Shown here one piece after another: positions 1 through 64,000 of a DNA stretch of 64,000 nucleotides. The stretch's first letter is position 1. Each line of letters opens with the position of its first letter. A program made the translations under genes and the position numbers. The notes below the pieces were generated by a model that worked only from the letters and a program-made list of their open reading frames with translations, was not told the origin of the DNA and did no database searches. The stretch lies in contig NZ_JAHOPH010000011.1 in assembly GCF_019798055.1 (NCBI RefSeq), positions 62,001 to 126,000 of the forward strand, written 5' to 3'. The DNA is from Salsipaludibacter albus (lineage in GTDB: Bacteria; Actinomycetota; Nitriliruptoria; Nitriliruptorales; Nitriliruptoraceae).

Positions 1-232
1 GCTCGTGGGCCAGGAAGCCCCGCAGCGCCGCGGCTGCCTCGAGCTCCTCGTGGTCACCCCACCAGACCCGGAAGGCGTCCGACAGCGCATCGATGCGCAG
101 CAGCGCGACGTCGACGTCGAGGTCGGGCATCGCCTCGACGTTGACCAGCAGGGCCGCCTCGGCGAGGTCGGCGTCGGACCGGCGCACGAGTCGTGCGAGC
201 CGGCGTCGCGTGTCCGTGGTGTGGCTGCCCAT
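1..232 (-). CDS. SirB1-type transglutaminase-like protein, N-terminal part (cut by window edge)
   Basis: Only the first 77 codons are inside the window; the gene runs off the left edge. The start is the ATG at 232. The visible protein reads as the helical N-terminal region typical of the SirB1 / transglutaminase-like family, with stretches such as DLAEAALLVNVEAMPDLDVD and ALLRIDALSDAF, which resemble the family signature of a Leu/Ala-rich helix followed by PDLDV and a second helix with LDAL. The catalytic transglutaminase core would lie outside the window. It is divergent from the crotonase gene at 297, with 64 bp between the two starts. Family assignment rests on this short segment only, and the biological role is unknown. 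Confidence 0.6.
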   Translation of the reverse strand, partial: MGSHTTDTRRRLARLVRRSDADLAEAALLVNVEAMPDLDVDVALLRIDALSDAFRVWWGDHEELEAAAALRGFLAHE

Positions 233-296
233 GAGGACCCGAGGCTAGCGTCGAGGCTCCCACGACTCGTGGAACGACGACCGAGGACCCCAGTCG

Positions 297-1079
297 ATGA
301 GCGGTGGACCCGATCCGCGCGACCGCCCACTGCAGGTCACGCACCAGCCGGTCGAGGGCGGACGACTGGCGGTCCTGACGATGGACCGACCCGACGCTCG
401 CAACGCCCTGTCGACGGCGCTGCTGGCGGCGTGGGTCGACGCGGTCGACGAGGCGGAGGGCGATCCCGACGTGGTCGGGGTGATCGCGACCGGGACCGGC
501 GGGGTGTTCTCGGCCGGCGCCGACGTCCGCGAGTCCCTGCCCGACGGGGGCCGTCGCCGGACCGAGCTGCTCACGACCCTGTTCGAGCGGCTGACCCTCA
601 CCCCCCTGCCGACCGTGGCCGTGCTGGTCGGTCCCGCCATCGGCGCGGGCGCCGAGCTCGCCGCAGCCTGTGACCTGCGGGTCGCCGAACCCGCCGCATG
701 GGTGCGCTTCCCCGGGGCGATCCACGCGCGGCCGATCGGCACCGCACGGACCCTGGGGCTCGTCGGCCTGGGCACGGCCAAGGACTGGGTCCTGTCGTCG
801 CGTGACGTCGATCGCGACGAACTGGTCGCCACGGGGTTCGTCCAGCGGGCCGTGCCGTCCGGCGAGGGGATGGACGCCGCACTCGCCTGGCTGCGCCAGG
901 TGGTGGGCCGGGACCGCGACACGGTGTCGCTGCTCAAGCGGATGTTCAACGACTCCTCGGGGCTGCGCGACCGGGTCATGTTCGAAAACGATGCCCTGCG
1001 GGCCACCGCGGAGTCGGGCCCGCTCCCACCCGGGCTGGACGTCGACCTGCCCCGGACGGTCCGGCCCCGCCGCCGGTAG
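297..1079 (+). CDS. Enoyl-CoA hydratase/isomerase (crotonase) family protein
   Basis: The 260-residue protein has the crotonase fold signature. LAVLTMDRPDARNALS is the first strand/helix, FSAGADVRE is the oxyanion-hole loop near residues 70-78, and GPAIGAGAELAAACDLRVA is the second oxyanion motif near 110-128. Crotonases act on acyl-CoA thioesters (hydration, isomerisation or related chemistry) in the cytoplasm. I do not see the usual catalytic Glu context after the second motif (the region reads ARTLGLVGLGTAKDWVL), so the reaction and substrate cannot be assigned. The ATG at 297 has GAGGA nine bases upstream. The next gene, glpX, starts about 125 bp downstream and is probably independent. 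Confidence 0.82.
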   Translation: MSGGPDPRDRPLQVTHQPVEGGRLAVLTMDRPDARNALSTALLAAWVDAVDEAEGDPDVVGVIATGTGGVFSAGADVRESLPDGGRRRTELLTTLFERLTLTPLPTVAVLVGPAIGAGAELAAACDLRVAEPAAWVRFPGAIHARPIGTARTLGLVGLGTAKDWVLSSRDVDRDELVATGFVQRAVPSGEGMDAALAWLRQVVGRDRDTVSLLKRMFNDSSGLRDRVMFENDALRATAESGPLPPGLDVDLPRTVRPRRR

Positions 1080-1204
1080 CGCCTGACCTTCGGGCGCGAC
1101 GTGAACCGGGTCGAACGGCGGCACAACAGGGGCAAACGTCACGTGTGAGGCCCCGGGGAACCCCTAGGATCGACATGTCCGCCCGCTCGACAACGGAGTC
1201 GCCA

Positions 1205-2188
1205 GTGCCGGATCCCTCGCGTCCAGATCGCAACCTCGCGCTCGAGCTCATCCGGGTCACGGAGGCGGCCGCACTGGCCTCGGCGCGCTGGCAGGGACGG
1301 GGCGAGAAGGAGTCCGGCGACCAGGCCGCGGTCGACGCGATGCGCAAGATGCTGTCCAGCGTCGACATGGACGGCACGGTCATCATCGGCGAGGGCGAGA
1401 AGGACGAGGCGCCCATGCTGTTCAACGGCGAGCGCGTGGGCACCGGCGAGGCCCCCGAGGTCGACATCGCCGTCGACCCGGTCGACGGCACGCGGCTGCT
1501 GGCCGAGGGCCGTCCCGGTGCCATCGCCGTGCTCGCGGCCGCGCCGCGGGGGACGATGTTCGACCCGGGCCCGGCCGTCTACATGCACAAGCTGGTCGTC
1601 AACGCCGAGGCGGCGGACGTCGTCGAGCTCGACATGCCGATCCCCGACCTGCTCCAGGCCGTCGCGAAGGCCAGTGGCAAGCGGGTCGGGGACCTGACCG
1701 TCATGATGCTCGACCGCGACCGCCACGCCGAATTCAAGCAGCAGGTCCGGGCCGCCGGGGCGCGGCTGAACCTGATCATGGACGGCGACGTCGCCGGTGG
1801 GATCTCCGCGGCGTGGGCCTCCCGGCCGTCGGTCGACATCCTCTACGGGATCGGCGGCACCCCGGAGGGGGTCACGACCGCGTGCGGTGTCCGGGCGCTC
1901 GGCGGACGCATCCTCGGTCGCGTGTGGGCCCGCAACGACGATCAACGACGGGCCCTGCTCGATGCCGGCTACGACCTCGACCAGGTCCTGGACACCGACG
2001 ACCTGGTGTCGTCGCCCGACTGCTTCCTGGCCTGCACCGGCATCACCCCCAGCGAACTGCTCGCCGGGGTGACCTTCGACGGCCACGGGGCCGTCACCGA
2101 GTCGCTGATGATGCGTGGCCAGTCCGGGACCGTGCGTCGGGTCCGGGCCAGCCATCGCACCGACAAGGTCGCGACGTATGGAGGCTGA
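1205..2188 (+). CDS. glpX: Class II fructose-1,6-bisphosphatase
   Basis: GlpX dephosphorylates fructose-1,6-bisphosphate in gluconeogenesis, and it is the usual FBPase of actinobacteria. The protein (327 residues from the GTG at 1205) follows the corynebacterial and mycobacterial proteins closely. It opens with PDRNLALELIRVTEAAALA. The metal and substrate motifs GEGEKDEAP and DPVDGTRLL are intact, as are DGDVAGGI, GTPEGVTTACGVRALGG and the closing SGTVRRVRASH. I chose the GTG at 1205 because GGAG lies 7 bases upstream and the N-terminus then matches the family. An ATG at 1175, 6 bases after a TAGGAT -10-like hexamer, would add 10 residues and could be a leaderless start. Confidence 0.93.
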   Translation: MPDPSRPDRNLALELIRVTEAAALASARWQGRGEKESGDQAAVDAMRKMLSSVDMDGTVIIGEGEKDEAPMLFNGERVGTGEAPEVDIAVDPVDGTRLLAEGRPGAIAVLAAAPRGTMFDPGPAVYMHKLVVNAEAADVVELDMPIPDLLQAVAKASGKRVGDLTVMMLDRDRHAEFKQQVRAAGARLNLIMDGDVAGGISAAWASRPSVDILYGIGGTPEGVTTACGVRALGGRILGRVWARNDDQRRALLDAGYDLDQVLDTDDLVSSPDCFLACTGITPSELLAGVTFDGHGAVTESLMMRGQSGTVRRVRASHRTDKVATYGG

Positions 2189-2260
2189 CGGCCACGCTCC
2201 GGCCCCGTCTGCCCGGTCCGACGTTGCCTGCGCGCCTTCCCCCGTCCCGGACCCGACGAC

Positions 2261-2282
2261 GTTCACCGGACGTTCAACTGCG
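2261..2282 (+). promoter_or_regulatory. PHO box upstream of pstB
   Basis: Two adjacent 11-nt direct repeats, GTTCACCGGAC and GTTCAACTGCG, match the direct-repeat unit bound by actinobacterial PhoP (GTTCA followed by a variable tail). They lie 163 bp upstream of the chosen pstB start. I see no convincing TANNNT -10 at a fixed distance downstream. The repeat match is seen in the sequence; the regulator assignment is inferred from known Streptomyces PHO boxes and the phoP/phoR homologues at 7369-9527. Confidence 0.75.
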
Positions 2283-2444
2283 GCCTGTACACCTGTGGTG
2301 CCGCACCTGACTGGGTGGGGCGCCTTCCATGCCCTCCGGTCCGGACGCGACGTCGGGCACCGGTAGTCGACTTCGAGGCAGGCCATGACCCCCGAGACCA
2401 GCGCCAGGTTCCAGACCACGTCCGAGAGCAAGGTGGCAGATCCC

Positions 2445-3275
2445 ATGCAGGAGACGACCACGACGCCCGCCACCGACGCCACGGCGACGCCGGCGACCGA
2501 CACCATCCTCGAGGTCGAGGACGTCAACGTGCACTACGGGGACTTCACCGCGGTCCGTGGTGTGTCGATGGCGATCCCGTCGAATCGCATCACGGCCTTC
2601 ATCGGTCCGTCCGGCTGCGGCAAGTCCACCCTGTTGCGCACGTTCAACCGGATGAACGACCTGATCCCCACGGCGCGTGTCGACGGCTCCATCCGCTACC
2701 ACGGGGTCGACATCTACGGTCCCAAGGTCGACCCGGTCGAGGTCCGTCGCCGCATCGGGATCGTCTTCCAGAAGCCCAACCCGTTCCCGAAGTCGATCTA
2801 CGACAACGTCGCCTACGGCCCGCGACTGATGGGCAGGACCAAGGGCCTCGACGACCTCGTGGAGGAGTCGCTGCGCGGCGCGGCGTTGTGGGACGAGGTC
2901 AAGGACAACCTCGACGAGTCCGGCCTGGCGCTGTCCGGCGGGCAGCAGCAGCGCCTGTGCATCGCCCGGACGATCGCGACGCGCCCCGACGTCATCCTGA
3001 TGGACGAGCCGTGCTCGGCCCTGGACCCGATCGCCACGCTGCGCATCGAGGACCTGATGCGCGAGATGCGCGACGACTACACGATCGTCATCGTCACCCA
3101 CAACATGCAGCAGGCGTCGCGGGTTTCCGACCACACCGCGTTCCTCAGCGTCGACGTCGACGACCAGACGGGGATGCGCACCGGTGAGCTGATCGAGTTC
3201 GACGACACCGAGACCATCTTCACCGCTGCCTCCGACGAGCGCACCGAGGCCTACATCACCGGCCGCTTCGGCTGA
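2445..3275 (+). CDS. pstB: Phosphate ABC transporter ATP-binding protein
   Basis: PstB energises the PstSCA high-affinity phosphate importer. The 276-residue protein has the Walker A motif GPSGCGKST near residue 54, the ABC signature LSGGQQQRL near 162 and the Walker B motif [13 protein letters not shown]. The PstB-specific sequences FNRMNDLIP and [21 protein letters not shown] are also present. I used the ATG at 2445 (AGGTGG 8 bases upstream), which gives the usual family length; an ATG at 2385 with GAGG would add 20 residues. pstB leads the locus and has its own PHO box. In most operons it follows pstSCA, so here it is expressed separately from, or upstream of, pstS, which also has a PHO box. 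Confidence 0.95.
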
Positions 3276-3330
3276 CCGCCTGCCCGGATCGCGGCGTCAC
3301 CCGCAGGACCAGGAACGACACCGATCAGGC

Positions 3331-3352
3331 GTTCACCCGGCGTTCACTTGCG
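3331..3352 (+). promoter_or_regulatory. PHO box upstream of pstS
   Basis: Two tandem 11-nt units, GTTCACCCGGC and GTTCACTTGCG, form a near-consensus PHO box. A TAGTGT hexamer at 3380-3385 is a plausible -10, which would put the box just upstream of the -35 region, as expected for activation by PhoP. The predicted transcript would begin near 3392, about 60 bases before pstS. Confidence 0.82.
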
Positions 3353-3450
3353 AGCAAGCCGACCGCGACCACGGCTTCGTAGTGTCCCCACCAGTCGCCC
3401 GGTCCGGGTGGCCGAATGCTTCCGACGCTCTTGCAGGAGACAGGTTCATC

Positions 3451-4536
3451 ATGCGTATCAGGAATCGTGGCCGCGCAGTCGCCGGCCTGGTGCTGTCCTT
3501 GGCACTCGTCGTGACCGCGTGTGGCGGTGACGACGGTGGGGACACCTCCGACACCGCCGACGACTCGTCGGCCAGTGGCGAGGCCGCCGAGGGTGGGGGC
3601 GGCGGTGGGACCGGCACGATCCCGATCGCCGGCTCCTCGACGGTCTTTCCCATCACTGCCATCGTCGCCGAGGACTTCGCCGCCGAGAACGAGGGCGCCG
3701 ACGCGACGGTCGAGTCGACCGGGACCGGTGGCGGCTTCGCGGACTTCTTCTGCACCGGGGAGACCGCGGTCAACAACGCCTCCCGGGCCATCGCCGAGGA
3801 CGAGGTCGAGCTGTGCGCCGAGAACGGCGTGGAGAACATCCTCGAGCTGCAGGTCGCGATCGACGGCATGACCGTCCTGACGTCGCCGCAGAACGACGCG
3901 ATCGCCGAGTGCCTCAACTTCGCCGAGATGTACGCCCTGGTCGGACCGGAGTCCGGTGAGGTCGCCAGCTGGGCGGACGCCAACGCCATCGTGGGCGAGG
4001 TCGGCGAGCACGCGTCCGGCGAGGAGTTCCCCGACGTCCCGTTGACGACCACCGGCCCGGGCACCGAGTCCGGCACCTACGACTCGTTCATCGAGATCGC
4101 GCTGGAGGGCATTGCCGAGGAGCAGGGCGTCGAACCGGGCGTGCGTCCCGACTGGCAGGGCCAGAACGACGACAACGTGATCGTGCAGGGCCTCGCCGGC
4201 AACCAGTACTCCTTCGGCTGGGTCGGCTACGCCTACTTCCTCGAGGTCCAGGACCAGCTCCGGGCGTTCCAGGTCGCCGACGAGGAGGGCAACTGCGTCG
4301 AGCCCAACGACGAGACCATCGCGTCGGGCGAGTACCCGCTGTCGCGTCCGCTGTTCATCTACGTCAACCTCGACAAGCTCGACGAGGACTACGGCAGCGC
4401 GCTCGAGGGCTTCGTCGACTACTACATGGGTGACGGTGGCTACCAGGCCGTCGCCGACGCCGGCTACGTGCAGCTGACCGACGACGCCTGGGCCGAGGTC
4501 CAGGCCGCCTGGGAGGCGCGCGAGTCCAACATCTGA
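3451..4536 (+). CDS. pstS: Phosphate-binding lipoprotein
   Basis: PstS captures phosphate outside the cell and passes it to PstC/PstA. The 361-residue precursor starts at the ATG at 3451, with AGGAGA at 3435-3440. It has a lipoprotein signal peptide ending in the lipobox VTAC, followed by an acidic Gly-rich linker. The binding fold begins with IPIAGSSTVFPI, the canonical phosphate-binding loop, and continues with STGTGGGF and NNASRAI, which supply further anion contacts. SGTYDSFIE and PLSRPLFIYVN are typical of the second lobe. It is preceded by a PHO box and followed by a 34-bp palindrome before pstC. Confidence 0.95.
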   Translation: MRIRNRGRAVAGLVLSLALVVTACGGDDGGDTSDTADDSSASGEAAEGGGGGGTGTIPIAGSSTVFPITAIVAEDFAAENEGADATVESTGTGGGFADFFCTGETAVNNASRAIAEDEVELCAENGVENILELQVAIDGMTVLTSPQNDAIAECLNFAEMYALVGPESGEVASWADANAIVGEVGEHASGEEFPDVPLTTTGPGTESGTYDSFIEIALEGIAEEQGVEPGVRPDWQGQNDDNVIVQGLAGNQYSFGWVGYAYFLEVQDQLRAFQVADEEGNCVEPNDETIASGEYPLSRPLFIYVNLDKLDEDYGSALEGFVDYYMGDGGYQAVADAGYVQLTDDAWAEVQAAWEARESNI

Positions 4537-4544
4537 CCACCTCG

Positions 4545-4578
4545 CCGTCGGCCGGGTCCACGTGGACCCGGCCGACGG
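4545..4578. terminator. Perfect 34-bp palindrome between pstS and pstC
   Basis: CCGTCGGCCGGGTCCACG and its exact reverse complement abut to form a perfect palindrome in the 108-bp gap between pstS and pstC. As RNA it would form a very strong GC stem. No T-run follows. The likely role is partial termination or mRNA stabilisation, so that the binding protein is made in excess over the permease, but this is inference. Confidence 0.7.
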
Positions 4579-4644
4579 ACCACCCGGGTCCACGCGCCCG
4601 GCAGCCCGTCCCGCCGGGGCGGTACCGACCGACCGGAGGCAACC

Positions 4645-5574
4645 ATGTCCTCGACCGCTCCACCCAGTGACTTCCTGCGCAGCAACCGGCGCAACGCCGG
4701 TCGCGAGCGTGCCGTCACGTGGATCCTGCGGACGGCTGGCGTGGTGTCGGTGCTGATCTCGCTGGCGATCGTCTTCAGCCTCCTCGGTCGGGCCGTGAAC
4801 TTCCTGGCCGGGCTGCCGTCCTTGTCGCTGCTGTGGGACGCGGGCGGCTGGTTCCCGGGCTCGGAGCGCTTCGACCTGCGCACGTTGCTCGTGCCGACGC
4901 TCTACGTCGCGGCCATCGCCATGCTCATCGCGGTCCCCCTGGGCGTCGGGTCGGCGATCTACCTGTCCGAGTACGCCAGTCGCCGCGTGCGGCGCGTGCT
5001 CAAGCCCATCCTCGAGGTGCTGGCCGGGATCCCGTCGGTGGTGGTGGGCTTCTTCGCCCTGACCTTCATCACCCCCAACATCGTCCAGGCGGTGTTCGAC
5101 GGCGCCAACATCTTCAACATGGTCTCGGCAGGGATCGCGGTCGGGGTGCTCGCGTCGCCCTACATGGCCTCGATCTCCGAGGACGCCCTGAGCTCCGTTC
5201 CCCAGGACCTGCGCGAGGCCTCCTACGGCCTGGGCGCCCGCAAGCGACGCACCATCACCAGTGTCGTGCTCCCGGCCGGCCTGTCCGGCCTGGTCGCCGC
5301 CTTCATCCTCACCCTGTCCCGGGTGATCGGCGAGACCATGGTCGTGACGATCGCGGCCGGGGCAGCCGGAGGCACGCCCTTCCAGTCCGACCCGCTCGGT
5401 CCCGGCCAGACCCTGACCGCGGCCATCGCGAACCTGGCGCTCGGGTCGGACTCGGTCACGGTCGGCTACCAGTTCGACAGCCTGTACTTCCTCGGGCTGC
5501 TCCTGTTCGGCATCACGTTGCTCCTCAACGTGCTCGGTGATCGCATCGTCCGCCGGTATCGGAAGGCCTACTGA
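4645..5574 (+). CDS. pstC: Phosphate ABC transporter permease, PstC type
   Basis: PstC is one of the two membrane subunits of the phosphate importer. The 309-residue protein has about six hydrophobic segments. The permease (EAA-type) loop that contacts PstB is seen in SVPQDLREASYGLGARKRRT, and the domain starts at TLYVAAIAMLIAVPLGVGSA. GIPSVVVGFFAL is characteristic of PstC/PstA. The ATG at 4645 has GGAGG 5-9 bases upstream. It ends in TGATG, sharing one base with the start of pstA, so the two permeases are translationally coupled. Confidence 0.94.
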   Translation: MSSTAPPSDFLRSNRRNAGRERAVTWILRTAGVVSVLISLAIVFSLLGRAVNFLAGLPSLSLLWDAGGWFPGSERFDLRTLLVPTLYVAAIAMLIAVPLGVGSAIYLSEYASRRVRRVLKPILEVLAGIPSVVVGFFALTFITPNIVQAVFDGANIFNMVSAGIAVGVLASPYMASISEDALSSVPQDLREASYGLGARKRRTITSVVLPAGLSGLVAAFILTLSRVIGETMVVTIAAGAAGGTPFQSDPLGPGQTLTAAIANLALGSDSVTVGYQFDSLYFLGLLLFGITLLLNVLGDRIVRRYRKAY

Positions 5575-6509
5575 TGTCCGCCACCACGAGCACCGTCCCG
5601 GCCGAGCGCACGGTCGACCTCAGCGGTCGGGCCGGCGGGGACAAGCTGCGCGAGCTGGCGTTCCAGGGCGCGATGCTCCTCGCCCTGCTGCTGGCGTTCG
5701 CCTTCCTGGTCGCGCTCCTGTGGAGCATCCTGGTCGACGCGATCCCGTTCCTGTCCGAGCGGGGCCTGAGCTTCGTGACCGACCCGATCTCGTCACGGGC
5801 CGAGTCGACCGGACTCGGGCAGGCGATGATCGGCTCCATCCAGATCGGCCTGATCACGATCGTGGTCGCGTTCCCGCTGGGGATCGCGACCGCGATCTAC
5901 CTCGAGGAGTACGCCGAGAAGAACCTGCTGACACGGGCCGTGGACATCAACATCCGCAACCTCGCCGGGGTGCCCTCGATCGTCTACGGCCTGCTCGGCT
6001 TCGCGATCTTCGTCCAGCTCATGGGCTTCCTCGGGGGCAGCTCGGTCCTGGCAGGTGGCCTGACCCTGGCCTTGCTCGTCCTGCCGATCGTCACCATCTC
6101 GGCCGCGGAGGCGATCCGGGCGGTCCCGCGGGAGCTCCGCGAGGGCGGCTACGGCCTGGGGGCGACGCGGTGGCAGGTCACCAAGCAGCTGGTCCTGCCC
6201 AACGCGGCACCGGGCATCCTGACCGGGATGATCCTCGCGATCGCCCGGGCGATCGGCGAGACGGCGCCGCTGATCGTGGTCGGCGCGGCCACGTTCCTGA
6301 CCAACGACGTGCGCCTCTTCAGCGGCTGGACCGACCCGTTCTTCACGGCGATCCCGATCGTGGTGTTCAACTGGGCGCGGCTGCCGCAACCGGCGTGGCG
6401 CGAGGCGGCAGCGCCGGGCGGGATCCTGATCCTGCTGCTGTTCACCCTGACGCTCAACGCCGCCGCGATCCTGTTGCGCAACCACTTCGAGCGCCGGAAG
6501 CAGGGCTGA
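5574..6509 (+). CDS. pstA: Phosphate ABC transporter permease, PstA type
   Basis: This is the second membrane subunit of the Pst importer, 311 residues long, with an N-terminal hydrophobic segment and five more behind it. The conserved loop AVPRELREGGYGLGATRWQV contacts PstB. The family motif GVPSIVYGLLGFAIFV, the IYLEEYAEKN segment and IGETAPLIVVGAA are all typical PstA. Translation starts at the ATG overlapping the pstC stop. The phoU start lies 107 bp downstream, so phoU and the two-component genes may be read through from here. Confidence 0.94.
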   Translation: MSATTSTVPAERTVDLSGRAGGDKLRELAFQGAMLLALLLAFAFLVALLWSILVDAIPFLSERGLSFVTDPISSRAESTGLGQAMIGSIQIGLITIVVAFPLGIATAIYLEEYAEKNLLTRAVDINIRNLAGVPSIVYGLLGFAIFVQLMGFLGGSSVLAGGLTLALLVLPIVTISAAEAIRAVPRELREGGYGLGATRWQVTKQLVLPNAAPGILTGMILAIARAIGETAPLIVVGAATFLTNDVRLFSGWTDPFFTAIPIVVFNWARLPQPAWREAAAPGGILILLLFTLTLNAAAILLRNHFERRKQG

Positions 6510-6616
6510 CCGATCCACCGGGCTGACGTGCACATGCGGTCGCTACCGTGGCCGTCGACGGCCGGACGAGCCCCGCGCACCACCGCGTGCGCCACGCCTC
6601 GCCACACAGGGAAACG

Positions 6617-7369
6617 ATGATGAGTGACGCCCGTGATGCCGCCCCCCGACGTCCGCAGTCGCTGGACGACGCCGAGTTCCAAGAGACCCGCATCGACTTC
6701 CACAACCGCCTCGACGAGCTCGACGACGCCTTCGTCGCCGCCGGCCTCCGGGTCGCCGACGCCGTTCCCCGGATGTCGGAGGGGTTCCTGCTCGGCGACG
6801 AGGCGGTCCTGGACCGGGCCGACCAGATGGCGGTCGAGGTGACGATGGCCTGCGAGGACGTCGAGGACGCCGGCTTCGTGTTGCTGGCCCGCGAGGGCCC
6901 CGTCGGTGGTGACCTGCGGCGGCTCGTCGCCCTGCTGCGGATGACGGTGGACGTCTCCCGGTCCGCCAGCCTGCTGCGCCACGCCTGCTTCACCCTGAAC
7001 CAGTTCGACCCACGCTTCCTGGACCAGCCGATCCGTTCCCAGCTCGAGGAGTTGGCGCGGCGGTCGGCCGAGGTCTTCGTGGCGGGCATGGACGCGTGGC
7101 GACGCCGGGACGCCCTGGCCGTGCACGACGTCGACGACGCGGACGAGGCGGTCGACGAGTTGCAGAAGGTGCTGCTCCAGCAGGTCGTCGAGGCCGACGA
7201 CGTCGGGACCGAGTTGCTGGTGCTGGGCCTGCTCGCCCGCTACTACGAGCGCATCGCCGACCACGGGGTCGAGATCGCGCGCGACGCGGCGTTCGTCGCC
7301 ACGGGCCAGCGTGTGCCGGTCGGCAAGCAGCGCGTGCAGGCGGAGTTCCCCGACGACCGCGCCTCCTGA
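6617..7369 (+). CDS. phoU: PhoU-type phosphate signalling regulator
   Basis: PhoU couples Pst transporter status to the PhoR kinase and suppresses the Pho response when phosphate is ample. The 250-residue protein has two three-helix PhoU repeats. The first contains DEAVLDRADQMAVEV and EGPVGGDLRRLVALLRM; the second has ARRSAEVFVAGMDAW and LLARYYERIADHGVEIA, which carries the metal-binding ERIADH-like motif. I chose the ATG at 6617 (AGGGA upstream); a GTG at 6548 would add 23 unconserved residues. The stop overlaps the response-regulator start (TGATG), so phoU and the two-component genes are one transcription unit. Confidence 0.9.
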   Translation: MMSDARDAAPRRPQSLDDAEFQETRIDFHNRLDELDDAFVAAGLRVADAVPRMSEGFLLGDEAVLDRADQMAVEVTMACEDVEDAGFVLLAREGPVGGDLRRLVALLRMTVDVSRSASLLRHACFTLNQFDPRFLDQPIRSQLEELARRSAEVFVAGMDAWRRRDALAVHDVDDADEAVDELQKVLLQQVVEADDVGTELLVLGLLARYYERIADHGVEIARDAAFVATGQRVPVGKQRVQAEFPDDRAS

Positions 7370-8055
7370 TGCCACGGCTGCTGCTCGTCGAGGACGAGGC
7401 GTCGATCGCCGAGGGCCTGACGATCACGCTGGAGGCCGAGGGCTACCAGGTCGACTGGGTCCAGGACGGAACGTCGGCGCTGGGCACGTGGGAACGGGTG
7501 CGGCCCGACCTGGTCCTGCTGGACCTGATGCTCCCGGGCATCTCGGGCACCGAGGTGTGCCGGGCGATCCGCAGCAGGTCCGACGTGCCGATCATCATGG
7601 TCACGGCCCGCGACGAGGAGGTCGACCGGGTGGTCGGCCTCGAGCTCGGTGCGGACGACTACCTCACCAAGCCCTTCTCCACGCGCGAGCTGGTGGCCCG
7701 CATCAAGGCCGTGCTGCGTCGAGCGCCGATCGTGGACATGATGGACGTCGACGCGCCGGCCGAGGCCGCCGGCGTCCGGGTCGACCGGGTGCGCCACGAG
7801 GTGCACGTCGACGGTGAGAAGGTCGAGCTGCCACCCAAGGAATTCGACCTGTTGAGCGAACTGGTCGAGAACGCCGGCCGCGTCCTGTCGCGCACCCACC
7901 TGATCAACGAGGTCTGGGGCATCGACTACGTCGGCGACACCAAGACGCTGGACGTGCACATCCGCCGTCTGCGGACCCGGATCGAGGAGGATCCACAGGA
8001 GCCCACGCGCATCCAGACCGTCCGCGGGGTCGGCTACCGCTTCGCCGACGGATGA
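7369..8055 (+). CDS. phoP: OmpR-family response regulator, PhoP/RegX3 type
   Basis: This 228-residue cytoplasmic transcription factor has a receiver domain with the acidic pair in LLLVEDEAS and the phospho-acceptor Asp in LVLLDLMLPG (about residue 52). The Thr in MVTARD and the Lys in TKPFS complete the receiver site. A C-terminal winged helix (about 135-225) contains PPKEFDLLSELVENAG and TLDVHIRRLRTRIE. Its position directly after pst and phoU genes and before a kinase points to the phosphate regulator (PhoP in Streptomyces, RegX3 in mycobacteria). The PHO boxes at 2261 and 3331 are its probable targets. It overlaps phoU and the kinase gene by 1 and 4 bases. Confidence 0.88.
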   Translation: MPRLLLVEDEASIAEGLTITLEAEGYQVDWVQDGTSALGTWERVRPDLVLLDLMLPGISGTEVCRAIRSRSDVPIIMVTARDEEVDRVVGLELGADDYLTKPFSTRELVARIKAVLRRAPIVDMMDVDAPAEAAGVRVDRVRHEVHVDGEKVELPPKEFDLLSELVENAGRVLSRTHLINEVWGIDYVGDTKTLDVHIRRLRTRIEEDPQEPTRIQTVRGVGYRFADG

Positions 8056-9527
8056 GGGCGGGGCCCGCAGTCGCCACCCTCACCACCGCCGTGGTCGCGG
8101 TGGCGACGACCGAGGTGTTCGGCTGGCCGGTCGGCGGGGGGGCGAGCATCGTCCTCGCGCTGGTGCTGGCCCAGGTCGTGGTCAGGCGTCGCGACCGCGA
8201 GGTCGCCGACCTCGCCCGCCAGGTCCGCTGGTGGCGCACCAGCGAGACGCGAGGTGGCCTGGAGTACGTGGACGACCCGGTGCTGGACGACCTCGTGGCC
8301 GCGATCGAGGCGACCGGGCAGTTCTTCGACCAGCGAGTCGCCCAGATGGAGGAAGAGCTGCCGTGGCGACGCGAGCTGGTCCAGGCCTTGCCGACGCCCG
8401 CGATCCTGTTCGCCTCGGACGGCTACGTCGCCGCCGCCAACCCGCCGGCCCGTGACCTCCTCGGGATCGCGTCCGACGGTGAGCCGACCACCATGCTCGC
8501 CGCGCTGGGCAGCCAGGCCCTGGCCGAGGGCGTGCGACGTGCGGCGGGTCCCGATCCCGTCACGATCGACGCCGAGGTATCCGGTCGGATGGTTCGCGCG
8601 GTCGTCACCCGGATCGGACGCCAGCAGCTCGTGCTGGTCACCGACCGGACCCGCGAGCGGCGGGTGGAGAACCTGCGACGCAACTTCGTCGTCAACGCGT
8701 CCCACGAGCTCAAGACCCCGGTGACCTCCATCCAGGCCCTCGCCGAGGCACTGCTGGTCACCGTCCAGCGTGAGCCCGACCGGCTGCCGAAGCTGCTGCG
8801 TCGACTCGAGGAGGAGTCGACGCGCCTGGTGCGCCTCGTCCACGACCTGCTGGACCTGCGTCGCCTGGAGGAACGTGCCCGGGTCCTGCCCAACGACGTC
8901 GACCTGGTCCCGCTCCTGGTCGAGGCGGTCGAGGCCGTGGAGGAATGGGCCGAGGAGCGCCACGTCACGGTGACCGTCGAGCTGCCGCCCAGCCTCGCCG
9001 TCCGGGCGGATCCCGAGGACCTCCGGCTCATCGTGCGCAACCTGGTGGACAACGGCATCCAGTACAACCGCGACGGCGGGTCGCTGGACATCACGCTGTC
9101 GGCGGTGGGGGGCGAGGCCGTGCTGGTGGTCCGCGACCACGGCATCGGCATCCCGAAGGCCGACCTGCCACGCGTGTTCGAGCGGTTCTACCGCGTGGAC
9201 GTCGCGCGGTCGCGCCAGACCGGTGGCACGGGCCTGGGACTGTCGCTGGTGCGCAACGCCGTCAGTCGCACCGGTGGCACCATCGACCTCGACTCACTGC
9301 TGGGCTCCGGCACGACGTTCACGGTCCGGCTCCCCGCGCTGGAGGTGCCGGTCGACGCGGCGCGGGAGCCCGCGACCGCCAACCGCATGCCGACGGCACC
9401 CGACGGGGCGCGGGCCACCGACCCCGCCGAGGCCGGTCCCGCCACCGTCGCGGATCCGTTCACCGAGGACCGGGCCGTCCAACAGGGTGATCCGGTCGAC
9501 GACGATGCACACGTCGAGGTCGACTGA
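8052..9527 (+). CDS. phoR: Membrane sensor histidine kinase, PhoR/SenX3 type
   Basis: This kinase of 491 residues has two short N-terminal membrane segments with almost no extracellular loop, as in SenX3/PhoR. A PAS-like region (about 105-190, starting ALPTPAILFASDGYV) follows. The H-box NASHELKTPVTS places the phosphorylated His at residue 218. The ATPase domain has the N-box NLVDNGIQYN, the G1 box DHGIGIP and the G2 box GGTGLGLSLV. The last 60 residues or so are an acidic, Pro/Ala-rich tail without a recognisable domain. The small extracellular loop fits sensing through PstSCA-PhoU rather than direct ligand binding. It is translationally coupled to the regulator by an ATGA overlap. Confidence 0.88.
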   Translation: MRAGPAVATLTTAVVAVATTEVFGWPVGGGASIVLALVLAQVVVRRRDREVADLARQVRWWRTSETRGGLEYVDDPVLDDLVAAIEATGQFFDQRVAQMEEELPWRRELVQALPTPAILFASDGYVAAANPPARDLLGIASDGEPTTMLAALGSQALAEGVRRAAGPDPVTIDAEVSGRMVRAVVTRIGRQQLVLVTDRTRERRVENLRRNFVVNASHELKTPVTSIQALAEALLVTVQREPDRLPKLLRRLEEESTRLVRLVHDLLDLRRLEERARVLPNDVDLVPLLVEAVEAVEEWAEERHVTVTVELPPSLAVRADPEDLRLIVRNLVDNGIQYNRDGGSLDITLSAVGGEAVLVVRDHGIGIPKADLPRVFERFYRVDVARSRQTGGTGLGLSLVRNAVSRTGGTIDLDSLLGSGTTFTVRLPALEVPVDAAREPATANRMPTAPDGARATDPAEAGPATVADPFTEDRAVQQGDPVDDDAHVEVD

Positions 9528-9562
9528 CCTGCCCGCGCCACCGGCCGCTAACGTCCTCGCCC

Positions 9563-10327
9563 ATGACACCTCCCGCCGATGAACCCGATGCACCCGCCGG
9601 CACTGCCGACCGTGGCGTGGAGGATGGGTCACCACCGCCGGACGGCGTGGGACCGCTGAGTGGCAAGACCCGGCGTGCGCCGTGGATCCTCGACCGGCTC
9701 GCCGTCGAGCATCCCGACGCCCACATCGCGCTGGACTTCACCACGCCGTTCGAGCTGCTGGTCGCGACCATGTTGTCTGCCCAGTCGACCGACGTCATGG
9801 TCAACCAGGTCACTCCCGACCTGTTCGCACGCTTCCCCGACGCGACCGCGATGGCCGAGGCCACCCGCGAGGAACTCGAGGAGCTGATCGGACGACTCGG
9901 GCTGTTCCGCCAGAAGGCCAAGAACCTGCAGGCCACCGCTCGACAGCTGCTGGTGGAGCACGACGGGGAGGTGCCCACCACGATGGAGGCCCTGACCGCC
10001 CTGCCCGGCGTGGCCCGCAAGACCGCCAACGTCGTCATCTCCAACACGGCCGGCGAGGACGCCGCCCACGTCGGCGTGGTGGTCGACACCCACGTCCGGC
10101 GGCTCGCGCGCCGGCTGCGGTTCACGCGCCAGGACACCCCGCCCAGGATCGAGACCGACCTGATGCGCCTGTTCCCCGCGGACCGGTGGCTGGACGTCTC
10201 CGACCTGCTGATCTTCCACGGCCGGCGCGTCTGCACGGCCCGCAACCGTGACTGCGGGGCCTGTGTCGTCGCCCCCCTGTGCCCCTCCGACGCCACCGAG
10301 GGCCGCACTGACAAAGCGCAGCCGTAG
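9563..10327 (+). CDS. nth: Endonuclease III (DNA glycosylase/AP lyase)
   Basis: Nth removes oxidised pyrimidines and cleaves the abasic site in base-excision repair. The 254-residue protein has the helix-hairpin-helix LPGVARKTANVV with the catalytic Lys, the catalytic Asp in VVVDTHVRRLARRL, and a C-terminal iron-sulfur cluster loop with Cys spaced C-x6-C-x2-C-x5-C (CTARNRDCGACVVAPLC). The first 35 or so residues are Pro/Asp-rich and not conserved. Upstream is the kinase gene; downstream the convergent trkH gene is separated by a 175-bp gap that holds two REP-like hairpins. Confidence 0.94.
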   Translation: MTPPADEPDAPAGTADRGVEDGSPPPDGVGPLSGKTRRAPWILDRLAVEHPDAHIALDFTTPFELLVATMLSAQSTDVMVNQVTPDLFARFPDATAMAEATREELEELIGRLGLFRQKAKNLQATARQLLVEHDGEVPTTMEALTALPGVARKTANVVISNTAGEDAAHVGVVVDTHVRRLARRLRFTRQDTPPRIETDLMRLFPADRWLDVSDLLIFHGRRVCTARNRDCGACVVAPLCPSDATEGRTDKAQP

Positions 10328-10356
10328 CGGTCGACATCCTGCGTCGTTCGCTTGAT

Positions 10357-10397
10357 CCGGCTGCATTGGAGTGTGCTCGCTCCGCTCGCAACTCCAG
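10357..10397 (+). repeat. REP-like hairpin element, copy A
   Basis: CCGG, five variable bases, then TTGGAG leads into a stem-loop. The arms TGGAGT-TGC and GCA-ACTCCA pair (nine base pairs with one bulged G) around the 11-nt loop TCGCTCCGCTC. The same architecture recurs at 10427-10467 in reverse orientation and at 17114-17154, with different but still complementary stem bases. It lies in the convergent nth/trkH gap. Together with copy B it forms an inverted pair reminiscent of BIMEs. Confidence 0.72.
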
Positions 10398-10426
10398 CCC
10401 GCCGCCCCGCTCCGGAGGCTGTCGGA

Positions 10427-10467
10427 CTGGATGTTCTGAGCGCAGCGAAGAACTCCAATCTGACCGG
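10427..10467 (-). repeat. REP-like hairpin element, copy B (inverted)
   Basis: Read on the minus strand this copy has CCGG, five bases, TTGGAG, then arms TGGA-GTTCT and AGAAC-TCCA with one bulged base around the loop TCGCTGCGCTC. It is in opposite orientation to copy A, 29 bp away, inside the same convergent intergenic gap (10328-10502). Confidence 0.72.
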
Positions 10468-10502
10468 ACGAGGTCCTGTCCGCAGCGTCGAGGTGTCGGC
10501 GG

Positions 10503-12008
10503 TCAGACTTTGGCACGGGCGGCGGCGTAGACGAAGCCGACCAGGGCGAAGGCGGTCATGAACTCCAGGCGGCCGAGCCACATCTGCACCAGGTAGACCA
10601 GCTTGAGCGGGACCGGGTTCGACCATGCCAGCACGCCGCTGGACAGGCCGACGTTGGCGGTCGCCGAGGTGGACTCGAACAGGGCCTGGTCCAGGGAGAA
10701 GTCCGCCAGTACGCCGGCGACCGCGCCGACCAGGAAGGTCAGCAGGTACAGCACGGTCACGGTGACGGCCGAGCGGACGGCATCGTCCTCCAGCACGCGG
10801 CGGCTGCGGCCGGTCGTCGACGCCACGACCACGGCGGCGTCCGGCTGCACGGCGCGCCGGACGTCGCGCAGGATCGACGTGGCCGCCGTCCCGACGCGCA
10901 TCGCCTTGATCCCGCCGGCGGTCGACGACGCCATCCCGCCCAGCGCCATCGCGATCACGATCCCGGCCGGCGCGATCAGCCCCCAGTCGGTCACGTACAG
11001 CGTCGACGCGTTGAACGCGAAGCCGGTGCCGGTGTGCGCCGACACCAGCGTCATGACCCCCTTGCGCCACAGGGCCGTCGTGGTGTCGAACGTCCCTGCC
11101 CGGACCAGGCCGAACACCACGATGCCCCCGGTGACCAGCGCGGTCACCCCCAGGGAGCGCATCTCGATGTTGTCGACCAGTTGACGGGCCCGTCCACGCC
11201 ACAACTCCCAGTGCATCCCGAACGACAGCGTGCCGGCCACCATCAACACCAGGACCACGACCTCCATGGACACCGAGTGGTAGTAGGCCATGGACGTCGA
11301 GTAGGGGGCGAAGCCTCCCGTGTCGAAGGCGGCCATGAAGATGTTCACCCCGTGGAACAGGGCGCGTCCGGGGCTGAGCCCGGCGACCAGGCCGGTGGCC
11401 CACAGGGCGGCGGTGCCCGCCACGAGCCAGGTGGTCGCCACCAGCCAGATGAACTTGCTCGTGGCCACGATGGACGGGACGATCCGGTCGTCGCGTCCCT
11501 CGCCCACGTACAGCGTGCTGACCCGCGCACCCGACGAGGCCATGACGGTCAGCACGACCAGCATGATCCCCTGGCCCCCGACGAAGTGGGTGAGGTGGCG
11601 CAGGAGGTTCATCGGCACGGACAGGTGGTCGAGGTCCTGGAGCAGCGACAGCCCGGACGTCGTCAGGCCCGACATCGCGTCGAACCAGGCGTCCAGCCAG
11701 GACCCGAAGTGGCCCGACAGGTACAGCGGGATCGCCACCATCGCCGAGCCCACCAGCCACGACAGGGCCACGATGACCATGCCGTGGGACCAGTCCAGCG
11801 ACTTCGTGGTCACCAGTCGGGCGTGCAGGAACGCCCCGAGCCCCGCGGTGGCAGAGATCCCGCACACCAACGCCGTGACGTCGTCCAGCGCGCCCTGCAG
11901 CACCGCCACGACCAGCGGCACGGCCATCACCGCGGCGAGGCCGACCAGCACCTTGCCGATGTAGTAGCCGATGATCCGCAGGTCGTCGCGGTCGGGTCGG
12001 AACAGCAC
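10503..12008 (-). CDS. trkH: TrkH-family potassium channel/transporter subunit (first)
   Basis: This integral membrane K+ translocation subunit of 501 residues has four pore repeats. The selectivity-filter-like turns are visible as SGLTTSG, DTGGFAP, HTGTGFA and TANVGLS. It probably works with the TrkA-type regulators at 14574-15969. It is the last gene of a minus-strand operon; its GTG start lies one base after the stop of the preceding membrane protein gene. It is clearly homologous to the second TrkH-like gene at 12780-14423 but diverged, so the pair are old paralogues, not a recent duplication. The ends of this gene and nth face each other across the REP-like elements. Confidence 0.9.
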   Translation of the reverse strand: MLFRPDRDDLRIIGYYIGKVLVGLAAVMAVPLVVAVLQGALDDVTALVCGISATAGLGAFLHARLVTTKSLDWSHGMVIVALSWLVGSAMVAIPLYLSGHFGSWLDAWFDAMSGLTTSGLSLLQDLDHLSVPMNLLRHLTHFVGGQGIMLVVLTVMASSGARVSTLYVGEGRDDRIVPSIVATSKFIWLVATTWLVAGTAALWATGLVAGLSPGRALFHGVNIFMAAFDTGGFAPYSTSMAYYHSVSMEVVVLVLMVAGTLSFGMHWELWRGRARQLVDNIEMRSLGVTALVTGGIVVFGLVRAGTFDTTTALWRKGVMTLVSAHTGTGFAFNASTLYVTDWGLIAPAGIVIAMALGGMASSTAGGIKAMRVGTAATSILRDVRRAVQPDAAVVVASTTGRSRRVLEDDAVRSAVTVTVLYLLTFLVGAVAGVLADFSLDQALFESTSATANVGLSSGVLAWSNPVPLKLVYLVQMWLGRLEFMTAFALVGFVYAAARAKV

Positions 12009-12009
12009 C

Positions 12010-12783
12010 TCAGCGTCGCTTCGACAGCCGGCGGCGCGTCCGCAGGCCAGGCACCGACAGGCGGCCGTTGCGATGGCCCCACGCCACCACCGCGAACGCC
12101 GCCAGGGTCATCAGGACGGCGACCAGGGCCTGGGGCCGGTTGATCGCCGCCCCGGCGGGCTCGGCGTCACGCACCAGTTCGGCCGAGGAGGCCCGCAGCG
12201 TCAGGCCACCCCCGTCGAGCGGGTCCGCCCGGTGGATCCGCCCCACCACCTCGATCACGTCGCCCCGGCGGCTGGCGTTGCCCGGCTCGTCGACGAGGTC
12301 CAGGAACTCGGTCGGCAGCCACACGGCCAGGCCCTGGTTGGCGCCGTCGTGCGCGTCGTGCGCCGCCAGGGGTCCCGACTCCAGTGCGTAGGCGTCGTCG
12401 TTGACCAGCAGCCAGGCCCCACCGTCGCGGCGCAGCACGTCACCGACGACCTCGCCGACGTAGTCCACCACGACCTGGTCGAAGGCGTCCGGGCAGGCCA
12501 GGACCTCCGACGACTGCACCCGGCCCAGCGGGGGTGCTGCTGCCTCCTCCTCCGCCTCCTCCTCGGCGGCGTCGACCGCGTCCGGCAGCGTCCGCTCGCA
12601 GGTGATCGCCCGGATCCGTGCGTCGTCGGGCTGGGCGGCACCGATCGCGATGCGCTCGAGGGGCTCGTCGGGTGCCGCCCACCTGGCCCACACGATGCCG
12701 GCCGACGCGACCAGCACCACGACCAGGAACAGGGCCAGTTCGACCAGGTGCGATCGCAGCCACGGGCGTGGACGGGGCTTCAT
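12010..12783 (-). CDS. Uncharacterised membrane protein between two TrkH genes, possible OB-like domain
   Basis: I do not recognise this 257-residue protein. It has a membrane segment at about 14-33 (LVELALFLVVVLVASAGIVW), an acidic linker (EEEAEEEAAAP) and a soluble central region of about 120 residues. A second membrane segment lies near 212-230, followed by a basic tail. The central region alternates strands and turns (VVGDVLRRDGGAWLLVNDD ... RGDVIEVVGRIHR), which resembles small OB-fold domains of membrane-anchored proteins. Two Cys lie in ITCERTLP and LACPDAF, perhaps a disulfide. The ATG overlaps the upstream trkH stop by four bases (ATGA), and the downstream trkH starts one base after its stop, so it is built into the potassium operon. 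A role as accessory or assembly factor is inference. Confidence 0.75.
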   Translation of the reverse strand: MKPRPRPWLRSHLVELALFLVVVLVASAGIVWARWAAPDEPLERIAIGAAQPDDARIRAITCERTLPDAVDAAEEEAEEEAAAPPLGRVQSSEVLACPDAFDQVVVDYVGEVVGDVLRRDGGAWLLVNDDAYALESGPLAAHDAHDGANQGLAVWLPTEFLDLVDEPGNASRRGDVIEVVGRIHRADPLDGGGLTLRASSAELVRDAEPAGAAINRPQALVAVLMTLAAFAVVAWGHRNGRLSVPGLRTRRRLSKRR

Positions 12784-14423
12784 GCGGTCCCTCCCGGGGT
12801 GCGGGTGGAGGAGGCGTCGGACGTGACGTCCCGCGACAGGGCGACGCGGTCGCCGGGCGAGCCGCTGGACCGCGGCCGGGCGTGGTGGCGTCGGCGACGC
12901 GGACCGCGGCCCAGTCGCCGGCCGTCGCGGACCAGGGCGACGAGCGTGCCGACGAAGGCGAACACCGCCAGCCATTCCAGCCGGCCCAGGACCATCAGGG
13001 CGGTGGCCAGCAGCCGTGTCGCCGCGGGATCGCTGGGCCGCAGTGCGCCGATGTCGAGGCCGACGTTGCTGATGATCGAGCTGGCCGCGAAGATCGCCTG
13101 GGACAGGCCGACCGACGGGTCCGACCACAGCAGGGCGAGTGCGGCGACCGGGATGGCGGCGAGGGTCAGCAGGAGGATCGTGGCGGCCGAGCGCACGTGG
13201 GCGTCGGTCAGTCGCTCCCGGCGCCCCTGGTGGGAGAACCACGACGCCTGGACCGTGTTGTCGGGGCTGAGCACGCGCCGGACCTCGCCGACCAGGCCCT
13301 TGAGCAGCAGCCCGACCCGCAGCGACTTCGGGCCCGATGCCATCGACCCCGACATGCCGCCGACGACCATGCCGAAGATCAGGGCCGACGTCGCCAGCGC
13401 ACCGAAGTCGGTGGCCAGCAGTCGCGGGCTCACGGTCGACAGCCCACTGGTGGTCACGCTCGCCACCGCCAGAAAGGCTCCGTGGCGGACCAGGGCCTCG
13501 ACCTGCGAGAAGGTGCCGGCCTGGGCCAACCCCACGACGGCGCCCCCGACCACCGCCACCAGCGTGGCCACGAACACCCGGGCATCGAGGTCCTTGCGGA
13601 CCTGGTCCAGTCGCTGGGCGTGCAGGTGCGCCCAGACGGACACGGCCCCACCGAGCATCAGCACGACCAGCACCGCTTCGAGCAGGGCCGAGTGGTAGAC
13701 GCCAACCGAGGGGGTGAGCGGGGCGAAGCCACCGGTCGTGGCCGCCGATGCGGTGAGCGCCAGGGTGGTCGCCGGCAGCGCGGCGAGCGGCACGCCGGCC
13801 AGGGCCAGCGACCCGGCGACCCCCACGATGCCCGCGACCAGGAGCGCGCCGACGACGGTGCGCACCTCGCGCCACAGCATGGTGGGAGCCCGGATGATCC
13901 GCTCGCGTCCCCCGTGGCCGGGCTCCATGGTCGACCCCATCATCGCCAGGGACTTGAGCAGCGACAACGCCAGCATCAGGAACCCGACGCCGCCCGCGAC
14001 CTCCAGCGTCCCGCGGAACACCACCAGTGTGGGCGACAGGTGGTCGAGGTCACTGACCAGGGTCAGCCCGGTGGTGGTCAGGCCCGAGACCGCGTCGAAC
14101 AACGCGTCGATCCAGGCGGCGTAGTGACCCGACAGCCACAGCGGCACCGACGCGACCAGTGCGACGGCGACCAGCGACGCGACCCCGGCGACGACGCCGC
14201 GGGTCCAGGTCAGGCGCCGCGTCCTGGCCTTGACGGTCCGGCCAAGGGCACCGAAGCCGATCCCGAGCGCCGCCCCGCAGGCCAGCGCGCTGGCGCTGTC
14301 GACGTCGCCGGTCAGCAGCGCGGCGATGGCCAGGACGCCGGTCACGGCCCCCTGCACGGCCAGGACCCGCCCGATCGTGCGAGCCGTGGCGCGGAGGTCG
14401 TCGGCACTCGGTGGCAGCAGCAT
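12780..14423 (-). CDS. TrkH-family potassium channel/transporter subunit (second)
   Basis: This is a TrkH/KtrB-type membrane protein of 547 residues with four pore-loop turns (SGLTTTG, ATTGGFAP, TTSGLST and ISNVGLD). Its filter residues differ from the first TrkH homologue at 10503-12008, notably in the second and third repeats, which may give different ion selectivity or gating. The C-terminal 60 residues are a basic, Arg/Ser-rich extension that the other copy lacks. It begins 8 bases after the stop of a 48-residue membrane peptide gene, and its own stop overlaps the next start, so it lies in the middle of a tightly coupled operon. Confidence 0.87.
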   Translation of the reverse strand: MLLPPSADDLRATARTIGRVLAVQGAVTGVLAIAALLTGDVDSASALACGAALGIGFGALGRTVKARTRRLTWTRGVVAGVASLVAVALVASVPLWLSGHYAAWIDALFDAVSGLTTTGLTLVSDLDHLSPTLVVFRGTLEVAGGVGFLMLALSLLKSLAMMGSTMEPGHGGRERIIRAPTMLWREVRTVVGALLVAGIVGVAGSLALAGVPLAALPATTLALTASAATTGGFAPLTPSVGVYHSALLEAVLVVLMLGGAVSVWAHLHAQRLDQVRKDLDARVFVATLVAVVGGAVVGLAQAGTFSQVEALVRHGAFLAVASVTTSGLSTVSPRLLATDFGALATSALIFGMVVGGMSGSMASGPKSLRVGLLLKGLVGEVRRVLSPDNTVQASWFSHQGRRERLTDAHVRSAATILLLTLAAIPVAALALLWSDPSVGLSQAIFAASSIISNVGLDIGALRPSDPAATRLLATALMVLGRLEWLAVFAFVGTLVALVRDGRRLGRGPRRRRHHARPRSSGSPGDRVALSRDVTSDASSTRTPGGTA

Positions 14424-14430
14424 CGCGCGC

Positions 14431-14577
14431 TCAGGCCAGCAGGGTGGCGAACCATGCCACCAGCAGCCCGAACAGGCCCACGGCCAGGGCCAGCCCGGTG
14501 ACCAGCGCCAGTCCCCGGAGCGCGGTGAGCCAGCGCGGCTCGGCCCGGGGACGTCGCAGGTCGGGGCGGTCGGTCAT
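14431..14577 (-). CDS. 48-residue single-span membrane peptide in the Trk operon
   Basis: A small gene starts at the ATG at 14577, overlaps the stop of the TrkA-type gene by four bases (ATGA), and stops at 14431, 8 bases before the second trkH start. The predicted peptide has a basic, polar N-terminus (MTDRPDLRRPRAEPRWLTAL) followed by one long hydrophobic helix of about 25 residues ending FATLLA. No similarity is recognised. Its coupling to both neighbours and its single-span form recall KdpF, the small stabilising peptide of the unrelated Kdp K+ pump, but that is analogy only. Confidence 0.68.
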   Translation of the reverse strand: MTDRPDLRRPRAEPRWLTALRGLALVTGLALAVGLFGLLVAWFATLLA

Positions 14578-15278
14578 GCCTCGCCCACCAGGATGGACCG
14601 GACCAGGTCCTGGTGCTCGGGCGTGGTCAGCGCGAGGATCTCGTCGCCGGGCTCGATGGTCGCCACGCCGTGCGGGATGATCGTCTCGTCACCGCGGAAG
14701 ATCGCGGCGAGCACCGACTCGTCGGGCAGCCCGAGGTCCTGGATCGACCGGGTCGGCGGCGCCGGCAACACGTCGCCCTCCCTGCCGCGGTCGGGGTCGT
14801 GGGTCGTGACCCCGTCCGGCACGGTGATCTCCAGCAGCGCCACGCGTCCGCCACGCAGCGAGGTGAGCCGGACCAGGTCGTGCACCGTGAACTCCGACTC
14901 GAGCATCTCGGAGATGAACCGGGTCGACGAGACTGCCTCGATGCCGAGGCGCTCGAAGATCTCGACGTTCTTGGGCGAGTTCACCCGCGAGATCGCCCGG
15001 TTGACCCCGAACTCGGCACGTGCGAGCTGGCAGGCGACCAGGTTGTCGTGGTCGGTGTGGGTGGTGGCGACGAACACGTCGGCCCGGTCGACGTGGGCCT
15101 GCTCGAGGTAGTGGATGTCGCCGGCGTCGCCCTCGATCAGCAGGACGTCGTGCTCGATCAGCAGCGACTGGCAGCGCTGGGCGTGCTCCTCGATGATCGT
15201 GACCTGGTGGCCGCGCGTCACCATGTCACGTGCGATGTGGCGACCGATGCGTCCGCCACCGACGATCACGATGTACAC
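14574..15278 (-). CDS. trkA: TrkA-type NAD-binding K+ channel regulator (RCK), first
   Basis: RCK/TrkA proteins form rings on the cytoplasmic face of TrkH/KtrB channels and gate them through nucleotide binding. This one has 234 residues. The Rossmann domain starts VYIVIVGGGRIGRHIA (GxGxxG), with the acidic ribose-binding residue in TIIEEH and GDAGD further on. The C-terminal RCK_C domain ends GVATIEPGDEILALTT. It starts with GTG at 15278, preceded by AGGAGG. It follows the second TrkA-type gene by 37 bp. Tandem TrkA pairs are known in mycobacteria as CeoB/CeoC. Confidence 0.9.
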   Translation of the reverse strand: MYIVIVGGGRIGRHIARDMVTRGHQVTIIEEHAQRCQSLLIEHDVLLIEGDAGDIHYLEQAHVDRADVFVATTHTDHDNLVACQLARAEFGVNRAISRVNSPKNVEIFERLGIEAVSSTRFISEMLESEFTVHDLVRLTSLRGGRVALLEITVPDGVTTHDPDRGREGDVLPAPPTRSIQDLGLPDESVLAAIFRGDETIIPHGVATIEPGDEILALTTPEHQDLVRSILVGEA

Positions 15279-15315
15279 GGGTGTCCTCCTCGGCCGTGGT
15301 CCCGGCGACAGGTGC

Positions 15316-15969
15316 TCAGGTGCGCTCCAGCAGGTGGGTCACGTGGCGCCGTCGGGAGCGGTGCATGGCGGCGGTGACCTGGTCACCTGGCGCCAGCTCG
15401 AGCTCGGGTGTCGCCAGCACGACCTCGTCGTCCCGGCTGACCGCCGCGACGCGCACCCGGGCCTGTTCCTCGAACGCCGCCACGGTCAGCCCGTCCGCCT
15501 CCGCGCCCAGCCGGAGGTCGACCATCTCGACGTCGCCGAGGTCGAAGGTGATGTGGTGGGGGAAGTCGCTGTCGCGGAACTCGTTGAGGAACAGCTTGGC
15601 CAGGATGCCGGTGCCGGAGACGTGGCGCACGCCCAGCTTCCGGTAGGTCGACTCGCGGTCGGGGTTGAAAAGGCGCGCCACGGTGCGCGGCACGCCGTAC
15701 AGGTGGGTGGCGGTCTGGACCGCCATGAGGTTGGCGTTGTCGGACCGGGTGACGGCCAGCAGCCCGTCGGCCCGGTCCACGCCGGCCTGCTCGAGCACGT
15801 CCCGGTCGGTGATGTCGCCCTGGATCGTCTCGCCGTTGAACGACGTCCCGAGCCGGTTGAACGTGTCGCCGTCCAGGTCGACGACCACCAGGTCGGCGTC
15901 GGGCTTGGCCGACATCGTCTCGGCGATCTCGGACCCCAGTCGTCCGCAGCCCCCGATGATGATGTGCAC
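15316..15969 (-). CDS. TrkA-type NAD-binding K+ channel regulator (RCK), second
   Basis: This is the first gene of the minus-strand potassium operon: a 217-residue RCK protein with the Rossmann start VHIIIGGCGRLGSEIA, the acidic residue in LVVVDLDG, and GDITD. An RCK_C domain at the end contains LELAPGDQVTAAMH. The GTG at 15969 is preceded by AGGAGG at the proper distance, which decides the start over longer in-frame alternatives that reach into the ispH promoter region. A minus-strand TACGCT hexamer at 16026-16021 could be its -10. It is divergent from ispH. With its neighbour it resembles the mycobacterial CeoB/CeoC pair. Confidence 0.88.
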   Translation of the reverse strand: MHIIIGGCGRLGSEIAETMSAKPDADLVVVDLDGDTFNRLGTSFNGETIQGDITDRDVLEQAGVDRADGLLAVTRSDNANLMAVQTATHLYGVPRTVARLFNPDRESTYRKLGVRHVSGTGILAKLFLNEFRDSDFPHHITFDLGDVEMVDLRLGAEADGLTVAAFEEQARVRVAAVSRDDEVVLATPELELAPGDQVTAAMHRSRRRHVTHLLERT

Positions 15970-16085
15970 CGACGTCCTCCTGCGTGGGCCGCGCGAGCGG
16001 GACGGGTCCCGCCTCGCCGGAGCGTAGTGCCGGACGGACCTCCCACCGGGTCGGGGGTCATGTGGGCGTCGATACGCTGGTTTCC

Positions 16086-17048
16086 ATGATGTCGTCCTCC
16101 CCACACACGCTCCTGCTGGCCGCCCCACGAGGGTTCTGCGCCGGCGTGGACCGCGCCGTCCTGATCGTCGAGAAGGCGCTCGAGGCCTACGGCGCCCCGG
16201 TCTACGTCCGCCACGAGATCGTCCACAACACCCACGTGGTCAACTCCCTGGCCGACCGTGGGGCGGTGTTCGTCGAGGACGAGACCGACGCCCCCGAAGG
16301 TTCCGTGATCGTCTTCTCGGCCCACGGGTCCCCCCCGGAGGCCTTCGCCAACGCGGCCGCCCGTGACCAGACGCTGATCGACGCGACCTGCCCGTTGGTC
16401 ACCAAGGTCCACAACGAGGCCCGTCGCTACGCCACCGCCGGCAAGGACATCGTCCTGATCGGCCACGAGGGCCACCAGGAGGTCCTCGGGACGATGGGCC
16501 AGGCGCCCCGCTCGATCTCGCTGGTCGAGACCCCCGAGGACGTCGACGACCTCGACGACGTCGACCCCGAGAAGGTCGCGTACCTGACCCAGACGACGCT
16601 GTCGATGGACGACACCGCCGCCGTGGTCGACCGGCTGCGTGAGCGCTTCCCGTTGTTGCAGCAGCCCAAGAAGGGCGACATCTGCTACGCCACGACGAAC
16701 CGGCAGGACGCCGTGAAGACCCTGGCGCCCCGCTGCGACCTGATCCTGGTCGTGGGCTCCGAGACGTCGTCGAACTCCAAGCGCCTGGTCGAGGTCGCCA
16801 ACGACCACGACACCCCGGCCCACCTGGTCGACGACGCCTCCCACATCGATCCGTCGTGGCTGGACGGGGTCGGGACCGTCGGCCTGACGTCCGGTGCGAG
16901 CGCGCCGGAGGTCCTGGTCGACGAGGTCATCGCCTGGTTCCGCGAGCGTGGGCTGGGCACGGTCGAGACCGTCATGGTCGTGGACGAGGACGTCCACTTC
17001 GCCATGCCGGGCAACCTCGCCCGCAAGCTCGCCGAGGTGGACGCCTAG
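16086..17048 (+). CDS. ispH: 4-hydroxy-3-methylbut-2-enyl diphosphate reductase
   Basis: IspH (LytB) makes IPP and DMAPP in the last step of the MEP isoprenoid pathway. The 320-residue protein has the three conserved Cys that hold the [4Fe-4S] cluster (GFCAGVDRA, DATCPLVTKVH and DICYATTNRQ). The substrate-binding His are in HEIVHNTHVV, SAHGSPPEAF and GHEGHQEV, and TSGASAPEVLV is present near the C-terminus. The ATG at 16086 lacks a Shine-Dalgarno sequence. A TACGCT hexamer at 16073-16078 ends seven bases before it, so the mRNA is probably leaderless; the second ATG at 16089 is an alternative. It is divergent from the Trk operon. Confidence 0.94.
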   Translation: MMSSSPHTLLLAAPRGFCAGVDRAVLIVEKALEAYGAPVYVRHEIVHNTHVVNSLADRGAVFVEDETDAPEGSVIVFSAHGSPPEAFANAAARDQTLIDATCPLVTKVHNEARRYATAGKDIVLIGHEGHQEVLGTMGQAPRSISLVETPEDVDDLDDVDPEKVAYLTQTTLSMDDTAAVVDRLRERFPLLQQPKKGDICYATTNRQDAVKTLAPRCDLILVVGSETSSNSKRLVEVANDHDTPAHLVDDASHIDPSWLDGVGTVGLTSGASAPEVLVDEVIAWFRERGLGTVETVMVVDEDVHFAMPGNLARKLAEVDA

Positions 17049-17113
17049 TCCACCGAGCGGTAGGCCTCCCAGGCGTGCCCGAACCGGTCTCGTCACTTCG
17101 GACACGACGTCAT

Positions 17114-17154
17114 CCGGGCACGTTGGAGTTCCTCGCTTCGCTCGGAACGTCCAG
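17114..17154 (+). repeat. REP-like hairpin element, copy C
   Basis: This is the third copy of the element seen at 10357 and 10427: CCGG, five bases, TTGGAG, then arms TGGA-GTTCC and GGAAC-TCCA (one bulged G) around the loop TCGCTTCGCTC. It lies in the 127-bp gap between the convergent ispH and RNase D genes, again at the 3' ends of both neighbours. The rest of the gap (17049-17175) shows no gene. Confidence 0.72.
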
Positions 17155-17175
17155 GCTCGCGCCGTCGGCGGAAGG

Positions 17176-18303
17176 CTACGGCTGGACGGACGTGTAGGCG
17201 TCCCACAACGCCTCGCGGAGCTGGTCGCGCTGCCAACGACGCAGGTCCATGGCCTCGACCAGTTCGTCGGGTCCGGTCGGGTCGGCCGCGATCCCGCCCC
17301 ACAGCACCCGTCCGGGGCACAGCAGACCGGCCGACATCCCCAGTTCGTCGGCACGCTCCGAGCGGGCGTGGCGCATGGCCGCGTGACGGTCACGGTCGGT
17401 CGCGTCGAAGTGGCGTCCCGAGCCCTCCCGCGGCACCGGCTCGGCCCGGCGCCCCTCCTCCTGGGCAGCGAACAGCTCGCTTGCGAGGGCGTCGCTGGGC
17501 GCCCCCCGCCGCTTGTTGCGCCGGGCGAGCCCCCTGGCGTCGGATGCAGGGTCGGTCGCCAGGTCGAGCAGGGTCGCGTCGCGCAGGACCCGCTGTGGTG
17601 CGAGGTCCTCGCGCTCGGCCAGGGCCTCGCGGCACTCCCACAGGGCACGCAGGACGGCGCGCTGCTCGGGACTGAGCCGCCCGCCACCCTTGGTGTCCTC
17701 CCAGTGGCGCACGTTGGACCGTGTCGCGTCGATCATGTGGTCACGTTCCTGGCGGTACCAGTCGAGCCGGTCGCGCTCGGTCAGCATCGCCCGCAGGTCG
17801 GTGATCAGCTCGGGGAGGTGGACGACGTCGCCCGCGGCGTAGTCGGCCATGTCCTCGGGCAGCGGGCGACGTTCCCAGTCGGCGCGCTGGAAGCGCTGCT
17901 TGTCCGGCGACAGTGAGACCCCCAGCCGCTCGCCGAGCAGGTCGTCCAGGCCCAGTGGGAGCCCGAGCAGTCCGGCGGCGACGGAGGTGTCCTCGAGGGT
18001 GTCGAGTTCGATGGCCGCGCCGTCCATCGACGCGATGTCGTTGGTCGCGGCATGGAGCACGACGACCCGCTCGCGGAGGAACTCGCCCAGCAGTGGCACG
18101 GCGCCCAGCAGGTGGGTGTCCACCAGCACGGCCCGTTCGGCCACGCCGACCTGGACCAGCGCGGCGGGGTTGTCCCAGCGCGGCTTGGTCGAGCGCTCGA
18201 CGTCGACCCCGACGATGGCGCCGTCGACCGTGGCCAACTGCGCTGCGAGGTCCTGGGGACGGTCCACGATGACGTACTGGACGGTGTGCTCTCCGTGTGG
18301 CAA
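17176..18303 (-). CDS. rnd: Ribonuclease D-like 3'-5' exonuclease with HRDC domain
   Basis: This 375-residue protein has a DEDDy exonuclease domain at about 8-200. Motif I lies in IVGVDVERS, motif II in LHAATNDIASMDG, and motif III has the Y-x3-D pattern in DYAAGDVVHLPEL. Helical HRDC-type regions follow (for example RLSPEQRAVLRALWECREALA). RNase D trims the 3' ends of stable RNAs. Its length fits actinobacterial RNase D-like proteins. The only upstream start before an in-frame stop is TTG at 18303; a GTG 12 codons later is an alternative, so the exact N-terminus is uncertain. It is convergent with ispH and divergent from the deacetylase operon. Confidence 0.85.
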   Translation of the reverse strand: MPHGEHTVQYVIVDRPQDLAAQLATVDGAIVGVDVERSTKPRWDNPAALVQVGVAERAVLVDTHLLGAVPLLGEFLRERVVVLHAATNDIASMDGAAIELDTLEDTSVAAGLLGLPLGLDDLLGERLGVSLSPDKQRFQRADWERRPLPEDMADYAAGDVVHLPELITDLRAMLTERDRLDWYRQERDHMIDATRSNVRHWEDTKGGGRLSPEQRAVLRALWECREALAEREDLAPQRVLRDATLLDLATDPASDARGLARRNKRRGAPSDALASELFAAQEEGRRAEPVPREGSGRHFDATDRDRHAAMRHARSERADELGMSAGLLCPGRVLWGGIAADPTGPDELVEAMDLRRWQRDQLREALWDAYTSVQP

Positions 18304-18403
18304 TGATCTTCACGGGGCGCCCCGGACCCACGACCAGCCAAGCCTAACGCCAGTGCCTGTCCTTCGTGCTCCGACAGGAGTCGGGTCGGGTGCCGGGCCG
18401 GGA

Positions 18404-18434
18404 TTGACGTCGAGCAAGGTTGAACTTGTATCGT
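18404..18434 (+). promoter_or_regulatory. Probable promoter of the deacetylase operon
   Basis: TTGACG at 18404-18409 is a good -35. TGTATC at 18427-18432 (17-bp spacer) or TATCGT at 18429-18434 (19-bp spacer) could serve as the -10. The gene start lies 63-70 bases downstream. Confidence 0.5.
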
Positions 18435-18496
18435 CGCGACGGCTGCCCGGACCCCGGTGCACCGCCGCTCGTCCGCCCGTTGCCCGAGGACCCACC

Positions 18497-19375
18497 GTGC
18501 CGACCCTGCTCGCCGTCCACCCGCACCCCGACGACGAGTCCATCGCCGTCGGGGGCAGCCTGGTCCGCTACGGCCGCGCCGGGACGTCCACCCACGTCGT
18601 CACCTGCACCGGTGGCGAGGCGGGTGACAACCTCGCCGGGATCGACCTGGGCGACCGCCCGATGGACGAGGTCCGTCGGGACGAGATGGCCGCGGCGGTC
18701 GAGGTGCTCGGACTGGCCTCGCACACGTGGCTGGGCTACCGGGACTCGGGCATGGTCGGGACCCCCGAGAACGACCATCCGGACGCCTTCACCAACGCCG
18801 ACCTCGACGAGGCCGCGACCCGACTGGCCGAGGTCGTGCGACGCCTCCGGCCCGATGTCGTCGTCAGCGACGACGAGCGTGGCACCTACGGCCATCCCGA
18901 CCACGTCATGTCCCACCGGGTCACGGGGCGGGCGGTGGAGCTGGCCGCCGATCCCCAGGCCGACGTGGAGGGCACGCCCCACCGGGTCGGCCTGCACGTC
19001 GCCCACACGATCTCCCGCGAGGAGGTCCAGCAGATGCATGACGAGCTGCGCTCGCGTGGGCTGGTGTCGCCCTTCGACGACGACCAGGTCGCGTCGTTCG
19101 GCACGCCGTCCGAGCAGATCCTGGTCGTGGTCGACGTGCGGGAGGAACTCGCGGCCAAGCAGGAGGCCATGCTGGCGCATCGCAGCCAGATCGCCGAGGA
19201 CTCGGCCTTCTTCAACATCCCCGACGAGCTGGTCGGCCGGTCCTTCGGCAGCGAGTCCTTCGTGCTGGTGTCCTCGGCGCGTGCACTGGACGACGCCGAT
19301 CGGTCCGCGCTGGCCACCGACCTGTTCGGGGTGGTGCTGACGCCGGGGGACGGATCGTCGGGATCGGTATCGTGA
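18497..19375 (+). CDS. PIG-L family zinc deacetylase, MshB/Mca-like
   Basis: This LmbE/PIG-L fold metalloenzyme has 292 residues. The zinc site is formed by HPHPDDES near the N-terminus and the distal YGHPDHVMSH. VVTCTGGEAGD matches mycothiol S-conjugate amidase (Mca) better than MshB, but overall identity cannot be judged here. MshB deacetylates GlcNAc-inositol in mycothiol synthesis and Mca cleaves mycothiol conjugates; other PIG-L enzymes act on different N-acetyl sugars. The GTG at 18497 has GAGGA seven bases upstream. Its stop overlaps the next start (GTGA), making an operon with the flavin reductase gene and probably the oxidoreductase gene. Confidence 0.8.
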   Translation: MPTLLAVHPHPDDESIAVGGSLVRYGRAGTSTHVVTCTGGEAGDNLAGIDLGDRPMDEVRRDEMAAAVEVLGLASHTWLGYRDSGMVGTPENDHPDAFTNADLDEAATRLAEVVRRLRPDVVVSDDERGTYGHPDHVMSHRVTGRAVELAADPQADVEGTPHRVGLHVAHTISREEVQQMHDELRSRGLVSPFDDDQVASFGTPSEQILVVVDVREELAAKQEAMLAHRSQIAEDSAFFNIPDELVGRSFGSESFVLVSSARALDDADRSALATDLFGVVLTPGDGSSGSVS

Positions 19376-19920
19376 CCGCCATGGACAACCACGATCGTGC
19401 CGCGGCCAGTGATGCCGTCGCGCCCGTCCCCGACTCGCGGGCGTTCCGCGCGGTCATGTCGCGGTTCGCCACCGGGGTGACGGTGATGACCGCCATGGAC
19501 GACCAGGGCGAGGTCACCGGGATGACCGCCAACGCGGTCGCGTCGGTGTCGCTCGAACCCCTGCTGGTCCTGGTCTGCGTCGAGCGCACCACCGACATGG
19601 CCCGCCGCGTGCGCTCCGGCGGGCGGTTCGCCCTGTCGATGCTGCCGGCGACGGCCCGCAAGCTGTCGGACCACTTCGCGAATCCCGACCGGTCCCGGGG
19701 CTGGGCAGGCTTCACCGGGATCGAGACGATCGAGGCGGTCACCGGCGTGCCGATCCTGGCCGAGGCCCTCGGCTGGCTCGACTGCCGGGTCCATGACCTC
19801 CACGAGGGTGGTGACCACTGGATCGTGGTCGGGGAGGTCGTTGCGGCCGCACTGGGCGACGCCGGCCCCGCGTTGGGCTACTTCGACCACGACTACGTCG
19901 AGATCCCCACCCCGGGCTGA
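19372..19920 (+). CDS. Flavin reductase domain protein (FMN-binding split barrel)
   Basis: This 182-residue protein is of the flavin reductase / HpaC-like family. The opening SRFATGVTVMTAMDDQG, then GMTANAVASVSLEPLLVLVCVE and SGGRFALSMLPATARKLSDHFA are typical of the FMN-binding split barrel. These enzymes reduce free FMN/FAD with NAD(P)H for partner monooxygenases, or act as FMN-dependent oxidoreductases themselves. No oxygenase partner is adjacent; the neighbours are a PIG-L deacetylase and a zinc-independent MDR oxidoreductase. The GTG at 19372 overlaps the upstream stop; the ATG at 19381 is an equally possible start. Confidence 0.84.
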   Translation: MTAMDNHDRAAASDAVAPVPDSRAFRAVMSRFATGVTVMTAMDDQGEVTGMTANAVASVSLEPLLVLVCVERTTDMARRVRSGGRFALSMLPATARKLSDHFANPDRSRGWAGFTGIETIEAVTGVPILAEALGWLDCRVHDLHEGGDHWIVVGEVVAAALGDAGPALGYFDHDYVEIPTPG

Positions 19921-19937
19921 CCGAGGAACGGCCAGCG

Positions 19938-20954
19938 ATGCGCGCGATCGTCCAGGACGGCTACGGGGCCGCCCGTGACGTGTTGTCGCTGCAGGAGGTG
20001 CCCGCGCCGCGGGTGGGGCCGGGCGAGGTCCTTGTCGCCGTCCGCGCGACGTCGGTGCACCCGGACGTGTGGCACGTCGTGACCGGACGACCCCACGTCC
20101 TGCGCCTGTTCGGCAACGGGCTGGTGCGTCCCCGTCGTCGTGTTCCCGGCACCGACATGGCCGGCGAGGTGGTCGGGGTCGGCGCCGACGTCGACCGGTT
20201 CCGGGTCGGTGACCGCGTGTTCGGCGAGGTCCTGCGCGGCAACCAGTGGAACAACGGCGGTGCCTGGGCCGAGTACGTGGCGGTCCGTGCGGACAACCTC
20301 GCGCCCCTGCCGCCCGGGGTGGGGTTCATCCCTGCCGCGACGGTGCCGACCGCCGGGCTGATCGTGCTGATGAACCTCCCGGACCGGCCCGCCCTGGGTC
20401 CGGGGCGCCGGGTGCTGGTCAACGGCGCGGCCGGCGGGGTCGGTGGGCTGGCCCTGCAGGTGGCCCGGGCCCGTGGTGCCGAGGTCACCGGCGTCGACCT
20501 GGGCCCCGACCGGCTCGCCGTCGTCCGGCGACTGGGTGCCGACCACGTGGTCGATGCCGAGCGCGACGACTTCACCACGGGCGAGGAGCGCTACGACCTG
20601 GTGTTCGACGTCCCGGGGAACCACCCCTACGACCACGTGCGCCGGGTCCTGACGGACGATGGCGTGTACGTGCTGGTGGGCCATGACGGATACGGCACGG
20701 CCGGACGATGGCTCGGCAGCATGCCGCGGGTGTTGCGACTGGTCCTGCGTTCGCGCCGGGACCGCCATCTTCCTCCCGCGGACCTGTCCGCGTCGCCCGA
20801 CCGGGGCGCCCGGACCGCGGACCTGGCGGCGTTGCTGGTCGACGGCGCGATCACCCCGGTCGTCGACCGCGAGCTGCCGCTGGATCGTGCTGCCGAGGCG
20901 CTCGATCTCCTCGCCAGCGGCACGGCCCGCGGCCGGATCGTGCTGGTCCCCTAG
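19938..20954 (+). CDS. MDR-superfamily NAD(P)-dependent oxidoreductase (quinone reductase-like)
   Basis: This 338-residue medium-chain dehydrogenase/reductase has the GroES-like N-domain (VPAPRVGPGEVLVAVRATSV), the proline-rich substrate turn PGTDMAGEVVGVG, and a Rossmann domain beginning RVLVNGAAGGVGGLALQVARARGAEV. The structural-zinc Cys cluster and the catalytic-zinc Cys are absent, so it belongs to the zinc-independent quinone reductase-like branch. It likely reduces activated double bonds or quinones with NADPH; the substrate is unknown. It is 17 bp after the flavin reductase gene and probably in the same operon. The mce gene ends about 60 bp downstream on the other strand. Confidence 0.83.
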   Translation: MRAIVQDGYGAARDVLSLQEVPAPRVGPGEVLVAVRATSVHPDVWHVVTGRPHVLRLFGNGLVRPRRRVPGTDMAGEVVGVGADVDRFRVGDRVFGEVLRGNQWNNGGAWAEYVAVRADNLAPLPPGVGFIPAATVPTAGLIVLMNLPDRPALGPGRRVLVNGAAGGVGGLALQVARARGAEVTGVDLGPDRLAVVRRLGADHVVDAERDDFTTGEERYDLVFDVPGNHPYDHVRRVLTDDGVYVLVGHDGYGTAGRWLGSMPRVLRLVLRSRRDRHLPPADLSASPDRGARTADLAALLVDGAITPVVDRELPLDRAAEALDLLASGTARGRIVLVP

Positions 20955-21014
20955 GACGGATCCGTCGTGCGGCATCGGCGGGACGGCGACGTCCCGGCCC
21001 GTGGCCCGGGTCGG

Positions 21015-21416
21015 TCAGTCCTCGACGAGCTCGACCAGCACGCCGCCGGTGCCCCGGGGGTGGACGAAGCCGACCGTGTGACCAGAGCCCCCCGGCCGCG
21101 GTCGGTCGTCGATGACCTGGACGTCCTCGTTCGTGAGGTGGTCGAGCGCCTCGCCCACGGACGTCACGCCCAGGCCGAGGTGGTGCAGGCCGGGTCCGTT
21201 GCGCTCGAGGTACCTCGCGATCGGTGAGTCGTCCCGCGTGGCCTGGAGCAGCTGGATCCAGACGCCACCGACGTCGATCATCGCCTCCTCCACGCCGTCG
21301 GACTCGACCACCTCGCGATGGTGGGGGGTGAGCCCGAAGGCCCGCTCCCACAGGTCGAGTGCTGCGTCCAGGTCCTCCACCGCGATCGCGATCTGGTCGA
21401 TGCGCGTGACCTCCAT
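21015..21416 (-). CDS. mce: Methylmalonyl-CoA epimerase-like protein
   Basis: This glyoxalase/VOC-fold protein of 133 residues interconverts (S)- and (R)-methylmalonyl-CoA in propionate and branched-chain catabolism. The paired beta-alpha-beta-beta-beta modules are visible (IAIAVEDLDAALDLWERAFG and LHHLGLGVTSVGEALDHL). The later metal ligands are present as Gln in WIQLLQA, His in GLHHLGL and Glu in LVELVED. The first ligand, normally His in an IDHIAIAV-type strand, is Gln here (IDQIAIAV). The ATG at 21416 follows GGAGGAGG, preferred over an ATG at 21440. It is divergent from the thiolase gene, with which it shares a palindromic promoter. Confidence 0.85.
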   Translation of the reverse strand: MEVTRIDQIAIAVEDLDAALDLWERAFGLTPHHREVVESDGVEEAMIDVGGVWIQLLQATRDDSPIARYLERNGPGLHHLGLGVTSVGEALDHLTNEDVQVIDDRPRPGGSGHTVGFVHPRGTGGVLVELVED

Positions 21417-21470
21417 GGCGTCCTCCTCCCGTCCGACCACCGATCCGGCTCGGCCGGGGACCTAGACTAG

Positions 21471-21481
21471 GAGCCACCGTC
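21471..21481. promoter_or_regulatory. Symmetric divergent promoter between mce and the thiolase gene
   Basis: CCTAGACTAGG is a perfect palindrome with a central A. It holds a TANNNT -10 on each strand: TAGACT reading toward the thiolase (21473-21478) and TAGTCT reading toward mce (21479-21474). The predicted starts would leave a short leader before the thiolase (with CAGGAG) and about 50 bases before mce. The palindrome could also be an operator. Confidence 0.62.
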
Positions 21482-21497
21482 CGCCAGGAGCCTCCCC

Positions 21498-22682
<1,185 letters not shown>

Positions 22683-22690
22683 GGAGCGCG

Positions 22691-23734
22691 ATGACGGCCT
22701 CCTCCCGACCCGGCACGGCGCGACCCGTGCCCGGGCCCGACGACGACCTGGTCGAGCGCCTGCTCGACGGCCAGCGCCGTGCGCTCGCCCGGACCCTGTC
22801 CCGGATCGAGGACGGCACGCCGGACCAGCTGCGCGGACTCGTCCAGCGACTCCATCCGATGGGGGGCAACGCCCGTGTGCTGGGCGTGACCGGTGCCCCC
22901 GGGGTGGGCAAGTCGACCCTGACCAACGCCCTGGCGACCGCCCTGCGGACACGCGACCGGCGCGTGGCCGTCCTGGCCGTCGACCCGTCGTCGCCGTTCT
23001 CCGGCGGCGCGCTGCTGGGGGACCGGGTGCGGATGCAGGGCCACCACGCCGACGAGGGCGTGTTCATCCGGTCCATGGCGGCACGTGGGCACCTGGGCGG
23101 GCTGTCGTTCGCCACGCCCCAGGCCGTCGTCGTGCTCGACGCGGCCGGCTTCGACGACGTGATCATCGAGACGGTGGGGGTGGGGCAGTCGGAGGTCGAC
23201 ATCGCCGGCACCGCCGACACCACCCTGGTGGCGATGGCACCCGGCATGGGCGACTCCATCCAGGCGGCCAAGGCCGGGATCCTCGAGATCGCCGACGTGT
23301 TCGTGGTCAACAAGGCTGACCAGTCCGGCGCCGGCAAGCTGGAGTCCGAGCTGCGCGGAATGCTCGAGATGGGCCACGCCAGTGGCGCGGTGGGCATCGG
23401 TCGGGACGCGTGGTGGCCGCCGATCGTGCGGACCGTCGCCGTCCGGGGGGACGGGTTGGAGGAGCTGGTCTCGGCGATCGACGACCACGGCGCCCACCTC
23501 GCGGACACCGGGCTGGGGGAGCAGCGCCGACGCGACCGGGCCGTCCAGCTGGTCCGCGAGCTGGCACTGGCGCGAGTCCGGGCCCGGTTCGAGGTCGGCC
23601 CGGGCGACGGCCGGCTCGGCGCGCTGGCCGAGCGGGTGGCCCGCCGGGAGCTGGATCCCTACACCGCGGCGGACCGCTTGCTGGACAACGTCGACGACGG
23701 GGCGGCGACCCCGACGGGATCGGTCGGGCGGTGA
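22691..23734 (+). CDS. meaB: G3E-type GTPase chaperone of B12-dependent acyl-CoA mutase
   Basis: MeaB (ArgK/MMAA family) loads adenosylcobalamin onto methylmalonyl-CoA mutase and protects it from inactivation. The 347-residue protein has the Walker A motif GAPGVGKSTLTN, the switch-like DPSSPFSGGALLGDRVRM, ETVGVGQSEVDIA and the guanine-binding NKAD. The C-terminal dimerisation arm ends DPYTAADRLLDNV. The start is the ATG at 22691, 8 bases after the thiolase stop, with GAGGAG upstream. Its client, the mutase catalytic subunit, is at 32581-34296. The GTG of the MarR gene overlaps its stop (GTGA). Confidence 0.93.
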   Translation: MTASSRPGTARPVPGPDDDLVERLLDGQRRALARTLSRIEDGTPDQLRGLVQRLHPMGGNARVLGVTGAPGVGKSTLTNALATALRTRDRRVAVLAVDPSSPFSGGALLGDRVRMQGHHADEGVFIRSMAARGHLGGLSFATPQAVVVLDAAGFDDVIIETVGVGQSEVDIAGTADTTLVAMAPGMGDSIQAAKAGILEIADVFVVNKADQSGAGKLESELRGMLEMGHASGAVGIGRDAWWPPIVRTVAVRGDGLEELVSAIDDHGAHLADTGLGEQRRRDRAVQLVRELALARVRARFEVGPGDGRLGALAERVARRELDPYTAADRLLDNVDDGAATPTGSVGR

Positions 23735-24282
23735 GCGAGCGCACGCCGTCCGCGGAAGCGGGGGACCAGGGGCCCGAGCCTGCCCTGGCGTTCGACCCGA
23801 TCGCCGTGGCGCGGGACCACTGGGTCGCCCACGGGTGGGCACTGCCGGACGTCATGACGGCCGTGACCTCCATCGCCCGGGTCCACCAGCTCGTCCTGCG
23901 TCGATGCGACGAGGCACTCGCACCACACGACCTGACCTTCGCGCGTTACGAGGTGCTGGCGCTGCTGACCTTCTCGCGCAGGGGAGCGCTGCCGCTCGGC
24001 AAGGTCGGGGAGCGGCTGCAGGTGTCGCCCGCCTCGGTCACCAACGCCATCGATCGGCTCGAGGGTTCGGGCTACGTCGAGCGACGACCGCACCCGACCG
24101 ACGGCCGGGCCGTGCTGGCGGCGATCACGCGGTCGGGACGCCGCACGGTCGCGGCGGCGACCGAGGCGCTGGAGGCCGTGCGCTACGGCGTCGAGGGCCT
24201 GGACGACGACGCGGCCCGTCGCGTGTTCGCGACCCTGCGCGCCGTCCGGGCCAGCGCCGGGGACTTCCCGACCGACGCCTGA
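23731..24282 (+). CDS. MarR-family transcriptional regulator
   Basis: This 183-residue regulator has a winged helix in the middle. LTFARYEVLALLTFS leads into the recognition helix region GERLQVSPASVTNAIDRLEGSGYVERRPHPTDGR with the DGR wing that marks the family. A long N-terminal arm (about 45 residues) is polar and variable. It is translationally coupled to meaB, so it probably responds to an acyl-CoA or related ligand and may control this operon or the mutase operon. The palindromes at 21471 and 32528 are candidate sites but have different sequences. A strong bidirectional hairpin follows the stop. Confidence 0.88.
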   Translation: MSERTPSAEAGDQGPEPALAFDPIAVARDHWVAHGWALPDVMTAVTSIARVHQLVLRRCDEALAPHDLTFARYEVLALLTFSRRGALPLGKVGERLQVSPASVTNAIDRLEGSGYVERRPHPTDGRAVLAAITRSGRRTVAAATEALEAVRYGVEGLDDDAARRVFATLRAVRASAGDFPTDA

Positions 24283-24299
24283 TCCCGGCGTTCGTGCGA

Positions 24300-24330
24300 C
24301 GACGGCCGCACCCCCGGGGTGCGGCCGTCG
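24300..24330. terminator. Bidirectional terminator-like hairpin
   Basis: CGACGGCCGCACCCC and its reverse complement form a 15-bp stem between the convergent MarR and excalibur genes. The centre is GC-only and no T-run follows on either strand, as often seen in high-GC genomes. Confidence 0.75.
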
Positions 24331-24354
24331 CGTCGAGGTGGTCGCGGTGTTGCC

Positions 24355-24816
24355 TCAGCGACGCCCGGTGGCGGCGCGACCGGCCACCACGAACGCACCG
24401 AGGGCGGCGAGCAGGATGGCCACCGTCGTCAGCCAGGACGTGGTGCTGGCCGTGCCACCGCCGCCGGTCGCGACGCCACCGGTCGGCATGACCGTGTCGT
24501 CACTGCCGTCGTCGCCGTCGTCACTGCCGTCGTCACTGCCGTCGTCGTCGCTGTCGCCGTCGTCGCTGTCGCTGTCGTCGCCGTCGTCGCCGTCCTCGGC
24601 GCCGTCGCCGTCGTCGAAGTACGACTCGCACGCGATGCCGTCGTCGTCGGCGTCGAGGCCGTTCGGATCACTCGGGTCGTCGTCGTAGGCGGCCTGGGCC
24701 TCGGCCTGGGTCGCGAAGTCGTCGCAGTCAAGGTCCTGGGCCGATGCCGCGGTGCCGGTGACGGCGGCCAGCAGGAAGGCGGCCAGCAGCATCAGGAACG
24801 TTCGGGTGCGTGTCAT
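24355..24816 (-). CDS. Secreted Asp-rich excalibur-domain protein with sorting-like C-terminus
   Basis: This 153-residue protein starts at the ATG at 24816 (GGAGG upstream). It has a signal peptide cut after residue 26 (AASA|QD) and an excalibur calcium-binding domain at about 28-63, with the CDDF...D-x-D-x-DG-x-A-C-E pattern ([10 protein letters not shown]). A low-complexity Asp/Ser/Gly stretch follows at 66-107. The motif MPTGG at 110-114 comes before a Gly/Thr linker, one hydrophobic span (about 128-146) and the basic tail GRAATGRR. The last part has the layout of a cell-wall sorting signal, but not the LPXTG sequence. The sortase gene lies directly upstream on the same strand. Confidence 0.82.
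24495..24615. repeat. Low-complexity GTC/GTCGTC-type tandem array inside the excalibur gene
   Basis: Roughly 120 bp of imperfect 3-, 6- and 12-bp repeats (units such as GCCGTCGTC and ACTGCCGTCGTC) encode the Asp/Ser/Gly-rich linker. The array is in frame, so length changes in multiples of three would alter only the spacer between the excalibur domain and the C-terminal anchor. Confidence 0.75.
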
Positions 24817-24958
24817 GTGGTGTCCTCCATGGCGGACGTCGTCGCTCAACTTTGGCAACAGTAAAGAACACTAGACAACAGAAGTGACGTTGTCGAGTCT
24901 TTCATGCACCTCGAGCTCCGCGGTGTCCGGGTGGGAGGATCGCGGCGCGTGCGAGACG

Positions 24959-25750
24959 TCAGGGTGGGACCGAGCTGGCCTCCGGGTCGAGGGACGCCGT
25001 GACCACGAAGTTGTCGAGGTAGGAGCGGGCCGCGCGGTCGAACGCCCCCGAGCACGTGATCAGGACCAATTCGGACGGCGATCGCGTGGCATAGACCTCG
25101 TCGGTCGGCAGCGCGGCCTTGGGGTACTGGACGGTGTCGCGGACGCGGAACACCGCGACGGAGCCGTCCTCGCGGGTCACGTCGACCCGCTGGCCGACAA
25201 CCAGCTCGCGCAGCCGGTGGAAGACCGCCGGGCCGGTCGTGGAGTCGACGTGGCCGACGATCACCGCCGGTGGGGCCTCGGCGTCGCCCGGGGCAGGACC
25301 GTCGGCGTACCACCCGGCGAGGTCGAAGTCCTCGGGCACCTGGAGGCTGCCGTCGGGGTTGAGCCCGAGCCGGACCAGCTCCGAGGTGATGCCGAGGTCG
25401 GGGATCGCGATCCGGACGGGCTCGGCATGGGGAAGGCCCGCCGGAACCGGTGGCGGCGACGGCGCGGGGGTCGACGGCGCGGGGTCCGGCTCCGGTGGCC
25501 TCGCCGTGTTGGCGGGCGTGGTCTCGGTGGGAGGCGCGGGCGACACCGGCGCGAACTGCGGCGTCACCGGGCCCGTGGGGGTCCCGGGATCCTCGATCGT
25601 GGCGACGGTGGCGACCGGGGGCAGGTCCCGCCCGCTCGTCGCGGCGACGGCCCCGGCGACCAGCACCGGTGCCGTGACGGTCGTCGCCACCAGCGCGGTC
25701 GCCAGGCGTCGTCCGTGGTGGCGCCGCCTGGTCGCGGAGTCGTCGGGCAC
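24959..25750 (-). CDS. Class E/F-like sortase
   Basis: This transpeptidase of 263 residues has an N-terminal signal anchor (about 16-37), a long Pro/Thr-rich stalk to about residue 108, and a sortase domain. The catalytic triad can be read as His167 (VIVGHVDS), Cys233 (LVLITCSGAF) and Arg242 (ARSYLDNF). The domain is short and of the class F/E type common in actinobacteria. Sortases attach surface proteins to peptidoglycan or polymerise pili. The excalibur protein gene downstream on the same strand (143 bp gap) is the best local substrate candidate; the giant secreted protein on the other side has no sorting signal. The GTG at 25750 has no strong ribosome site. Confidence 0.86.
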   Translation of the reverse strand: MPDDSATRRRHHGRRLATALVATTVTAPVLVAGAVAATSGRDLPPVATVATIEDPGTPTGPVTPQFAPVSPAPPTETTPANTARPPEPDPAPSTPAPSPPPVPAGLPHAEPVRIAIPDLGITSELVRLGLNPDGSLQVPEDFDLAGWYADGPAPGDAEAPPAVIVGHVDSTTGPAVFHRLRELVVGQRVDVTREDGSVAVFRVRDTVQYPKAALPTDEVYATRSPSELVLITCSGAFDRAARSYLDNFVVTASLDPEASSVPP

Positions 25751-26093
25751 GAGGTGGCCAGGGTCGGGGTCCGGTCCGGCGGGCGCCGATCACTCGCGAA
25801 GGCCGACGTCGGTGCCCGGGCGGCAGGATAGGGACTGACCGGCCCCCACCGGTCGATGTCGTGGTATCCCGACGACCTCGAGATGTGCGGACGGCGTACA
25901 CAACCTCCGCCGTTTCAAGGCATTCTTGCGCTACTTCTGGCAATGCCTCGACCGAAGTGCTACACCTCGTAGGTGAAACGTCGTACACGGGTGTGCAGCA
26001 GGTCGGCGACCGTACGCGTCGCCACGTGGGTGGGAAACCGTCCGATCGGCCTGGCCCGAGGACCGACCCCGACCGATCCGGAGCCTGCCCGCG
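25751..26093. other. Divergent intergenic region, 343 bp, no gene seen
   Basis: This gap separates the sortase gene (minus) from the 2094-residue protein gene (plus). It is less GC-rich than its surroundings at 25890-25990. It holds an imperfect hairpin, AGGCATT (25918-25924) with AATGCCT (25942-25948), and a compact inverted repeat CACCT-CGT-AGGTG at 25963-25975. I could not define a -35/-10 pair on either strand, so these are only candidate control sites. Confidence 0.5.
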
Positions 26094-29000
26094 ATGAATC
26101 CTGTCGTCCGACTGTCCCGTCCTGCCCGCAGCCTGCTCGTCGTCGTCCTGACGACGCTCGTGGCGCTCGCGCTGGCAGTGCCTGCCGCCCGAGCCCAGGA
26201 CGCCGACGTCCAGCCCGGCGTCACCTTGCGCGTGTACGACCTGGGCGGGGTGTCGCTGTCGGAACTGTGCACCCTGCGGAGCGGACAGACACCCAACGTC
26301 GACAAGTACATGCCGGTCATCGACTACTCGGCCGAGGCCGACTTCGAGATGTCGGACAACTTCATCTCGCACACGATCGCCGACCTGGTCGTGCCGACCG
26401 ACGGTGAGTACACCTTCCGGCTGACCAGCGACGACGGTTCGCGCCTGTCGCTGGACGGCGAGGTCGTCGTGGACCACGACGGGCTCCACGGCATCGACCC
26501 GCCGGCCGAGGGATCGGTCGCCCTGACTGCCGGCACGCACGAGCTCTTCCTCGAGCACTTCGAGGCGGGCGGCGGCCAGCAGGTCACGTTGGAGTGGCAG
26601 GCCCCCGGTGCGACCGGCTTCGAACTGGTGCCCACCGAGAACCTGCAGACCCCGAGCGACGTCGTGCGCGTGACCGCCCCCGGGACCAAGTCCTGCGAGG
26701 GCGCCACCGACACGCCCGGTGACGGTCTCCGACTGGACGCCGTGCACCCGAACTACGACCTCACCGACCTGCGCCCCGAGGGCTTCGAGCCGATGGTGTC
26801 CTCGCTGGCCTGGGACGACGACCGGCTCGTGCTGACCACCTCGGGCGACGTCAGCCCCGGCGGCGGCGTGCCGCCGTCGGAGACCGGTGAGCTGTACGTG
26901 CTCGACAACGTGACCGGCGTCACCAGCGCCGACCAGGTCACGGTGACCAAGCTCGCCGACGACCTCCTCAACCCGATGGGCGTCGCCGTCGTCGACGGCA
27001 CGATCTACGTGTCCGAGCGTGACGGCCTCGTCGCCATGCGCCCCGACACCGACGGTGACGGACTCCTCGAGCAGGAGCAGCTCGCCTCGTGGCCGTTCGG
27101 GGGCAACTTCCACGAGTTCGCCTTCGGCCTGCTCCACGAGGACGGCCACTTCTGGGTGAACCTGTCCGTGGCCATCGACGCCGGTGGTGCGACCACCGAC
27201 CCGCAGCCCGCGGACAACCGCGGGACCACGATCAAGATCGACCCCGACACCGGTGACGTCGAGTACGTGGCCAGCGGCCTGCGCACCCCCAACGGGATGG
27301 GACTGGGCCCGGACGGTCAGTTGATGGTGATGGACAACCAGGGGGCGTGGCTCCCGTCGTCCAAGCTCCTGGCGGTCGAGCAGGACCGGTTCTTCAACCA
27401 CCGCACCAACCCGCCCGGTCCCTTCGACGACCAGCCCGTCACCCGCCCGGTCCTGTGGCTGCCCCAGAACGAGATCAGCAACTCGCCCTCGAACCCCGTG
27501 CTGCTCGAGGACGGCCCGTTCGCCGGCCAGATGCTGTTCGGTGACGTGACCTACGGTGGTCTCCAGCGGGCCTTCCTCGAGGAGGTCGACGGGGTCATGC
27601 AGGGTGCGGCGTTCCGCCACACCGCGGGACTCGAGGCAGGCGTCAACCGCACCATCGTCGGTCCCGACGGCGACATCTACGTCGGTGGCATCGGCGAGGC
27701 CGGCAACTGGAGCGAGGGCGGCAAGCTGAAGTACGGCCTCCAGAAGCTCAGCCCGAACGGCACCAACGCCTTCGACGTCCAGGAGATGCGGGCCACGGCC
27801 ACCGGCTTCGAGTTCACCTACACCCAGCCCCTGTCGGCCGAGACCGTCGACGCCGTGACCGCCGACCCGGCGACCGCCTACCAGGTCGAGCAGTGGACCT
27901 ACAGCCCGTCGCCGTCCTACGGCGGTCCCAAGATCGGCGAGGAGTCCCTCACGCCGTCCGCGGCCACCGTGTCCGGCGACGCCACCACGGTCACCCTGGA
28001 GATCCCGGGCCTGAAGCGCAACCGTGTCGTGCACGTCCGCTCGCCGCGGCCGTTCACCTCCGACTCCGGCGAGCAGCTGTGGAACACCGAGGCGTGGTAC
28101 ACGCTCAACGAGATCCCCGACGACGAGCAGCCGCTCTTCCACGAGGCCGAGGAGGGGGTCCTGGACGGTGGTGCCGTGATCGCCACCGACCACGCCGCCT
28201 ACTCCGGTGACGGCTTCGTCGCCAGCGTCAACCAGGCCCACAGCGGCACCCGCTTCCGGGTCGTCGTCGACGAGGCCGGGTCCTACGACCTGGGGGTGCG
28301 CTACGCCAACGGTCCCAACCCGTTCTCCGGCGACAAGACCATGCGGATGCGGGTCAACGGCGAGGAGAGCCAGGAGGTGGTCTTCCCCAGCACCATCGAG
28401 TGGGGCATCTGGGCGACCCAGCGCGAACGCGTCGAGCTCGAGGCCGGGGCCAACCTGGTCGAGTTCGACGTCGGCCCGGACAGCACCGGGCACGTCAACC
28501 TCGACGCGATGACCGTCCGGCCCGCCGGTGAGCGGATCCAGCTGATGGGCGACGGTGCCGACGGCCTGTCCGAGTGGCAGCACACCGATGGACGCGCCCC
28601 CGAGTGGCCCGAGGTGTCCGACGGCGTCTACGAGGTGTGCTGTGGCGACCTGCGCACCAAGGAGGCGTTCGGCGACTACTCCCTGCACGTCGAGTTCTGG
28701 CTGCCCGAGTTCCCGCCGGACGTGACCGGCCAGGCGCGCGCCAACAGCGGCGTCTACCAGCAGGAGCGCTACGAGATCCAGGTGCTCGACTCGTTCGGCA
28801 TCGATCCGTTGCAGGACAACGACGCCGCGGCGATCTACACCCAGAAGGCCGCCGACAGCAACGAGGCGACCCCGCCCGAGACGTGGCAGACCTACGACAT
28901 CGACTACACCGCGGCGCGCTACGACGCCGACGGGAACAAGGTCGCCAACGCCCGGGTCACGGTGACCTGGAACGGCGTGGTCGTGCATGACGACGTCGAG

Positions 29001-32000
29001 ATCACCGGTCCGACCGGGGGCAACCTGCCCGAGGGCCCGGCGACCGGCGCGATCCGCCTGCAGGACCACGGCGACCCGGTCCGCTACCGCAACGTCTGGA
29101 TCGAGCCCGAGTACAACGCCGTGCCCGACCTGACCGCGACGGCCGAGCCGACCAGTGGCGTCGCGCCGCTCGACGTGGCGTTCACCGCGTCGGCGACCGA
29201 CCCCGAGGGCACCGACGTCACCTACTCGTGGGACTTCGGCGACGGCTCCGACACCGTCACGACCGCCGACGCCAGCCACACCTACGACACGCCGGGCACC
29301 TACCGGGCCTCGGTGACCGCCACCGACGCCGACGGTCGCTCGACGGGCCGTGCCTTCACCATCGACGTCGACCCGGACTGCTCGGGTGACGTCGATCCGA
29401 ACGACGAGTTCGAGGGTGATGCGCTCGACCTGTGCCGCTGGACCGAGATCCTGCGCGAGGACACCGACCACTACCGGGTCACCGACGGCGAGCTCCAGAT
29501 CGACGCGCTCGACGGTGACATGCACGGTGGCGCGACCAACGCCGCCAACGTCATCCTCCAGGACGCACCGGACACCGACAGCTGGTCGGCCACGACGCAC
29601 GTGACCCTGCCGCAGGGCGAGGAGTACGAGCAGGCCGGCATCCTCGTCCACCAGGACGACGACAACTTCGCCAAGCTCATGCTCATGGACGACCCGACCC
29701 GCGGGTGGATCGCCGAGTTCGGCCAGACCGTCGGTGGGTCCGCGATCCACGACGGCGGCCTGGACCAGTCCGCGCCGCTGCCCGACGGCATCAACACCGA
29801 CGGGGTCTGGCTGCGCGTGACCAGCAACGGCATCGGCCTGACCGCCGCATGGTCGGCCGACGGCGAGACGTGGACCTCGTTCGGTCGCACCCGTCCGCTG
29901 GACTCCCTGCCGGACCCGAACATCGGGCTGGCCGCCTACAACGGCGATGGCCAGGCCGCCGGGTTCGACTTCTTCCACGTCGGCGACGGCGGCGCGCCTG
30001 CCTGCCAGGACCCGACCACACCCGAGGAGGGCTACCGGATGCTGTTCGACGGCACGCCGGCGAGCTTCGACGAGTGGGTCATGGCCGGTCCCGGTGGCTT
30101 CGCGCTCCAGGAGGACTGCTCGCTGCTGTCCCAGGGCGGCCTCGGGCTGCTCTACCACCCGGACAGCTTCGAGTCCTACTCCCTGAAGCTGGACTGGAAG
30201 CTGGCCGGTGACGACAACGGCGGCGTGTTCGTCGGCTTCCCGAACCCCGGGGACGACCCGTGGGTCGCGGTCGACAACGGCTACGAGATCCAGATCGACG
30301 CGACCGACGACCCGGACTCGACCACGGGTGCCATCTACGACTTCCAGGCCCCGGTCGCCGACGCCCGCGATTCCGCGCTGAACCCGCCCGGCGAGTGGAA
30401 CTCCTACGAGCTGGTCGTGACGGGTGACCGCGTGCGCGTCATCCTCAACGGGGTCGAGGTCAACGACTTCACCAGCACCGAGGACAACCGCCTCGACGGC
30501 CTGACCCACGTGGGGATCCAGAACCACGGTGGCGGCGACGAGGTCTTCTACCGCGACATCCAGGTCATGGAGGTCGACACGCCGGACGGCCCGGCGCCCA
30601 GCCTCGAGCTGACCAGTCCCGACGACGGCGCCACCGTCGACGGCGACACCGTGACCGTCGCCGGCACGACCGACGGCGAGTCCGTCGACGTGCGGCTCGG
30701 GACGCAGCTGTGGGAGGTCACCCCGACCGACGGCGAGTTCAGCGTGGAGGTGCCGGTCGAGACCGGCGGAAACGACCTCACGGTGTACGCCTACGCCGAG
30801 GACGGCACCTCGACGGTCGCCACGCGCAGTGTCATGGCCCGCAACTACGGCGAGTTCGTCGGTTCGCTCGACGACCCGGCCGGTGACGACGACGGTCCGG
30901 GCAGCTACGTCTACCCGTCCAACGAGGTGTTCTCCGACGGCGTGTTCGACCTCACCGGCATGGAGGTGTACCGCGACGGGGACGACTACCGGTTCGTGGT
31001 CAGCATCGACGGCCCGGTCACCAACCCGTCCGGTTGGGGCGGCGACGAGATCGCCCTCCAGCGGGTCAACGTCTACGTGGGTGAGGGTGGGGGTGACGCC
31101 CAGGCAGCCCTGCCCGGCACCAACATGGACACCGAGTCGTCCTGGGAGTCCACCGTGGTGATCCACGGTCGGTTCGACCAGGCCGGCGTGTGGGCGCCCG
31201 ACGGCACCAAGATCGCCGACGGCGAGCTCTTCGCGGTCCCCGAGACCAACGAGTTCGGTGTCGTGGTGCCCGCCAGCGCCTTCGGTGACCTCGACCTCGA
31301 CAGTGCCGCCTACGGCACCGCGATGTTCATCGACGCCGAGGGTGGCGAGGGCATCGGCAACGTCCGGCCCGTCTACTCCCTGGAGTACTGGGAGAACCCG
31401 CCCGCGGGCATGGGCTACATCAACGAGTGGCGCCCGGGTGGCGGTGCCGGCGAGTGGGACTCGAGCCCGTCGCACGACACCGACACCAGTGACCCCAACG
31501 CCCTCGACGTCATCGTCGGACCCGGCCAGGACCAGTCCGTGGTCCTGGACTGGACCATCGACTCGCCCACCCAGGTGCCGATGCTGGCGCTGGACGGCGC
31601 GCTCGAGCCGCTGACCCTGGACGTGTCGGTCGACCCGGCCGACCCCGACGGACAGGACGGCTGGTACGTCTCGCCGGTCACCGTCACGGCGACCAGCACC
31701 GACGACGCCACGATCGAGTTCTCGGTCGACGGCAGTGAGTGGGTCGCCGACGAGGACGGTGTCCTCGAGGTGACGGCCGACGGGTCCCACACCGTGGAGG
31801 TCCGCGCCGTCCGTGGTGACGAGACCACAGAGGTCGAGACCATCAGCATCGACCTCGACGGCACCGCGCCCGAGGTCGACGTGGACGGGATCACCGACGG
31901 GGCCACCGTCGGGTCCTCCGACGTCGTCGACGTGGCGGTCGACGCCACCGATGCCACGTCCGGCGTGGCCGAGGTCGTCGTGACGGTCGACGGTGACGAG

Positions 32001-32378
32001 GTCGCCTCGGGTGACGCGCCACACTCACTGTCGCTGCAGGCCTGGGACTGGTCGCTCGGCGAGCACGTCCTGACCGTCGAGGCGGTCGACGTCGCGGGAA
32101 ACAGCGTGGTCACGGAGGTGACCTTCACGATCGAGACGTCCCTGGACGACCTCCAGGCCCACCTGGACCGGCTGGCCGACCAGGGCGAGCTCGACGACAA
32201 GGACCACCGCTGGATGACGCGCAAGGTCGAGCTGGCCGAGCGCATGGACGACCGCGGCAACGTGGACGCCTACCATGACCAGCTCGAGGCGCTCCTCGGC
32301 TGGGCCGAGCGACTGGACTCCGCGGACGCGCGTGACCTGCTGGTCCGCGAGCTGGAGGGGCTGCTCGACCAGTCCTGA
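26094..32378 (+). CDS. Giant secreted multidomain carbohydrate-active protein (PA14, propeller, CBM, two DUF1080, PKD)
   Basis: A 2094-residue secreted protein with signal peptide cleavage after residue 34 (ARA|QD). Domains I read, in order: PA14 (about 42-189); a beta-propeller like those of sugar dehydrogenases (216-556); a beta-sandwich module (557-684); a CBM6/35-like domain (682-812); a DUF1080 / 3-keto-disaccharide hydrolase-type lectin fold (814-1006); PKD (1008-1094, WDFGDGS); and a DUF1349-like concanavalin fold (1101-1298). These are followed by a second DUF1080 (1309-1497), an Ig-like domain (1501-1583), a glucodextranase-C-like module (1583-1837), two further Ig/chitobiase-like modules (1840-2013), and a helical FIMAH-like end (2013-2094). 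It probably binds and processes polysaccharide outside the cell. No LPXTG or C-terminal membrane span is present. A strong terminator follows. Confidence 0.85.
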   Translation: MNPVVRLSRPARSLLVVVLTTLVALALAVPAARAQDADVQPGVTLRVYDLGGVSLSELCTLRSGQTPNVDKYMPVIDYSAEADFEMSDNFISHTIADLVVPTDGEYTFRLTSDDGSRLSLDGEVVVDHDGLHGIDPPAEGSVALTAGTHELFLEHFEAGGGQQVTLEWQAPGATGFELVPTENLQTPSDVVRVTAPGTKSCEGATDTPGDGLRLDAVHPNYDLTDLRPEGFEPMVSSLAWDDDRLVLTTSGDVSPGGGVPPSETGELYVLDNVTGVTSADQVTVTKLADDLLNPMGVAVVDGTIYVSERDGLVAMRPDTDGDGLLEQEQLASWPFGGNFHEFAFGLLHEDGHFWVNLSVAIDAGGATTDPQPADNRGTTIKIDPDTGDVEYVASGLRTPNGMGLGPDGQLMVMDNQGAWLPSSKLLAVEQDRFFNHRTNPPGPFDDQPVTRPVLWLPQNEISNSPSNPVLLEDGPFAGQMLFGDVTYGGLQRAFLEEVDGVMQGAAFRHTAGLEAGVNRTIVGPDGDIYVGGIGEAGNWSEGGKLKYGLQKLSPNGTNAFDVQEMRATATGFEFTYTQPLSAETVDAVTADPATAYQVEQWTYSPSPSYGGPKIGEESLTPSAATVSGDATTVTLEIPGLKRNRVVHVRSPRPFTSDSGEQLWNTEAWYTLNEIPDDEQPLFHEAEEGVLDGGAVIATDHAAYSGDGFVASVNQAHSGTRFRVVVDEAGSYDLGVRYANGPNPFSGDKTMRMRVNGEESQEVVFPSTIEWGIWATQRERVELEAGANLVEFDVGPDSTGHVNLDAMTVRPAGERIQLMGDGADGLSEWQHTDGRAPEWPEVSDGVYEVCCGDLRTKEAFGDYSLHVEFWLPEFPPDVTGQARANSGVYQQERYEIQVLDSFGIDPLQDNDAAAIYTQKAADSNEATPPETWQTYDIDYTAARYDADGNKVANARVTVTWNGVVVHDDVEITGPTGGNLPEGPATGAIRLQDHGDPVRYRNVWIEPEYNAVPDLTATAEPTSGVAPLDVAFTASATDPEGTDVTYSWDFGDGSDTVTTADASHTYDTPGTYRASVTATDADGRSTGRAFTIDVDPDCSGDVDPNDEFEGDALDLCRWTEILREDTDHYRVTDGELQIDALDGDMHGGATNAANVILQDAPDTDSWSATTHVTLPQGEEYEQAGILVHQDDDNFAKLMLMDDPTRGWIAEFGQTVGGSAIHDGGLDQSAPLPDGINTDGVWLRVTSNGIGLTAAWSADGETWTSFGRTRPLDSLPDPNIGLAAYNGDGQAAGFDFFHVGDGGAPACQDPTTPEEGYRMLFDGTPASFDEWVMAGPGGFALQEDCSLLSQGGLGLLYHPDSFESYSLKLDWKLAGDDNGGVFVGFPNPGDDPWVAVDNGYEIQIDATDDPDSTTGAIYDFQAPVADARDSALNPPGEWNSYELVVTGDRVRVILNGVEVNDFTSTEDNRLDGLTHVGIQNHGGGDEVFYRDIQVMEVDTPDGPAPSLELTSPDDGATVDGDTVTVAGTTDGESVDVRLGTQLWEVTPTDGEFSVEVPVETGGNDLTVYAYAEDGTSTVATRSVMARNYGEFVGSLDDPAGDDDGPGSYVYPSNEVFSDGVFDLTGMEVYRDGDDYRFVVSIDGPVTNPSGWGGDEIALQRVNVYVGEGGGDAQAALPGTNMDTESSWESTVVIHGRFDQAGVWAPDGTKIADGELFAVPETNEFGVVVPASAFGDLDLDSAAYGTAMFIDAEGGEGIGNVRPVYSLEYWENPPAGMGYINEWRPGGGAGEWDSSPSHDTDTSDPNALDVIVGPGQDQSVVLDWTIDSPTQVPMLALDGALEPLTLDVSVDPADPDGQDGWYVSPVTVTATSTDDATIEFSVDGSEWVADEDGVLEVTADGSHTVEVRAVRGDETTEVETISIDLDGTAPEVDVDGITDGATVGSSDVVDVAVDATDATSGVAEVVVTVDGDEVASGDAPHSLSLQAWDWSLGEHVLTVEAVDVAGNSVVTEVTFTIETSLDDLQAHLDRLADQGELDDKDHRWMTRKVELAERMDDRGNVDAYHDQLEALLGWAERLDSADARDLLVRELEGLLDQS

Positions 32379-32444
32379 ACACGTCCCCCACCGGTCGCCG
32401 CGTCGTGCCTGCACCACGGCCGGCGCCGGTGGGGGACACCGCCA

Positions 32445-32481
32445 CGTCGGCCCGGACACCACCTCGGTGTCCGGGCCGACG
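32445..32481 (+). terminator. Terminator-like hairpin after the giant secreted protein gene
   Basis: A perfect 16-bp stem, CGTCGGCCCGGACACC with GGTGTCCGGGCCGACG, closes a 5-nt loop ACCTC. It lies 66 bp after the stop codon. No T-run follows. Confidence 0.8.
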
Positions 32482-32524
32482 GCCGTGTCACCCACGTGAT
32501 GGGCCGACCGACCGGCAATTTCCT

Positions 32525-32553
32525 TTGACGTCGAAATAGTTTCGACGTACGGT
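32525..32553 (+). promoter_or_regulatory. Promoter of the mutase gene with an embedded 21-bp operator
   Basis: TTGACG (32525-32530) and TACGGT (32548-32553) are a -35/-10 pair with an exact 17-bp spacer. The spacer is largely occupied by the palindrome ACGTCGAAA-TAG-TTTCGACGT (32528-32548), whose arms overlap both hexamers. Bound protein would block RNA polymerase, so repression is likely. The start codon is at 32581, with AGGAG upstream. Confidence 0.78.
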
Positions 32554-32580
32554 GGTGGTCCGTCCAGCCCAGGAGCCCCC

Positions 32581-34296
32581 GTGGCGACCGACCCCCATCC
32601 CGGCACCCCCGACCGCTCCGATGCCGAGCGCGTCGACCCCGCCGACGGGCCGGACCGCGTGGCCTGGGAGCAGGCGTACGCCCGTGCGGGGGAGCGTGAC
32701 GCCGACTTCACGACCCTGTCGGGCATCCCGCTGGAGCCGCTGTACGGCCCCCACAACACCGAGGTCGACTTCGACCGGATCGGCTACCCCGGCCAGGCGC
32801 CCTACACCCGCGGCGTCTACGCCTCGATGTATCGCACACGGCCGTGGACGATCCGCCAGTTCGCCGGGTTCGCCGATCCCGACGAGACCAACAAGCGGTT
32901 CCACGACCTCGTCGATGCGGGCCAGCACGGGCTGTCGGTCGCCTTCGACATGCCGACCCTCATGGGACTGGACTCCGACGACGAGCGGTCACTGGGCGAG
33001 GTCGGCCACTGTGGTGTCGCCATCGACACGATCCACGACATGGAACGGCTCTTCGAGGGCCTGCCGCTGGGCGACATCACGACGTCGATGACCATCAACG
33101 CCCCGGCCGTGACCCTGTTCGCGATGTACGCGGTCGCGGCGGAGCGCCAGGGGTTCTCGCTCGACCAGCTGGGCGGGACGCTCCAGACCGACATCTTCAA
33201 GGAGTACATCGCGCAGAAGGAGTGGCTGTTCCCGCCCCAGCCGCACCTGAGGCTGATCGGCGACCTGATCGAGTTCTGCACCCGCGAGGTTCCCCGCTAC
33301 CACCCGGTGTCCATCTCGGGCTACCACATCCGCGAGGCCGGCTCGACCGCGGCACAGGAGCTCGCGTTCACCCTGGCCGACGGCTTCGCCTACGTCGAGC
33401 TGGGCATGTCCCGTGGCCTGCACCCGGACGAGTTCGTGCCACGCTTCTCGTTCTTCTTCGACGCCCACCTCGACTTCTTCGAGGAGATCGCCAAGTTCCG
33501 GGCCGGTCGCCGGATCTGGGCACGGTGGATGCGCGAGCGCTACGGCGCCACGGCCGAACGTGCCATGCTGATGCGCTTCCACACCCAGACCGCCGGGGTC
33601 AGCCTCACCGGCCAGCAGCCGGACAACAACATCGTCCGGACGGCCATCGAGGCGCTCGCCGCCGTGCTGGGCGGCACCCAGTCCCTGCACACCAACGCGC
33701 TGGACGAGGTGCTCGCCCTGCCCAGCGACCACGCCGCCAAGGTCGCGCTGCGGACCCAGCAGGTGATCGCCGAGGAGACCGGTGTCACCAACGTCATCGA
33801 CCCGCTCGGGGGATCGTGGTTCGTCGAGTCGCTGACCGACGAGATGGAGCGTCGGGTCGAGGAGATCTTCGCCACCATCATCGACATGGGCGACGACGGC
33901 ACCGTGACCTCGGGGCTGTTGCGGGGCATCGAGGACGGCTGGTTCATGTCCGAGATCGCCGACGCGGCCTTCACCTTCCAGAACCGGGTCGAGAAGGGCC
34001 GGTTCCGACAGGTCGGGGTCAACGCCCACGTCGACGACGACGACGAGGAGCTCGACATCCTGCGGATCTCCAACGAGGTCGGTGAGCGCCAGGCCGTCCG
34101 GGTCGCCGAGGTCCGCGCGAACCGCGACCAGGCACGCCACGCCGCCGCGATGGAGGCCATGGTCGCGGCCGCCGGGACCGACGCCAACATGCTCGAGCCG
34201 ATCATGGAGGCCGTGCGTGCCGACGCCACGGTCGGCGAGATCAGCCGGGCCCTCCAGGACGTGTGGGGGACCTACTCCGAGGTGCCGCGGCTGTAG
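32581..34296 (+). CDS. Methylmalonyl-CoA mutase-type acyl-CoA mutase, catalytic (large) subunit
   Basis: This catalytic TIM-barrel subunit of a B12-dependent acyl-CoA mutase has 571 residues and lacks the C-terminal cobalamin-binding domain, so a separate small subunit must exist elsewhere. Signature stretches are MYRTRPWTIRQFAGF, GLSVAFDMPT, DITTSMTINAPA, TLQTDIFKEYIAQ, SISGYHIREAGSTA and RFHTQTAGVSLTGQQPDNNI. Tyr84 (SMYRTRPW) matches the Tyr of methylmalonyl-CoA mutase that isobutyryl-CoA mutases replace with Phe, which favours methylmalonyl-CoA. The residues after about 525 (VRANRDQARHAAAMEAM) are the usual tail. It is controlled by the palindromic promoter at 32525-32553. MeaB and the epimerase are encoded about 10 kb upstream. 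Confidence 0.9.
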   Translation: MATDPHPGTPDRSDAERVDPADGPDRVAWEQAYARAGERDADFTTLSGIPLEPLYGPHNTEVDFDRIGYPGQAPYTRGVYASMYRTRPWTIRQFAGFADPDETNKRFHDLVDAGQHGLSVAFDMPTLMGLDSDDERSLGEVGHCGVAIDTIHDMERLFEGLPLGDITTSMTINAPAVTLFAMYAVAAERQGFSLDQLGGTLQTDIFKEYIAQKEWLFPPQPHLRLIGDLIEFCTREVPRYHPVSISGYHIREAGSTAAQELAFTLADGFAYVELGMSRGLHPDEFVPRFSFFFDAHLDFFEEIAKFRAGRRIWARWMRERYGATAERAMLMRFHTQTAGVSLTGQQPDNNIVRTAIEALAAVLGGTQSLHTNALDEVLALPSDHAAKVALRTQQVIAEETGVTNVIDPLGGSWFVESLTDEMERRVEEIFATIIDMGDDGTVTSGLLRGIEDGWFMSEIADAAFTFQNRVEKGRFRQVGVNAHVDDDDEELDILRISNEVGERQAVRVAEVRANRDQARHAAAMEAMVAAAGTDANMLEPIMEAVRADATVGEISRALQDVWGTYSEVPRL

Positions 34297-34335
34297 CCAG
34301 TCGGCCGGGTCCGGTCAGGCGGGCTCGGCAGCCCC

Positions 34336-34391
34336 ACGACGAACGACGCGCCGCCACCGGGATCACCGGGGGCGGCGCGTTCGAACGTCGT
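34336..34391 (+). terminator. Two-tier terminator hairpin after the mutase gene
   Basis: An inner 10-bp stem (ACGCGCCGCC at 34346-34355 with GGCGGCGCGT at 34371-34380) is nested inside an outer 6-bp stem (ACGACG at 34336-34341 with CGTCGT at 34386-34391). The loop itself contains ACCGG/ACCGG repeats. It sits in the 150-bp gap between the mutase gene and the convergent small gene. Confidence 0.72.
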
Positions 34392-34446
34392 GAACGGCGG
34401 GTGGCCGGTCATGCTGGCGACGTGGCTGGGCGGGGCCGGGATCGGC

Positions 34447-34659
34447 TCAGGCGGCCATCGCGGCCGGAGCCATCGGGGTCAGCGAGTTGGCACCGGGAGC
34501 GTGGTGGGCGACCTGGTCGCCGTTGCGCAGGACGGCCTCGCCGCCGCAGGAGCAGGCGACCACGGTCAGCACGCCGTGCGCGGTGTTGGCGTGCTCGCGG
34601 ATCGCGTGCACGTCCACGAGACGGGGGGTGTCGGTGTCGGGGCAGGTGATGAGGAACAT
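34447..34659 (-). CDS. Small 70-residue protein with TCP and CSCGG motifs
   Basis: This short soluble protein starts at the ATG at 34659 (GGAGG eight bases upstream). It opens MFLITCPDTDTPRLVDVH and has a second Cys group, VVACSCGGEAVLRNGDQVAHH, followed by an Ala/Pro-rich tail. The three Cys and several His could bind a metal such as zinc, like a minimal zinc ribbon. I do not recognise the family. It is divergent from the LysR regulator at 34792 (132 bp between starts), an arrangement in which LysR proteins often control the neighbour. Confidence 0.7.
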   Translation of the reverse strand: MFLITCPDTDTPRLVDVHAIREHANTAHGVLTVVACSCGGEAVLRNGDQVAHHAPGANSLTPMAPAAMAA

Positions 34660-34779
34660 GGCGTACCTCCGGGTTTCGTGTCGGGCGGGTGCATGTCTGT
34701 CGGTTGTCGTTCCGGCTCCGGCACCCACTGTGGCGAGACCGATCGTCCCTGTCCATCGAATGTTTGTGCAGGGTTCGTG

Positions 34780-34785
34780 TAGAAT
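34780..34785 (+). promoter_or_regulatory. -10 element of the lysR gene, probably leaderless
   Basis: TAGAAT is followed after six bases by the ATG at 34792, and there is no Shine-Dalgarno sequence, so transcription and translation probably start at the same place. No clear -35 is visible. The region just upstream (TGTTTGTGCAGGG) is notably AT-richer than the surroundings. Confidence 0.55.
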
Positions 34786-34791
34786 CACTTC

Positions 34792-35718
34792 ATGATTGAT
34801 CCACGCCGTCTCCGCTTCCTGGTCGAGGTCGACCACTGGGGGACCGTCACTGCCGCCGCCGAGTCGTTGGGCTACTCACCCTCGGCCGCGTCCCAGCAGT
34901 TGGCCGCCCTCCAACGCGACCTCGACGTCGAACTGCTGGTCCGTGACGGCCGCAACGTGCGGCTCACCCGGGCGGGTCGAGCACTGGTCGACGCCGCCGA
35001 CGGGGTGTTCGACGCGCTGGAGACGGCCGAGACCGCCACCCGCCGTGCCGCGGCAGCCTCGACCGGCGTCGTCCGGGTCGGCGCGCTGGGCTCCACGATC
35101 GTCGACCTGGTCCCGCTGGCGGTGGCGTCGCTGGAGCGGGACGAGCCCGAGCTGGGCCTGGAGGTGGTCGACCTCGGGGACGCCGTGCTCGACGCGTTGC
35201 GCAACCGGCGGATCGACCTCGCCGTCGACCACCACTGGTCCAACGTGCCGGACCGCGCGATCGACGGGCTGTCGGTGATCGAGCTGTGCCGCGAGCCGGT
35301 CTACGTGGTGACTCGCGAGGACGTCGACCTGACCGACCCGCAGGTGCGGGCGGAGGGGGCGTGGATCGACCACCCGTGCGTGCAGTGCGGTCCGGCGACC
35401 CGGGCCGTGATCGCGTCGCTGGGGGCCGAGGACCCCCGCATGCAGTTCACCACCGACGACATGACCGTGATGCTCCACGTCGCGGCGCTGGGCTCGGCCA
35501 TGACCGTCGTGCCCGGCCTGGCCTGCCTGCACCTGCCGGATGGCGTGCGGGCCTGGCGGGTGCCCGGGGTCGATCGCCAGATCGGGGCGTTCGTCCGGGA
35601 CGTCGGGGTCGGCGATCCCGGCCTGGAAGCCGTGGCCAGCCACCTCGCCGCCGCCGGCGCCTCCCTCGAGGACCGTTTCGCCACCATCGACGCCACCCTC
35701 CTCACCCTCCCCACCTGA
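34792..35718 (+). CDS. LysR-family transcriptional regulator
   Basis: This 308-residue regulator has an N-terminal winged helix: MIDPRRLRFLVEVDHWGTVT, then AAESLGYSPSAASQQLAALQ, with the linker helix following. A periplasmic-binding-like effector domain begins about residue 90 (TGVVRVGALGSTIVDLVPL). It is typical of actinobacterial LysR proteins that open with a hydrophobic RxLRFLVEV helix. The effector is unknown. It is divergent from the 70-residue Cys-motif protein gene. Immediately after the stop comes a C-rich 16-bp tandem repeat, and then the hairpin repeats that bracket the next gene. Confidence 0.88.
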   Translation: MIDPRRLRFLVEVDHWGTVTAAAESLGYSPSAASQQLAALQRDLDVELLVRDGRNVRLTRAGRALVDAADGVFDALETAETATRRAAAASTGVVRVGALGSTIVDLVPLAVASLERDEPELGLEVVDLGDAVLDALRNRRIDLAVDHHWSNVPDRAIDGLSVIELCREPVYVVTREDVDLTDPQVRAEGAWIDHPCVQCGPATRAVIASLGAEDPRMQFTTDDMTVMLHVAALGSAMTVVPGLACLHLPDGVRAWRVPGVDRQIGAFVRDVGVGDPGLEAVASHLAAAGASLEDRFATIDATLLTLPT

Positions 35719-35728
35719 TCCTCCCCCC

Positions 35729-35804
35729 GGCCCCACCTCCCCCCGGCCCCACCTCGCCCCGGCCCCACCTCGCCCCGACCCCACCTCGCCCCGACCCCCA
35801 CCCC
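35729..35804 (+). repeat. Tandem repeat, 16-bp unit, about 4.7 copies
   Basis: Units of the form GGCCCCACCTCGCCCC follow one another at 35729, 35745, 35761 and 35777, with a partial fifth unit at 35793. Units 2 and 3 are identical; the others differ by one base. The array starts 11 bp after the lysR stop. One strand is almost free of G. Confidence 0.85.
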
Positions 35805-35823
35805 TCGCGCCGCACCACCAGGC

Positions 35824-35902
35824 GATGTGAGTTCGTCGCGGCGATGTGAGTTCCACGCATCCTCGCGTCGAACTCACATCGGGACGCGCAACCCACATCG
35901 CG
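35824..35902 (+). repeat. 79-bp hairpin repeat, copy 1
   Basis: Two direct units GATGTGAGTTC (35824, 35843) are followed by two inverted units, GAACTCACATC (35870) and CAACCCACATC (35889); the spacing within each pair is 19 bp. The inner pair forms a stem of 11 plus 4 bp with a single mismatch and a 6-nt loop. A second copy, 74 of 79 bases identical and in the same orientation, is at 36989-37067. The two copies bracket the gene at 36006-36917. Confidence 0.88.
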
Positions 35903-36005
35903 TGCGGGGTCGACGAGGGGGTGGAGGGGCGTGCGGAGGAGTCGGTTTTCCACAGTCCGTCGGAGCGGGGGCCGCCAGGCTGGCAGGACCGGGCAGGCTC
36001 GCGCA

Positions 36006-36917
36006 ATGCTGCTGTGGAAGTCCGTCCTCGAACTCGCCGCCCGCCAGGGCGGTCGCATCACGATCCAGCAGGTCACGGAACTGGGGGTGCTCGCGTCGAC
36101 CTTCACCCGTCGTGGCAGCGAAGAAGGATGGACTCGCGAGAGCCGGGGTGTCTGGCGGATGCCGGGTGCGCGGACCGATCGCCTCGGGCGGTTGTGGGCC
36201 GCGGTCCTGGCCTGCGGGCCGCAGGCCATGGTCACCGGTGCCGACGGGCTGTGGCTCCGAGGCGTCGGCCGTGCTCCCCGGACACGGCCCCGGATCGTGA
36301 CCCCGATGGAGACCCACGCGGCGCGGCACCTGCGCTCGCGGGCGAAGGTGATCAGCAGTCGGACCCTGCGTCCCACCGACGCCGGCGCGGCGAAGGGCCT
36401 CCCGTGCGCCCTGGCCACGCGCTGCTTCGTGGACCTGGTGATCCCGCCGACGCCGTCCGCCGCCGACGTCCGCGACCTGCTGGTCACCGCGCGGCAGGCG
36501 CGTCAGGTCGACGTCGCACGGCTGCAACAGAGCATCCGCCAGGCACGAGGTGTCCCGGGTCTGCCGGTGTTGCGCCGGGCGGTGGCCGACGTGCTGGACG
36601 TCGAGGCGGACTCGCCGTTCTCCGATCGTGTGCACCGACGCCTCCTCCGCGAGGGCCTGCGTCCCGATCCCGCCCCCACGCCGGTGCCCACGCATCGACG
36701 CACGCTGCATCCCGACATCACCTTCACCGATGAACGGGTGGCGATCGAGTGCGACTCGATGCTCGCGCACAGCGAACAGCGGGAACTGATGGTGGACAAT
36801 CGGAAGGACCGCGCCTACTCCCGGGCGGGTTGGGAGCCGTTGCGGATCGGGACGTGGGAGTTCGATCGCCACTGGGGGGACTTCCTCGACGACCTCCACG
36901 ACGCCCTCGCCGGCTGA
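36006..36917 (+). CDS. AbiEi-like/DUF559-like protein (winged-helix N-terminus, Vsr-type nuclease fold C-terminus)
   Basis: This 303-residue protein belongs to a family common in actinobacteria, often labelled AbiEi antitoxin domain or DUF559. The N-terminal 60 residues form a winged-helix-like region (LELAARQGGRITIQQVTELG), and the middle part is helical. The C-terminal 70 residues resemble the Vsr/DUF559 nuclease fold, with Asp237 in HPDITF, Glu248-x-Asp250 in AIECDSM, then NRKDRAYSRAGWEPLRI. I find no AbiEii-type toxin gene beside it. The ATG at 36006 has a weak ribosome site; a GTG at 35931 would add 25 residues. Its main distinction is the pair of 79-bp hairpin repeats on either side. 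Confidence 0.72.
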   Translation: MLLWKSVLELAARQGGRITIQQVTELGVLASTFTRRGSEEGWTRESRGVWRMPGARTDRLGRLWAAVLACGPQAMVTGADGLWLRGVGRAPRTRPRIVTPMETHAARHLRSRAKVISSRTLRPTDAGAAKGLPCALATRCFVDLVIPPTPSAADVRDLLVTARQARQVDVARLQQSIRQARGVPGLPVLRRAVADVLDVEADSPFSDRVHRRLLREGLRPDPAPTPVPTHRRTLHPDITFTDERVAIECDSMLAHSEQRELMVDNRKDRAYSRAGWEPLRIGTWEFDRHWGDFLDDLHDALAG

Positions 36918-36988
36918 TCCCTTCATTCGGGTCCCGTCACGAACCGCCCACCTCGCCGAGGCGTCTTCGAGTTCGGTCCGCAGGGCGT

Positions 36989-37067
36989 GATGTGAGTTCG
37001 TCGCGGCGATGTGAGTTCCACGCACCCTCGCGTCGAAGTCACATCGGGGCGGGCAACTCACATCGCG
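36989..37067 (+). repeat. 79-bp hairpin repeat, copy 2
   Basis: Same length and orientation as copy 1, with five substitutions. GATGTGAGTTC occurs at 36989 and 37008; the inverted units are GAAGTCACATC (37035) and CAACTCACATC (37054). Copy 2 lies 71 bp after the stop of the bracketed gene. The rest of the gap to ppc (37068-37289) holds no gene that I can support. Confidence 0.88.
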
Positions 37068-37289
37068 AAGGGGTGACGGTCGAGGTGAGGCGGTGCGGGG
37101 TGGTCGCCGCAGATCGGAGGGTGGAGGGCGCGGGTGGGTTGGACTGGTCCGGGGCGGGGGTCCTAGCATCGATCGGGTGCCGGTGGCAGTGATGCTCGAC
37201 AACGGGGTCGGGGTGACGGTCAGCGGCTCCCGGTGGCCGGGACCGACCGCCACCGTCTCGTCTGCCGAGCCGACCCCGAGGAACCTGCC

Positions 37290-40052
37290 GTGTCCGACAA
37301 CGACGTCCAGGTGGACGATCCCCAACTCGCCGCGGTCGACACCGCCCTGCGGGCCGACATCCGCCGGCTGGGGTCCGAGCTCGGACGCAGCCTGCTGCGC
37401 CAGGAGGGACAGGACCTCTTCGAGCTCGTCGAGGAGGTCCGTCGCCTGACCCGGGACGGTGCCGACGGCGACGACGGGGCGCGCGACGAGCTGCGTGACC
37501 TGCTGGCCGACACCGACACGGTCGACGTCATCCGGCTGGTCCGCGCGTTCACGGCCTACTTCCACCTCGCCACCGTCGCCGAGCAGTCCCACCGCGTGGA
37601 GCTGCTCCGGACGCCCGACGAGTCCGGTCGGGGCTGGTTCGCCGCGACCGTGGACCGGCTCGCCTCGTCCGGCCTGCGCGAGGACCAGATCGCGGCGGTC
37701 CTGCACGACCTGGAGGTCCGGCCGGTCGTCACCGCCCACCCCACCGAGGCGTCACGCCGATCGATCCTGTCCAAGCTGGCCGCGATCGGTCGACTGGTCG
37801 AGCAGCGCCGAGACCCGCGGTCGACCTCGACCGACCGCGCCCGGGTGGACCGGCGCACGGCCGAGCTGATCGACCTGCTGTGGCAGACCGACGAGCTGCG
37901 GCTGCAACGACCCCGCGTGGTCGACGAGGCCACGTCGGCGCTGTTCTACGTCGAGCAGACCCTCCGCGAGGTGTTGCCCGAGCTGCTCGACGACGCCAAC
38001 GCCGAACTGTCCCGGCTTGACGTCGCGTTCACCCCGGACATGGCCCCGATCCGGTTCGGCTCGTGGGTCGGCGGCGACCGGGACGGCAACCCGTTCGTCA
38101 CCCCCGAGGTCACCGACCACGTGCTGGCCGTGATGCACGACAAGGGCATGGACCTGGTCGAGCAGGTGCTGCGCGACCTCGGCACACGACTGTCGCCGTC
38201 GGTGCGCATCCGGCCGGCCAGTGGCGAGCTGCTGGCCAGCCTCGCCGGCGACCGTGCCGTCATGGGCCAGGTCTGGAAGCGGCTCGCCCACCTCAACGCC
38301 GAGGAGCCCTACCGCCTCAAGCTGTCCTACTGCCTCGAGCGCCTGCGGGCCACCCGACGTCGCCACGAGGCCGGCCTGCCGCATGGCGACGGCATCGACT
38401 ACGCCGACGCCAGTGGGCTGATCGCCGACCTGGGCCTGATCCGTGACTCGCTGGCCGAGCACGGTGGTGACCTGGTCGCCTCCGGCATGGTCGAGCGCGC
38501 GATCCACGTGGTCAACGCGGCCCGGTTCCACATGGCGATCCTCGACATCCGCGACCACGCCGACGTCTTCCACGACCTTGTCGCCGAGCTGTGCGAGCTC
38601 GACGGCATCGACTACCCCGACGACAAGGTCGCCCGCCAGGAACTGCTGGCCGGTGAGCTCGACCAGCGCCGCCCGCTGTCGTCGCCCACCACGGTGGTGT
38701 CCGACGGGGCCGGCCGCACCGCGCAGCTGTTCACCAACCTGCGCCGCGACTTCGATCGCTACGGCGAGGGCATCGCCGACACCTGCATCGTGTCGATGAC
38801 CAAGGGACCCGACGACGTGCTGGCCGCCGCGGTCAGCGCGCGCGAGTCGGGGCTGGTCGACATCCACGCCGGCGTGGCGCGGCTGGGGTTCGCCCCGCTG
38901 CTCGAGACCGTCGACGAGCTGCACGCCGCCGGGACCATCCTCGACGACCTGCTGTCGATCGACGCCTACCGGTCGATCGTGTCGCTGCGTGGCGACGTCC
39001 AGGAGGTGATGCTGGGCTACTCGGACTCCAACAAGGACGGGGGGATCGTCACCAGCCAGTGGTCGATCCACACCGCGATCCGTGCCCTGCGTGACACCGC
39101 GGCCCGCCACGGGGTCCGGCTGCGGCTGTTCCACGGTCGTGGTGGCTCGGTCGGGCGTGGCGGTGGTCCGGCCCACCAGGCGATCCTCGCCCAGCCCTAC
39201 GGGGCGGTCGGCGGCTCGGTCAAGCTGACCGAGCAGGGCGAGGTGATCTCGGACAAGTACCTGCTGCCGGGCCTGGCACGCGCGAACCTCGAGCTGGTGC
39301 TGTCGTCCACCCTGGAGGCGGCCCTCCTCCACACCGAGGCACGGCACGACGCCGCGACCCAGGTGGACTACGACGAGGTGATGGACACCGTCTCGTCGTC
39401 GTCCCGGGCGGCCTACCGCCGGCTGATCGACGACGAGTCCCTGGTCGACTACTTCGTGACCTCGACCCCGGTCGACGAGCTCGGTTCCATGAACATCGGC
39501 TCGCGGCCGGCCAAGCGATCGACCACCGGCGCCGGACTGGACGCCCTGCGGGCGATCCCGTGGGTGTTCGGCTGGACCCAGTCACGCCAGATCGTGCCGG
39601 GCTGGTTCGGCATCGGCACGGGGCTGCGGGCCGCCCGGGAGGACGGCCACGGTGACCTGCTCGCGACCATGGCCGACGAGTGGTGGTTCCTGAAGGCGCT
39701 GCTGTCCAACGTCGAGATGACACTCGCCAAGACCGACCTGCGGATCGCCCGTCGCTACGTCGAGCGGCTGGTCCCGCCCGAGCACCAGCACCTGTTCTCG
39801 ATCATCGAGGACGAGTACGACGTCAGCGTGGAGGAGGTCGGACGGCTGACCGGCAACGACGTGCTGCTCGGCGACCACCCGGTGCTCGCGCGGACCCTGA
39901 CGGTCCGTGACCTGTACCTCGAGCCGCTCCACGCCATGCAGGTCGAACTGCTGGCCCGGACCCGCGGCGACGACGCCGAGGACCGCGCCCGCGACCGGGC
40001 CCTGATGCTGACCATCAACGGCATCGCCGCCGGCCTGCGCAACACCGGCTGA
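37290..40052 (+). CDS. ppc: Phosphoenolpyruvate carboxylase
   Basis: Ppc carboxylates phosphoenolpyruvate to oxaloacetate and so replenishes the TCA cycle. The 920-residue protein has the catalytic His motif VVTAHPTEASRRS near residue 150, GSWVGGDRDGNPFV, MLGYSDSNKDGG near 577, the second signature FHGRGGSVGRGGGP near 615, and the conserved C-terminal NTG. I chose the GTG at 37290 (GAGGAA six bases upstream), since the 19 residues upstream in frame are not conserved. It is monocistronic by spacing: 67 bp separate it from the small lipoprotein gene. Confidence 0.95.
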   Translation: MSDNDVQVDDPQLAAVDTALRADIRRLGSELGRSLLRQEGQDLFELVEEVRRLTRDGADGDDGARDELRDLLADTDTVDVIRLVRAFTAYFHLATVAEQSHRVELLRTPDESGRGWFAATVDRLASSGLREDQIAAVLHDLEVRPVVTAHPTEASRRSILSKLAAIGRLVEQRRDPRSTSTDRARVDRRTAELIDLLWQTDELRLQRPRVVDEATSALFYVEQTLREVLPELLDDANAELSRLDVAFTPDMAPIRFGSWVGGDRDGNPFVTPEVTDHVLAVMHDKGMDLVEQVLRDLGTRLSPSVRIRPASGELLASLAGDRAVMGQVWKRLAHLNAEEPYRLKLSYCLERLRATRRRHEAGLPHGDGIDYADASGLIADLGLIRDSLAEHGGDLVASGMVERAIHVVNAARFHMAILDIRDHADVFHDLVAELCELDGIDYPDDKVARQELLAGELDQRRPLSSPTTVVSDGAGRTAQLFTNLRRDFDRYGEGIADTCIVSMTKGPDDVLAAAVSARESGLVDIHAGVARLGFAPLLETVDELHAAGTILDDLLSIDAYRSIVSLRGDVQEVMLGYSDSNKDGGIVTSQWSIHTAIRALRDTAARHGVRLRLFHGRGGSVGRGGGPAHQAILAQPYGAVGGSVKLTEQGEVISDKYLLPGLARANLELVLSSTLEAALLHTEARHDAATQVDYDEVMDTVSSSSRAAYRRLIDDESLVDYFVTSTPVDELGSMNIGSRPAKRSTTGAGLDALRAIPWVFGWTQSRQIVPGWFGIGTGLRAAREDGHGDLLATMADEWWFLKALLSNVEMTLAKTDLRIARRYVERLVPPEHQHLFSIIEDEYDVSVEEVGRLTGNDVLLGDHPVLARTLTVRDLYLEPLHAMQVELLARTRGDDAEDRARDRALMLTINGIAAGLRNTG

Positions 40053-40119
40053 GGCCGGGGGCGCCCACCGGCGAGTGGTGGGGCTGGCACACTGGTGGCC
40101 CGTTCGACCGGAGTCGTCC

Positions 40120-40551
40120 ATGCCCGCCGCACCCACCCGCCGTCGTCCGTCACGCCTGCTCGGACTGGTCACGCTCGCAACCGCCGTGGCCGCACTGGCC
40201 GGGTGCGGGGCCGTCGGGGACCAGGTGGGCCAGCTCAGCGACGACGTCCGCACGCGCGCGGCCAGCGAGCTCGACCAGGCCGTCCAGGACCAGGTGGACC
40301 GGGCCCTCGAACAGTTCGGGGGGAGCGTGGACGTGGATCGTCTCTGCGAGCTGATCGCCGACGACCGCCTGACCGCGGGTGAACGGGGCCGGCTCGAGGT
40401 GGCGGTCGAGGTGGGCGAGGCACTCGGCCTGCCCGAGTCCGTGACGTCGGCGGGTCGACAGGTCCTGGACACCACCGACGGGGCGACCGACCGGGTCGGC
40501 GACCTCGCGACGGCGTGCGCCGAGGCCGGCGCCGACCCGACGGGCTCCTGA
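40120..40551 (+). CDS. Small putative lipoprotein
   Basis: This 143-residue protein starts at the ATG at 40120 (GGAG upstream). It has a basic signal peptide and the lipobox ALAGC (Cys at about residue 29). The mature part is predicted helical, with repeated Asp/Val/Leu (DQVGQLSDDVRTRAASELDQ), and contains two Cys near the end. No known domain is recognised. It is followed after one base by the NAD-binding protein gene, so the two are probably cotranscribed; a functional link is not evident. Confidence 0.75.
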   Translation: MPAAPTRRRPSRLLGLVTLATAVAALAGCGAVGDQVGQLSDDVRTRAASELDQAVQDQVDRALEQFGGSVDVDRLCELIADDRLTAGERGRLEVAVEVGEALGLPESVTSAGRQVLDTTDGATDRVGDLATACAEAGADPTGS

Positions 40552-40552
40552 C

Positions 40553-41329
40553 GTGCCGGTCCTGGTCACCCGGGCCGACCTCGGCATCGGGCCCGCACTG
40601 GTCGCCGCGCTGTCCGGCGACGGGGCCGACGTGCGCGCCTTCGCGACCGGCGACGGCGACGTGGGTGACCTGCAGGCTGCCGGGGCGTTCGTCGCCGTCG
40701 GCGACCTCGACGACGAGGGCCATCTCGACGCCGCCATGACCGACGTCCACACCGTGGTGCTGCCCACCGAGACCTGGCTGGCCGAGCCGGCACGACTCGA
40801 ACAGGAAGTCGAGGTCGCGGTCGCGGCGGCCGAGTCGGCCGGCGTTCGCCGCATCGTGTTCGTCTCGCTGGTCGGCGCCGACGCCGGTCACCGCGGGGTG
40901 CGCGGCGCCTTCGGCCGGGCCGAGGACACCCTGGCCGCGGCATCGCCCCAGACCCTGGTCGTGCGCACCGACGGCGTGGTCGGTGCCGGCCCCGGGGATC
41001 TGGCGGCGTCGCTGGACTGTGATCCCCTCCTGGCCCCGGTCGAACCGGGCCGGCTGGTCGACGGACTCGTGTCGCTCGACGCGGCCCGGTCCGGGCGCGA
41101 CGACGGCCATGCCGTCTTCACGGCGCTGGGCACGCCCCGTCCACTGTCGGCATGGCTGGCTGCCGGGGACGCGGCCGAGTCCCGGACCGCCGGCACCGCC
41201 ACCCTCGTGGGGCGGCGCTGGCTGGCGCCGGACCGGCGTGACGACCTGCGCGAGGCCCTGTGCGGACGCGCCGAGCCCCCGATGGGGGGTTCCGACCTGT
41301 GGTCCTTCACCGAGGCGAGCACGACGTGA
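40553..41329 (+). CDS. NAD(P)-binding Rossmann-fold protein, NmrA/atypical SDR-like
   Basis: This 258-residue protein reads as an atypical short-chain dehydrogenase/NmrA-like fold. It opens VLVTRADLGIGPALVAALSG, where a degenerate glycine motif replaces the usual TGxxGxxG. AGVRRIVFVSLVGAD matches the central strand of NmrA-like proteins, and the catalytic Tyr-x3-Lys is not seen. It may therefore be a sensor or chaperone rather than an enzyme. It begins with GTG one base after the lipoprotein gene stop, and its stop overlaps the HAD hydrolase start (GTGA), indicating one operon of three genes. Confidence 0.7.
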   Translation: MPVLVTRADLGIGPALVAALSGDGADVRAFATGDGDVGDLQAAGAFVAVGDLDDEGHLDAAMTDVHTVVLPTETWLAEPARLEQEVEVAVAAAESAGVRRIVFVSLVGADAGHRGVRGAFGRAEDTLAAASPQTLVVRTDGVVGAGPGDLAASLDCDPLLAPVEPGRLVDGLVSLDAARSGRDDGHAVFTALGTPRPLSAWLAAGDAAESRTAGTATLVGRRWLAPDRRDDLREALCGRAEPPMGGSDLWSFTEASTT

Positions 41330-42030
41330 GGCCATCGGCTCCGCTGGATCCGCTCGCATGGGCGCTGTTCGACCTCGACGGGTGCTTGGTCGACTCGTCG
41401 CGGACCATCCCGGCCTGCATCAACGAGGGACTCGGCGCCGTGGGGGTCGCGCCGCGTGACGCCGCCACGCTCCAGTGGTGCATCGGACCGCCCCTGGCGG
41501 CGTCCTTCACCCGGCTGCTCACCGAGGCAGGCCACCCCGACCCCCAGGACGGCGTTCCGCTCGCCCTCGACGCGTACCGGTCGGCCTTCCCGGAGCTGTC
41601 GGTCGCCCTCACCACGATTGTGGAGGGCATCGAGGACCTGCTCGCCGCCGTGCCGCAGCGGCGCGCGGTCGTGACCTCCAAGCCAGCCGCGGCTGCCCGG
41701 CCCCTGGTGGCGGCGCTGGGGCTGGACGAGGCCTTCGAGGTGGTGCACGGGCCCGGGCTCGACGTCGAGAACGAGCCGAAGGAGCTGACCCTCGCGCGGG
41801 CGCTGGACGACCTGGACGTCGTGGCCCCGGCCACGGCCGTGATGATCGGGGACCGCCACCACGACGTCGCCGCGGGGCGCGCCAACGGGACCGCCACGGT
41901 CGGCGTGACCTGGGGTGCAGGCGATCGCGCCGAGCTGGAGGACGCCGGACCCGACCACGTGGTCGACGACGTCGAAGACCTGCGTGACCTGCTGGTGGCG
42001 CGTGCACCGGACGGCGCCGGTCGAGGGTGA
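41326..42030 (+). CDS. HAD-family hydrolase (phosphoglycolate phosphatase-like)
   Basis: This HAD phosphatase has 234 residues. Motif I is FDLDGCLVDSS, with the nucleophilic first Asp; motif II is VVTSKP; and motif III/IV reads VMIGDRHHDVAAGRANG. A helical cap of the C1 type lies between motifs I and II. The sequence is closest in look to the Gph/PpaX group, which dephosphorylates phosphoglycolate or small phosphoesters; the substrate is not determined. It overlaps the previous gene by four bases and converges on the thioesterase-like gene 33 bp away. Confidence 0.86.
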   Translation: MRPSAPLDPLAWALFDLDGCLVDSSRTIPACINEGLGAVGVAPRDAATLQWCIGPPLAASFTRLLTEAGHPDPQDGVPLALDAYRSAFPELSVALTTIVEGIEDLLAAVPQRRAVVTSKPAAAARPLVAALGLDEAFEVVHGPGLDVENEPKELTLARALDDLDVVAPATAVMIGDRHHDVAAGRANGTATVGVTWGAGDRAELEDAGPDHVVDDVEDLRDLLVARAPDGAGRG

Positions 42031-42063
42031 CGACCCGTGGGCCCGCGGCGGCGAGGCCCCGTC

Positions 42064-42864
42064 TCAGGCCTCGCGCAGCACCACGGTCTGGATGGCGTGG
42101 CCGACCAGCCCGTCGACGTCGAACAGCTCGGCATGGGCGTAGCCGATCCCGACAGCGCCCGTGTGCGTCGACGCCCGGCTCGCGAACCATTCGCCGACGG
42201 GTTCCCGCAGCATCGTCAGGGTGAGGTCAGGATTCACGCAGGCCACGTCGTTCGGCGACGTGTTCCACGAGATGCCGTTGCCACAGTCGGCCAGCGGACC
42301 GAGCCGCTGACGGGGCGAGGGCTCCTCGCCCGCGACGATCGGGAGGCTGCGCATCCACATCGTGGTCGGTCCGCCCTCGCCACGACCACCGGACGGGTCG
42401 TAGCGCACCTCGATCGAGTGCGAGAAGAACCACTCGCCGCCCATCCGGTCGGTCGGGACGGGGAAGTCGCCGTCCACCGCCGCGGCGAGGTCGGGCACGT
42501 CCACCGGCGCGCTCGGGGTGGGCAGGTCGACCGTCGCCAGGTGCAGCCCGGCCGCTCGCGCGCAGGTCCGGCCGTGGCCGTCGATGATCGTCGCCTCGGT
42601 CGCCGACGCGGTCCGGCCCGTCCGCCGGACGCCCGCGTCGACCACGAAGCCGTCCATCGGGATGGGGCGGTCCAGCTCGACCGACAGCCGTGCCAGGGCC
42701 ACGTCGTCGGGCAGTCCGCCGCGGGTCGCGAGGCGTTCGACGGCCCGGACCAGCAGCGCCGTCGGTGGGCCGGCGTGGCACGCATCCGGGTCCCACGGGC
42801 CGCGTGCGAACGCGGTCGGCCGGAAGGACCGCCCGTCGTCGGTGGTGAAGTAGGCGTCGGTCAC
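42064..42864 (-). CDS. Acyl-CoA thioesterase-like (double hotdog) protein
   Basis: This 266-residue protein belongs to the thioesterase-like superfamily related to TesB. The N-terminal hotdog has ARGPWDPDACHAGPPTALLV and LARLSVELDRPIPMDGF. The C-terminal half has SWNTSPNDVACVNPDLTLTM followed by GEWFASRASTHTGAVGIGY and the closing strand. These enzymes hydrolyse acyl-CoA. It is the last gene of a minus-strand run; its start overlaps the stop of the acetyltransferase gene (42861-42864), so the two are coupled. Confidence 0.83.
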   Translation of the reverse strand: MTDAYFTTDDGRSFRPTAFARGPWDPDACHAGPPTALLVRAVERLATRGGLPDDVALARLSVELDRPIPMDGFVVDAGVRRTGRTASATEATIIDGHGRTCARAAGLHLATVDLPTPSAPVDVPDLAAAVDGDFPVPTDRMGGEWFFSHSIEVRYDPSGGRGEGGPTTMWMRSLPIVAGEEPSPRQRLGPLADCGNGISWNTSPNDVACVNPDLTLTMLREPVGEWFASRASTHTGAVGIGYAHAELFDVDGLVGHAIQTVVLREA

Positions 42865-43499
42865 GGTGAGTCCCCGTCACGATCGGCCCCGTCGGCGTCC
42901 GTTCCCGTTGCGCCGGGACGCCCGGACGAATGCGGGTCACCCCGGTTGAGCCCGAACACGAGCGTCGCGTCGCGGCCGACCCCGTCGCCACTCGGTCCGG
43001 GGCCACGCAGGCTGCCCTCCAGCGTGAAGCCGGCCTTCTGCGCCACGCGGGCACTCGCGATGTTCTCTGCGTCGCAGAGCCACATCAGCCGGTCCCAGGG
43101 CCACGCGTCGGACAGGCCCCAGGCCACCACGCCCCGGAGCACGGTGGTCCCCACCCCCCGACCCGCGCGGTCGGCCGAGATCCACATCCCGATCTCTGCC
43201 ACGCGGGTCTCGATGCCGCCCCACCGTGGGTGGAAGCCCGAACCGCCCACGAGCTCGTCACCGTCCCAGATCGACAGCACGAAGTCCTCCCGCGCGAGGT
43301 ACCTGCCGGCGAACGACTGGGCCCGCGCCTCGCTCCGGGCGGGGGTGTCGTCGCCGGTCGACCAGGACATCCACGGTGCCAGGTGGGCGTGGGAGGCATT
43401 GGTCGTGGCGGCCAGGGCCGGGCCGTCGCCGCGTCTCCATGGACGGACGAGCAGGCCGTCGACGATGGTGTGGTCGGGTGCGACGAAGTCGTCGTCCAT
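42861..43499 (-). CDS. GNAT acetyltransferase, RimJ/RimL-like
   Basis: This 212-residue GNAT protein has the hallmark order LLVRPWRRGDGPALA, FVLSIWDGDELVGGSGFHPR, the acetyl-CoA loop DRAGRGVGTTVLRGVVAWG and SARVAQKAGFTLEGSLRGPGP, as in RimJ/RimL ribosomal-protein acetyltransferases and their many relatives. The substrate is unknown. The start is the ATG at 43499 with GGGAG upstream. The C-terminal 25 residues are a Gly/Asp-rich extension. It is followed by the thioesterase-like gene, overlapping by four bases. Confidence 0.86.
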   Translation of the reverse strand: MDDDFVAPDHTIVDGLLVRPWRRGDGPALAATTNASHAHLAPWMSWSTGDDTPARSEARAQSFAGRYLAREDFVLSIWDGDELVGGSGFHPRWGGIETRVAEIGMWISADRAGRGVGTTVLRGVVAWGLSDAWPWDRLMWLCDAENIASARVAQKAGFTLEGSLRGPGPSGDGVGRDATLVFGLNRGDPHSSGRPGATGTDADGADRDGDSP

Positions 43500-43531
43500 C
43501 GGGTGCTCCCGTCTCGCTGGTGTCGGGGGGG

Positions 43532-44341
43532 CTACTGGATCCCCTCGGCGACCAGGTGGGCCAGCGACTGCCACGGTGCGTCGTCGCCGGACACCTCGAA
43601 GGCCTCGGTCCCGGTCCGCGACCACAGCCACAGGTCCAGGTCGGCCGCGGGGGCCCCGACCGTGGTGGTGACGTCGGGGTCGAGCACGTCGGCGCGCGCC
43701 GCCACGACCGGTCGGTCGTAGTCGCGGCCACTGCGAGGGCTGGTCCCGACGAAGCGTCCCAGGCGGACGTGCCAGGACCGGTGCGTGTCCGTCGTGACCG
43801 CCTGGAGCGCCCGCTCCGACGGCACGAACTCGCCCCAGGGTGGGACCAGGCCGAACATCAGGTCCAGCGCCTCGTCGATGCCGTCACCGGCGACGTCGGG
43901 ATCGAGTTCGGGTTCCTCGCCGACCACCAGCTGGGCGTCGACCCGGTGGATCGTGATCTCGTGGGCCTGGCGCCGACGGACGAAGGCGCCGTCGCCAGCG
44001 TCGTTCCAGCTCCACACGGGCGTGTCGTCGTCCAGGTCGTCCAGCGCGCCGAGCAGTCGCTCGGTGGCTCGGGCCCCGACCGCCAACAGCCCGTCGTGGT
44101 CGGTGGGCCGGTCCGGCTTGGACGCCTGGGCGGGCCGGGGCGAGTCGAGCCGCTCCGCCGCGATCGTCGCCCAGAACCACTGGGTCTCGGCCACGTGCCA
44201 CAGCAGGTCGTCGACGTCCCAGTCGGGGCACGACGGCACCCGGGCACGGGGGTCGGCGGGACCGAGCAGCTCCCGGAAGCGCTCGCTCTCGCGGACGATC
44301 AGCGTCGCATGGTCGAGGGCTGGATGGTCGTCCGGTGGCAT
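43532..44341 (-). CDS. Maleylpyruvate isomerase-family (mycothiol-dependent, DinB-like) protein
   Basis: This 269-residue protein matches the MDMPI N-terminal family. It has CPDWDVDDLLWHVAETQWFW, with the first His ligand; the middle motif RRRQAHEITIHRVDAQL, with the His-x3-His pair that completes the metal site; and a C-terminal domain with the LDLWLWSRTG signature. Members bind a metal and use mycothiol as thiol cofactor in thiol transfers or isomerisations, though many are uncharacterised. It supports a mycothiol-producing actinobacterium. The start could be the ATG at 44341 or the GTG at 44344, which it directly follows. Confidence 0.84.
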   Translation of the reverse strand: MPPDDHPALDHATLIVRESERFRELLGPADPRARVPSCPDWDVDDLLWHVAETQWFWATIAAERLDSPRPAQASKPDRPTDHDGLLAVGARATERLLGALDDLDDDTPVWSWNDAGDGAFVRRRQAHEITIHRVDAQLVVGEEPELDPDVAGDGIDEALDLMFGLVPPWGEFVPSERALQAVTTDTHRSWHVRLGRFVGTSPRSGRDYDRPVVAARADVLDPDVTTTVGAPAADLDLWLWSRTGTEAFEVSGDDAPWQSLAHLVAEGIQ

Positions 44342-44365
44342 CACGGGATCCTGTCGCTCGGGGGC

Positions 44366-45478
44366 TCAGCCCCAGACGTCCTGCGCGACCGACACGGTCT
44401 GCTCCAGCTTGCGCCACTGGTCGTCGGGCTCGAGCTGGTTGCCGTGCGCGGTCGAGGAGAACCCGCACTGGTGGCTGAGGGCGAGCTGCTCGAGCGGGGC
44501 GTACGCGGCCGCCTCCTCGATGCGGCGCTTCACCTCGTCGGCGTCCTCCACCGCGGGGTGCTTGGAGCTCATGAGGCCGAGCACGACGACCTTGTCCGCG
44601 GGCAGGTGGCGCAACGGGGCGAAGTCGCCCGAACGCTCGTCGTCGTACTCCAGGAAGAAGCCGTCGACGGCCATCTCGTTGAGGAGGATCTCGGCGACCG
44701 GCTCGTAGCCGCCCTCGGACACCCACGCGCTCTGGAAGTTGCCTCGGCAGAGGTGGACCGTCGCGACCATGTCGTCCGGGCGTTCGGCGATCGCGTCGTT
44801 GACCAGCCGGCAGTACAGCCTGGTGAGCTCGTCCGGGTCGTCCCCACGCTCGGCCGTGCTGGCGCGCACCGCGGGGTCGCACAGGTAGGCGAGGTTGGTG
44901 TCGTCGAGCTGCAGGTAGGTGCAGCCGCGGTCGGCGAGGTCGGCCACCTCCTCCCGGTAGGCCGCGGCCAGGTCGGTGAAGAACTCCTCGAGGTCGGGGT
45001 AGACGTCGGTGCTGATCGCGTCGCGGCCACCGCGGAAGTGCAGCATCGACGGCGCCGGGATGGACACCTTCGGCGTCTCGTCGACCCGTGACGCGAGGTA
45101 GTCGAAGTCGTCGCCCTGGATCGCGTGGGTGTGGCCGATCCGGTCGGTCACGGTCATCTTCGGTGGCGAGAACGACACCTCGGTCCCGTCGTCACGCCGG
45201 AACCGTGCGAGGAAGTCACCCTCGCTCACCGTGACGCCGTCGAGCTGTTCGAGGAAGTCGAGGTGGAACATGAACCGGCGGAACTCGCCGTCGGTGATCC
45301 CCCGCAGGCCGACGTCCTGCTGGCGGCGGACGACGTCGGCGATGGCCTCGTCCTCGATCTCGCGGAGCGCGGCCGCGTCGATCTCGCCGTCGCCCCGCCG
45401 CTGGCGCGCGGCCATCACCGCCGTAGGCCGCAGGAAGCTGCCGACGTGGTCGGCACGGAAGGGAGGTCGGTCGTCCAT
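44366..45478 (-). CDS. MetE C-terminal domain-like methyltransferase (cobalamin-independent methionine synthase family)
   Basis: This 370-residue protein corresponds to the C-terminal (zinc) domain of MetE without the N-terminal half. It opens FRADHVGSFLRP. The zinc ligands read as His and Cys in ATVHLCRGNF, Glu in FFLEYDDERSG, and Cys in LALSHQCGFSS. Such short MetE-like proteins transfer methyl groups to or from thiols, or act in S-methyl compound turnover; they are not necessarily methionine synthases. The ATG at 45478 is preceded by CGGAG, and a minus-strand -10 (TATCGT at 45514-45509) fits. It lies 24 bp upstream of the MDMPI gene. Confidence 0.86.
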   Translation of the reverse strand: MDDRPPFRADHVGSFLRPTAVMAARQRRGDGEIDAAALREIEDEAIADVVRRQQDVGLRGITDGEFRRFMFHLDFLEQLDGVTVSEGDFLARFRRDDGTEVSFSPPKMTVTDRIGHTHAIQGDDFDYLASRVDETPKVSIPAPSMLHFRGGRDAISTDVYPDLEEFFTDLAAAYREEVADLADRGCTYLQLDDTNLAYLCDPAVRASTAERGDDPDELTRLYCRLVNDAIAERPDDMVATVHLCRGNFQSAWVSEGGYEPVAEILLNEMAVDGFFLEYDDERSGDFAPLRHLPADKVVVLGLMSSKHPAVEDADEVKRRIEEAAAYAPLEQLALSHQCGFSSTAHGNQLEPDDQWRKLEQTVSVAQDVWG

Positions 45479-45524
45479 GGCGTCGCTCCGGGGATCGGTC
45501 GACTGGCCACGATAGGCCGCTCGG

Positions 45525-45754
45525 GTGGGACCGTCAGGAGGCCGATCGGTCGGGCGGGGGAGACGCAGGGTCAGGGAGCTGGGACGCCGGCTGGTCGAGC
45601 ACCTGCTGGCCGTGTTGGCCGAGCGGGACGTCACGTCCACCTGGGCGTCGCACTCGACAACACGGCGGCCCGTGGCTTCTCCGAGCGGCTGGGGTTCACC
45701 GTGCTGCGTGAGCAGCCGGACGCACTGGTGCTGGGCCGGGCCACGAGGGCGTGA
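45525..45754 (+). pseudogene. Frameshifted GNAT acetyltransferase C-terminal remnant
   Basis: The region encodes the end of an acetyltransferase split over two frames. One frame gives GRRLVEHLLAVLAERDV, typical of the GNAT acetyl-CoA helix. The next frame continues VHLGVALDNTAARGFSERLG and FTVLREQPDALVLG, the usual motif B. The switch occurs at a tandem duplication of ACGTC (45628-45637); removing five bases would restore DVHLGVAL in one frame. No N-terminal half is present upstream, where the MetE-like gene promoter is. This is therefore a decaying fragment. It fills most of the gap between 45479 and 45773. Confidence 0.75.
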
Positions 45755-45773
45755 TGCCGGCGGGCACGCGGTG

Positions 45774-46538
45774 TCAGAGTCGCTCGCGCAGCCAGGCGAG
45801 GTCGGCGACGTGGTCCGCCACGTCCCCCGGCGTCTCCAGCACGACGTCGGCGTCGGCCATCCGGACGACCTCGACCAGGGCCTCGGGATCGACCTGTCCG
45901 GCGCCGAGGTTGGCGTGGCGGTCCCGCCCCGAGTCAGCCTCGTCGCGGCTGTCGTTGGCGTGCACCAGGTCGATCCGGCCGACCCCGTCGAGCAGGCGGC
46001 GGGTCCCCTCCACCAGGTCGTCGCCACCGGCCCACAGGTGACAGGTGTCCAGGCACAGCCCGTGCGGGGTGTCGGTGCCGTCGAGCGCCTCGAACAGCGC
46101 GAGCATCCGGTCCACCCGACGGGCCATGGCGTTGGTGCCCCCGGCGGTGTTCTCGACCAGGATCGGGACCGTGGTCTCGAGCCGGTCCAGGGTCGTGCGC
46201 CAGTTGCCGTAGCCGGTCGCCGGGTCGTCGTCGTCGCTCACGTGGCCGCCGTGGACGATCACGCCCGCCGCGTCGATCGCCTCGGCCGCACGGACGGTCT
46301 GTTCGAGGTTCGAGCGGCTGGGGTGGCGGATCCGGTTGACACCCGTCGCCACGTTGATGAGGTAGGGCGCGTGGACGTAGACGGGCAGGTCGCTGGCGAC
46401 GAGTTGGGCCGTGTCGTCGCGGTCGGGCGGCGGGTCGTAGGACTGTGGGGCGGTCAGGAACACCTGCACCAGGTCGGCCCCGCGAGCCGCCGCGGCGCCG
46501 AGCGGATCCGTGCCGGGGACGTGGACGCCGATGCGCAC
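45774..46538 (-). CDS. nfo: Endonuclease IV-like AP endonuclease (TIM barrel)
   Basis: This family-2 AP endonuclease TIM barrel has 254 residues. The zinc-binding motifs appear as YVHAPYLINVAT, VIVHGGHVSDD, ILVENTAGG, GLCLDTCHLWAGG, LVHANDSRDEADSG and DVVLETPG. Endonuclease IV nicks DNA at abasic sites in base-excision repair, complementing Nth at 9563. The protein is slightly shorter than E. coli Nfo (about 285 residues), which is common in actinobacteria. A sugar-isomerase-like function for this fold cannot be excluded, but the HANDSR and LETPG motifs favour the nuclease. It follows the sugar kinase gene on the same strand, 75 bp away. Confidence 0.85.
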   Translation of the reverse strand: MRIGVHVPGTDPLGAAAARGADLVQVFLTAPQSYDPPPDRDDTAQLVASDLPVYVHAPYLINVATGVNRIRHPSRSNLEQTVRAAEAIDAAGVIVHGGHVSDDDDPATGYGNWRTTLDRLETTVPILVENTAGGTNAMARRVDRMLALFEALDGTDTPHGLCLDTCHLWAGGDDLVEGTRRLLDGVGRIDLVHANDSRDEADSGRDRHANLGAGQVDPEALVEVVRMADADVVLETPGDVADHVADLAWLRERL

Positions 46539-46613
46539 GATGCGCTCCTGGGGTGTCGGGGGGGAATGTCGGGGTCGGGTCGTCGGCGACGGTACCGAAG
46601 GGCTCCTCGCCGG

Positions 46614-48134
46614 CTACCCACCCTCCGGGGTCGGCCCCGCACCGGCCGACACGAGTGCGTCCAGCAGGGCCGCGCGCCGTCGACGGACCGCCCGCAGTGC
46701 CGCGACCCGTTCCGGGTCGGGGTAGACCGTCACGGGGTCCTCGGCCGGCGCCAGCGCCGCACGTGCCGGCCCGGGGCCGTCCGCCCGCCCCAGGGCCATC
46801 CATCCCAGGGCCGCCGCCCCCAGGGCCGTCCCGCCGGCCGCCCCGACGAGCGTGACCGGCCGGTCCAGCGCGTCGGCCAGCGAGGTCTGCCACAGCGGGG
46901 ACTGCAGGGCACCCCCCGTGGCGCGCACCTCCCGGACGTGGGTGACCTGCTCCAGCCGGTCGACCACGTCGGCGAGGTGGAGCGTCACCCCCTCCACGGC
47001 GGCGCGCACCAGGTGGCGCCGGTCGTGGTGGGTGCGCACGCCCAGCCAGGTGCCTGCCAGGTCGGGGTCGAGGTGGGGCGCCCGGGGCGGGAGCAGGTGG
47101 GGCAGTGCCACGACCCCGGCGCTGCCCGCCGGCACCTCGGCCGCCTCCGCCAGCACCCGTGCCGTCCGAGGCCGATCCGCCGAGTCGCCGAGCTCCGGCG
47201 CCAGTGCCTCGGCTGCCCAGTCGGCGACCAGTCCGCCGGTGCTGGCGGCACCGCCGACCACGTGGAGCCCGTCGACGAGCAGGTAGTCGAACAGGCCCGG
47301 GTCGAGCGTTGGCGGCGATCCGGGCAGGACCACCCGGGCGGCCCCGCTGGTCCCGAGGGACACGCCGACCACGCCCGGTCCGATCGCCCCCACGCCGAGG
47401 TTGCCCAGGGGTCCGTCGGCCGCGCCGACGACCACCTCGACGCCGGCGGGCAGGCCCGTGGCGGCCGCGACCTCGTCGCCCAGGTCCAGGCGCGTGTCCA
47501 CCGGCACGATCCTCGGGAGGCAGTCCACCGAGGATCCGGCCAGTCCGGCGGCGTCCGGGTGCCACTGGCCGCTGGTGAGCTCCAGCAGGCCGGTGCCGGA
47601 CGCCGAGGACGGCTCCGTCACCAGCTCGCCCGTCAACGTGAGCAGGACCCAGTCCTTCAGGCCGATCCACCACCGGACGCGGTCGGCCGTGTCGGGCTCC
47701 TCGCGGGTGAACCAGCGCAGCGTGGCGACCGGGGCCATCGGGTGCATCGGCGTCCCGGTGGCCCCGTGGAGGTCCGGGTGTTCACGCAGCAGCCAGCGCG
47801 CGTCCTCGAGGGCACGTCCGTCCGCCCAGGTCACCAGGGGCGTGACGGGCCGGCGGTCGGCGTCCAGGCCCAGCAGCCCGTGCATCGCGGCACTGACCGC
47901 GATGGCCCGCACCGCCGCGCCGTCCAGGGTCGCCACGAGGTCGGCCAGCGTCCCGACGACCGCCTCGGCGACCGTCCGGGGATCCTGCTCCCGGCGGTCG
48001 GGCGCGGGGGAGCGCAGGGGGTAGTCGCGGCTGGCGAGCCGCGACCAGCCGCCGGGGGCGAAGGCCACGGCCTTGGTCGCCGAGGTCCCCACGTCCAGGC
48101 CGACCACGACCTCGTCCGGGACGGCGTCGGACAT
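46614..48134 (-). CDS. FGGY-family carbohydrate kinase, gluconokinase/xylulokinase-like
   Basis: This 506-residue sugar kinase has the phosphate-1 loop GLDVGTSATKAVAF, the substrate segment MHGLLGLDADRRPVTPLVTW typical of FGGY gluconokinases, the phosphate-2 motif GVSLGTSGAARVV and the adenosine motif RATGGALQSPLWQ. Gluconokinase makes 6-phosphogluconate; xylulokinase or another pentose specificity cannot be excluded. The ATG at 48134 has GGAGG eight bases upstream. It is divergent from the SulP-type transporter gene. No dedicated sugar transporter or isomerase is adjacent, so the substrate stays open. Confidence 0.84.
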   Translation of the reverse strand: MSDAVPDEVVVGLDVGTSATKAVAFAPGGWSRLASRDYPLRSPAPDRREQDPRTVAEAVVGTLADLVATLDGAAVRAIAVSAAMHGLLGLDADRRPVTPLVTWADGRALEDARWLLREHPDLHGATGTPMHPMAPVATLRWFTREEPDTADRVRWWIGLKDWVLLTLTGELVTEPSSASGTGLLELTSGQWHPDAAGLAGSSVDCLPRIVPVDTRLDLGDEVAAATGLPAGVEVVVGAADGPLGNLGVGAIGPGVVGVSLGTSGAARVVLPGSPPTLDPGLFDYLLVDGLHVVGGAASTGGLVADWAAEALAPELGDSADRPRTARVLAEAAEVPAGSAGVVALPHLLPPRAPHLDPDLAGTWLGVRTHHDRRHLVRAAVEGVTLHLADVVDRLEQVTHVREVRATGGALQSPLWQTSLADALDRPVTLVGAAGGTALGAAALGWMALGRADGPGPARAALAPAEDPVTVYPDPERVAALRAVRRRRAALLDALVSAGAGPTPEGG

Positions 48135-48313
48135 GCAGGCCTCCGGGATCGACGAGTGGACGTCACGACGGATCGCGCGCCGGTCGGGGGTGCCGGCCGC
48201 CGAGTGCAAGGATGCCCGACCGCCGGGGGAGCGGGCGGCCGTCGTCCCCGCCGTCCGTCGGGTCGCGGTGCATGGCAGTGGTGCTCGTGCGTGGACGCTG
48301 CACGGGGGTGGAC

Positions 48314-48319
48314 TATCGT
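48314..48319 (+). promoter_or_regulatory. Probable -10 of the SulP-STAS-cNMP gene
   Basis: TATCGT lies 44 bp upstream of the ATG at 48363, with GAGGTG at 48352-48357 as ribosome site. No clear -35 is visible. The 228-bp gap to the divergent kinase gene (48135-48362) shows nothing else that I can define. Confidence 0.4.
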
Positions 48320-48362
48320 CATCGCGGGTGACTCGACACGACGCGAGACCCGAGGTGACACG

Positions 48363-50480
48363 ATGGCCGTCCGGGTGCGCGACGTGGCCCGCCAGCTCGC
48401 AGCGGGGGTGGTCGTGGCCGTCGTCGGCATCTCGCTCGCCCTGTCGCTCGCGGCCCTGGTGTTCCGTGGTCCACTGGCGGGCGATCTCGCCACGGGGGCG
48501 GGCTGGGCGCTGGTCGGGATGGTCACGATCGGGATCGTCGTCGGGCTGGGCAGCTCGGTGCGTGGGATGGTCGCCGGCCCCCAGGACGTCCCGAACGTGG
48601 TCCTGGCCGCGGTGGCCGCCGACCTGGTCGCCGACCTCGCGACGGACCCGCTGCCGACCCTGGCCGCCTTCGTGGTCGTCTCCTCGGTGGTGACCGGGCT
48701 GGCGCTGGTCGTCGGTGGTCGACGGCGGCTCGGCGGGCTGGTGAGGTTCGTGCCGTATCCCGTGGTCGCGGGGTTCCTGGGTGGCACGGCCGTCGTCCTG
48801 TGCCTGGCGGGCGGGTCGATCCTGCTGGGATCGGGACCGACGGACGAACCCTGGCTGCGCCTGCTGCCCGGCATCGCCCTGGCCGTCGCACTGGCCTGGT
48901 TCGGCCGACGCGGCGCCCGGGCCGCCGTGCCGGCCCTGCTGGTCGTCGTTGGGGTGGTCGTCTACCACGCCGGGGCCCTGCTGGCCGGGGTGGACGGTGC
49001 CACCGCGTCTGCCCGGGGCCTGGTGCTCGGGCCGTTCCCCTCGGGGCCGCTGTTCGATCCGGGCGTGCTGGGCGAGCTCGGCCGTGCCGACTGGGGCGCG
49101 GTCGCGGGCCAGGTGCCCGCCATGCTCGCCCTGACCCTGTTGCTGGCGCTGGGCATGCTGCTCAACCTCGGGGCCCTCGAGCTCGAGCTCGACCGGGACG
49201 TCGACGCCGACCGCGAACTGGTGGCGACGGGTGTCGGGCTGCTGGCCGCCGCGCCCTTCGCTGGCCTGCCGGGGTTCATCCAGCTCGGCCCCACGATGAT
49301 GGGACGGCGGATCGGTGGGGGGAGCCGGGTCCCGGTCCTGGTGGGGGCGCTCCTGGCCGGGGTCGTGCTGCTGCTCGGTGCCGACGTGCTCGCACTCGTG
49401 CCGACCCTGCTCACCGGCGCACTCCTGCTGACGATCGGGATCGACTTCGCCCTGACCTGGCTGTGGGACGTGCGCCACCGGGTCGGCCCCGTCGAGCACG
49501 TCGTGATCCTGTCGATCGTCGTGGTGGTGGCGACGGTCGGGTTCCTGGAGGGCGTCGGGTTCGGCCTGCTGGCCGCGACGGTCATGTACGTGGTGCGCTC
49601 GAGTCGCGTCGGTGCGGTCCGGTCCCGGTCGACCCTGGGCGAGCGCCGCAGCCACGTCCAACGCGCCGCGGCCGACGAGGCCGTGCTCGACCGGGTCGGT
49701 CGCCGGGCCTCGATCGTCGAGCTCCAGGGGTTCGTGTTCTTCGGCACGGCCGACCAGGTCGTCGCGACGGTGGTCGACGGGCTCGACGCCGACCCCGAGG
49801 TCGAGTTCCTCGTCGTCGATCTCGCCCGGGTGACCGGCGTGGACTCGTCCGCGCTGGCCTCGTTCCACCGCCTCGCCCGCCATGCGGGCGCCCACGGCGT
49901 CGAGGTCGTGGTCAGCGGCTGCTCGCCGGCCGTCCTTGCGGTCCTGGCGCCGGTGCTGGCCGAGGGGGTGCTGACGACCGCGACCGACCTGGACCATGCC
50001 GTGGAGGCCGGCGAGGAGCGGCTGCTCGCCGGGGCGGCGGCGGACCACCCGGCCACCGACCCGGCCACCGACCCGGCCACGGCCCCCGGCGCGGACATGC
50101 CGCTGGCGCTGCGGGACGTCGTGCCCACGAGCCTCCCGGCCGGGCACGTGGTCGTGTCGGTGGGCGACCGCGACGTCGGCCTCTACCTGCTCACGGCCGG
50201 ACGGGCGACGGTGACCGACACCGCCTCCCGGGACCGCCCACGTCACGCCCTGTTGCTGCCGGGCACGGTGATCGGCGAGCTCAGCCTCCTGTCCGGCCGT
50301 CCCGCCAACGCCACCGTGGTGTGCGAGACCGACTGCGAGGTCCGCCACCTCACGACCGCAGAGGTGACCGAGCTGGTCCAGCGCGATCCGCGCCGTGCCC
50401 TCGACCTCCACCAGTTCATCGCCCGGCGGCTGGCCGGCAAGCTCGCCGCCGCCGATCGCACGATCGCGTCGCTTCGCTGA
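48363..50480 (+). CDS. SulP-type anion transporter with STAS and cyclic-nucleotide-binding-like domains
   Basis: This 705-residue fusion has a membrane part of about 10-12 spans (residues 10-420) with the SulP-like FVPYPVVAGFLGGTAVVL, a STAS domain at about 449-536 (SIVELQGFVFFGTADQV, VDLARVTGVDSSALASF), a linker with tandem ATDP repeats, and a cNMP/CRP-like jelly roll at 590-673. SulP proteins exchange sulfate, bicarbonate or other anions. The phosphate cassette of the last domain reads GELSLLSGRPANATV: Glu639 is kept, but the Arg that normally precedes S/A-A-T is Ala648, so cAMP binding is doubtful. ATG at 48363 with GAGGTG upstream. It is followed after about 100 bp by an epimerase-like gene. 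Confidence 0.86.
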   Translation: MAVRVRDVARQLAAGVVVAVVGISLALSLAALVFRGPLAGDLATGAGWALVGMVTIGIVVGLGSSVRGMVAGPQDVPNVVLAAVAADLVADLATDPLPTLAAFVVVSSVVTGLALVVGGRRRLGGLVRFVPYPVVAGFLGGTAVVLCLAGGSILLGSGPTDEPWLRLLPGIALAVALAWFGRRGARAAVPALLVVVGVVVYHAGALLAGVDGATASARGLVLGPFPSGPLFDPGVLGELGRADWGAVAGQVPAMLALTLLLALGMLLNLGALELELDRDVDADRELVATGVGLLAAAPFAGLPGFIQLGPTMMGRRIGGGSRVPVLVGALLAGVVLLLGADVLALVPTLLTGALLLTIGIDFALTWLWDVRHRVGPVEHVVILSIVVVVATVGFLEGVGFGLLAATVMYVVRSSRVGAVRSRSTLGERRSHVQRAAADEAVLDRVGRRASIVELQGFVFFGTADQVVATVVDGLDADPEVEFLVVDLARVTGVDSSALASFHRLARHAGAHGVEVVVSGCSPAVLAVLAPVLAEGVLTTATDLDHAVEAGEERLLAGAAADHPATDPATDPATAPGADMPLALRDVVPTSLPAGHVVVSVGDRDVGLYLLTAGRATVTDTASRDRPRHALLLPGTVIGELSLLSGRPANATVVCETDCEVRHLTTAEVTELVQRDPRRALDLHQFIARRLAGKLAAADRTIASLR

Positions 50481-50577
50481 GCCCGTCCGAGCGGATCCGC
50501 GTCGGGCTGGCCGAGCCGGTCGCGATCGGGCAGGCTGGGTGCCGCGACGCCCGACGACCGACGACCGAGGGGCAGAC

Positions 50578-51576
50578 GTGCGGATCCTGGTGTTGGGGGG
50601 GAGCCTGTTCCTGAGCCACGAGATCGCGGCCGAGGCGGCCCGGCGCGGCCATGACGTGGTCGGTGCGTGTCGTGGCAGCGACCCCCTGCCCGACGGCGTG
50701 GAGCACGTCGTGCTGGACCGGGCCGATCCGGACTGGTCGTCACTGGACGGGTCGTGGGACGCCGTGGTCGAGACCCAGGAGTCGCCGGCCTGGGTCGCCG
50801 CCGCCCTGGACGCGCTCGCCGACCGGACCGGGCACTGGACCTACGTCTCGTCGATCAGCGTCTACGCCGACGATGCGACCCCGGGAGGGACCCCCGACAC
50901 CCTGCCACTGCGGGAGCCCGTGACCACCGAGTCCGATTCGATGGAGCCCGAGGTGTACGGGGGCCACAAGGTGGCCTGCGAACGGCTGGTCGTGGACGCC
51001 ACCGACCGGTCCCTGGTGGTGCGGCCCGGGTTGATCGTGGGGCCGGGCGACCCGACCGGCCGGTTCACCTACTGGCCCGTCCGGCTGGCGGACTCCCGGG
51101 CCGGCGACGACGTCCTGGCCCCGGGGGACCCGGCCGACCCGATGCAGGTCATCGACGTGCGCGACCTCGCCGCGTGGCAGGTCGACGCCATCGAGTCCGG
51201 GCTGACCGGAACGTACGACCTGGTCGGGCCACGCACGACGATGGGGGAACTGCTGGGCCAGGTCGCTGCCGGGGTCGGGTCGGACGTGTCCTTCACGTGG
51301 GTGTCGGGCGACGACCTCGACCAGCACGAGGTCGCGCCGTGGATGGGCGAGCGTGCGGTGCCGCTGTGGCTGCCCCAGCCGGAGTACGCCGGGATGGTCG
51401 CGCACGAGGACGCACCCGCCCGGGCGGTGGGCCTGCTCACCCGGTCGATCGCCCAGACGTCGGCCGACACCCTGGCCTGGGTCCACGCCGCTGGCGAGGC
51501 CGGTCGGGAGGTCGGGCGGACCGGGTTGTCCCGCGAGGCCGAGCGTGCCGTGCTGGAATCGGTCACCGACGCGTGA
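50578..51576 (+). CDS. NAD-dependent epimerase/dehydratase-family protein
   Basis: This 332-residue extended-SDR-like protein has the Rossmann opening MRILVLGGSLFLSHEIAAEA, where the glycine motif is GGSLFLS rather than TGxxGxxG. The strand WTYVSSISVYAD leads to the catalytic YGGHK (Tyr-x3-Lys), then SLVVRPGLIVGPGDPTGRFTYWP. Such proteins resemble actinobacterial reductases and chloroplast RNA-binding-like (CSP41-type) SDRs; the reaction is unknown. The GTG at 50578 is preceded by GAGGGG. It converges on the M13 peptidase gene with 33 bp between their ends. Confidence 0.83.
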   Translation: MRILVLGGSLFLSHEIAAEAARRGHDVVGACRGSDPLPDGVEHVVLDRADPDWSSLDGSWDAVVETQESPAWVAAALDALADRTGHWTYVSSISVYADDATPGGTPDTLPLREPVTTESDSMEPEVYGGHKVACERLVVDATDRSLVVRPGLIVGPGDPTGRFTYWPVRLADSRAGDDVLAPGDPADPMQVIDVRDLAAWQVDAIESGLTGTYDLVGPRTTMGELLGQVAAGVGSDVSFTWVSGDDLDQHEVAPWMGERAVPLWLPQPEYAGMVAHEDAPARAVGLLTRSIAQTSADTLAWVHAAGEAGREVGRTGLSREAERAVLESVTDA

Positions 51577-51609
51577 CCCACCGCCGGGACCGACGGGGCG
51601 TCGTCGCCG

Positions 51610-53565
51610 TCACCAGATCTCGACGCGATCGTCGGCCGGGCGGCGCAGCGTTGCCTGGTCGCCCAGGTCGAACGCCTCGGCGAAGGCCGCGAGGTTGGAC
51701 ACCGGCACGTTGACCCGGACCGCCGAGGGCGCGTGGACGTCGACGTTGAGCAACAGCTGGAGGTACTCCGGGGTGTAGTTCATCCGCCAGATGGTCGCGT
51801 AGGCGAGGAAGAACCGCTGGGCGGGCGTGTGGCCCCCGACGTCGTCGGCGTCGCCACCGCCGGCGTGACGCCAGGCGTCGAAGGCGATCTTCAGCCCGCC
51901 CAGGTCGGCGAGGTTCTCGCCCAGGGTCAGCCGGCCGTTGACCGCCAGGTCCTCGCCGAGGGGGTAGGCGTTGACCTGGTCCGCCAGCACGGTGGCCCGA
52001 CGGTCGAACTCGCGGCGGTCCTCCTCGGTCCACCACATCCGGAACCGACCCTGCTCGTCGAACTTGCTGCCGTTGTCGTCGAACCCGTGGGTGATCTCGT
52101 GGCCGATCACGGTCCCGATCCCGCCGAAGTTGCCGGCGTCGTCGCCGTCGGCCCAGAACATCGGTGGCTGGAGGATGCCGGCGGGGAACACGATCTCGTT
52201 GCGCAACGGGTTGTAGTACGCATTGACCATGTGGGCCGGCATCTCCCACTCCGTGGTGTCGACCGGCTCGTCCAGCCGGCCCAGGCGGCGCTCGGTCTCG
52301 AAGGCGGCCGCCCGCATGCGGTTGGCCACGTGCACGTCGGGCGTGATCTCGAGGTCCGAGTAGTCGCGCCAGGTGTCGGGGTAGCCGATCTTGGCGGTGA
52401 AGGTCGACACCTTGGTCAGGGCCGCGGCACGGGTCTCGTCGGTCATCCAGTCGGCCGACCGCACGGCGCGCTCCATGGCGGCGATCAACTCGTCGACCAT
52501 GGCCTCGCACCGGGCCTTGGCCTCGGGCGAGAACGCCGCGTCCACGTACAGCTGCGCCACCTGCTCGCCGATGTCGTTGGTCGCCGCCGACAGGATCCGC
52601 TTCCAGCGTGGCTGCTGTTCCTGCTGGCCCCCCAGGAGGCGACCGTGGAAGGCGAAGTTGGCGTCCTCGAACGCCGGTGGCAACGCCGAGGCGAAGGTGC
52701 GGACCAGGTGCCACCGCAGGTAGTGGCGCAGGACGTCGACCGGTGTGTCGGCGACCAGCGCGTCGAGGTCGGGGAAGAAGCCGAGGTTGTCCACGGCCAC
52801 GCTCGTGGGCGACACGCCCAGGCGGGCGAGGTGGGCATGCAGGCCCAGCCGTGGGGCCAGGTCGTCCAGCTCGTCGGCGTCGACCCGGTTGAGGACCCGG
52901 TCGAGGTCGCGGAGTTGCTCGGCGGTGTAGGACGACTCCGCCAGCGTGGTCTCGAACGCCACGACGGCCTCGGCGGCCGCCGAGGTGTCGTCGGACAGGC
53001 CCAGGTTGGCGAGCTGGGTCGCGACGTGGTCGCGGTAGGCGGACTGGATGGCGCGGGAGCGTTCGTCGTCGCGCAGGTAGTAGTCGCGCTCGGGCAGGCC
53101 GAGCCCACCCTGTCCGACGTAGACCAGGTACCGCTCCGTGTGGTCGAAGTCCGCCTGCACGCCCAGGCCGAACAGGGCGTCGACGCCGAGCCGCTGCAGC
53201 TCGACCAGGACCGGGGACAGGTCCTCGGTGGTGGCGATCGCGTCGATGCGGTCCAGCAGGGGGCGCAGCGGCTCGATGCCGGCAGCCGCGATGGCCTCGG
53301 TGTCGAGCCCGGCGGCGACGTAGTCGCCGACCATGGCGGTGGCCGGGTCGGCGGGCTCGTCCGCATCTGCTGCCTGCTCGAGCAGGCGGTGGAGCACGTC
53401 CTCGTTGCGCACGTGGATCTCGAGGAAGGAGCCCCACGCCGGGTACTCCGCCGGGACCGGGTGATCGGACAGCCACCCCCCGTTGGCGTGGGTGTAGAAG
53501 TCGTCGCCGACGGCCACGTCGTGGTCGTGCCAGCTCGTGTCCAGGTACGGGGCGCGGGTGCTCAT
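51610..53565 (-). CDS. M13-family zinc metallopeptidase (neprilysin/PepO-like)
   Basis: This 651-residue peptidase has the zinc motif GHEITHGFDDNGSKFDEQG (HExxH) and the third ligand in GENLADLGGLK. NAYYNPLRNEIVFPAGILQ and the closing FAYATIWR-type sequence (here FLAYATIWRMNYTPEYL) are classical M13. The N-terminal part opens with YLDTSWHDHDVAVGDDFYTH and the usual NGGWL. There is no signal peptide or anchor, so the enzyme is probably cytoplasmic, as for PepO-type oligopeptidases; it would cleave peptides, not proteins. The ATG at 53565 has an AGAG-type ribosome site. It is the last gene of a minus-strand series. Confidence 0.93.
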   Translation of the reverse strand: MSTRAPYLDTSWHDHDVAVGDDFYTHANGGWLSDHPVPAEYPAWGSFLEIHVRNEDVLHRLLEQAADADEPADPATAMVGDYVAAGLDTEAIAAAGIEPLRPLLDRIDAIATTEDLSPVLVELQRLGVDALFGLGVQADFDHTERYLVYVGQGGLGLPERDYYLRDDERSRAIQSAYRDHVATQLANLGLSDDTSAAAEAVVAFETTLAESSYTAEQLRDLDRVLNRVDADELDDLAPRLGLHAHLARLGVSPTSVAVDNLGFFPDLDALVADTPVDVLRHYLRWHLVRTFASALPPAFEDANFAFHGRLLGGQQEQQPRWKRILSAATNDIGEQVAQLYVDAAFSPEAKARCEAMVDELIAAMERAVRSADWMTDETRAAALTKVSTFTAKIGYPDTWRDYSDLEITPDVHVANRMRAAAFETERRLGRLDEPVDTTEWEMPAHMVNAYYNPLRNEIVFPAGILQPPMFWADGDDAGNFGGIGTVIGHEITHGFDDNGSKFDEQGRFRMWWTEEDRREFDRRATVLADQVNAYPLGEDLAVNGRLTLGENLADLGGLKIAFDAWRHAGGGDADDVGGHTPAQRFFLAYATIWRMNYTPEYLQLLLNVDVHAPSAVRVNVPVSNLAAFAEAFDLGDQATLRRPADDRVEIW

Positions 53566-53612
53566 GGGTCGGTGCTCTCCCAGTGGGTGGGTCGGCGCGA
53601 TCGCGCGACAGC

Positions 53613-54383
53613 CTATGCGCCCCCCGCGGGCGGTCGCGGTGCCTGCAGGTAGTCGTAGGTGTGGTGCGCGACGAAGCCGGCCCGTTCGTAGACCGTCCGG
53701 GCGACGTCGTTGGCGAGGTCGACCTGCAGGAAGGCGCGGTCGGCCCCGTGGCCCCGTGCCCAGTCGACCAGCGCGGCCAGCACGTCCGAGGCCAACCCGC
53801 GGCGTCGATGGCCGGGTGCCGTCTCGACCGCGTTGACCCCCAGCCAGCCACCGTGCTCCCCACCGTCGACCACGGCACCCCGGCCGATGGCCACGAGGTC
53901 GTCGCCGTCGCGGACGGCGGCCAGGGCCACGGTGTCGCCCCGCACCAGCATCCGCCGCCCGGCCGCCGGCAGCACCTCGCCGCGGTACTGGTATCGGGCC
54001 GTCCAGTCGTCGGTCAGCTCGGTCGAGATGTCCACGGTTCGGGCGCCCGGCCGAGGTGCCAGCCCGTCGAGCGATCGCAGCAGGACACGCCCGCCGTGGT
54101 GGAACTGCCATCCCCGCTCCCGCAGGGCGCGGTGCAGCCCGTCGAACTCCGGGAGGGGGACGGCGACGAGGGGCGGCAGTCCACGGTCGTCGTAGAAGCC
54201 GACGACGTCGTCGAGCAGGTCGTCCAGCCGCTCGCCCGGGTCGGCCAGCACGAGCGCACTGTTGCCCCGACCCGTGAACCCGTCGGCGGCACGCAGCATC
54301 CAGCCGTGTCGCAGTTCCACCTCGTCGGGCACCCAGGCGCCGACGGCCAGCCGCTCGAGGTCGGGCGTGGAGATCGCCGCCAC
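53613..54383 (-). CDS. GNAT acetyltransferase with a degenerate N-terminal half
   Basis: This 256-residue protein has a clear C-terminal GNAT domain (about 150-245): GGWLGVNAVETAPGHRRRGLA is the acetyl-CoA loop and VDLANDVARTVYERAGFVAHH is motif B. The N-terminal half reads like a second, degenerate GNAT domain (VELRHGWMLRAADGFTGRGN). This opening, with WMLRxADGFTxRxN, is typical of actinobacterial GNATs encoded near ilvC or with RNA-polymerase-linked genes. The substrate is unknown. The start is taken as the GTG at 54383, 23 bp after the ilvC stop; no strong ribosome site is present, so translation may depend on coupling. Confidence 0.8.
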   Translation of the reverse strand: MAAISTPDLERLAVGAWVPDEVELRHGWMLRAADGFTGRGNSALVLADPGERLDDLLDDVVGFYDDRGLPPLVAVPLPEFDGLHRALRERGWQFHHGGRVLLRSLDGLAPRPGARTVDISTELTDDWTARYQYRGEVLPAAGRRMLVRGDTVALAAVRDGDDLVAIGRGAVVDGGEHGGWLGVNAVETAPGHRRRGLASDVLAALVDWARGHGADRAFLQVDLANDVARTVYERAGFVAHHTYDYLQAPRPPAGGA

Positions 54384-54406
54384 CTCGGGGCGCGTGCGTG
54401 GTGGCC

Positions 54407-55420
54407 TCAGCTCTCGAGTTCCTCGGTGGGCTCGTCGAGCCACGGCATCATGGCGCGGACCTCCTTGCCGACCTGCTCGATCTGGTGCTCGCGGCCGGCC
54501 GTGCGGTGGGAGGTGAAGTTCTCGGCGCCGGCCTCCCACTCGGCCATGAAGTCGCGTGCGAACGATCCGTCCTGGATCTCGGCCAGGATGTCCTTCATCG
54601 CGGCGCGGGACTGGTCGTTGATGACCCGCGGGCCCGACACGTAGTCACCCCACTCCGCGGTGGTCGACACCGAGTGGCGCATCCACGAGATGCCGCCCTC
54701 GTACATCATGTCGACGATCAGCTTGAGCTCGTGGAGGCATTCGAAGTAGGCCGCCTCGGGCTGGTAGCCGGCCTCGACCAGGGTCTCGAAGCCGTCCCGG
54801 ACCAGGTGCGACACACCTCCGCACAGCACCGCCTGCTCGCCGAACAGGTCGGTCTCGGTCTCCTCCTGGAAGGTGGTCTCGAGCAGGCCCGTGCGGGTCA
54901 GCCCGAGCGCGGCGGCGTAGGACTTGCCCAACTCGGCAGCGTTGCCCGAGGCGTCCTGGTGGACGGCCAACAGGCCGGGCGTGCCCTGGCCCTGGGTGTA
55001 GAGACGTCGGACGATGTGGCCGGGCGACTTCGGCGCGATCAGGATCACGTCGACGTCGTCGGACGGCTCGACGAACCCGTAGTGGATGTTGAAGCCATGG
55101 CCGAACACCAGCGTGTTGCCGGGTTCGACTGCGTCCGCCAGGCCGTTCTCCCAGGCCGACTTCTGGTGGGTGTCGGGCAGCAGCACCACGATCACGTCGG
55201 CCTCGGCGGCGGCCTCGTTGGTGTCCTTGACGACCAGTCCCTCCTCCTGGGCGCGCTGGCGCGACGACGACCCGGGTCGCAACCCGACCCGGACGTCGAC
55301 CCCGGAGTCGCGGAGGTTGAGCGCGTGCGCGTGGCCCTGGGAGCCGTAGCCCAGCACGGCGACCTTGCTGCCCTGGATGAGCGAGAGGTCGGCGTCGTCG
55401 TCGTAGAAGATGGTGGCCAC
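54407..55420 (-). CDS. ilvC: Ketol-acid reductoisomerase
   Basis: IlvC isomerises and reduces acetolactate or acetohydroxybutyrate in valine, leucine and isoleucine synthesis. The 337-residue class I enzyme has the nucleotide motif [19 protein letters not shown] and the NADPH-selective loop RPGSSSR. The metal ligands are visible in [12 protein letters not shown] and [19 protein letters not shown]. The ATG at 55420 follows the usual upstream context for a single gene; ilvBN or other pathway genes are not adjacent, and the neighbours are an MMPL exporter upstream and a GNAT gene downstream on the same strand. Confidence 0.95.
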
Positions 55421-55512
55421 GATGGCAGTCCTTGGGTCGAGCGGTGAACACGTGCGAGCGGCGCGTGTCGACCCGTCAGACTAGGAGGCCGACGTCGGAC
55501 CGGCGAACCCGG

Positions 55513-57849
55513 TCAGCGAGCGTGGCCGGTGCCGGCGCCCACCGGGACCGGCGGCTCGGCGTCCGGCTCGGCCACCCGGTCCGTGCGGTCGGGCGTCGTG
55601 CCAGGGCCCTCCACGTGCAGGTCCGGCAACCACCGGAGCCAGCGCGGCAGGTACCAGTTGCGATCACCGAGCAGGGCCATGGTGGCCGGGACGAGGACCG
55701 ACCGGACGATCGTGGCGTCCAGCACCACGGCCACGGCCAGTCCGAAGCCCATCTGCTGGAACATCGCCAGGTCGCCGGTCGCGAAGCCCCCGAACACGGC
55801 CACCATGATCAGGGCCGCGCCGGTGATGATCGCCCCGGTCGCCGACAGGCCGAACGCCACGGACCCGGTGTTGTCACCGGTCTGGTCGTAGCGCTCCCGG
55901 ATCCGGCTGAGCAGGAAGACGTGGTAGTCCATGCTCAGCCCGAACAGCACGGTGAACAGGAACAGCGGCACCCACGCCTCGATGACGTCGGCGGTGTGGA
56001 AGCCCAGCAGGTCGGCGCCCCAGCCCCACTGGAACACTGCCACCAGCACGCCGTAGGTGGCCCCGACCGACAGCAGGTTCATGGCGATGGCCTTGAGCGG
56101 GACGACGACGGACCGGAAGGCCAGCAACAGCAGCAGGAAGCTCAGGCCCAGCACGAAGACGAAGATCCACGGGGTGCGGGCCTGCACCAGGTCGACGTAG
56201 TCGGTGTCGAGGGCCGCGCCGCCGGTCACCAGGACCTCGGCGTCGACGTCGGCGAAGGCGTCACCGACGTGCACGTCGCGCACCTCGGTGACGGCGTCGC
56301 GGGCGAGCAGGGACGAGGGGTCGAGCAGGTCCACCGTCTCGACCACCACCAGGTCACCGCCACCGTCGACGTCGGGGTGGGTCGCCACCGTGACCTCGCC
56401 GTGGTCCGGGTCGGCCTCGAGGCTGGCCACCAGTGCAGCCGTCGCGGCCTGCACGTCGGCAGCGTCGGCGTCGCCGGTCCGCACGACGATGGACGTGGTC
56501 GTCAGCCCGTCGCCGAACTGGTCGGCCAGCACCTCCTGGGCGAACCGGGCGTCGGCGTCCTCCGGCAGGGACTGGATGCCGGTGCTGCCGAGCTGGATCG
56601 ACAGCCACGGCGTGGCCATCGCGAGCAGGAGCCCGCCCGCGGCCACGACCGAGACGACCGGACGTGCCATGACGGCCCGTGCGATGCGGTTCCAGGTCGC
56701 CCCGGCGTCCTCCCGGTCGCGTCGGCGGCCCGGCAGTGACAGTGCATCGACCCGGTCGCCCAGCAGGCCCAGGACCGCGGGCAGCAGGGTCAGCGCGCCC
56801 AGGACGGAGGTCGCCACGACGACGATGGCGCCGATGCCCAGGCTCCGGAACGTCGTGTCGGGCATCAGCATCATGCCCAGCAGCGCGATCACCACGGTCA
56901 CGCCCGAGAACACGACGGCACGGGTGGCGGTGGCGCCGGCGACGGCGATGGCGTCGACCGTCTCGCGTCCGCGTCGTCGTTCCTCGCGGTAGCGCTGGAC
57001 GATGAACAGCGAGTAGTCGATCCCGACCGCCAACCCGATCATGGTGATCATGTTCACGACGAACAGGCTCAGGTCGGTGGCCAGTCCGACGAGGCTGGCC
57101 AGTCCCAGCGCGGCCACGACGGCGGCGATCGCCAGGCCCAGGGGGACCAGCGCGGCCACCACGGCACCGAACACCACGATCAGCACGACCAGTGCGATCG
57201 ACAGGCCGAGCACCTCGCCCCGGACGAGCGTCTCCTCGGCGAGGGTGTCGAACTGGTGGCCGACGCTGGCGTCGCCGAGCGGCGCGATCCGCCACCCGTC
57301 ACCCTCGGCCGCGTCCAGCGTGGCCAGCAGGGGCTCGACGTCGGCCGACTCCTCGAGCGTCACCAGCAGGAGGGCGTGCCGGCCCTCCGCGCTGACCAGT
57401 CCCGGGACGCCGTCGGCCGGCCCGGTCACCGACACGACGTCGGTCGTGGCACGCAGGTCGCCCGCCAGCCCGTCGAGCCGAGTGCTGCCCGATCGGTCGT
57501 CGACCCGACTGCCGTCGGGTGCGGCGACGACGACGTACTCGGTCGGGGCATCGGACCCGTCTCCCGCGGCCCCGGCGTCGACCTGGTCGAGCAGGTCGGC
57601 CGCGACCTGGGACTCCAGTTCGGTCGTGACCTCGCCGTCCTGGGTGAGTGCGTCCCCCAGGAGGGTCGCGGTGGCAACGATCGCGGCGGCCAGGACCAGC
57701 AGCCACAGGAGCAGGGTCCGGCCGGGGCGCCTCGCGGCCGCACGGGCGAGCCGTTCGGTCGCGGACCCGCGTGGCCCGGGGCCGGGATCGGTCGGTGGGT
57801 GCTGTGGGCGGGTGACGGACGGGTGACGTTGACGGTCGGTGCGAGCCAT
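55513..57849 (-). CDS. MMPL-family RND exporter
   Basis: This 778-residue membrane exporter has two halves. Each consists of an N-terminal span, a large external loop and a five- to six-helix bundle. The proton-relay Asp-Tyr pairs that mark MMPL proteins are seen in VGIDYSLFIVQRYREE (first half) and LSMDYHVFLLSRIRERYD (second half). MMPL proteins move lipids or hydrophobic compounds to the envelope and may confer resistance. The ATG at 57849 has GGGGAAG upstream, and an N-terminal basic tail of about 35 residues precedes the first span. It lies upstream of ilvC on the same strand, 92 bp apart, probably an independent unit. Confidence 0.92.
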   Translation of the reverse strand: MARTDRQRHPSVTRPQHPPTDPGPGPRGSATERLARAAARRPGRTLLLWLLVLAAAIVATATLLGDALTQDGEVTTELESQVAADLLDQVDAGAAGDGSDAPTEYVVVAAPDGSRVDDRSGSTRLDGLAGDLRATTDVVSVTGPADGVPGLVSAEGRHALLLVTLEESADVEPLLATLDAAEGDGWRIAPLGDASVGHQFDTLAEETLVRGEVLGLSIALVVLIVVFGAVVAALVPLGLAIAAVVAALGLASLVGLATDLSLFVVNMITMIGLAVGIDYSLFIVQRYREERRRGRETVDAIAVAGATATRAVVFSGVTVVIALLGMMLMPDTTFRSLGIGAIVVVATSVLGALTLLPAVLGLLGDRVDALSLPGRRRDREDAGATWNRIARAVMARPVVSVVAAGGLLLAMATPWLSIQLGSTGIQSLPEDADARFAQEVLADQFGDGLTTTSIVVRTGDADAADVQAATAALVASLEADPDHGEVTVATHPDVDGGGDLVVVETVDLLDPSSLLARDAVTEVRDVHVGDAFADVDAEVLVTGGAALDTDYVDLVQARTPWIFVFVLGLSFLLLLLAFRSVVVPLKAIAMNLLSVGATYGVLVAVFQWGWGADLLGFHTADVIEAWVPLFLFTVLFGLSMDYHVFLLSRIRERYDQTGDNTGSVAFGLSATGAIITGAALIMVAVFGGFATGDLAMFQQMGFGLAVAVVLDATIVRSVLVPATMALLGDRNWYLPRWLRWLPDLHVEGPGTTPDRTDRVAEPDAEPPVPVGAGTGHAR

Positions 57850-57962
57850 GGGACTTCCCCCGGGGAGCGACGCGGCCGCGACGGTCGCAGCGGCCTCGAT
57901 TCCCAGACTGGTCGCGGCCTGGCGACCTGCCGATGGGGGAACCTGCTCGCCGACCCCCGAGG

Positions 57963-57986
57963 GCACCCCGAGCAGCGTCGGGGTGC
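57963..57986 (-). terminator. Terminator-like hairpin after the NimA-type gene
   Basis: GCACCCCGA (57963-57971) pairs with TCGGGGTGC (57978-57986) around the 6-nt loop GCAGCG. It lies 12 bp beyond the NimA-type gene stop on the minus strand. The 148-bp gap (57850-57997) shows other GC palindromes but no gene. Confidence 0.65.
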
Positions 57987-57997
57987 GTCCCCCGGGG

Positions 57998-58723
57998 TCA
58001 CCCGGAGACGGCCCGGGGGTCGTCGAAGGCCGACCCGGTCGTGTGGCCGACCAGCTCGATGTCGGCCGGGAGGTCGGGGGAGGGGATCGGCTCGTCCACC
58101 ACGCTGCGGACCGGGACGACGCCCGCCCAGTGGGGTCCGTCGAGGTCGCGGGGGTCGTCGTCGACGCCGGTCGCCCGCACCTTGGCCGAGACCGTCTCGA
58201 GTGGGAGGCGGAACACGGTCGTCGCGGCCAGTTCCTTCGCGTCCGGCGGTCGGCAGTGGCGCGAGCGGCCGGTCCACACGGCGTCGAGGATGGCGTCCAG
58301 CGCGGCGCGGCGGTCCGCCTCGCCGGCCACGACGACGGCCTGCCCCCGGACCACCACGGCCCGGTAGTTCATGGAATGGTGCATCCCGGAGCGGGCCAGC
58401 ACCCACCCGTCGACGAGCGTCACCGACAGGCACACCGCGATCCGGCCGCCACGGGCGCGGGCCAGGTGAGCGACGTGGGCGCCGGACGACGAGTGGAACA
58501 GGATCGCCTCGCCGTCGCGGGCGAAGCTCGTGGGTACGGTGATCGGGCCGACGTCGTCCCCGGGGTCGTAGGACAGGTGACAGACCGGCGTGGCGTCGAG
58601 GATGCCGTGCACGACGTCGGCGTCCCACGACGCGCGGTCGCGACCACGCCGCGGGGTGTTGGCCCCGGAGCGGGGATAGGACGGGCGGGCACTCGTGGCG
58701 GGCGCGGCGGCGTCGTGGCTCAC
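57998..58723 (-). CDS. NimA-type FMN-binding protein (pyridoxamine 5'-phosphate oxidase superfamily)
   Basis: This 241-residue split-barrel flavoprotein belongs to the NimA/COG3467 group. It has VVHGILDATPVCHLSYD, the FMN-contacting stretch ITVPTSFARDGEAILFHSSS and the signature SMNYRAVVVRGQAVVV. NimA relatives reduce nitro-compounds or bind flavin. The conserved His that NimA proteins carry in the barrel fits HHSMNYR. It starts with GTG at 58723, overlapping the rhodanese stop (GTGA), with GGAGG upstream. It is controlled together with the rhodanese gene from the divergent MocR promoter. Confidence 0.83.
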   Translation of the reverse strand: MSHDAAAPATSARPSYPRSGANTPRRGRDRASWDADVVHGILDATPVCHLSYDPGDDVGPITVPTSFARDGEAILFHSSSGAHVAHLARARGGRIAVCLSVTLVDGWVLARSGMHHSMNYRAVVVRGQAVVVAGEADRRAALDAILDAVWTGRSRHCRPPDAKELAATTVFRLPLETVSAKVRATGVDDDPRDLDGPHWAGVVPVRSVVDEPIPSPDLPADIELVGHTTGSAFDDPRAVSG

Positions 58724-59184
58724 GGCGCCACCTCCCGGCTGGCGTCCTCGGCGTGCTCGGTGTCCTCGCTGACCAGGGAGAAGCCCTCGTCCAGCCAGCC
58801 CGTGACCCCACCGATCATCTTCTTGACCGGGCGACCCAGCCCGGCCAGGCGCAGGGCCGCCCGGTCGGCGCCGTTGCAGTGGGGACCGGCGCAGTAGACG
58901 ACGACCAGGCGGTCCATCGGGACGTCGGCGAGCCGCTCGACGGTCAGCTCCGCGTGCGGCACGTGGACCGCGCCGTCGACGTGGCCGGCCGCCCAGCCGC
59001 CACGGCCACGCACGTCCACCAGCAGGAAGTCGTCGGTGCCGGCCGACAGCGCGGCGTGCACGTCCCAGCAGTCGGTCTCGAAGGACAGCAGTTCCGCGAA
59101 GTGTTCGATCGCGCGGGCGGGGTCGGCGGCGGGCACCGCCGTCACGGCGGACCGGGCGGCGGTGCCGGGGGTCGGCGTGCCCAT
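58720..59184 (-). CDS. Rhodanese-like sulfurtransferase domain protein
   Basis: This 154-residue single rhodanese domain has the sequence FLLVDVRGRGGWAAGHVDGAVHVPH, followed by the active-site loop VYCAGPHCNGADRA with the first Cys in the catalytic position. Single-domain rhodaneses bind persulfide sulfur and pass it to acceptors; they can also be sensors. The ATG at 59184 follows GAGGAGA. The gene leads a two-gene operon with the NimA-type flavoprotein and is divergent from a MocR regulator that shares its promoter region. A joint redox or sulfur role is inference. Confidence 0.86.
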   Translation of the reverse strand: MGTPTPGTAARSAVTAVPAADPARAIEHFAELLSFETDCWDVHAALSAGTDDFLLVDVRGRGGWAAGHVDGAVHVPHAELTVERLADVPMDRLVVVYCAGPHCNGADRAALRLAGLGRPVKKMIGGVTGWLDEGFSLVSEDTEHAEDASREVAP

Positions 59185-59237
59185 CGGTGTTCTCCTCGTC
59201 TCGTGGGTGCCCACATCGTGTGCGGGGGTTTTGTGTT

Positions 59238-59266
59238 GATACAGTATGTCCATGGATCCGATACAG
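59238..59266. promoter_or_regulatory. Divergent promoter with MocR-type direct-repeat operator
   Basis: GATACAG occurs at 59238-59244 and 59260-59266, 22 bp apart on the same strand, as expected for MocR-type regulators that bind direct repeats. The first repeat contains the symmetric -10 TACAGTA: TACAGT toward the mocR gene (59240-59245) and TACTGT toward the rhodanese gene (59246-59241). The second repeat is inside the start of mocR, so autorepression is likely. Confidence 0.65.
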
Positions 59267-60580
59267 ACTATCAGCGGACGCTCGGCGCGGGAGGTGGCGG
59301 CGTCGGTGGAGGCCGCCGTCGCGGACGGGCGCCTGCCCGCCGAGCAGCGCCTGCCGACGATCCGCGACCTGGCCGACCACCTCGAGCTCGCACCCGGGAC
59401 CGTGGCCATGGCCTATCGGACCCTGCGAGACCGTGGGGTCGTGCTGACCGAGGGACGCCGCGGGACCTTCGTGCGGGGCCGCTCCGTGCTCCGCCCCCGC
59501 CAGGCCATCGGCATGGCGGTGCCACCCGGGGTCGTCGACCTCGCCCACGGCAACCCGGACCCCGACCTCCTGCCGGACCTCGGCCCCCACCTCGTCGACG
59601 CGGCGGGGGCCGCCGGGTTGTACGGGGAGGACCCCGATCCGTGGCAGCACCCCGGGCTGGTCGCGCGCCTGCGTGAGCGAGTCACCGAGGCCGGCGTGCC
59701 CACCGAGCACCTGGCCGTGGTCTCCGGCGCCCTCGACGGCGTCGAGCGGACGCTGGCCGCGCACCTCGCCCCCGGTGACGTCGTGGCGGTGGAGGATCCG
59801 GGCTGGCCCAACCTGCTGGACCTCGTCGCGGCGATGGGACTGCGGGCCGTGCCGCTGGCCGTCGACGACGACGGGCCGATGCTGGACGCACTGGCATCCG
59901 TCGTCGACGAGGTGGACGCCGTCGTGGTGACGTCGCGATCCCACAACCCAACGGGCGCCGCCGTCACCCCGGCCCGCCGCGACCAGCTGGCCGGGCTGCT
60001 GTCGGGCCGTGACGTGCTGGTCGTGGAGGACGACCACGGTGGCGAGGCCAGCGGGGTCGTGCTGGCGTCGCTGGCCGACACGACCAGGCGGTGGGTGCTG
60101 GTCCAGTCGCTGTCGAAGTCGTGGGGCCCGGACCTCCGCGTCGCCGCGCTGTTCGGCGACGCCCGGACCGTGGCACTGGTGGCAGGGCGCTTCCGGCTGG
60201 GCCCGGGCTGGGTCAGCCGCGTGCTGCAGTCGGCGGCCGCCTCCCTGCTGGTCGATCCCGACGCCCGCGCCACGGTCGACCAGGCCGCGGCGACGTTGCG
60301 CGAGCGACGCGAACGACTGCTGGACGCGTTGGCCGACCGGGGCATCACCGGCCACGGCCGAAGTGGGCTGAACGCCTGGATCGCGGTCCCCGACGAGGGC
60401 GCGGTGGTCGCAGGTCTGCAGGCGCGGGGCTGGGCGGTGGCACCGGGGGCGCGCTACCGCCAGCACGCCGGGCCGGGGATCCGGGTGACCGCCGCTGCCG
60501 TCACCGACCCCGCCATGGCGATGGCCTTCGCCGCCGACCTGGCCACGGTCGTGGCCAGTCCGGCACGTGCGGTCGTCTGA
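59252..60580 (+). CDS. MocR-family regulator (GntR winged helix fused to PLP aminotransferase fold)
   Basis: This 442-residue regulator has an N-terminal GntR helix-turn-helix (about 10-75, with [20 protein letters not shown]) joined to a type-I aminotransferase-like domain. The PLP-binding Lys is Lys289 in [12 protein letters not shown], and [14 protein letters not shown] carries the usual Asn. MocR proteins use PLP to sense a ligand, often PLP itself or an amino compound, and control neighbouring genes. The ATG at 59252 lies seven bases after the -10 TACAGT, so the mRNA is probably leaderless; the ATG at 59246 is less likely. It likely controls the divergent rhodanese/NimA operon. Confidence 0.88.
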
Positions 60581-60716
60581 TCCGCGCCCCCGGCAGGACC
60601 ACTCGACGAACGGGGTGCAGGGTGGGCGCGACCGGCCCTACGGTTGGGAGTCCCGCCGCAGACCAGCGACGATCACGTCCGCCCGGCGACCCCCTCCACC
60701 TCCGACAGGAGCGTCC

Positions 60717-61829
60717 ATGGCCATCGAAGTCCACAAGGTCGAGCTCGGCAGCGTCTCGGACGCCAGCGGCATGGCCGACCTCATCACCGACGGCGTGTTC
60801 GGCGCCGACGACGTGATCGGGATCATCGGCAAGACCGAGGGCAACGGTGGCGTCAACGACTTCACGCGGATCCTGGCCGACCAGGCCTTCCGTGGCGTGC
60901 TGATGGAGCACGGCACCCGGTCCGAGGAGGCGATCACGGAGATCCCGATGGCCTGGTCCGGTGGGTGTGACGGGGTGATCACGCCGCACGCCACCGTGTT
61001 CGCCGAGGTGGACGAGCCCCACGGCGGCAGCACCGCCGGTCCCGACGACAAGCGACTCACGGTGGGCATCGCGATGTCCGAGGAGTTGCTGCCGGAGGAC
61101 ATCGGTCGACCGGCGATGGTCACCAAGGTGGCCCGCGGGGTCGAGAAGGCGATGGCCGCGGCCGGGATCACCGACGTCGCCGACGTGCACTACGTGCAGA
61201 CCAAGACGCCGTTGCTGGTGCAGGAGACCATCCAGGACGCGCATCGCCGGGGCGAGACCGTCTACACCGAGGACACCCTGTACTCGATGGACATCTCCAA
61301 CGGCACGACCGCGCTGGGCATCGCCCACGCACTGGGCGAGATCGACGAGGTCCCCGACCCCGAGCAGATCGGCCACGACCACGACCTGTTCTCGTCGGTC
61401 GCGTCGTGCTCGTCGGGCGTGGAGCTGGACCGGGCCCAGATCGTGGTGGTGGGCAACGCCGCCGGTGCGGGCAGCAACTACCGGGTCGGGCACGGCGTCA
61501 TGGAGGACGCCCTCGACGCCGACGGGATCTGGGACGCGATCCGCTCGGCCGGGCTGGACCTGCCCGAGCGGCCCCACCACGACGACCTGGACGGCCGACT
61601 GGTCAACGTCTTCCTGAAGTGCGAGGCCGACCCGCGCGGGACCCTGCGCGGTCGTCGCCAGCTGCCGCTGGACGACTCCGACGTCCACCACCATCGCCAG
61701 ATCAAGGGCGCCGTCGGTGGCGTGACCGCGGCCACGGTCGGCGACTCCGCCGTGTTCGTGTCGGTCGCCGCACTGCACCAGGGCCCCCAGGGCGGCGGCC
61801 CGGTCGCCGCGATCGTCCGGGTCGACTGA
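60717..61829 (+). CDS. Ring-opening amidohydrolase (cyanuric acid hydrolase/barbiturase family)
   Basis: This 370-residue three-fold protein belongs to the family of cyanuric acid hydrolase (AtzD) and barbiturase, which open cyclic imide rings. The first Ser-Lys pair reads as Lys39 in [15 protein letters not shown] and Ser81 in [13 protein letters not shown]. The second repeat has TKTPLLVQ and SVASCSSG. The third contains [10 protein letters not shown] and the closing [14 protein letters not shown]. Which substrate is hydrolysed (barbiturate, cyanuric acid or another imide) cannot be told from sequence alone. The ATG at 60717 follows CAGGAG. An NCS2-type nucleobase permease follows, which favours a pyrimidine-like substrate. 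Confidence 0.85.
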
Positions 61830-61860
61830 GACCCACCAGGCGAGCGGCGTGTTGAGATTG

Positions 61861-61890
61861 TTGCCCATTGGGGTGGGGTACGTCTAGAGT
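61861..61890 (+). promoter_or_regulatory. Promoter of the permease gene with a hairpin in the leader
   Basis: TTGCCC (61861-61866) and TAGAGT (61885-61890) form a -35/-10 pair with an 18-bp spacer. The predicted transcript starts near 61897, about 114 bases before the ATG. Its leader contains GGTGGC at 61901-61906 pairing with GCCACC at 61913-61918, right at the 5' end. Confidence 0.58.
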
Positions 61891-62010
61891 GCTCGGTCAC
61901 GGTGGCCGAACGGCCACCGGCCGGCCATCGCGGGTCCGTCCCCCGTCCGTGAGCGCCCGACCACGCGTGGGGACGCGCGACCGCCGGTCGTGCCGCGACG
62001 GGGAGCAGGC

Positions 62011-63471
62011 ATGAGCACCACCACCGATCCACTCGATCTCAACTACGGCGTCGACGACGTCCCCAAGCCCTTCACGCGGGCGCTCGGACTGTCCCTGCAG
62101 CACGTCCTGACGATGTTCGGGGCCACCATCGCCGTGCCGCTGCTGCTGTCACCGGCACTGGGCTTCGACGGGACCCAGACCGCGATCCTGATCTCGTCGG
62201 CGTTCATCGCGTCCGGGCTGGCCACGATCGCGCAGCTCACGATCGGGTCGCGCCTGCCGATCGTCCAGGGCGTGTCGTTCGCCTTCCTCGGGGCCTTCTT
62301 CGCCATCATCGGTGCCCACTCGGGGGCCGAGGCGATGCAGTACATCGCCGGAGGCATCATCCTGGGTGGCCTCGTCGAGATGCTGGTCGGCTACACCGGG
62401 CTGATCGGCACGCTCCAGAAGTACATCACCCCGATCACGATCGGCCCGGTCATCGCCCTGATCGGGCTGAGCCTGTTCGGCGCCGCCATCGGCAACGTGA
62501 CCAACATCACCGACGACGCGGGTGAGGTCGTCGCCCAGGGCAACTGGTGGATGGCGCTGCTGGTCATCACGCTGGTGTTCCTGTTCTCGCTGATCTGGGC
62601 CCCGCGCAACCGGTTCTTCGCCCTGTTCCCGATCCTGATGGCCGTGGTCGTCAGCTACCTGGTCGCCCTGGTCCTGTCGCTGACCGGGTTGCTCGAGGAG
62701 TCCAACCGCGCCTACGTGTCGTTCTCCGGCATCGGCGGCACGCCCTGGGTCCGCAGCGTGGTCGGCGAGCAGGCCGTGTTCTTCCCGTGGGGGCTGCCGA
62801 AGTTCGACTTCGGGTTCTTCATCGCGATCCTCGCCGCCTACATGGCCTCCGCCATCGAGTCGATCGGGGACTACAACGCCGTGTCGCGAATCGCGGGGCT
62901 GGGAAAGCCCGACACGCGCACGATCTCCAACGGCATCGGCGCCGAGGGCGTGGGCTGCATCGCCACGGCCACGGTCGGAGGGTTCGCGTCCACGTCGTAC
63001 TCGGAGAACATCGGCCTGATCGGGCTGAGCAAGGTCGCCAGCCGCTACGTGGTGCTGCTGGGTGCCGGCGTCCTGATCGTGCTGGGCTTCGTGTCCAAGA
63101 TCGGTGCGGTCATCGCCACCATCCCGGCACCGGTCGTCGGCGGCATCTACATGGCCCTGTTCGGGCTGATCGCCGGGGTCGGCCTGTCCAACCTCCAGAA
63201 CGCCGACATGGACAGCCAGCGCAACCTCCTGATCGTCGGCTTCCTGCTGTTCATGGGCCTGGCCGTGCCGTACTACTTCGGCCAGGTGCCGGCCGACTGG
63301 AACCTGTGGGGCATCGACTGGCTGGGCGACATCGTGTCGTCGATCGGCAGTTCGGGCATCGCCGTCGCCGCCGTGCTGGGACTGTTCCTCGACAACGTCA
63401 TCCCCGGCACCGACGCCGAGCGCGGGATCGGCGCGGACCTGCGCGCTGACACCGAGGGCACCGTCGCCTGA
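62011..63471 (+). CDS. NCS2-family nucleobase permease (uracil/xanthine type)
   Basis: This 486-residue importer has about 14 membrane spans. The NCS2 hallmarks are visible: ALGLSLQHVLTMFGATIAVP at the first span, LPIVQGVSFAFLGAFFAI in span 3, the acidic/polar substrate-site residues in AAYMASAIESIGDYNAVS, and GCIATATVGGFASTSYSENIG. Family members take up uracil, xanthine or related bases by proton symport. Its gene follows the ring-opening amidohydrolase on the same strand, but with its own promoter and a leader of about 114 bases. The ATG at 62011 has GGGGAG seven bases upstream. Confidence 0.93.
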   Translation: MSTTTDPLDLNYGVDDVPKPFTRALGLSLQHVLTMFGATIAVPLLLSPALGFDGTQTAILISSAFIASGLATIAQLTIGSRLPIVQGVSFAFLGAFFAIIGAHSGAEAMQYIAGGIILGGLVEMLVGYTGLIGTLQKYITPITIGPVIALIGLSLFGAAIGNVTNITDDAGEVVAQGNWWMALLVITLVFLFSLIWAPRNRFFALFPILMAVVVSYLVALVLSLTGLLEESNRAYVSFSGIGGTPWVRSVVGEQAVFFPWGLPKFDFGFFIAILAAYMASAIESIGDYNAVSRIAGLGKPDTRTISNGIGAEGVGCIATATVGGFASTSYSENIGLIGLSKVASRYVVLLGAGVLIVLGFVSKIGAVIATIPAPVVGGIYMALFGLIAGVGLSNLQNADMDSQRNLLIVGFLLFMGLAVPYYFGQVPADWNLWGIDWLGDIVSSIGSSGIAVAAVLGLFLDNVIPGTDAERGIGADLRADTEGTVA

Positions 63472-63503
63472 GCCGACCGACACCGGCCCGTTCGACCAGC
63501 ACG

Positions 63504-63537
63504 GTCGAGCCCCCGCGGAGATCCGCGGGGGCTCGAC
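63504..63537. terminator. Bidirectional terminator hairpin after the permease gene
   Basis: A perfect 15-bp stem, GTCGAGCCCCCGCGG with CCGCGGGGGCTCGAC, closes the 4-nt loop AGAT. GTTT follows on the plus strand. It lies between the permease gene and the convergent gene that ends at 63566. Confidence 0.82.
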
Positions 63538-63565
63538 GTTTCGGGCCGTGGTCGGCCGCGACGGC

Positions 63566-64000
63566 TCAGGGAATCGCGATCCCCGCACCGTCGAAGCGGA
63601 CCCAGTTCAGCCGGAACAGGTTGTTGCCGGTCGCGCCCCCGGGCACGGCTCGCGCGACCAGGTACAGGTCGTGGAGGCCGCCCGGGTCGGCCAGCGGGAA
63701 CGACTGGCTCTCCCACGTGCCCGTGCCGCCGGTCGCGGTGAGCTGCACCGTGTCGAGGATCGGACCGTCCGGCGCGTCGAGGTGGATCTCGACGGCCGCC
63801 AGCGGGGCGCCGGCGACGAGGTTGTTGGCGTTGTCGGACACCCGCAGGGTGATGCCGTCGATGCCGACCAGGTCGTAGCCACCGTTGAGCTGCATCCACG
63901 CCCCGTCGTTGAGGCCGGTGCGATGCTCACCACCGCCATCGGGGTCGTTGGTGGTCGCCACGTTGGTGCTCGACTGGTTCAGCACGAACTCGACCTGCTG
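63566..64000 (-). CDS. C-terminal carbohydrate-binding (CBM6-like) part of a larger secreted protein (cut by window edge)
   Basis: The reading frame is open to the right edge; 144 codons are visible before the stop at 63566. The visible part matches the end of a CBM6-type beta-sandwich: NDGAWMQLNGGYDLVGIDGI, then strands with aromatic and Asn residues, and the closing sequence GLHDLYLVARAVPGG followed by NLFRLNWVRFDG, typical of CBM6 modules in PKD- and ThuA-containing proteins. Such modules bind polysaccharide. The protein probably belongs to the same functional class as the 2094-residue secreted protein at 26094. There is no sorting signal or membrane span at this end. Confidence 0.72.
   Translation of the reverse strand, partial: QQVEFVLNQSSTNVATTNDPDGGGEHRTGLNDGAWMQLNGGYDLVGIDGITLRVSDNANNLVAGAPLAAVEIHLDAPDGPILDTVQLTATGGTGTWESQSFPLADPGGLHDLYLVARAVPGGATGNNLFRLNWVRFDGAGIAIP

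Follow-up and report, generated by a model that had tools for sequence, protein, structure and literature searches.

The closest described counterparts of the locus reported here are the REP/RAYT elements (REPtrons) and REPIN systems. In these, an enzyme gene is flanked by its cognate palindromic repeat, and the same repeat is also dispersed between genes (PMC3733652, PMC3686654). REP repeats are mostly tandem or convergent and often doubled; paralogues have their own repeats, and the repeat may change between orthologues (PMC3733652, PMC3686654). Repeat binding is also known for AbiEi proteins and for Rv2827c of Mycobacterium tuberculosis. They bind inverted repeats in their own promoters, four 23-bp repeats in the case of Rv2827c (PMC7319586).

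The locus lies in a stretch of 64,000 nucleotides of the Salsipaludibacter albus genome (the window). A gene for an AbiEi-Vsr-like nuclease with a hairpin repeat on either side is found between lysR and ppc, in surroundings of housekeeping genes (Table 1). A comparison with REP/RAYT shows that two features of the REPtron are shared: a palindromic repeat is present on both sides of the enzyme gene, and the same repeat is dispersed in extragenic positions. However, the flanked enzyme is an AbiEi-Vsr-like nuclease and not a Y1 tyrosine transposase (PF01797). A search for a RAYT/IS200 Y1 transposase is negative for both genomes of the genus and positive for 6 of 14 controls, and the GTAG/CTAC tag of REPtrons is absent from all 17 repeat copies. 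Furthermore, the units here are larger (42–76 bp), and the elements are found mainly in Actinomycetota, which is missing from the GTAG/CGTC phyla given in PMC3733652.

With AbiE type IV toxin-antitoxin systems the protein shares an AbiEi-type N-terminal DNA-binding domain with the fold of 6y8q and 1zel, and repeat binding is expected of it. Unlike an AbiEi antitoxin, it carries a C-terminal nuclease, no toxin gene lies beside it, and repeats are found downstream and genome-wide. With I-Bth0305I (3r3p) and the MTES_1575/DUF559 nucleases it shares the catalytic fold and the D...E...H residues of the EDxHD type. Vsr-like homing endonucleases differ in two respects: the present cassette is intergenic and not placed in an intron, intein or conserved gene, and it lies between whole repeats rather than between the two halves of a target site.

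No paper with both AbiEi and DUF559 was found in the open-access literature, and in a paper that mentions MTES_1575 the term serves as a domain name. To our knowledge, and in the open-access literature, no described system pairs a nuclease of the Vsr-like class with cognate dispersed repeats. The arrangement works like a REPtron yet is not one, the enzyme that defines REPtrons being a different one. Under a loose definition, by which any enzyme with cognate dispersed palindromes belongs to the same kind, it would be included. It offers a testable role for a very common, uncharacterised class of actinobacterial genes and would explain where dispersed hairpin repeats of these genomes come from, a source not described so far. 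It would also show the enzyme-plus-cognate-repeat arrangement of REP/RAYT arising independently with an unrelated nuclease. In addition, paralogues seem to carry their own repeats, which would make them a natural library of protein–site pairs for nuclease specificity.

Table 1. Features of the cassette and of the corresponding junction, in window coordinates
Feature	Position	Strand	Basis
Left hairpin repeat, 76-bp core	35824..35899	+	repeat comparison, folding, genome model
Units of the left repeat	35824-35833 (+), 35843-35852 (+), 35871-35880 (-), 35890-35899 (-)		
Right hairpin repeat, 76-bp core	36989..37064	+	repeat comparison, folding, genome model
Units of the right repeat	36989-36998 (+), 37008-37017 (+), 37036-37045 (-), 37055-37064 (-)		
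AbiEi-Vsr-like nuclease gene, 303 aa, ATG start (likely)	36006..36917	+	
AbiEi-like DNA-binding region, residues 4-179	36015..36542	+	PADLOC AbiEi; Foldseek 6y8q, 1zel
Vsr/MTES_1575-like nuclease domain, residues 200-301	36603..36908	+	profiles, alignment, Foldseek 3r3p
Mutase/small minus-strand gene junction: cassette site in the sister species, cassette absent here	34297..34504	.	

Architecture of the cassette

The sequence-only reading of this DNA had noted a pair of repeats in the same orientation, matching at 74 of 79 positions, that encloses one gene, each with two direct and two inverted units at 19-bp spacing. Both observations are borne out. The copies (35824-35902 and 36989-37067, 79 nt each) are 94% identical and equally oriented, exactly one gene lies between them, and the unit starts are spaced 19/28/19 in both. 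Single units carry 0–2 mismatches. With at most one mismatch, the 11-mer of the repeat occurs seven times in the 64-kb window, always inside the two bracketing copies; in shuffles the average is 0.56 and the highest count 2. Both copies fold into nested hairpins that are much more stable than shuffles (z = -5.2 and -5.9). No other pair of copies in the Salsipaludibacter albus genome is as alike as this one. By chance, a given gene would have copies of such a dispersed family no more than 150 bp from each of its ends with a probability of about 4e-7.

The left repeat is placed about 105 bp upstream of the nuclease start codon, and a second full copy follows the stop codon. The ATG is the likely start of the gene; its frame is open further 5', from GTG 35931.

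The same reading had assigned a winged helix and a Vsr/DUF559-like domain to the protein. The resemblance is remote by sequence and is confirmed by the structure model. Pfam MTES_1575 (PF18741) matches with E=1e-5 and AbiEi_4 with E=3e-3, both under the Pfam cut-offs (the curated one for MTES_1575), and the NCBIfam search gives no match. The PADLOC AbiEi models match residues 4-179 with E=1e-12. An AlphaFold2 model of the 303-aa protein (mean pLDDT 89) was searched with Foldseek. The AbiEi antitoxin of S. agalactiae (6y8q) and M. tuberculosis Rv2827c (1zel) are found with E values of 3e-5 to 1e-4. For I-Bth0305I (3r3p), a Vsr-like homing endonuclease, the match is to the catalytic domain and extends over nearly the whole target, with a weaker E value of 0.03 but a probability of 1.00. 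Ser203, Asp237 (36714-36716), Glu248, His255 and Asp264 are invariant in 17 of 17 aligned homologues, and the protein is therefore likely to be an active nuclease.

A dispersed repeat family

A genome search model built from ten copies identifies the repeat family as 17 elements (34 strand-matches) in the 4.25-Mb Salsipaludibacter albus genome. The layout is identical in all 17 copies, with 10-bp units at 19/28/19 and without insertions or deletions. Between copies the units are 90% identical and the linkers 51%, and the units would thus be the recognised sequence, kept for this function. All copies are intergenic. Of the 16 with both neighbouring genes called, seven lie between convergent and nine between co-directional genes, and none between divergent ones.

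Repeats without a DUF559-type gene nearby had been named beforehand as evidence against a partnership of protein and repeat. Literally this holds for 15 of the 17 copies, as should be the case for a dispersed family that has a single source cassette.

In the phylum sample, none of 395 further genomes contains the exact double-unit pattern, and a search of 33 further family genomes with the repeat model gives no hit. Rfam gives no match to the repeat, and the open-access literature contains its sequence in unrelated papers only. The repeat was also considered as an RNA family with compensatory pairing; this was rejected, the unit variants co-occurring within a half-element and not across the stem.

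Turnover between sister species

The two genomes of the genus, both draft assemblies, were compared. The sister species (G345), which by its loci matches the MAG Nitriliruptorales LH_M21, contains at least 12 repeat elements. Orthologues lacking flanking repeats would have counted against the partnership; the G345 orthologue, 59% identical, is flanked on both sides by the same repeat family. The gene order in the window is mutase, small gene, lysR, repeat-gene-repeat, ppc. In G345 it is mutase, repeat-gene-repeat, lipoprotein-like gene, small gene, lysR, ppc. Thus the neighbour genes are shared, the position of the cassette differs by about 2 kb, and the gene with both repeats is conserved as a unit while its position is not. 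The difference in order could instead reflect movement of the block of small gene and lysR. No repeat is detected in either species at the junction that holds the cassette in the other, and no target-site duplication is found.

The repeats themselves differ between the species. Their centre is 18 bp long in 17 of 17 copies here; in G345 it is 19 bp in 11 of 12 and 20 bp in one. Linkers are more alike within each of the genomes (identity 0.59 and 0.50) than across the two (0.38), and none of 2000 label permutations is as extreme. The repeat pair at a gene junction common to both species is no more alike (0.35). One element site of this genome is empty in G345 (L034 vs L091); among the loci compared, this one empty site and one shared junction were seen. 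The split in centre length, the linker identities and the empty site indicate that the repeats have spread or been homogenised in each lineage since the species split.

In one G345 element (L093:2030-2127) the left side carries three direct units, which would fit duplication of single units.

Homologues with repeats of their own

Genes of the AbiEi-MTES_1575 type are matched by profile in 136 of 397 sampled genomes, with up to 6 recorded per genome. The 17-sequence alignment was too diverse for a genome scan, and a closer alignment gave 24 loci. Across Actinomycetota, 27 of 73 homologues are bracketed by their own, differing hairpins, at a threshold fixed after the first cases had been seen; the 73 were taken from a profile search blind to the flanks, and high-scoring homologues are favoured among them. 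Of 323 control windows with matching geometry, taken from the first locus set, 5 show bracketing (four of the five are one tandem repeat), and of 25 ppc genes none does (Fisher p of 2e-17 and 7e-5, respectively). It had been proposed to see whether each DUF559-type gene has its own pair. These 27 genes do, while about 60% of the tested homologues, L002 of this genome among them, are not detectably bracketed. The latter may have lost their repeats, have repeats that are too diverged, or serve another role.

The repeats of homologues usually have units of 42–83 bp, in which an internal loop parts an outer stem of about 10 bp from an inner one, and are often tandem with periods of 60–83 bp. Bracketed examples include the paralogues L003, L004, L005 and L006 of this genome and Nitriliruptorales relatives. 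Bracketing in addition to the 27 is found in actinobacterium IMCC26207 (L080), in a Planctomycetaceae MAG (L081) and in Tsukamurella tyrosinosolvens, where the gene (WP_068740572.1) has DUF559 as its sole annotation. Dispersal is seen in all four repeat families tested, including that of the window. The L004 repeat has 28 matches on about ten contigs and the L080 repeat occurs as 21 near-identical palindromes, with 0 in the control in each case. The Tsukamurella repeat is found in six places, in three records of one strain. Over 50 loci, protein and repeat similarity track each other weakly, a relation confounded by conserved neighbour genes.

Some further homologues are to be noted. The flanking genes of L236 and L251, from two genomes, have 74–77% DNA identity, yet the nucleases between them reach no more than 34%, which would fit a replacement of the cassette at one site. 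Between the orthologous loci L227 and L232 the flanks are 75–84% and the nucleases 62% identical, and the bracketing repeats no longer align over their full length. L084, L086, L087 and L088, short proteins of Corynebacterium that share the nuclease motif, have no bracketing repeats.

Possible mechanism and alternatives

We consider it the best reading, and more probable than not, that the locus is a repeat-associated nuclease element, the protein of which binds and cuts or nicks its cognate hairpin and so drives repeat turnover and cassette movement. The N-terminal AbiEi-type module would bind the repeat units, with two direct sites per half-element, a natural supposition given the promoter binding of AbiEi proteins described above. 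The nuclease would then nick or cut the repeat DNA or an extruded hairpin. Repair or transposition after the cut could homogenise and spread the repeats, and the whole repeat-gene-repeat cassette might occasionally be moved. Binding to the left copy may additionally regulate the nuclease gene.

A bolder form of this mechanism is possible, and we put it forward only tentatively: a self-spreading two-part element, in which the nuclease cuts solo repeats at other sites of the genome and the break is repaired from the cassette, with the flanking repeats as homology arms. The cassette would then home into repeats, and the repeats would spread as small non-autonomous elements. Such an element would be an Actinomycetota counterpart of REP/RAYT, with a homing-type nuclease and the DNA-binding domain of a toxin-antitoxin system as its origins.

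The sequence-only reading had proposed that the protein recognises the repeat and regulates itself, protects the locus or moves the cassette. The partnership gains support from comparative data, the bracketing being conserved in the orthologue and recurring with other repeats around many homologues. Mobility is supported in part, for the cassette by its differing position among shared neighbours in two species and for the repeats by the turnover of centre length and linkers. Autoregulation may coexist with these activities but leaves the downstream and dispersed copies unexplained.

The strongest competitor of the nuclease element, which we think unlikely, is an AbiEi-like regulator, with the bracketing repeats as its own operators, the dispersed repeats as its regulon and the nuclease domain as secondary. 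The promoter binding of AbiEi and Rv2827c (PMC7319586), the position of the left repeat before the start codon and units more conserved than linkers, as in binding sites, all agree with a regulator. However, a complete copy stands 3' of the stop codon, the catalytic residues are conserved and the repeats turn over between sister species. Moreover, divergent promoters flank none of the 16 dispersed copies (P ~0.01 if one quarter is expected), and the seven between convergent gene ends fit a regulon poorly.

It is improbable that the repeats are host elements, such as terminators, mRNA stabilisers or chromosome-organising sites, with the gene between two of them incidentally. Strong hairpins that are all intergenic and often at gene ends could suggest this. 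Against it, the bracketing is kept at another position in the sister species, unrelated repeats bracket homologues, and a two-sided placement has the low chance given above. In addition, the pattern is absent from the other genomes of the phylum sample, and the model finds nothing elsewhere in the family.

A role in defence, or as an AbiE toxin-antitoxin locus of type IV, is even less probable. Apart from the N-terminal AbiEi homology, from which this idea derives, PADLOC gives only AbiEi models for the window protein, and no AbiEii (DUF1814) toxin gene is adjacent at the locus, the neighbours being lysR and ppc in a housekeeping setting. Matches are found in no phage records and in few plasmid records. 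Protection of the locus, as proposed earlier, is thus not supported. It is very improbable that these are ordinary REP/MITE elements which a RAYT or IS200-type transposase at another locus mobilises, the nuclease being carried along: the repeats are REP-like in being palindromic, intergenic, dispersed and tandem or doublet, but neither genome of the genus has a Y1_Tnp gene by a search that is positive in 6 of 14 control genomes, the GTAG tag is missing, and the repeats go with the nuclease gene family, each member with its own.

Other features of the window

A C-rich 16-bp tandem repeat of about five copies is found at window positions 35720-35799, between lysR and the left hairpin. A very long open reading frame (26094-32378) looks like one for a secreted protein, large and multi-domain, in which PKD-like repeats occur.
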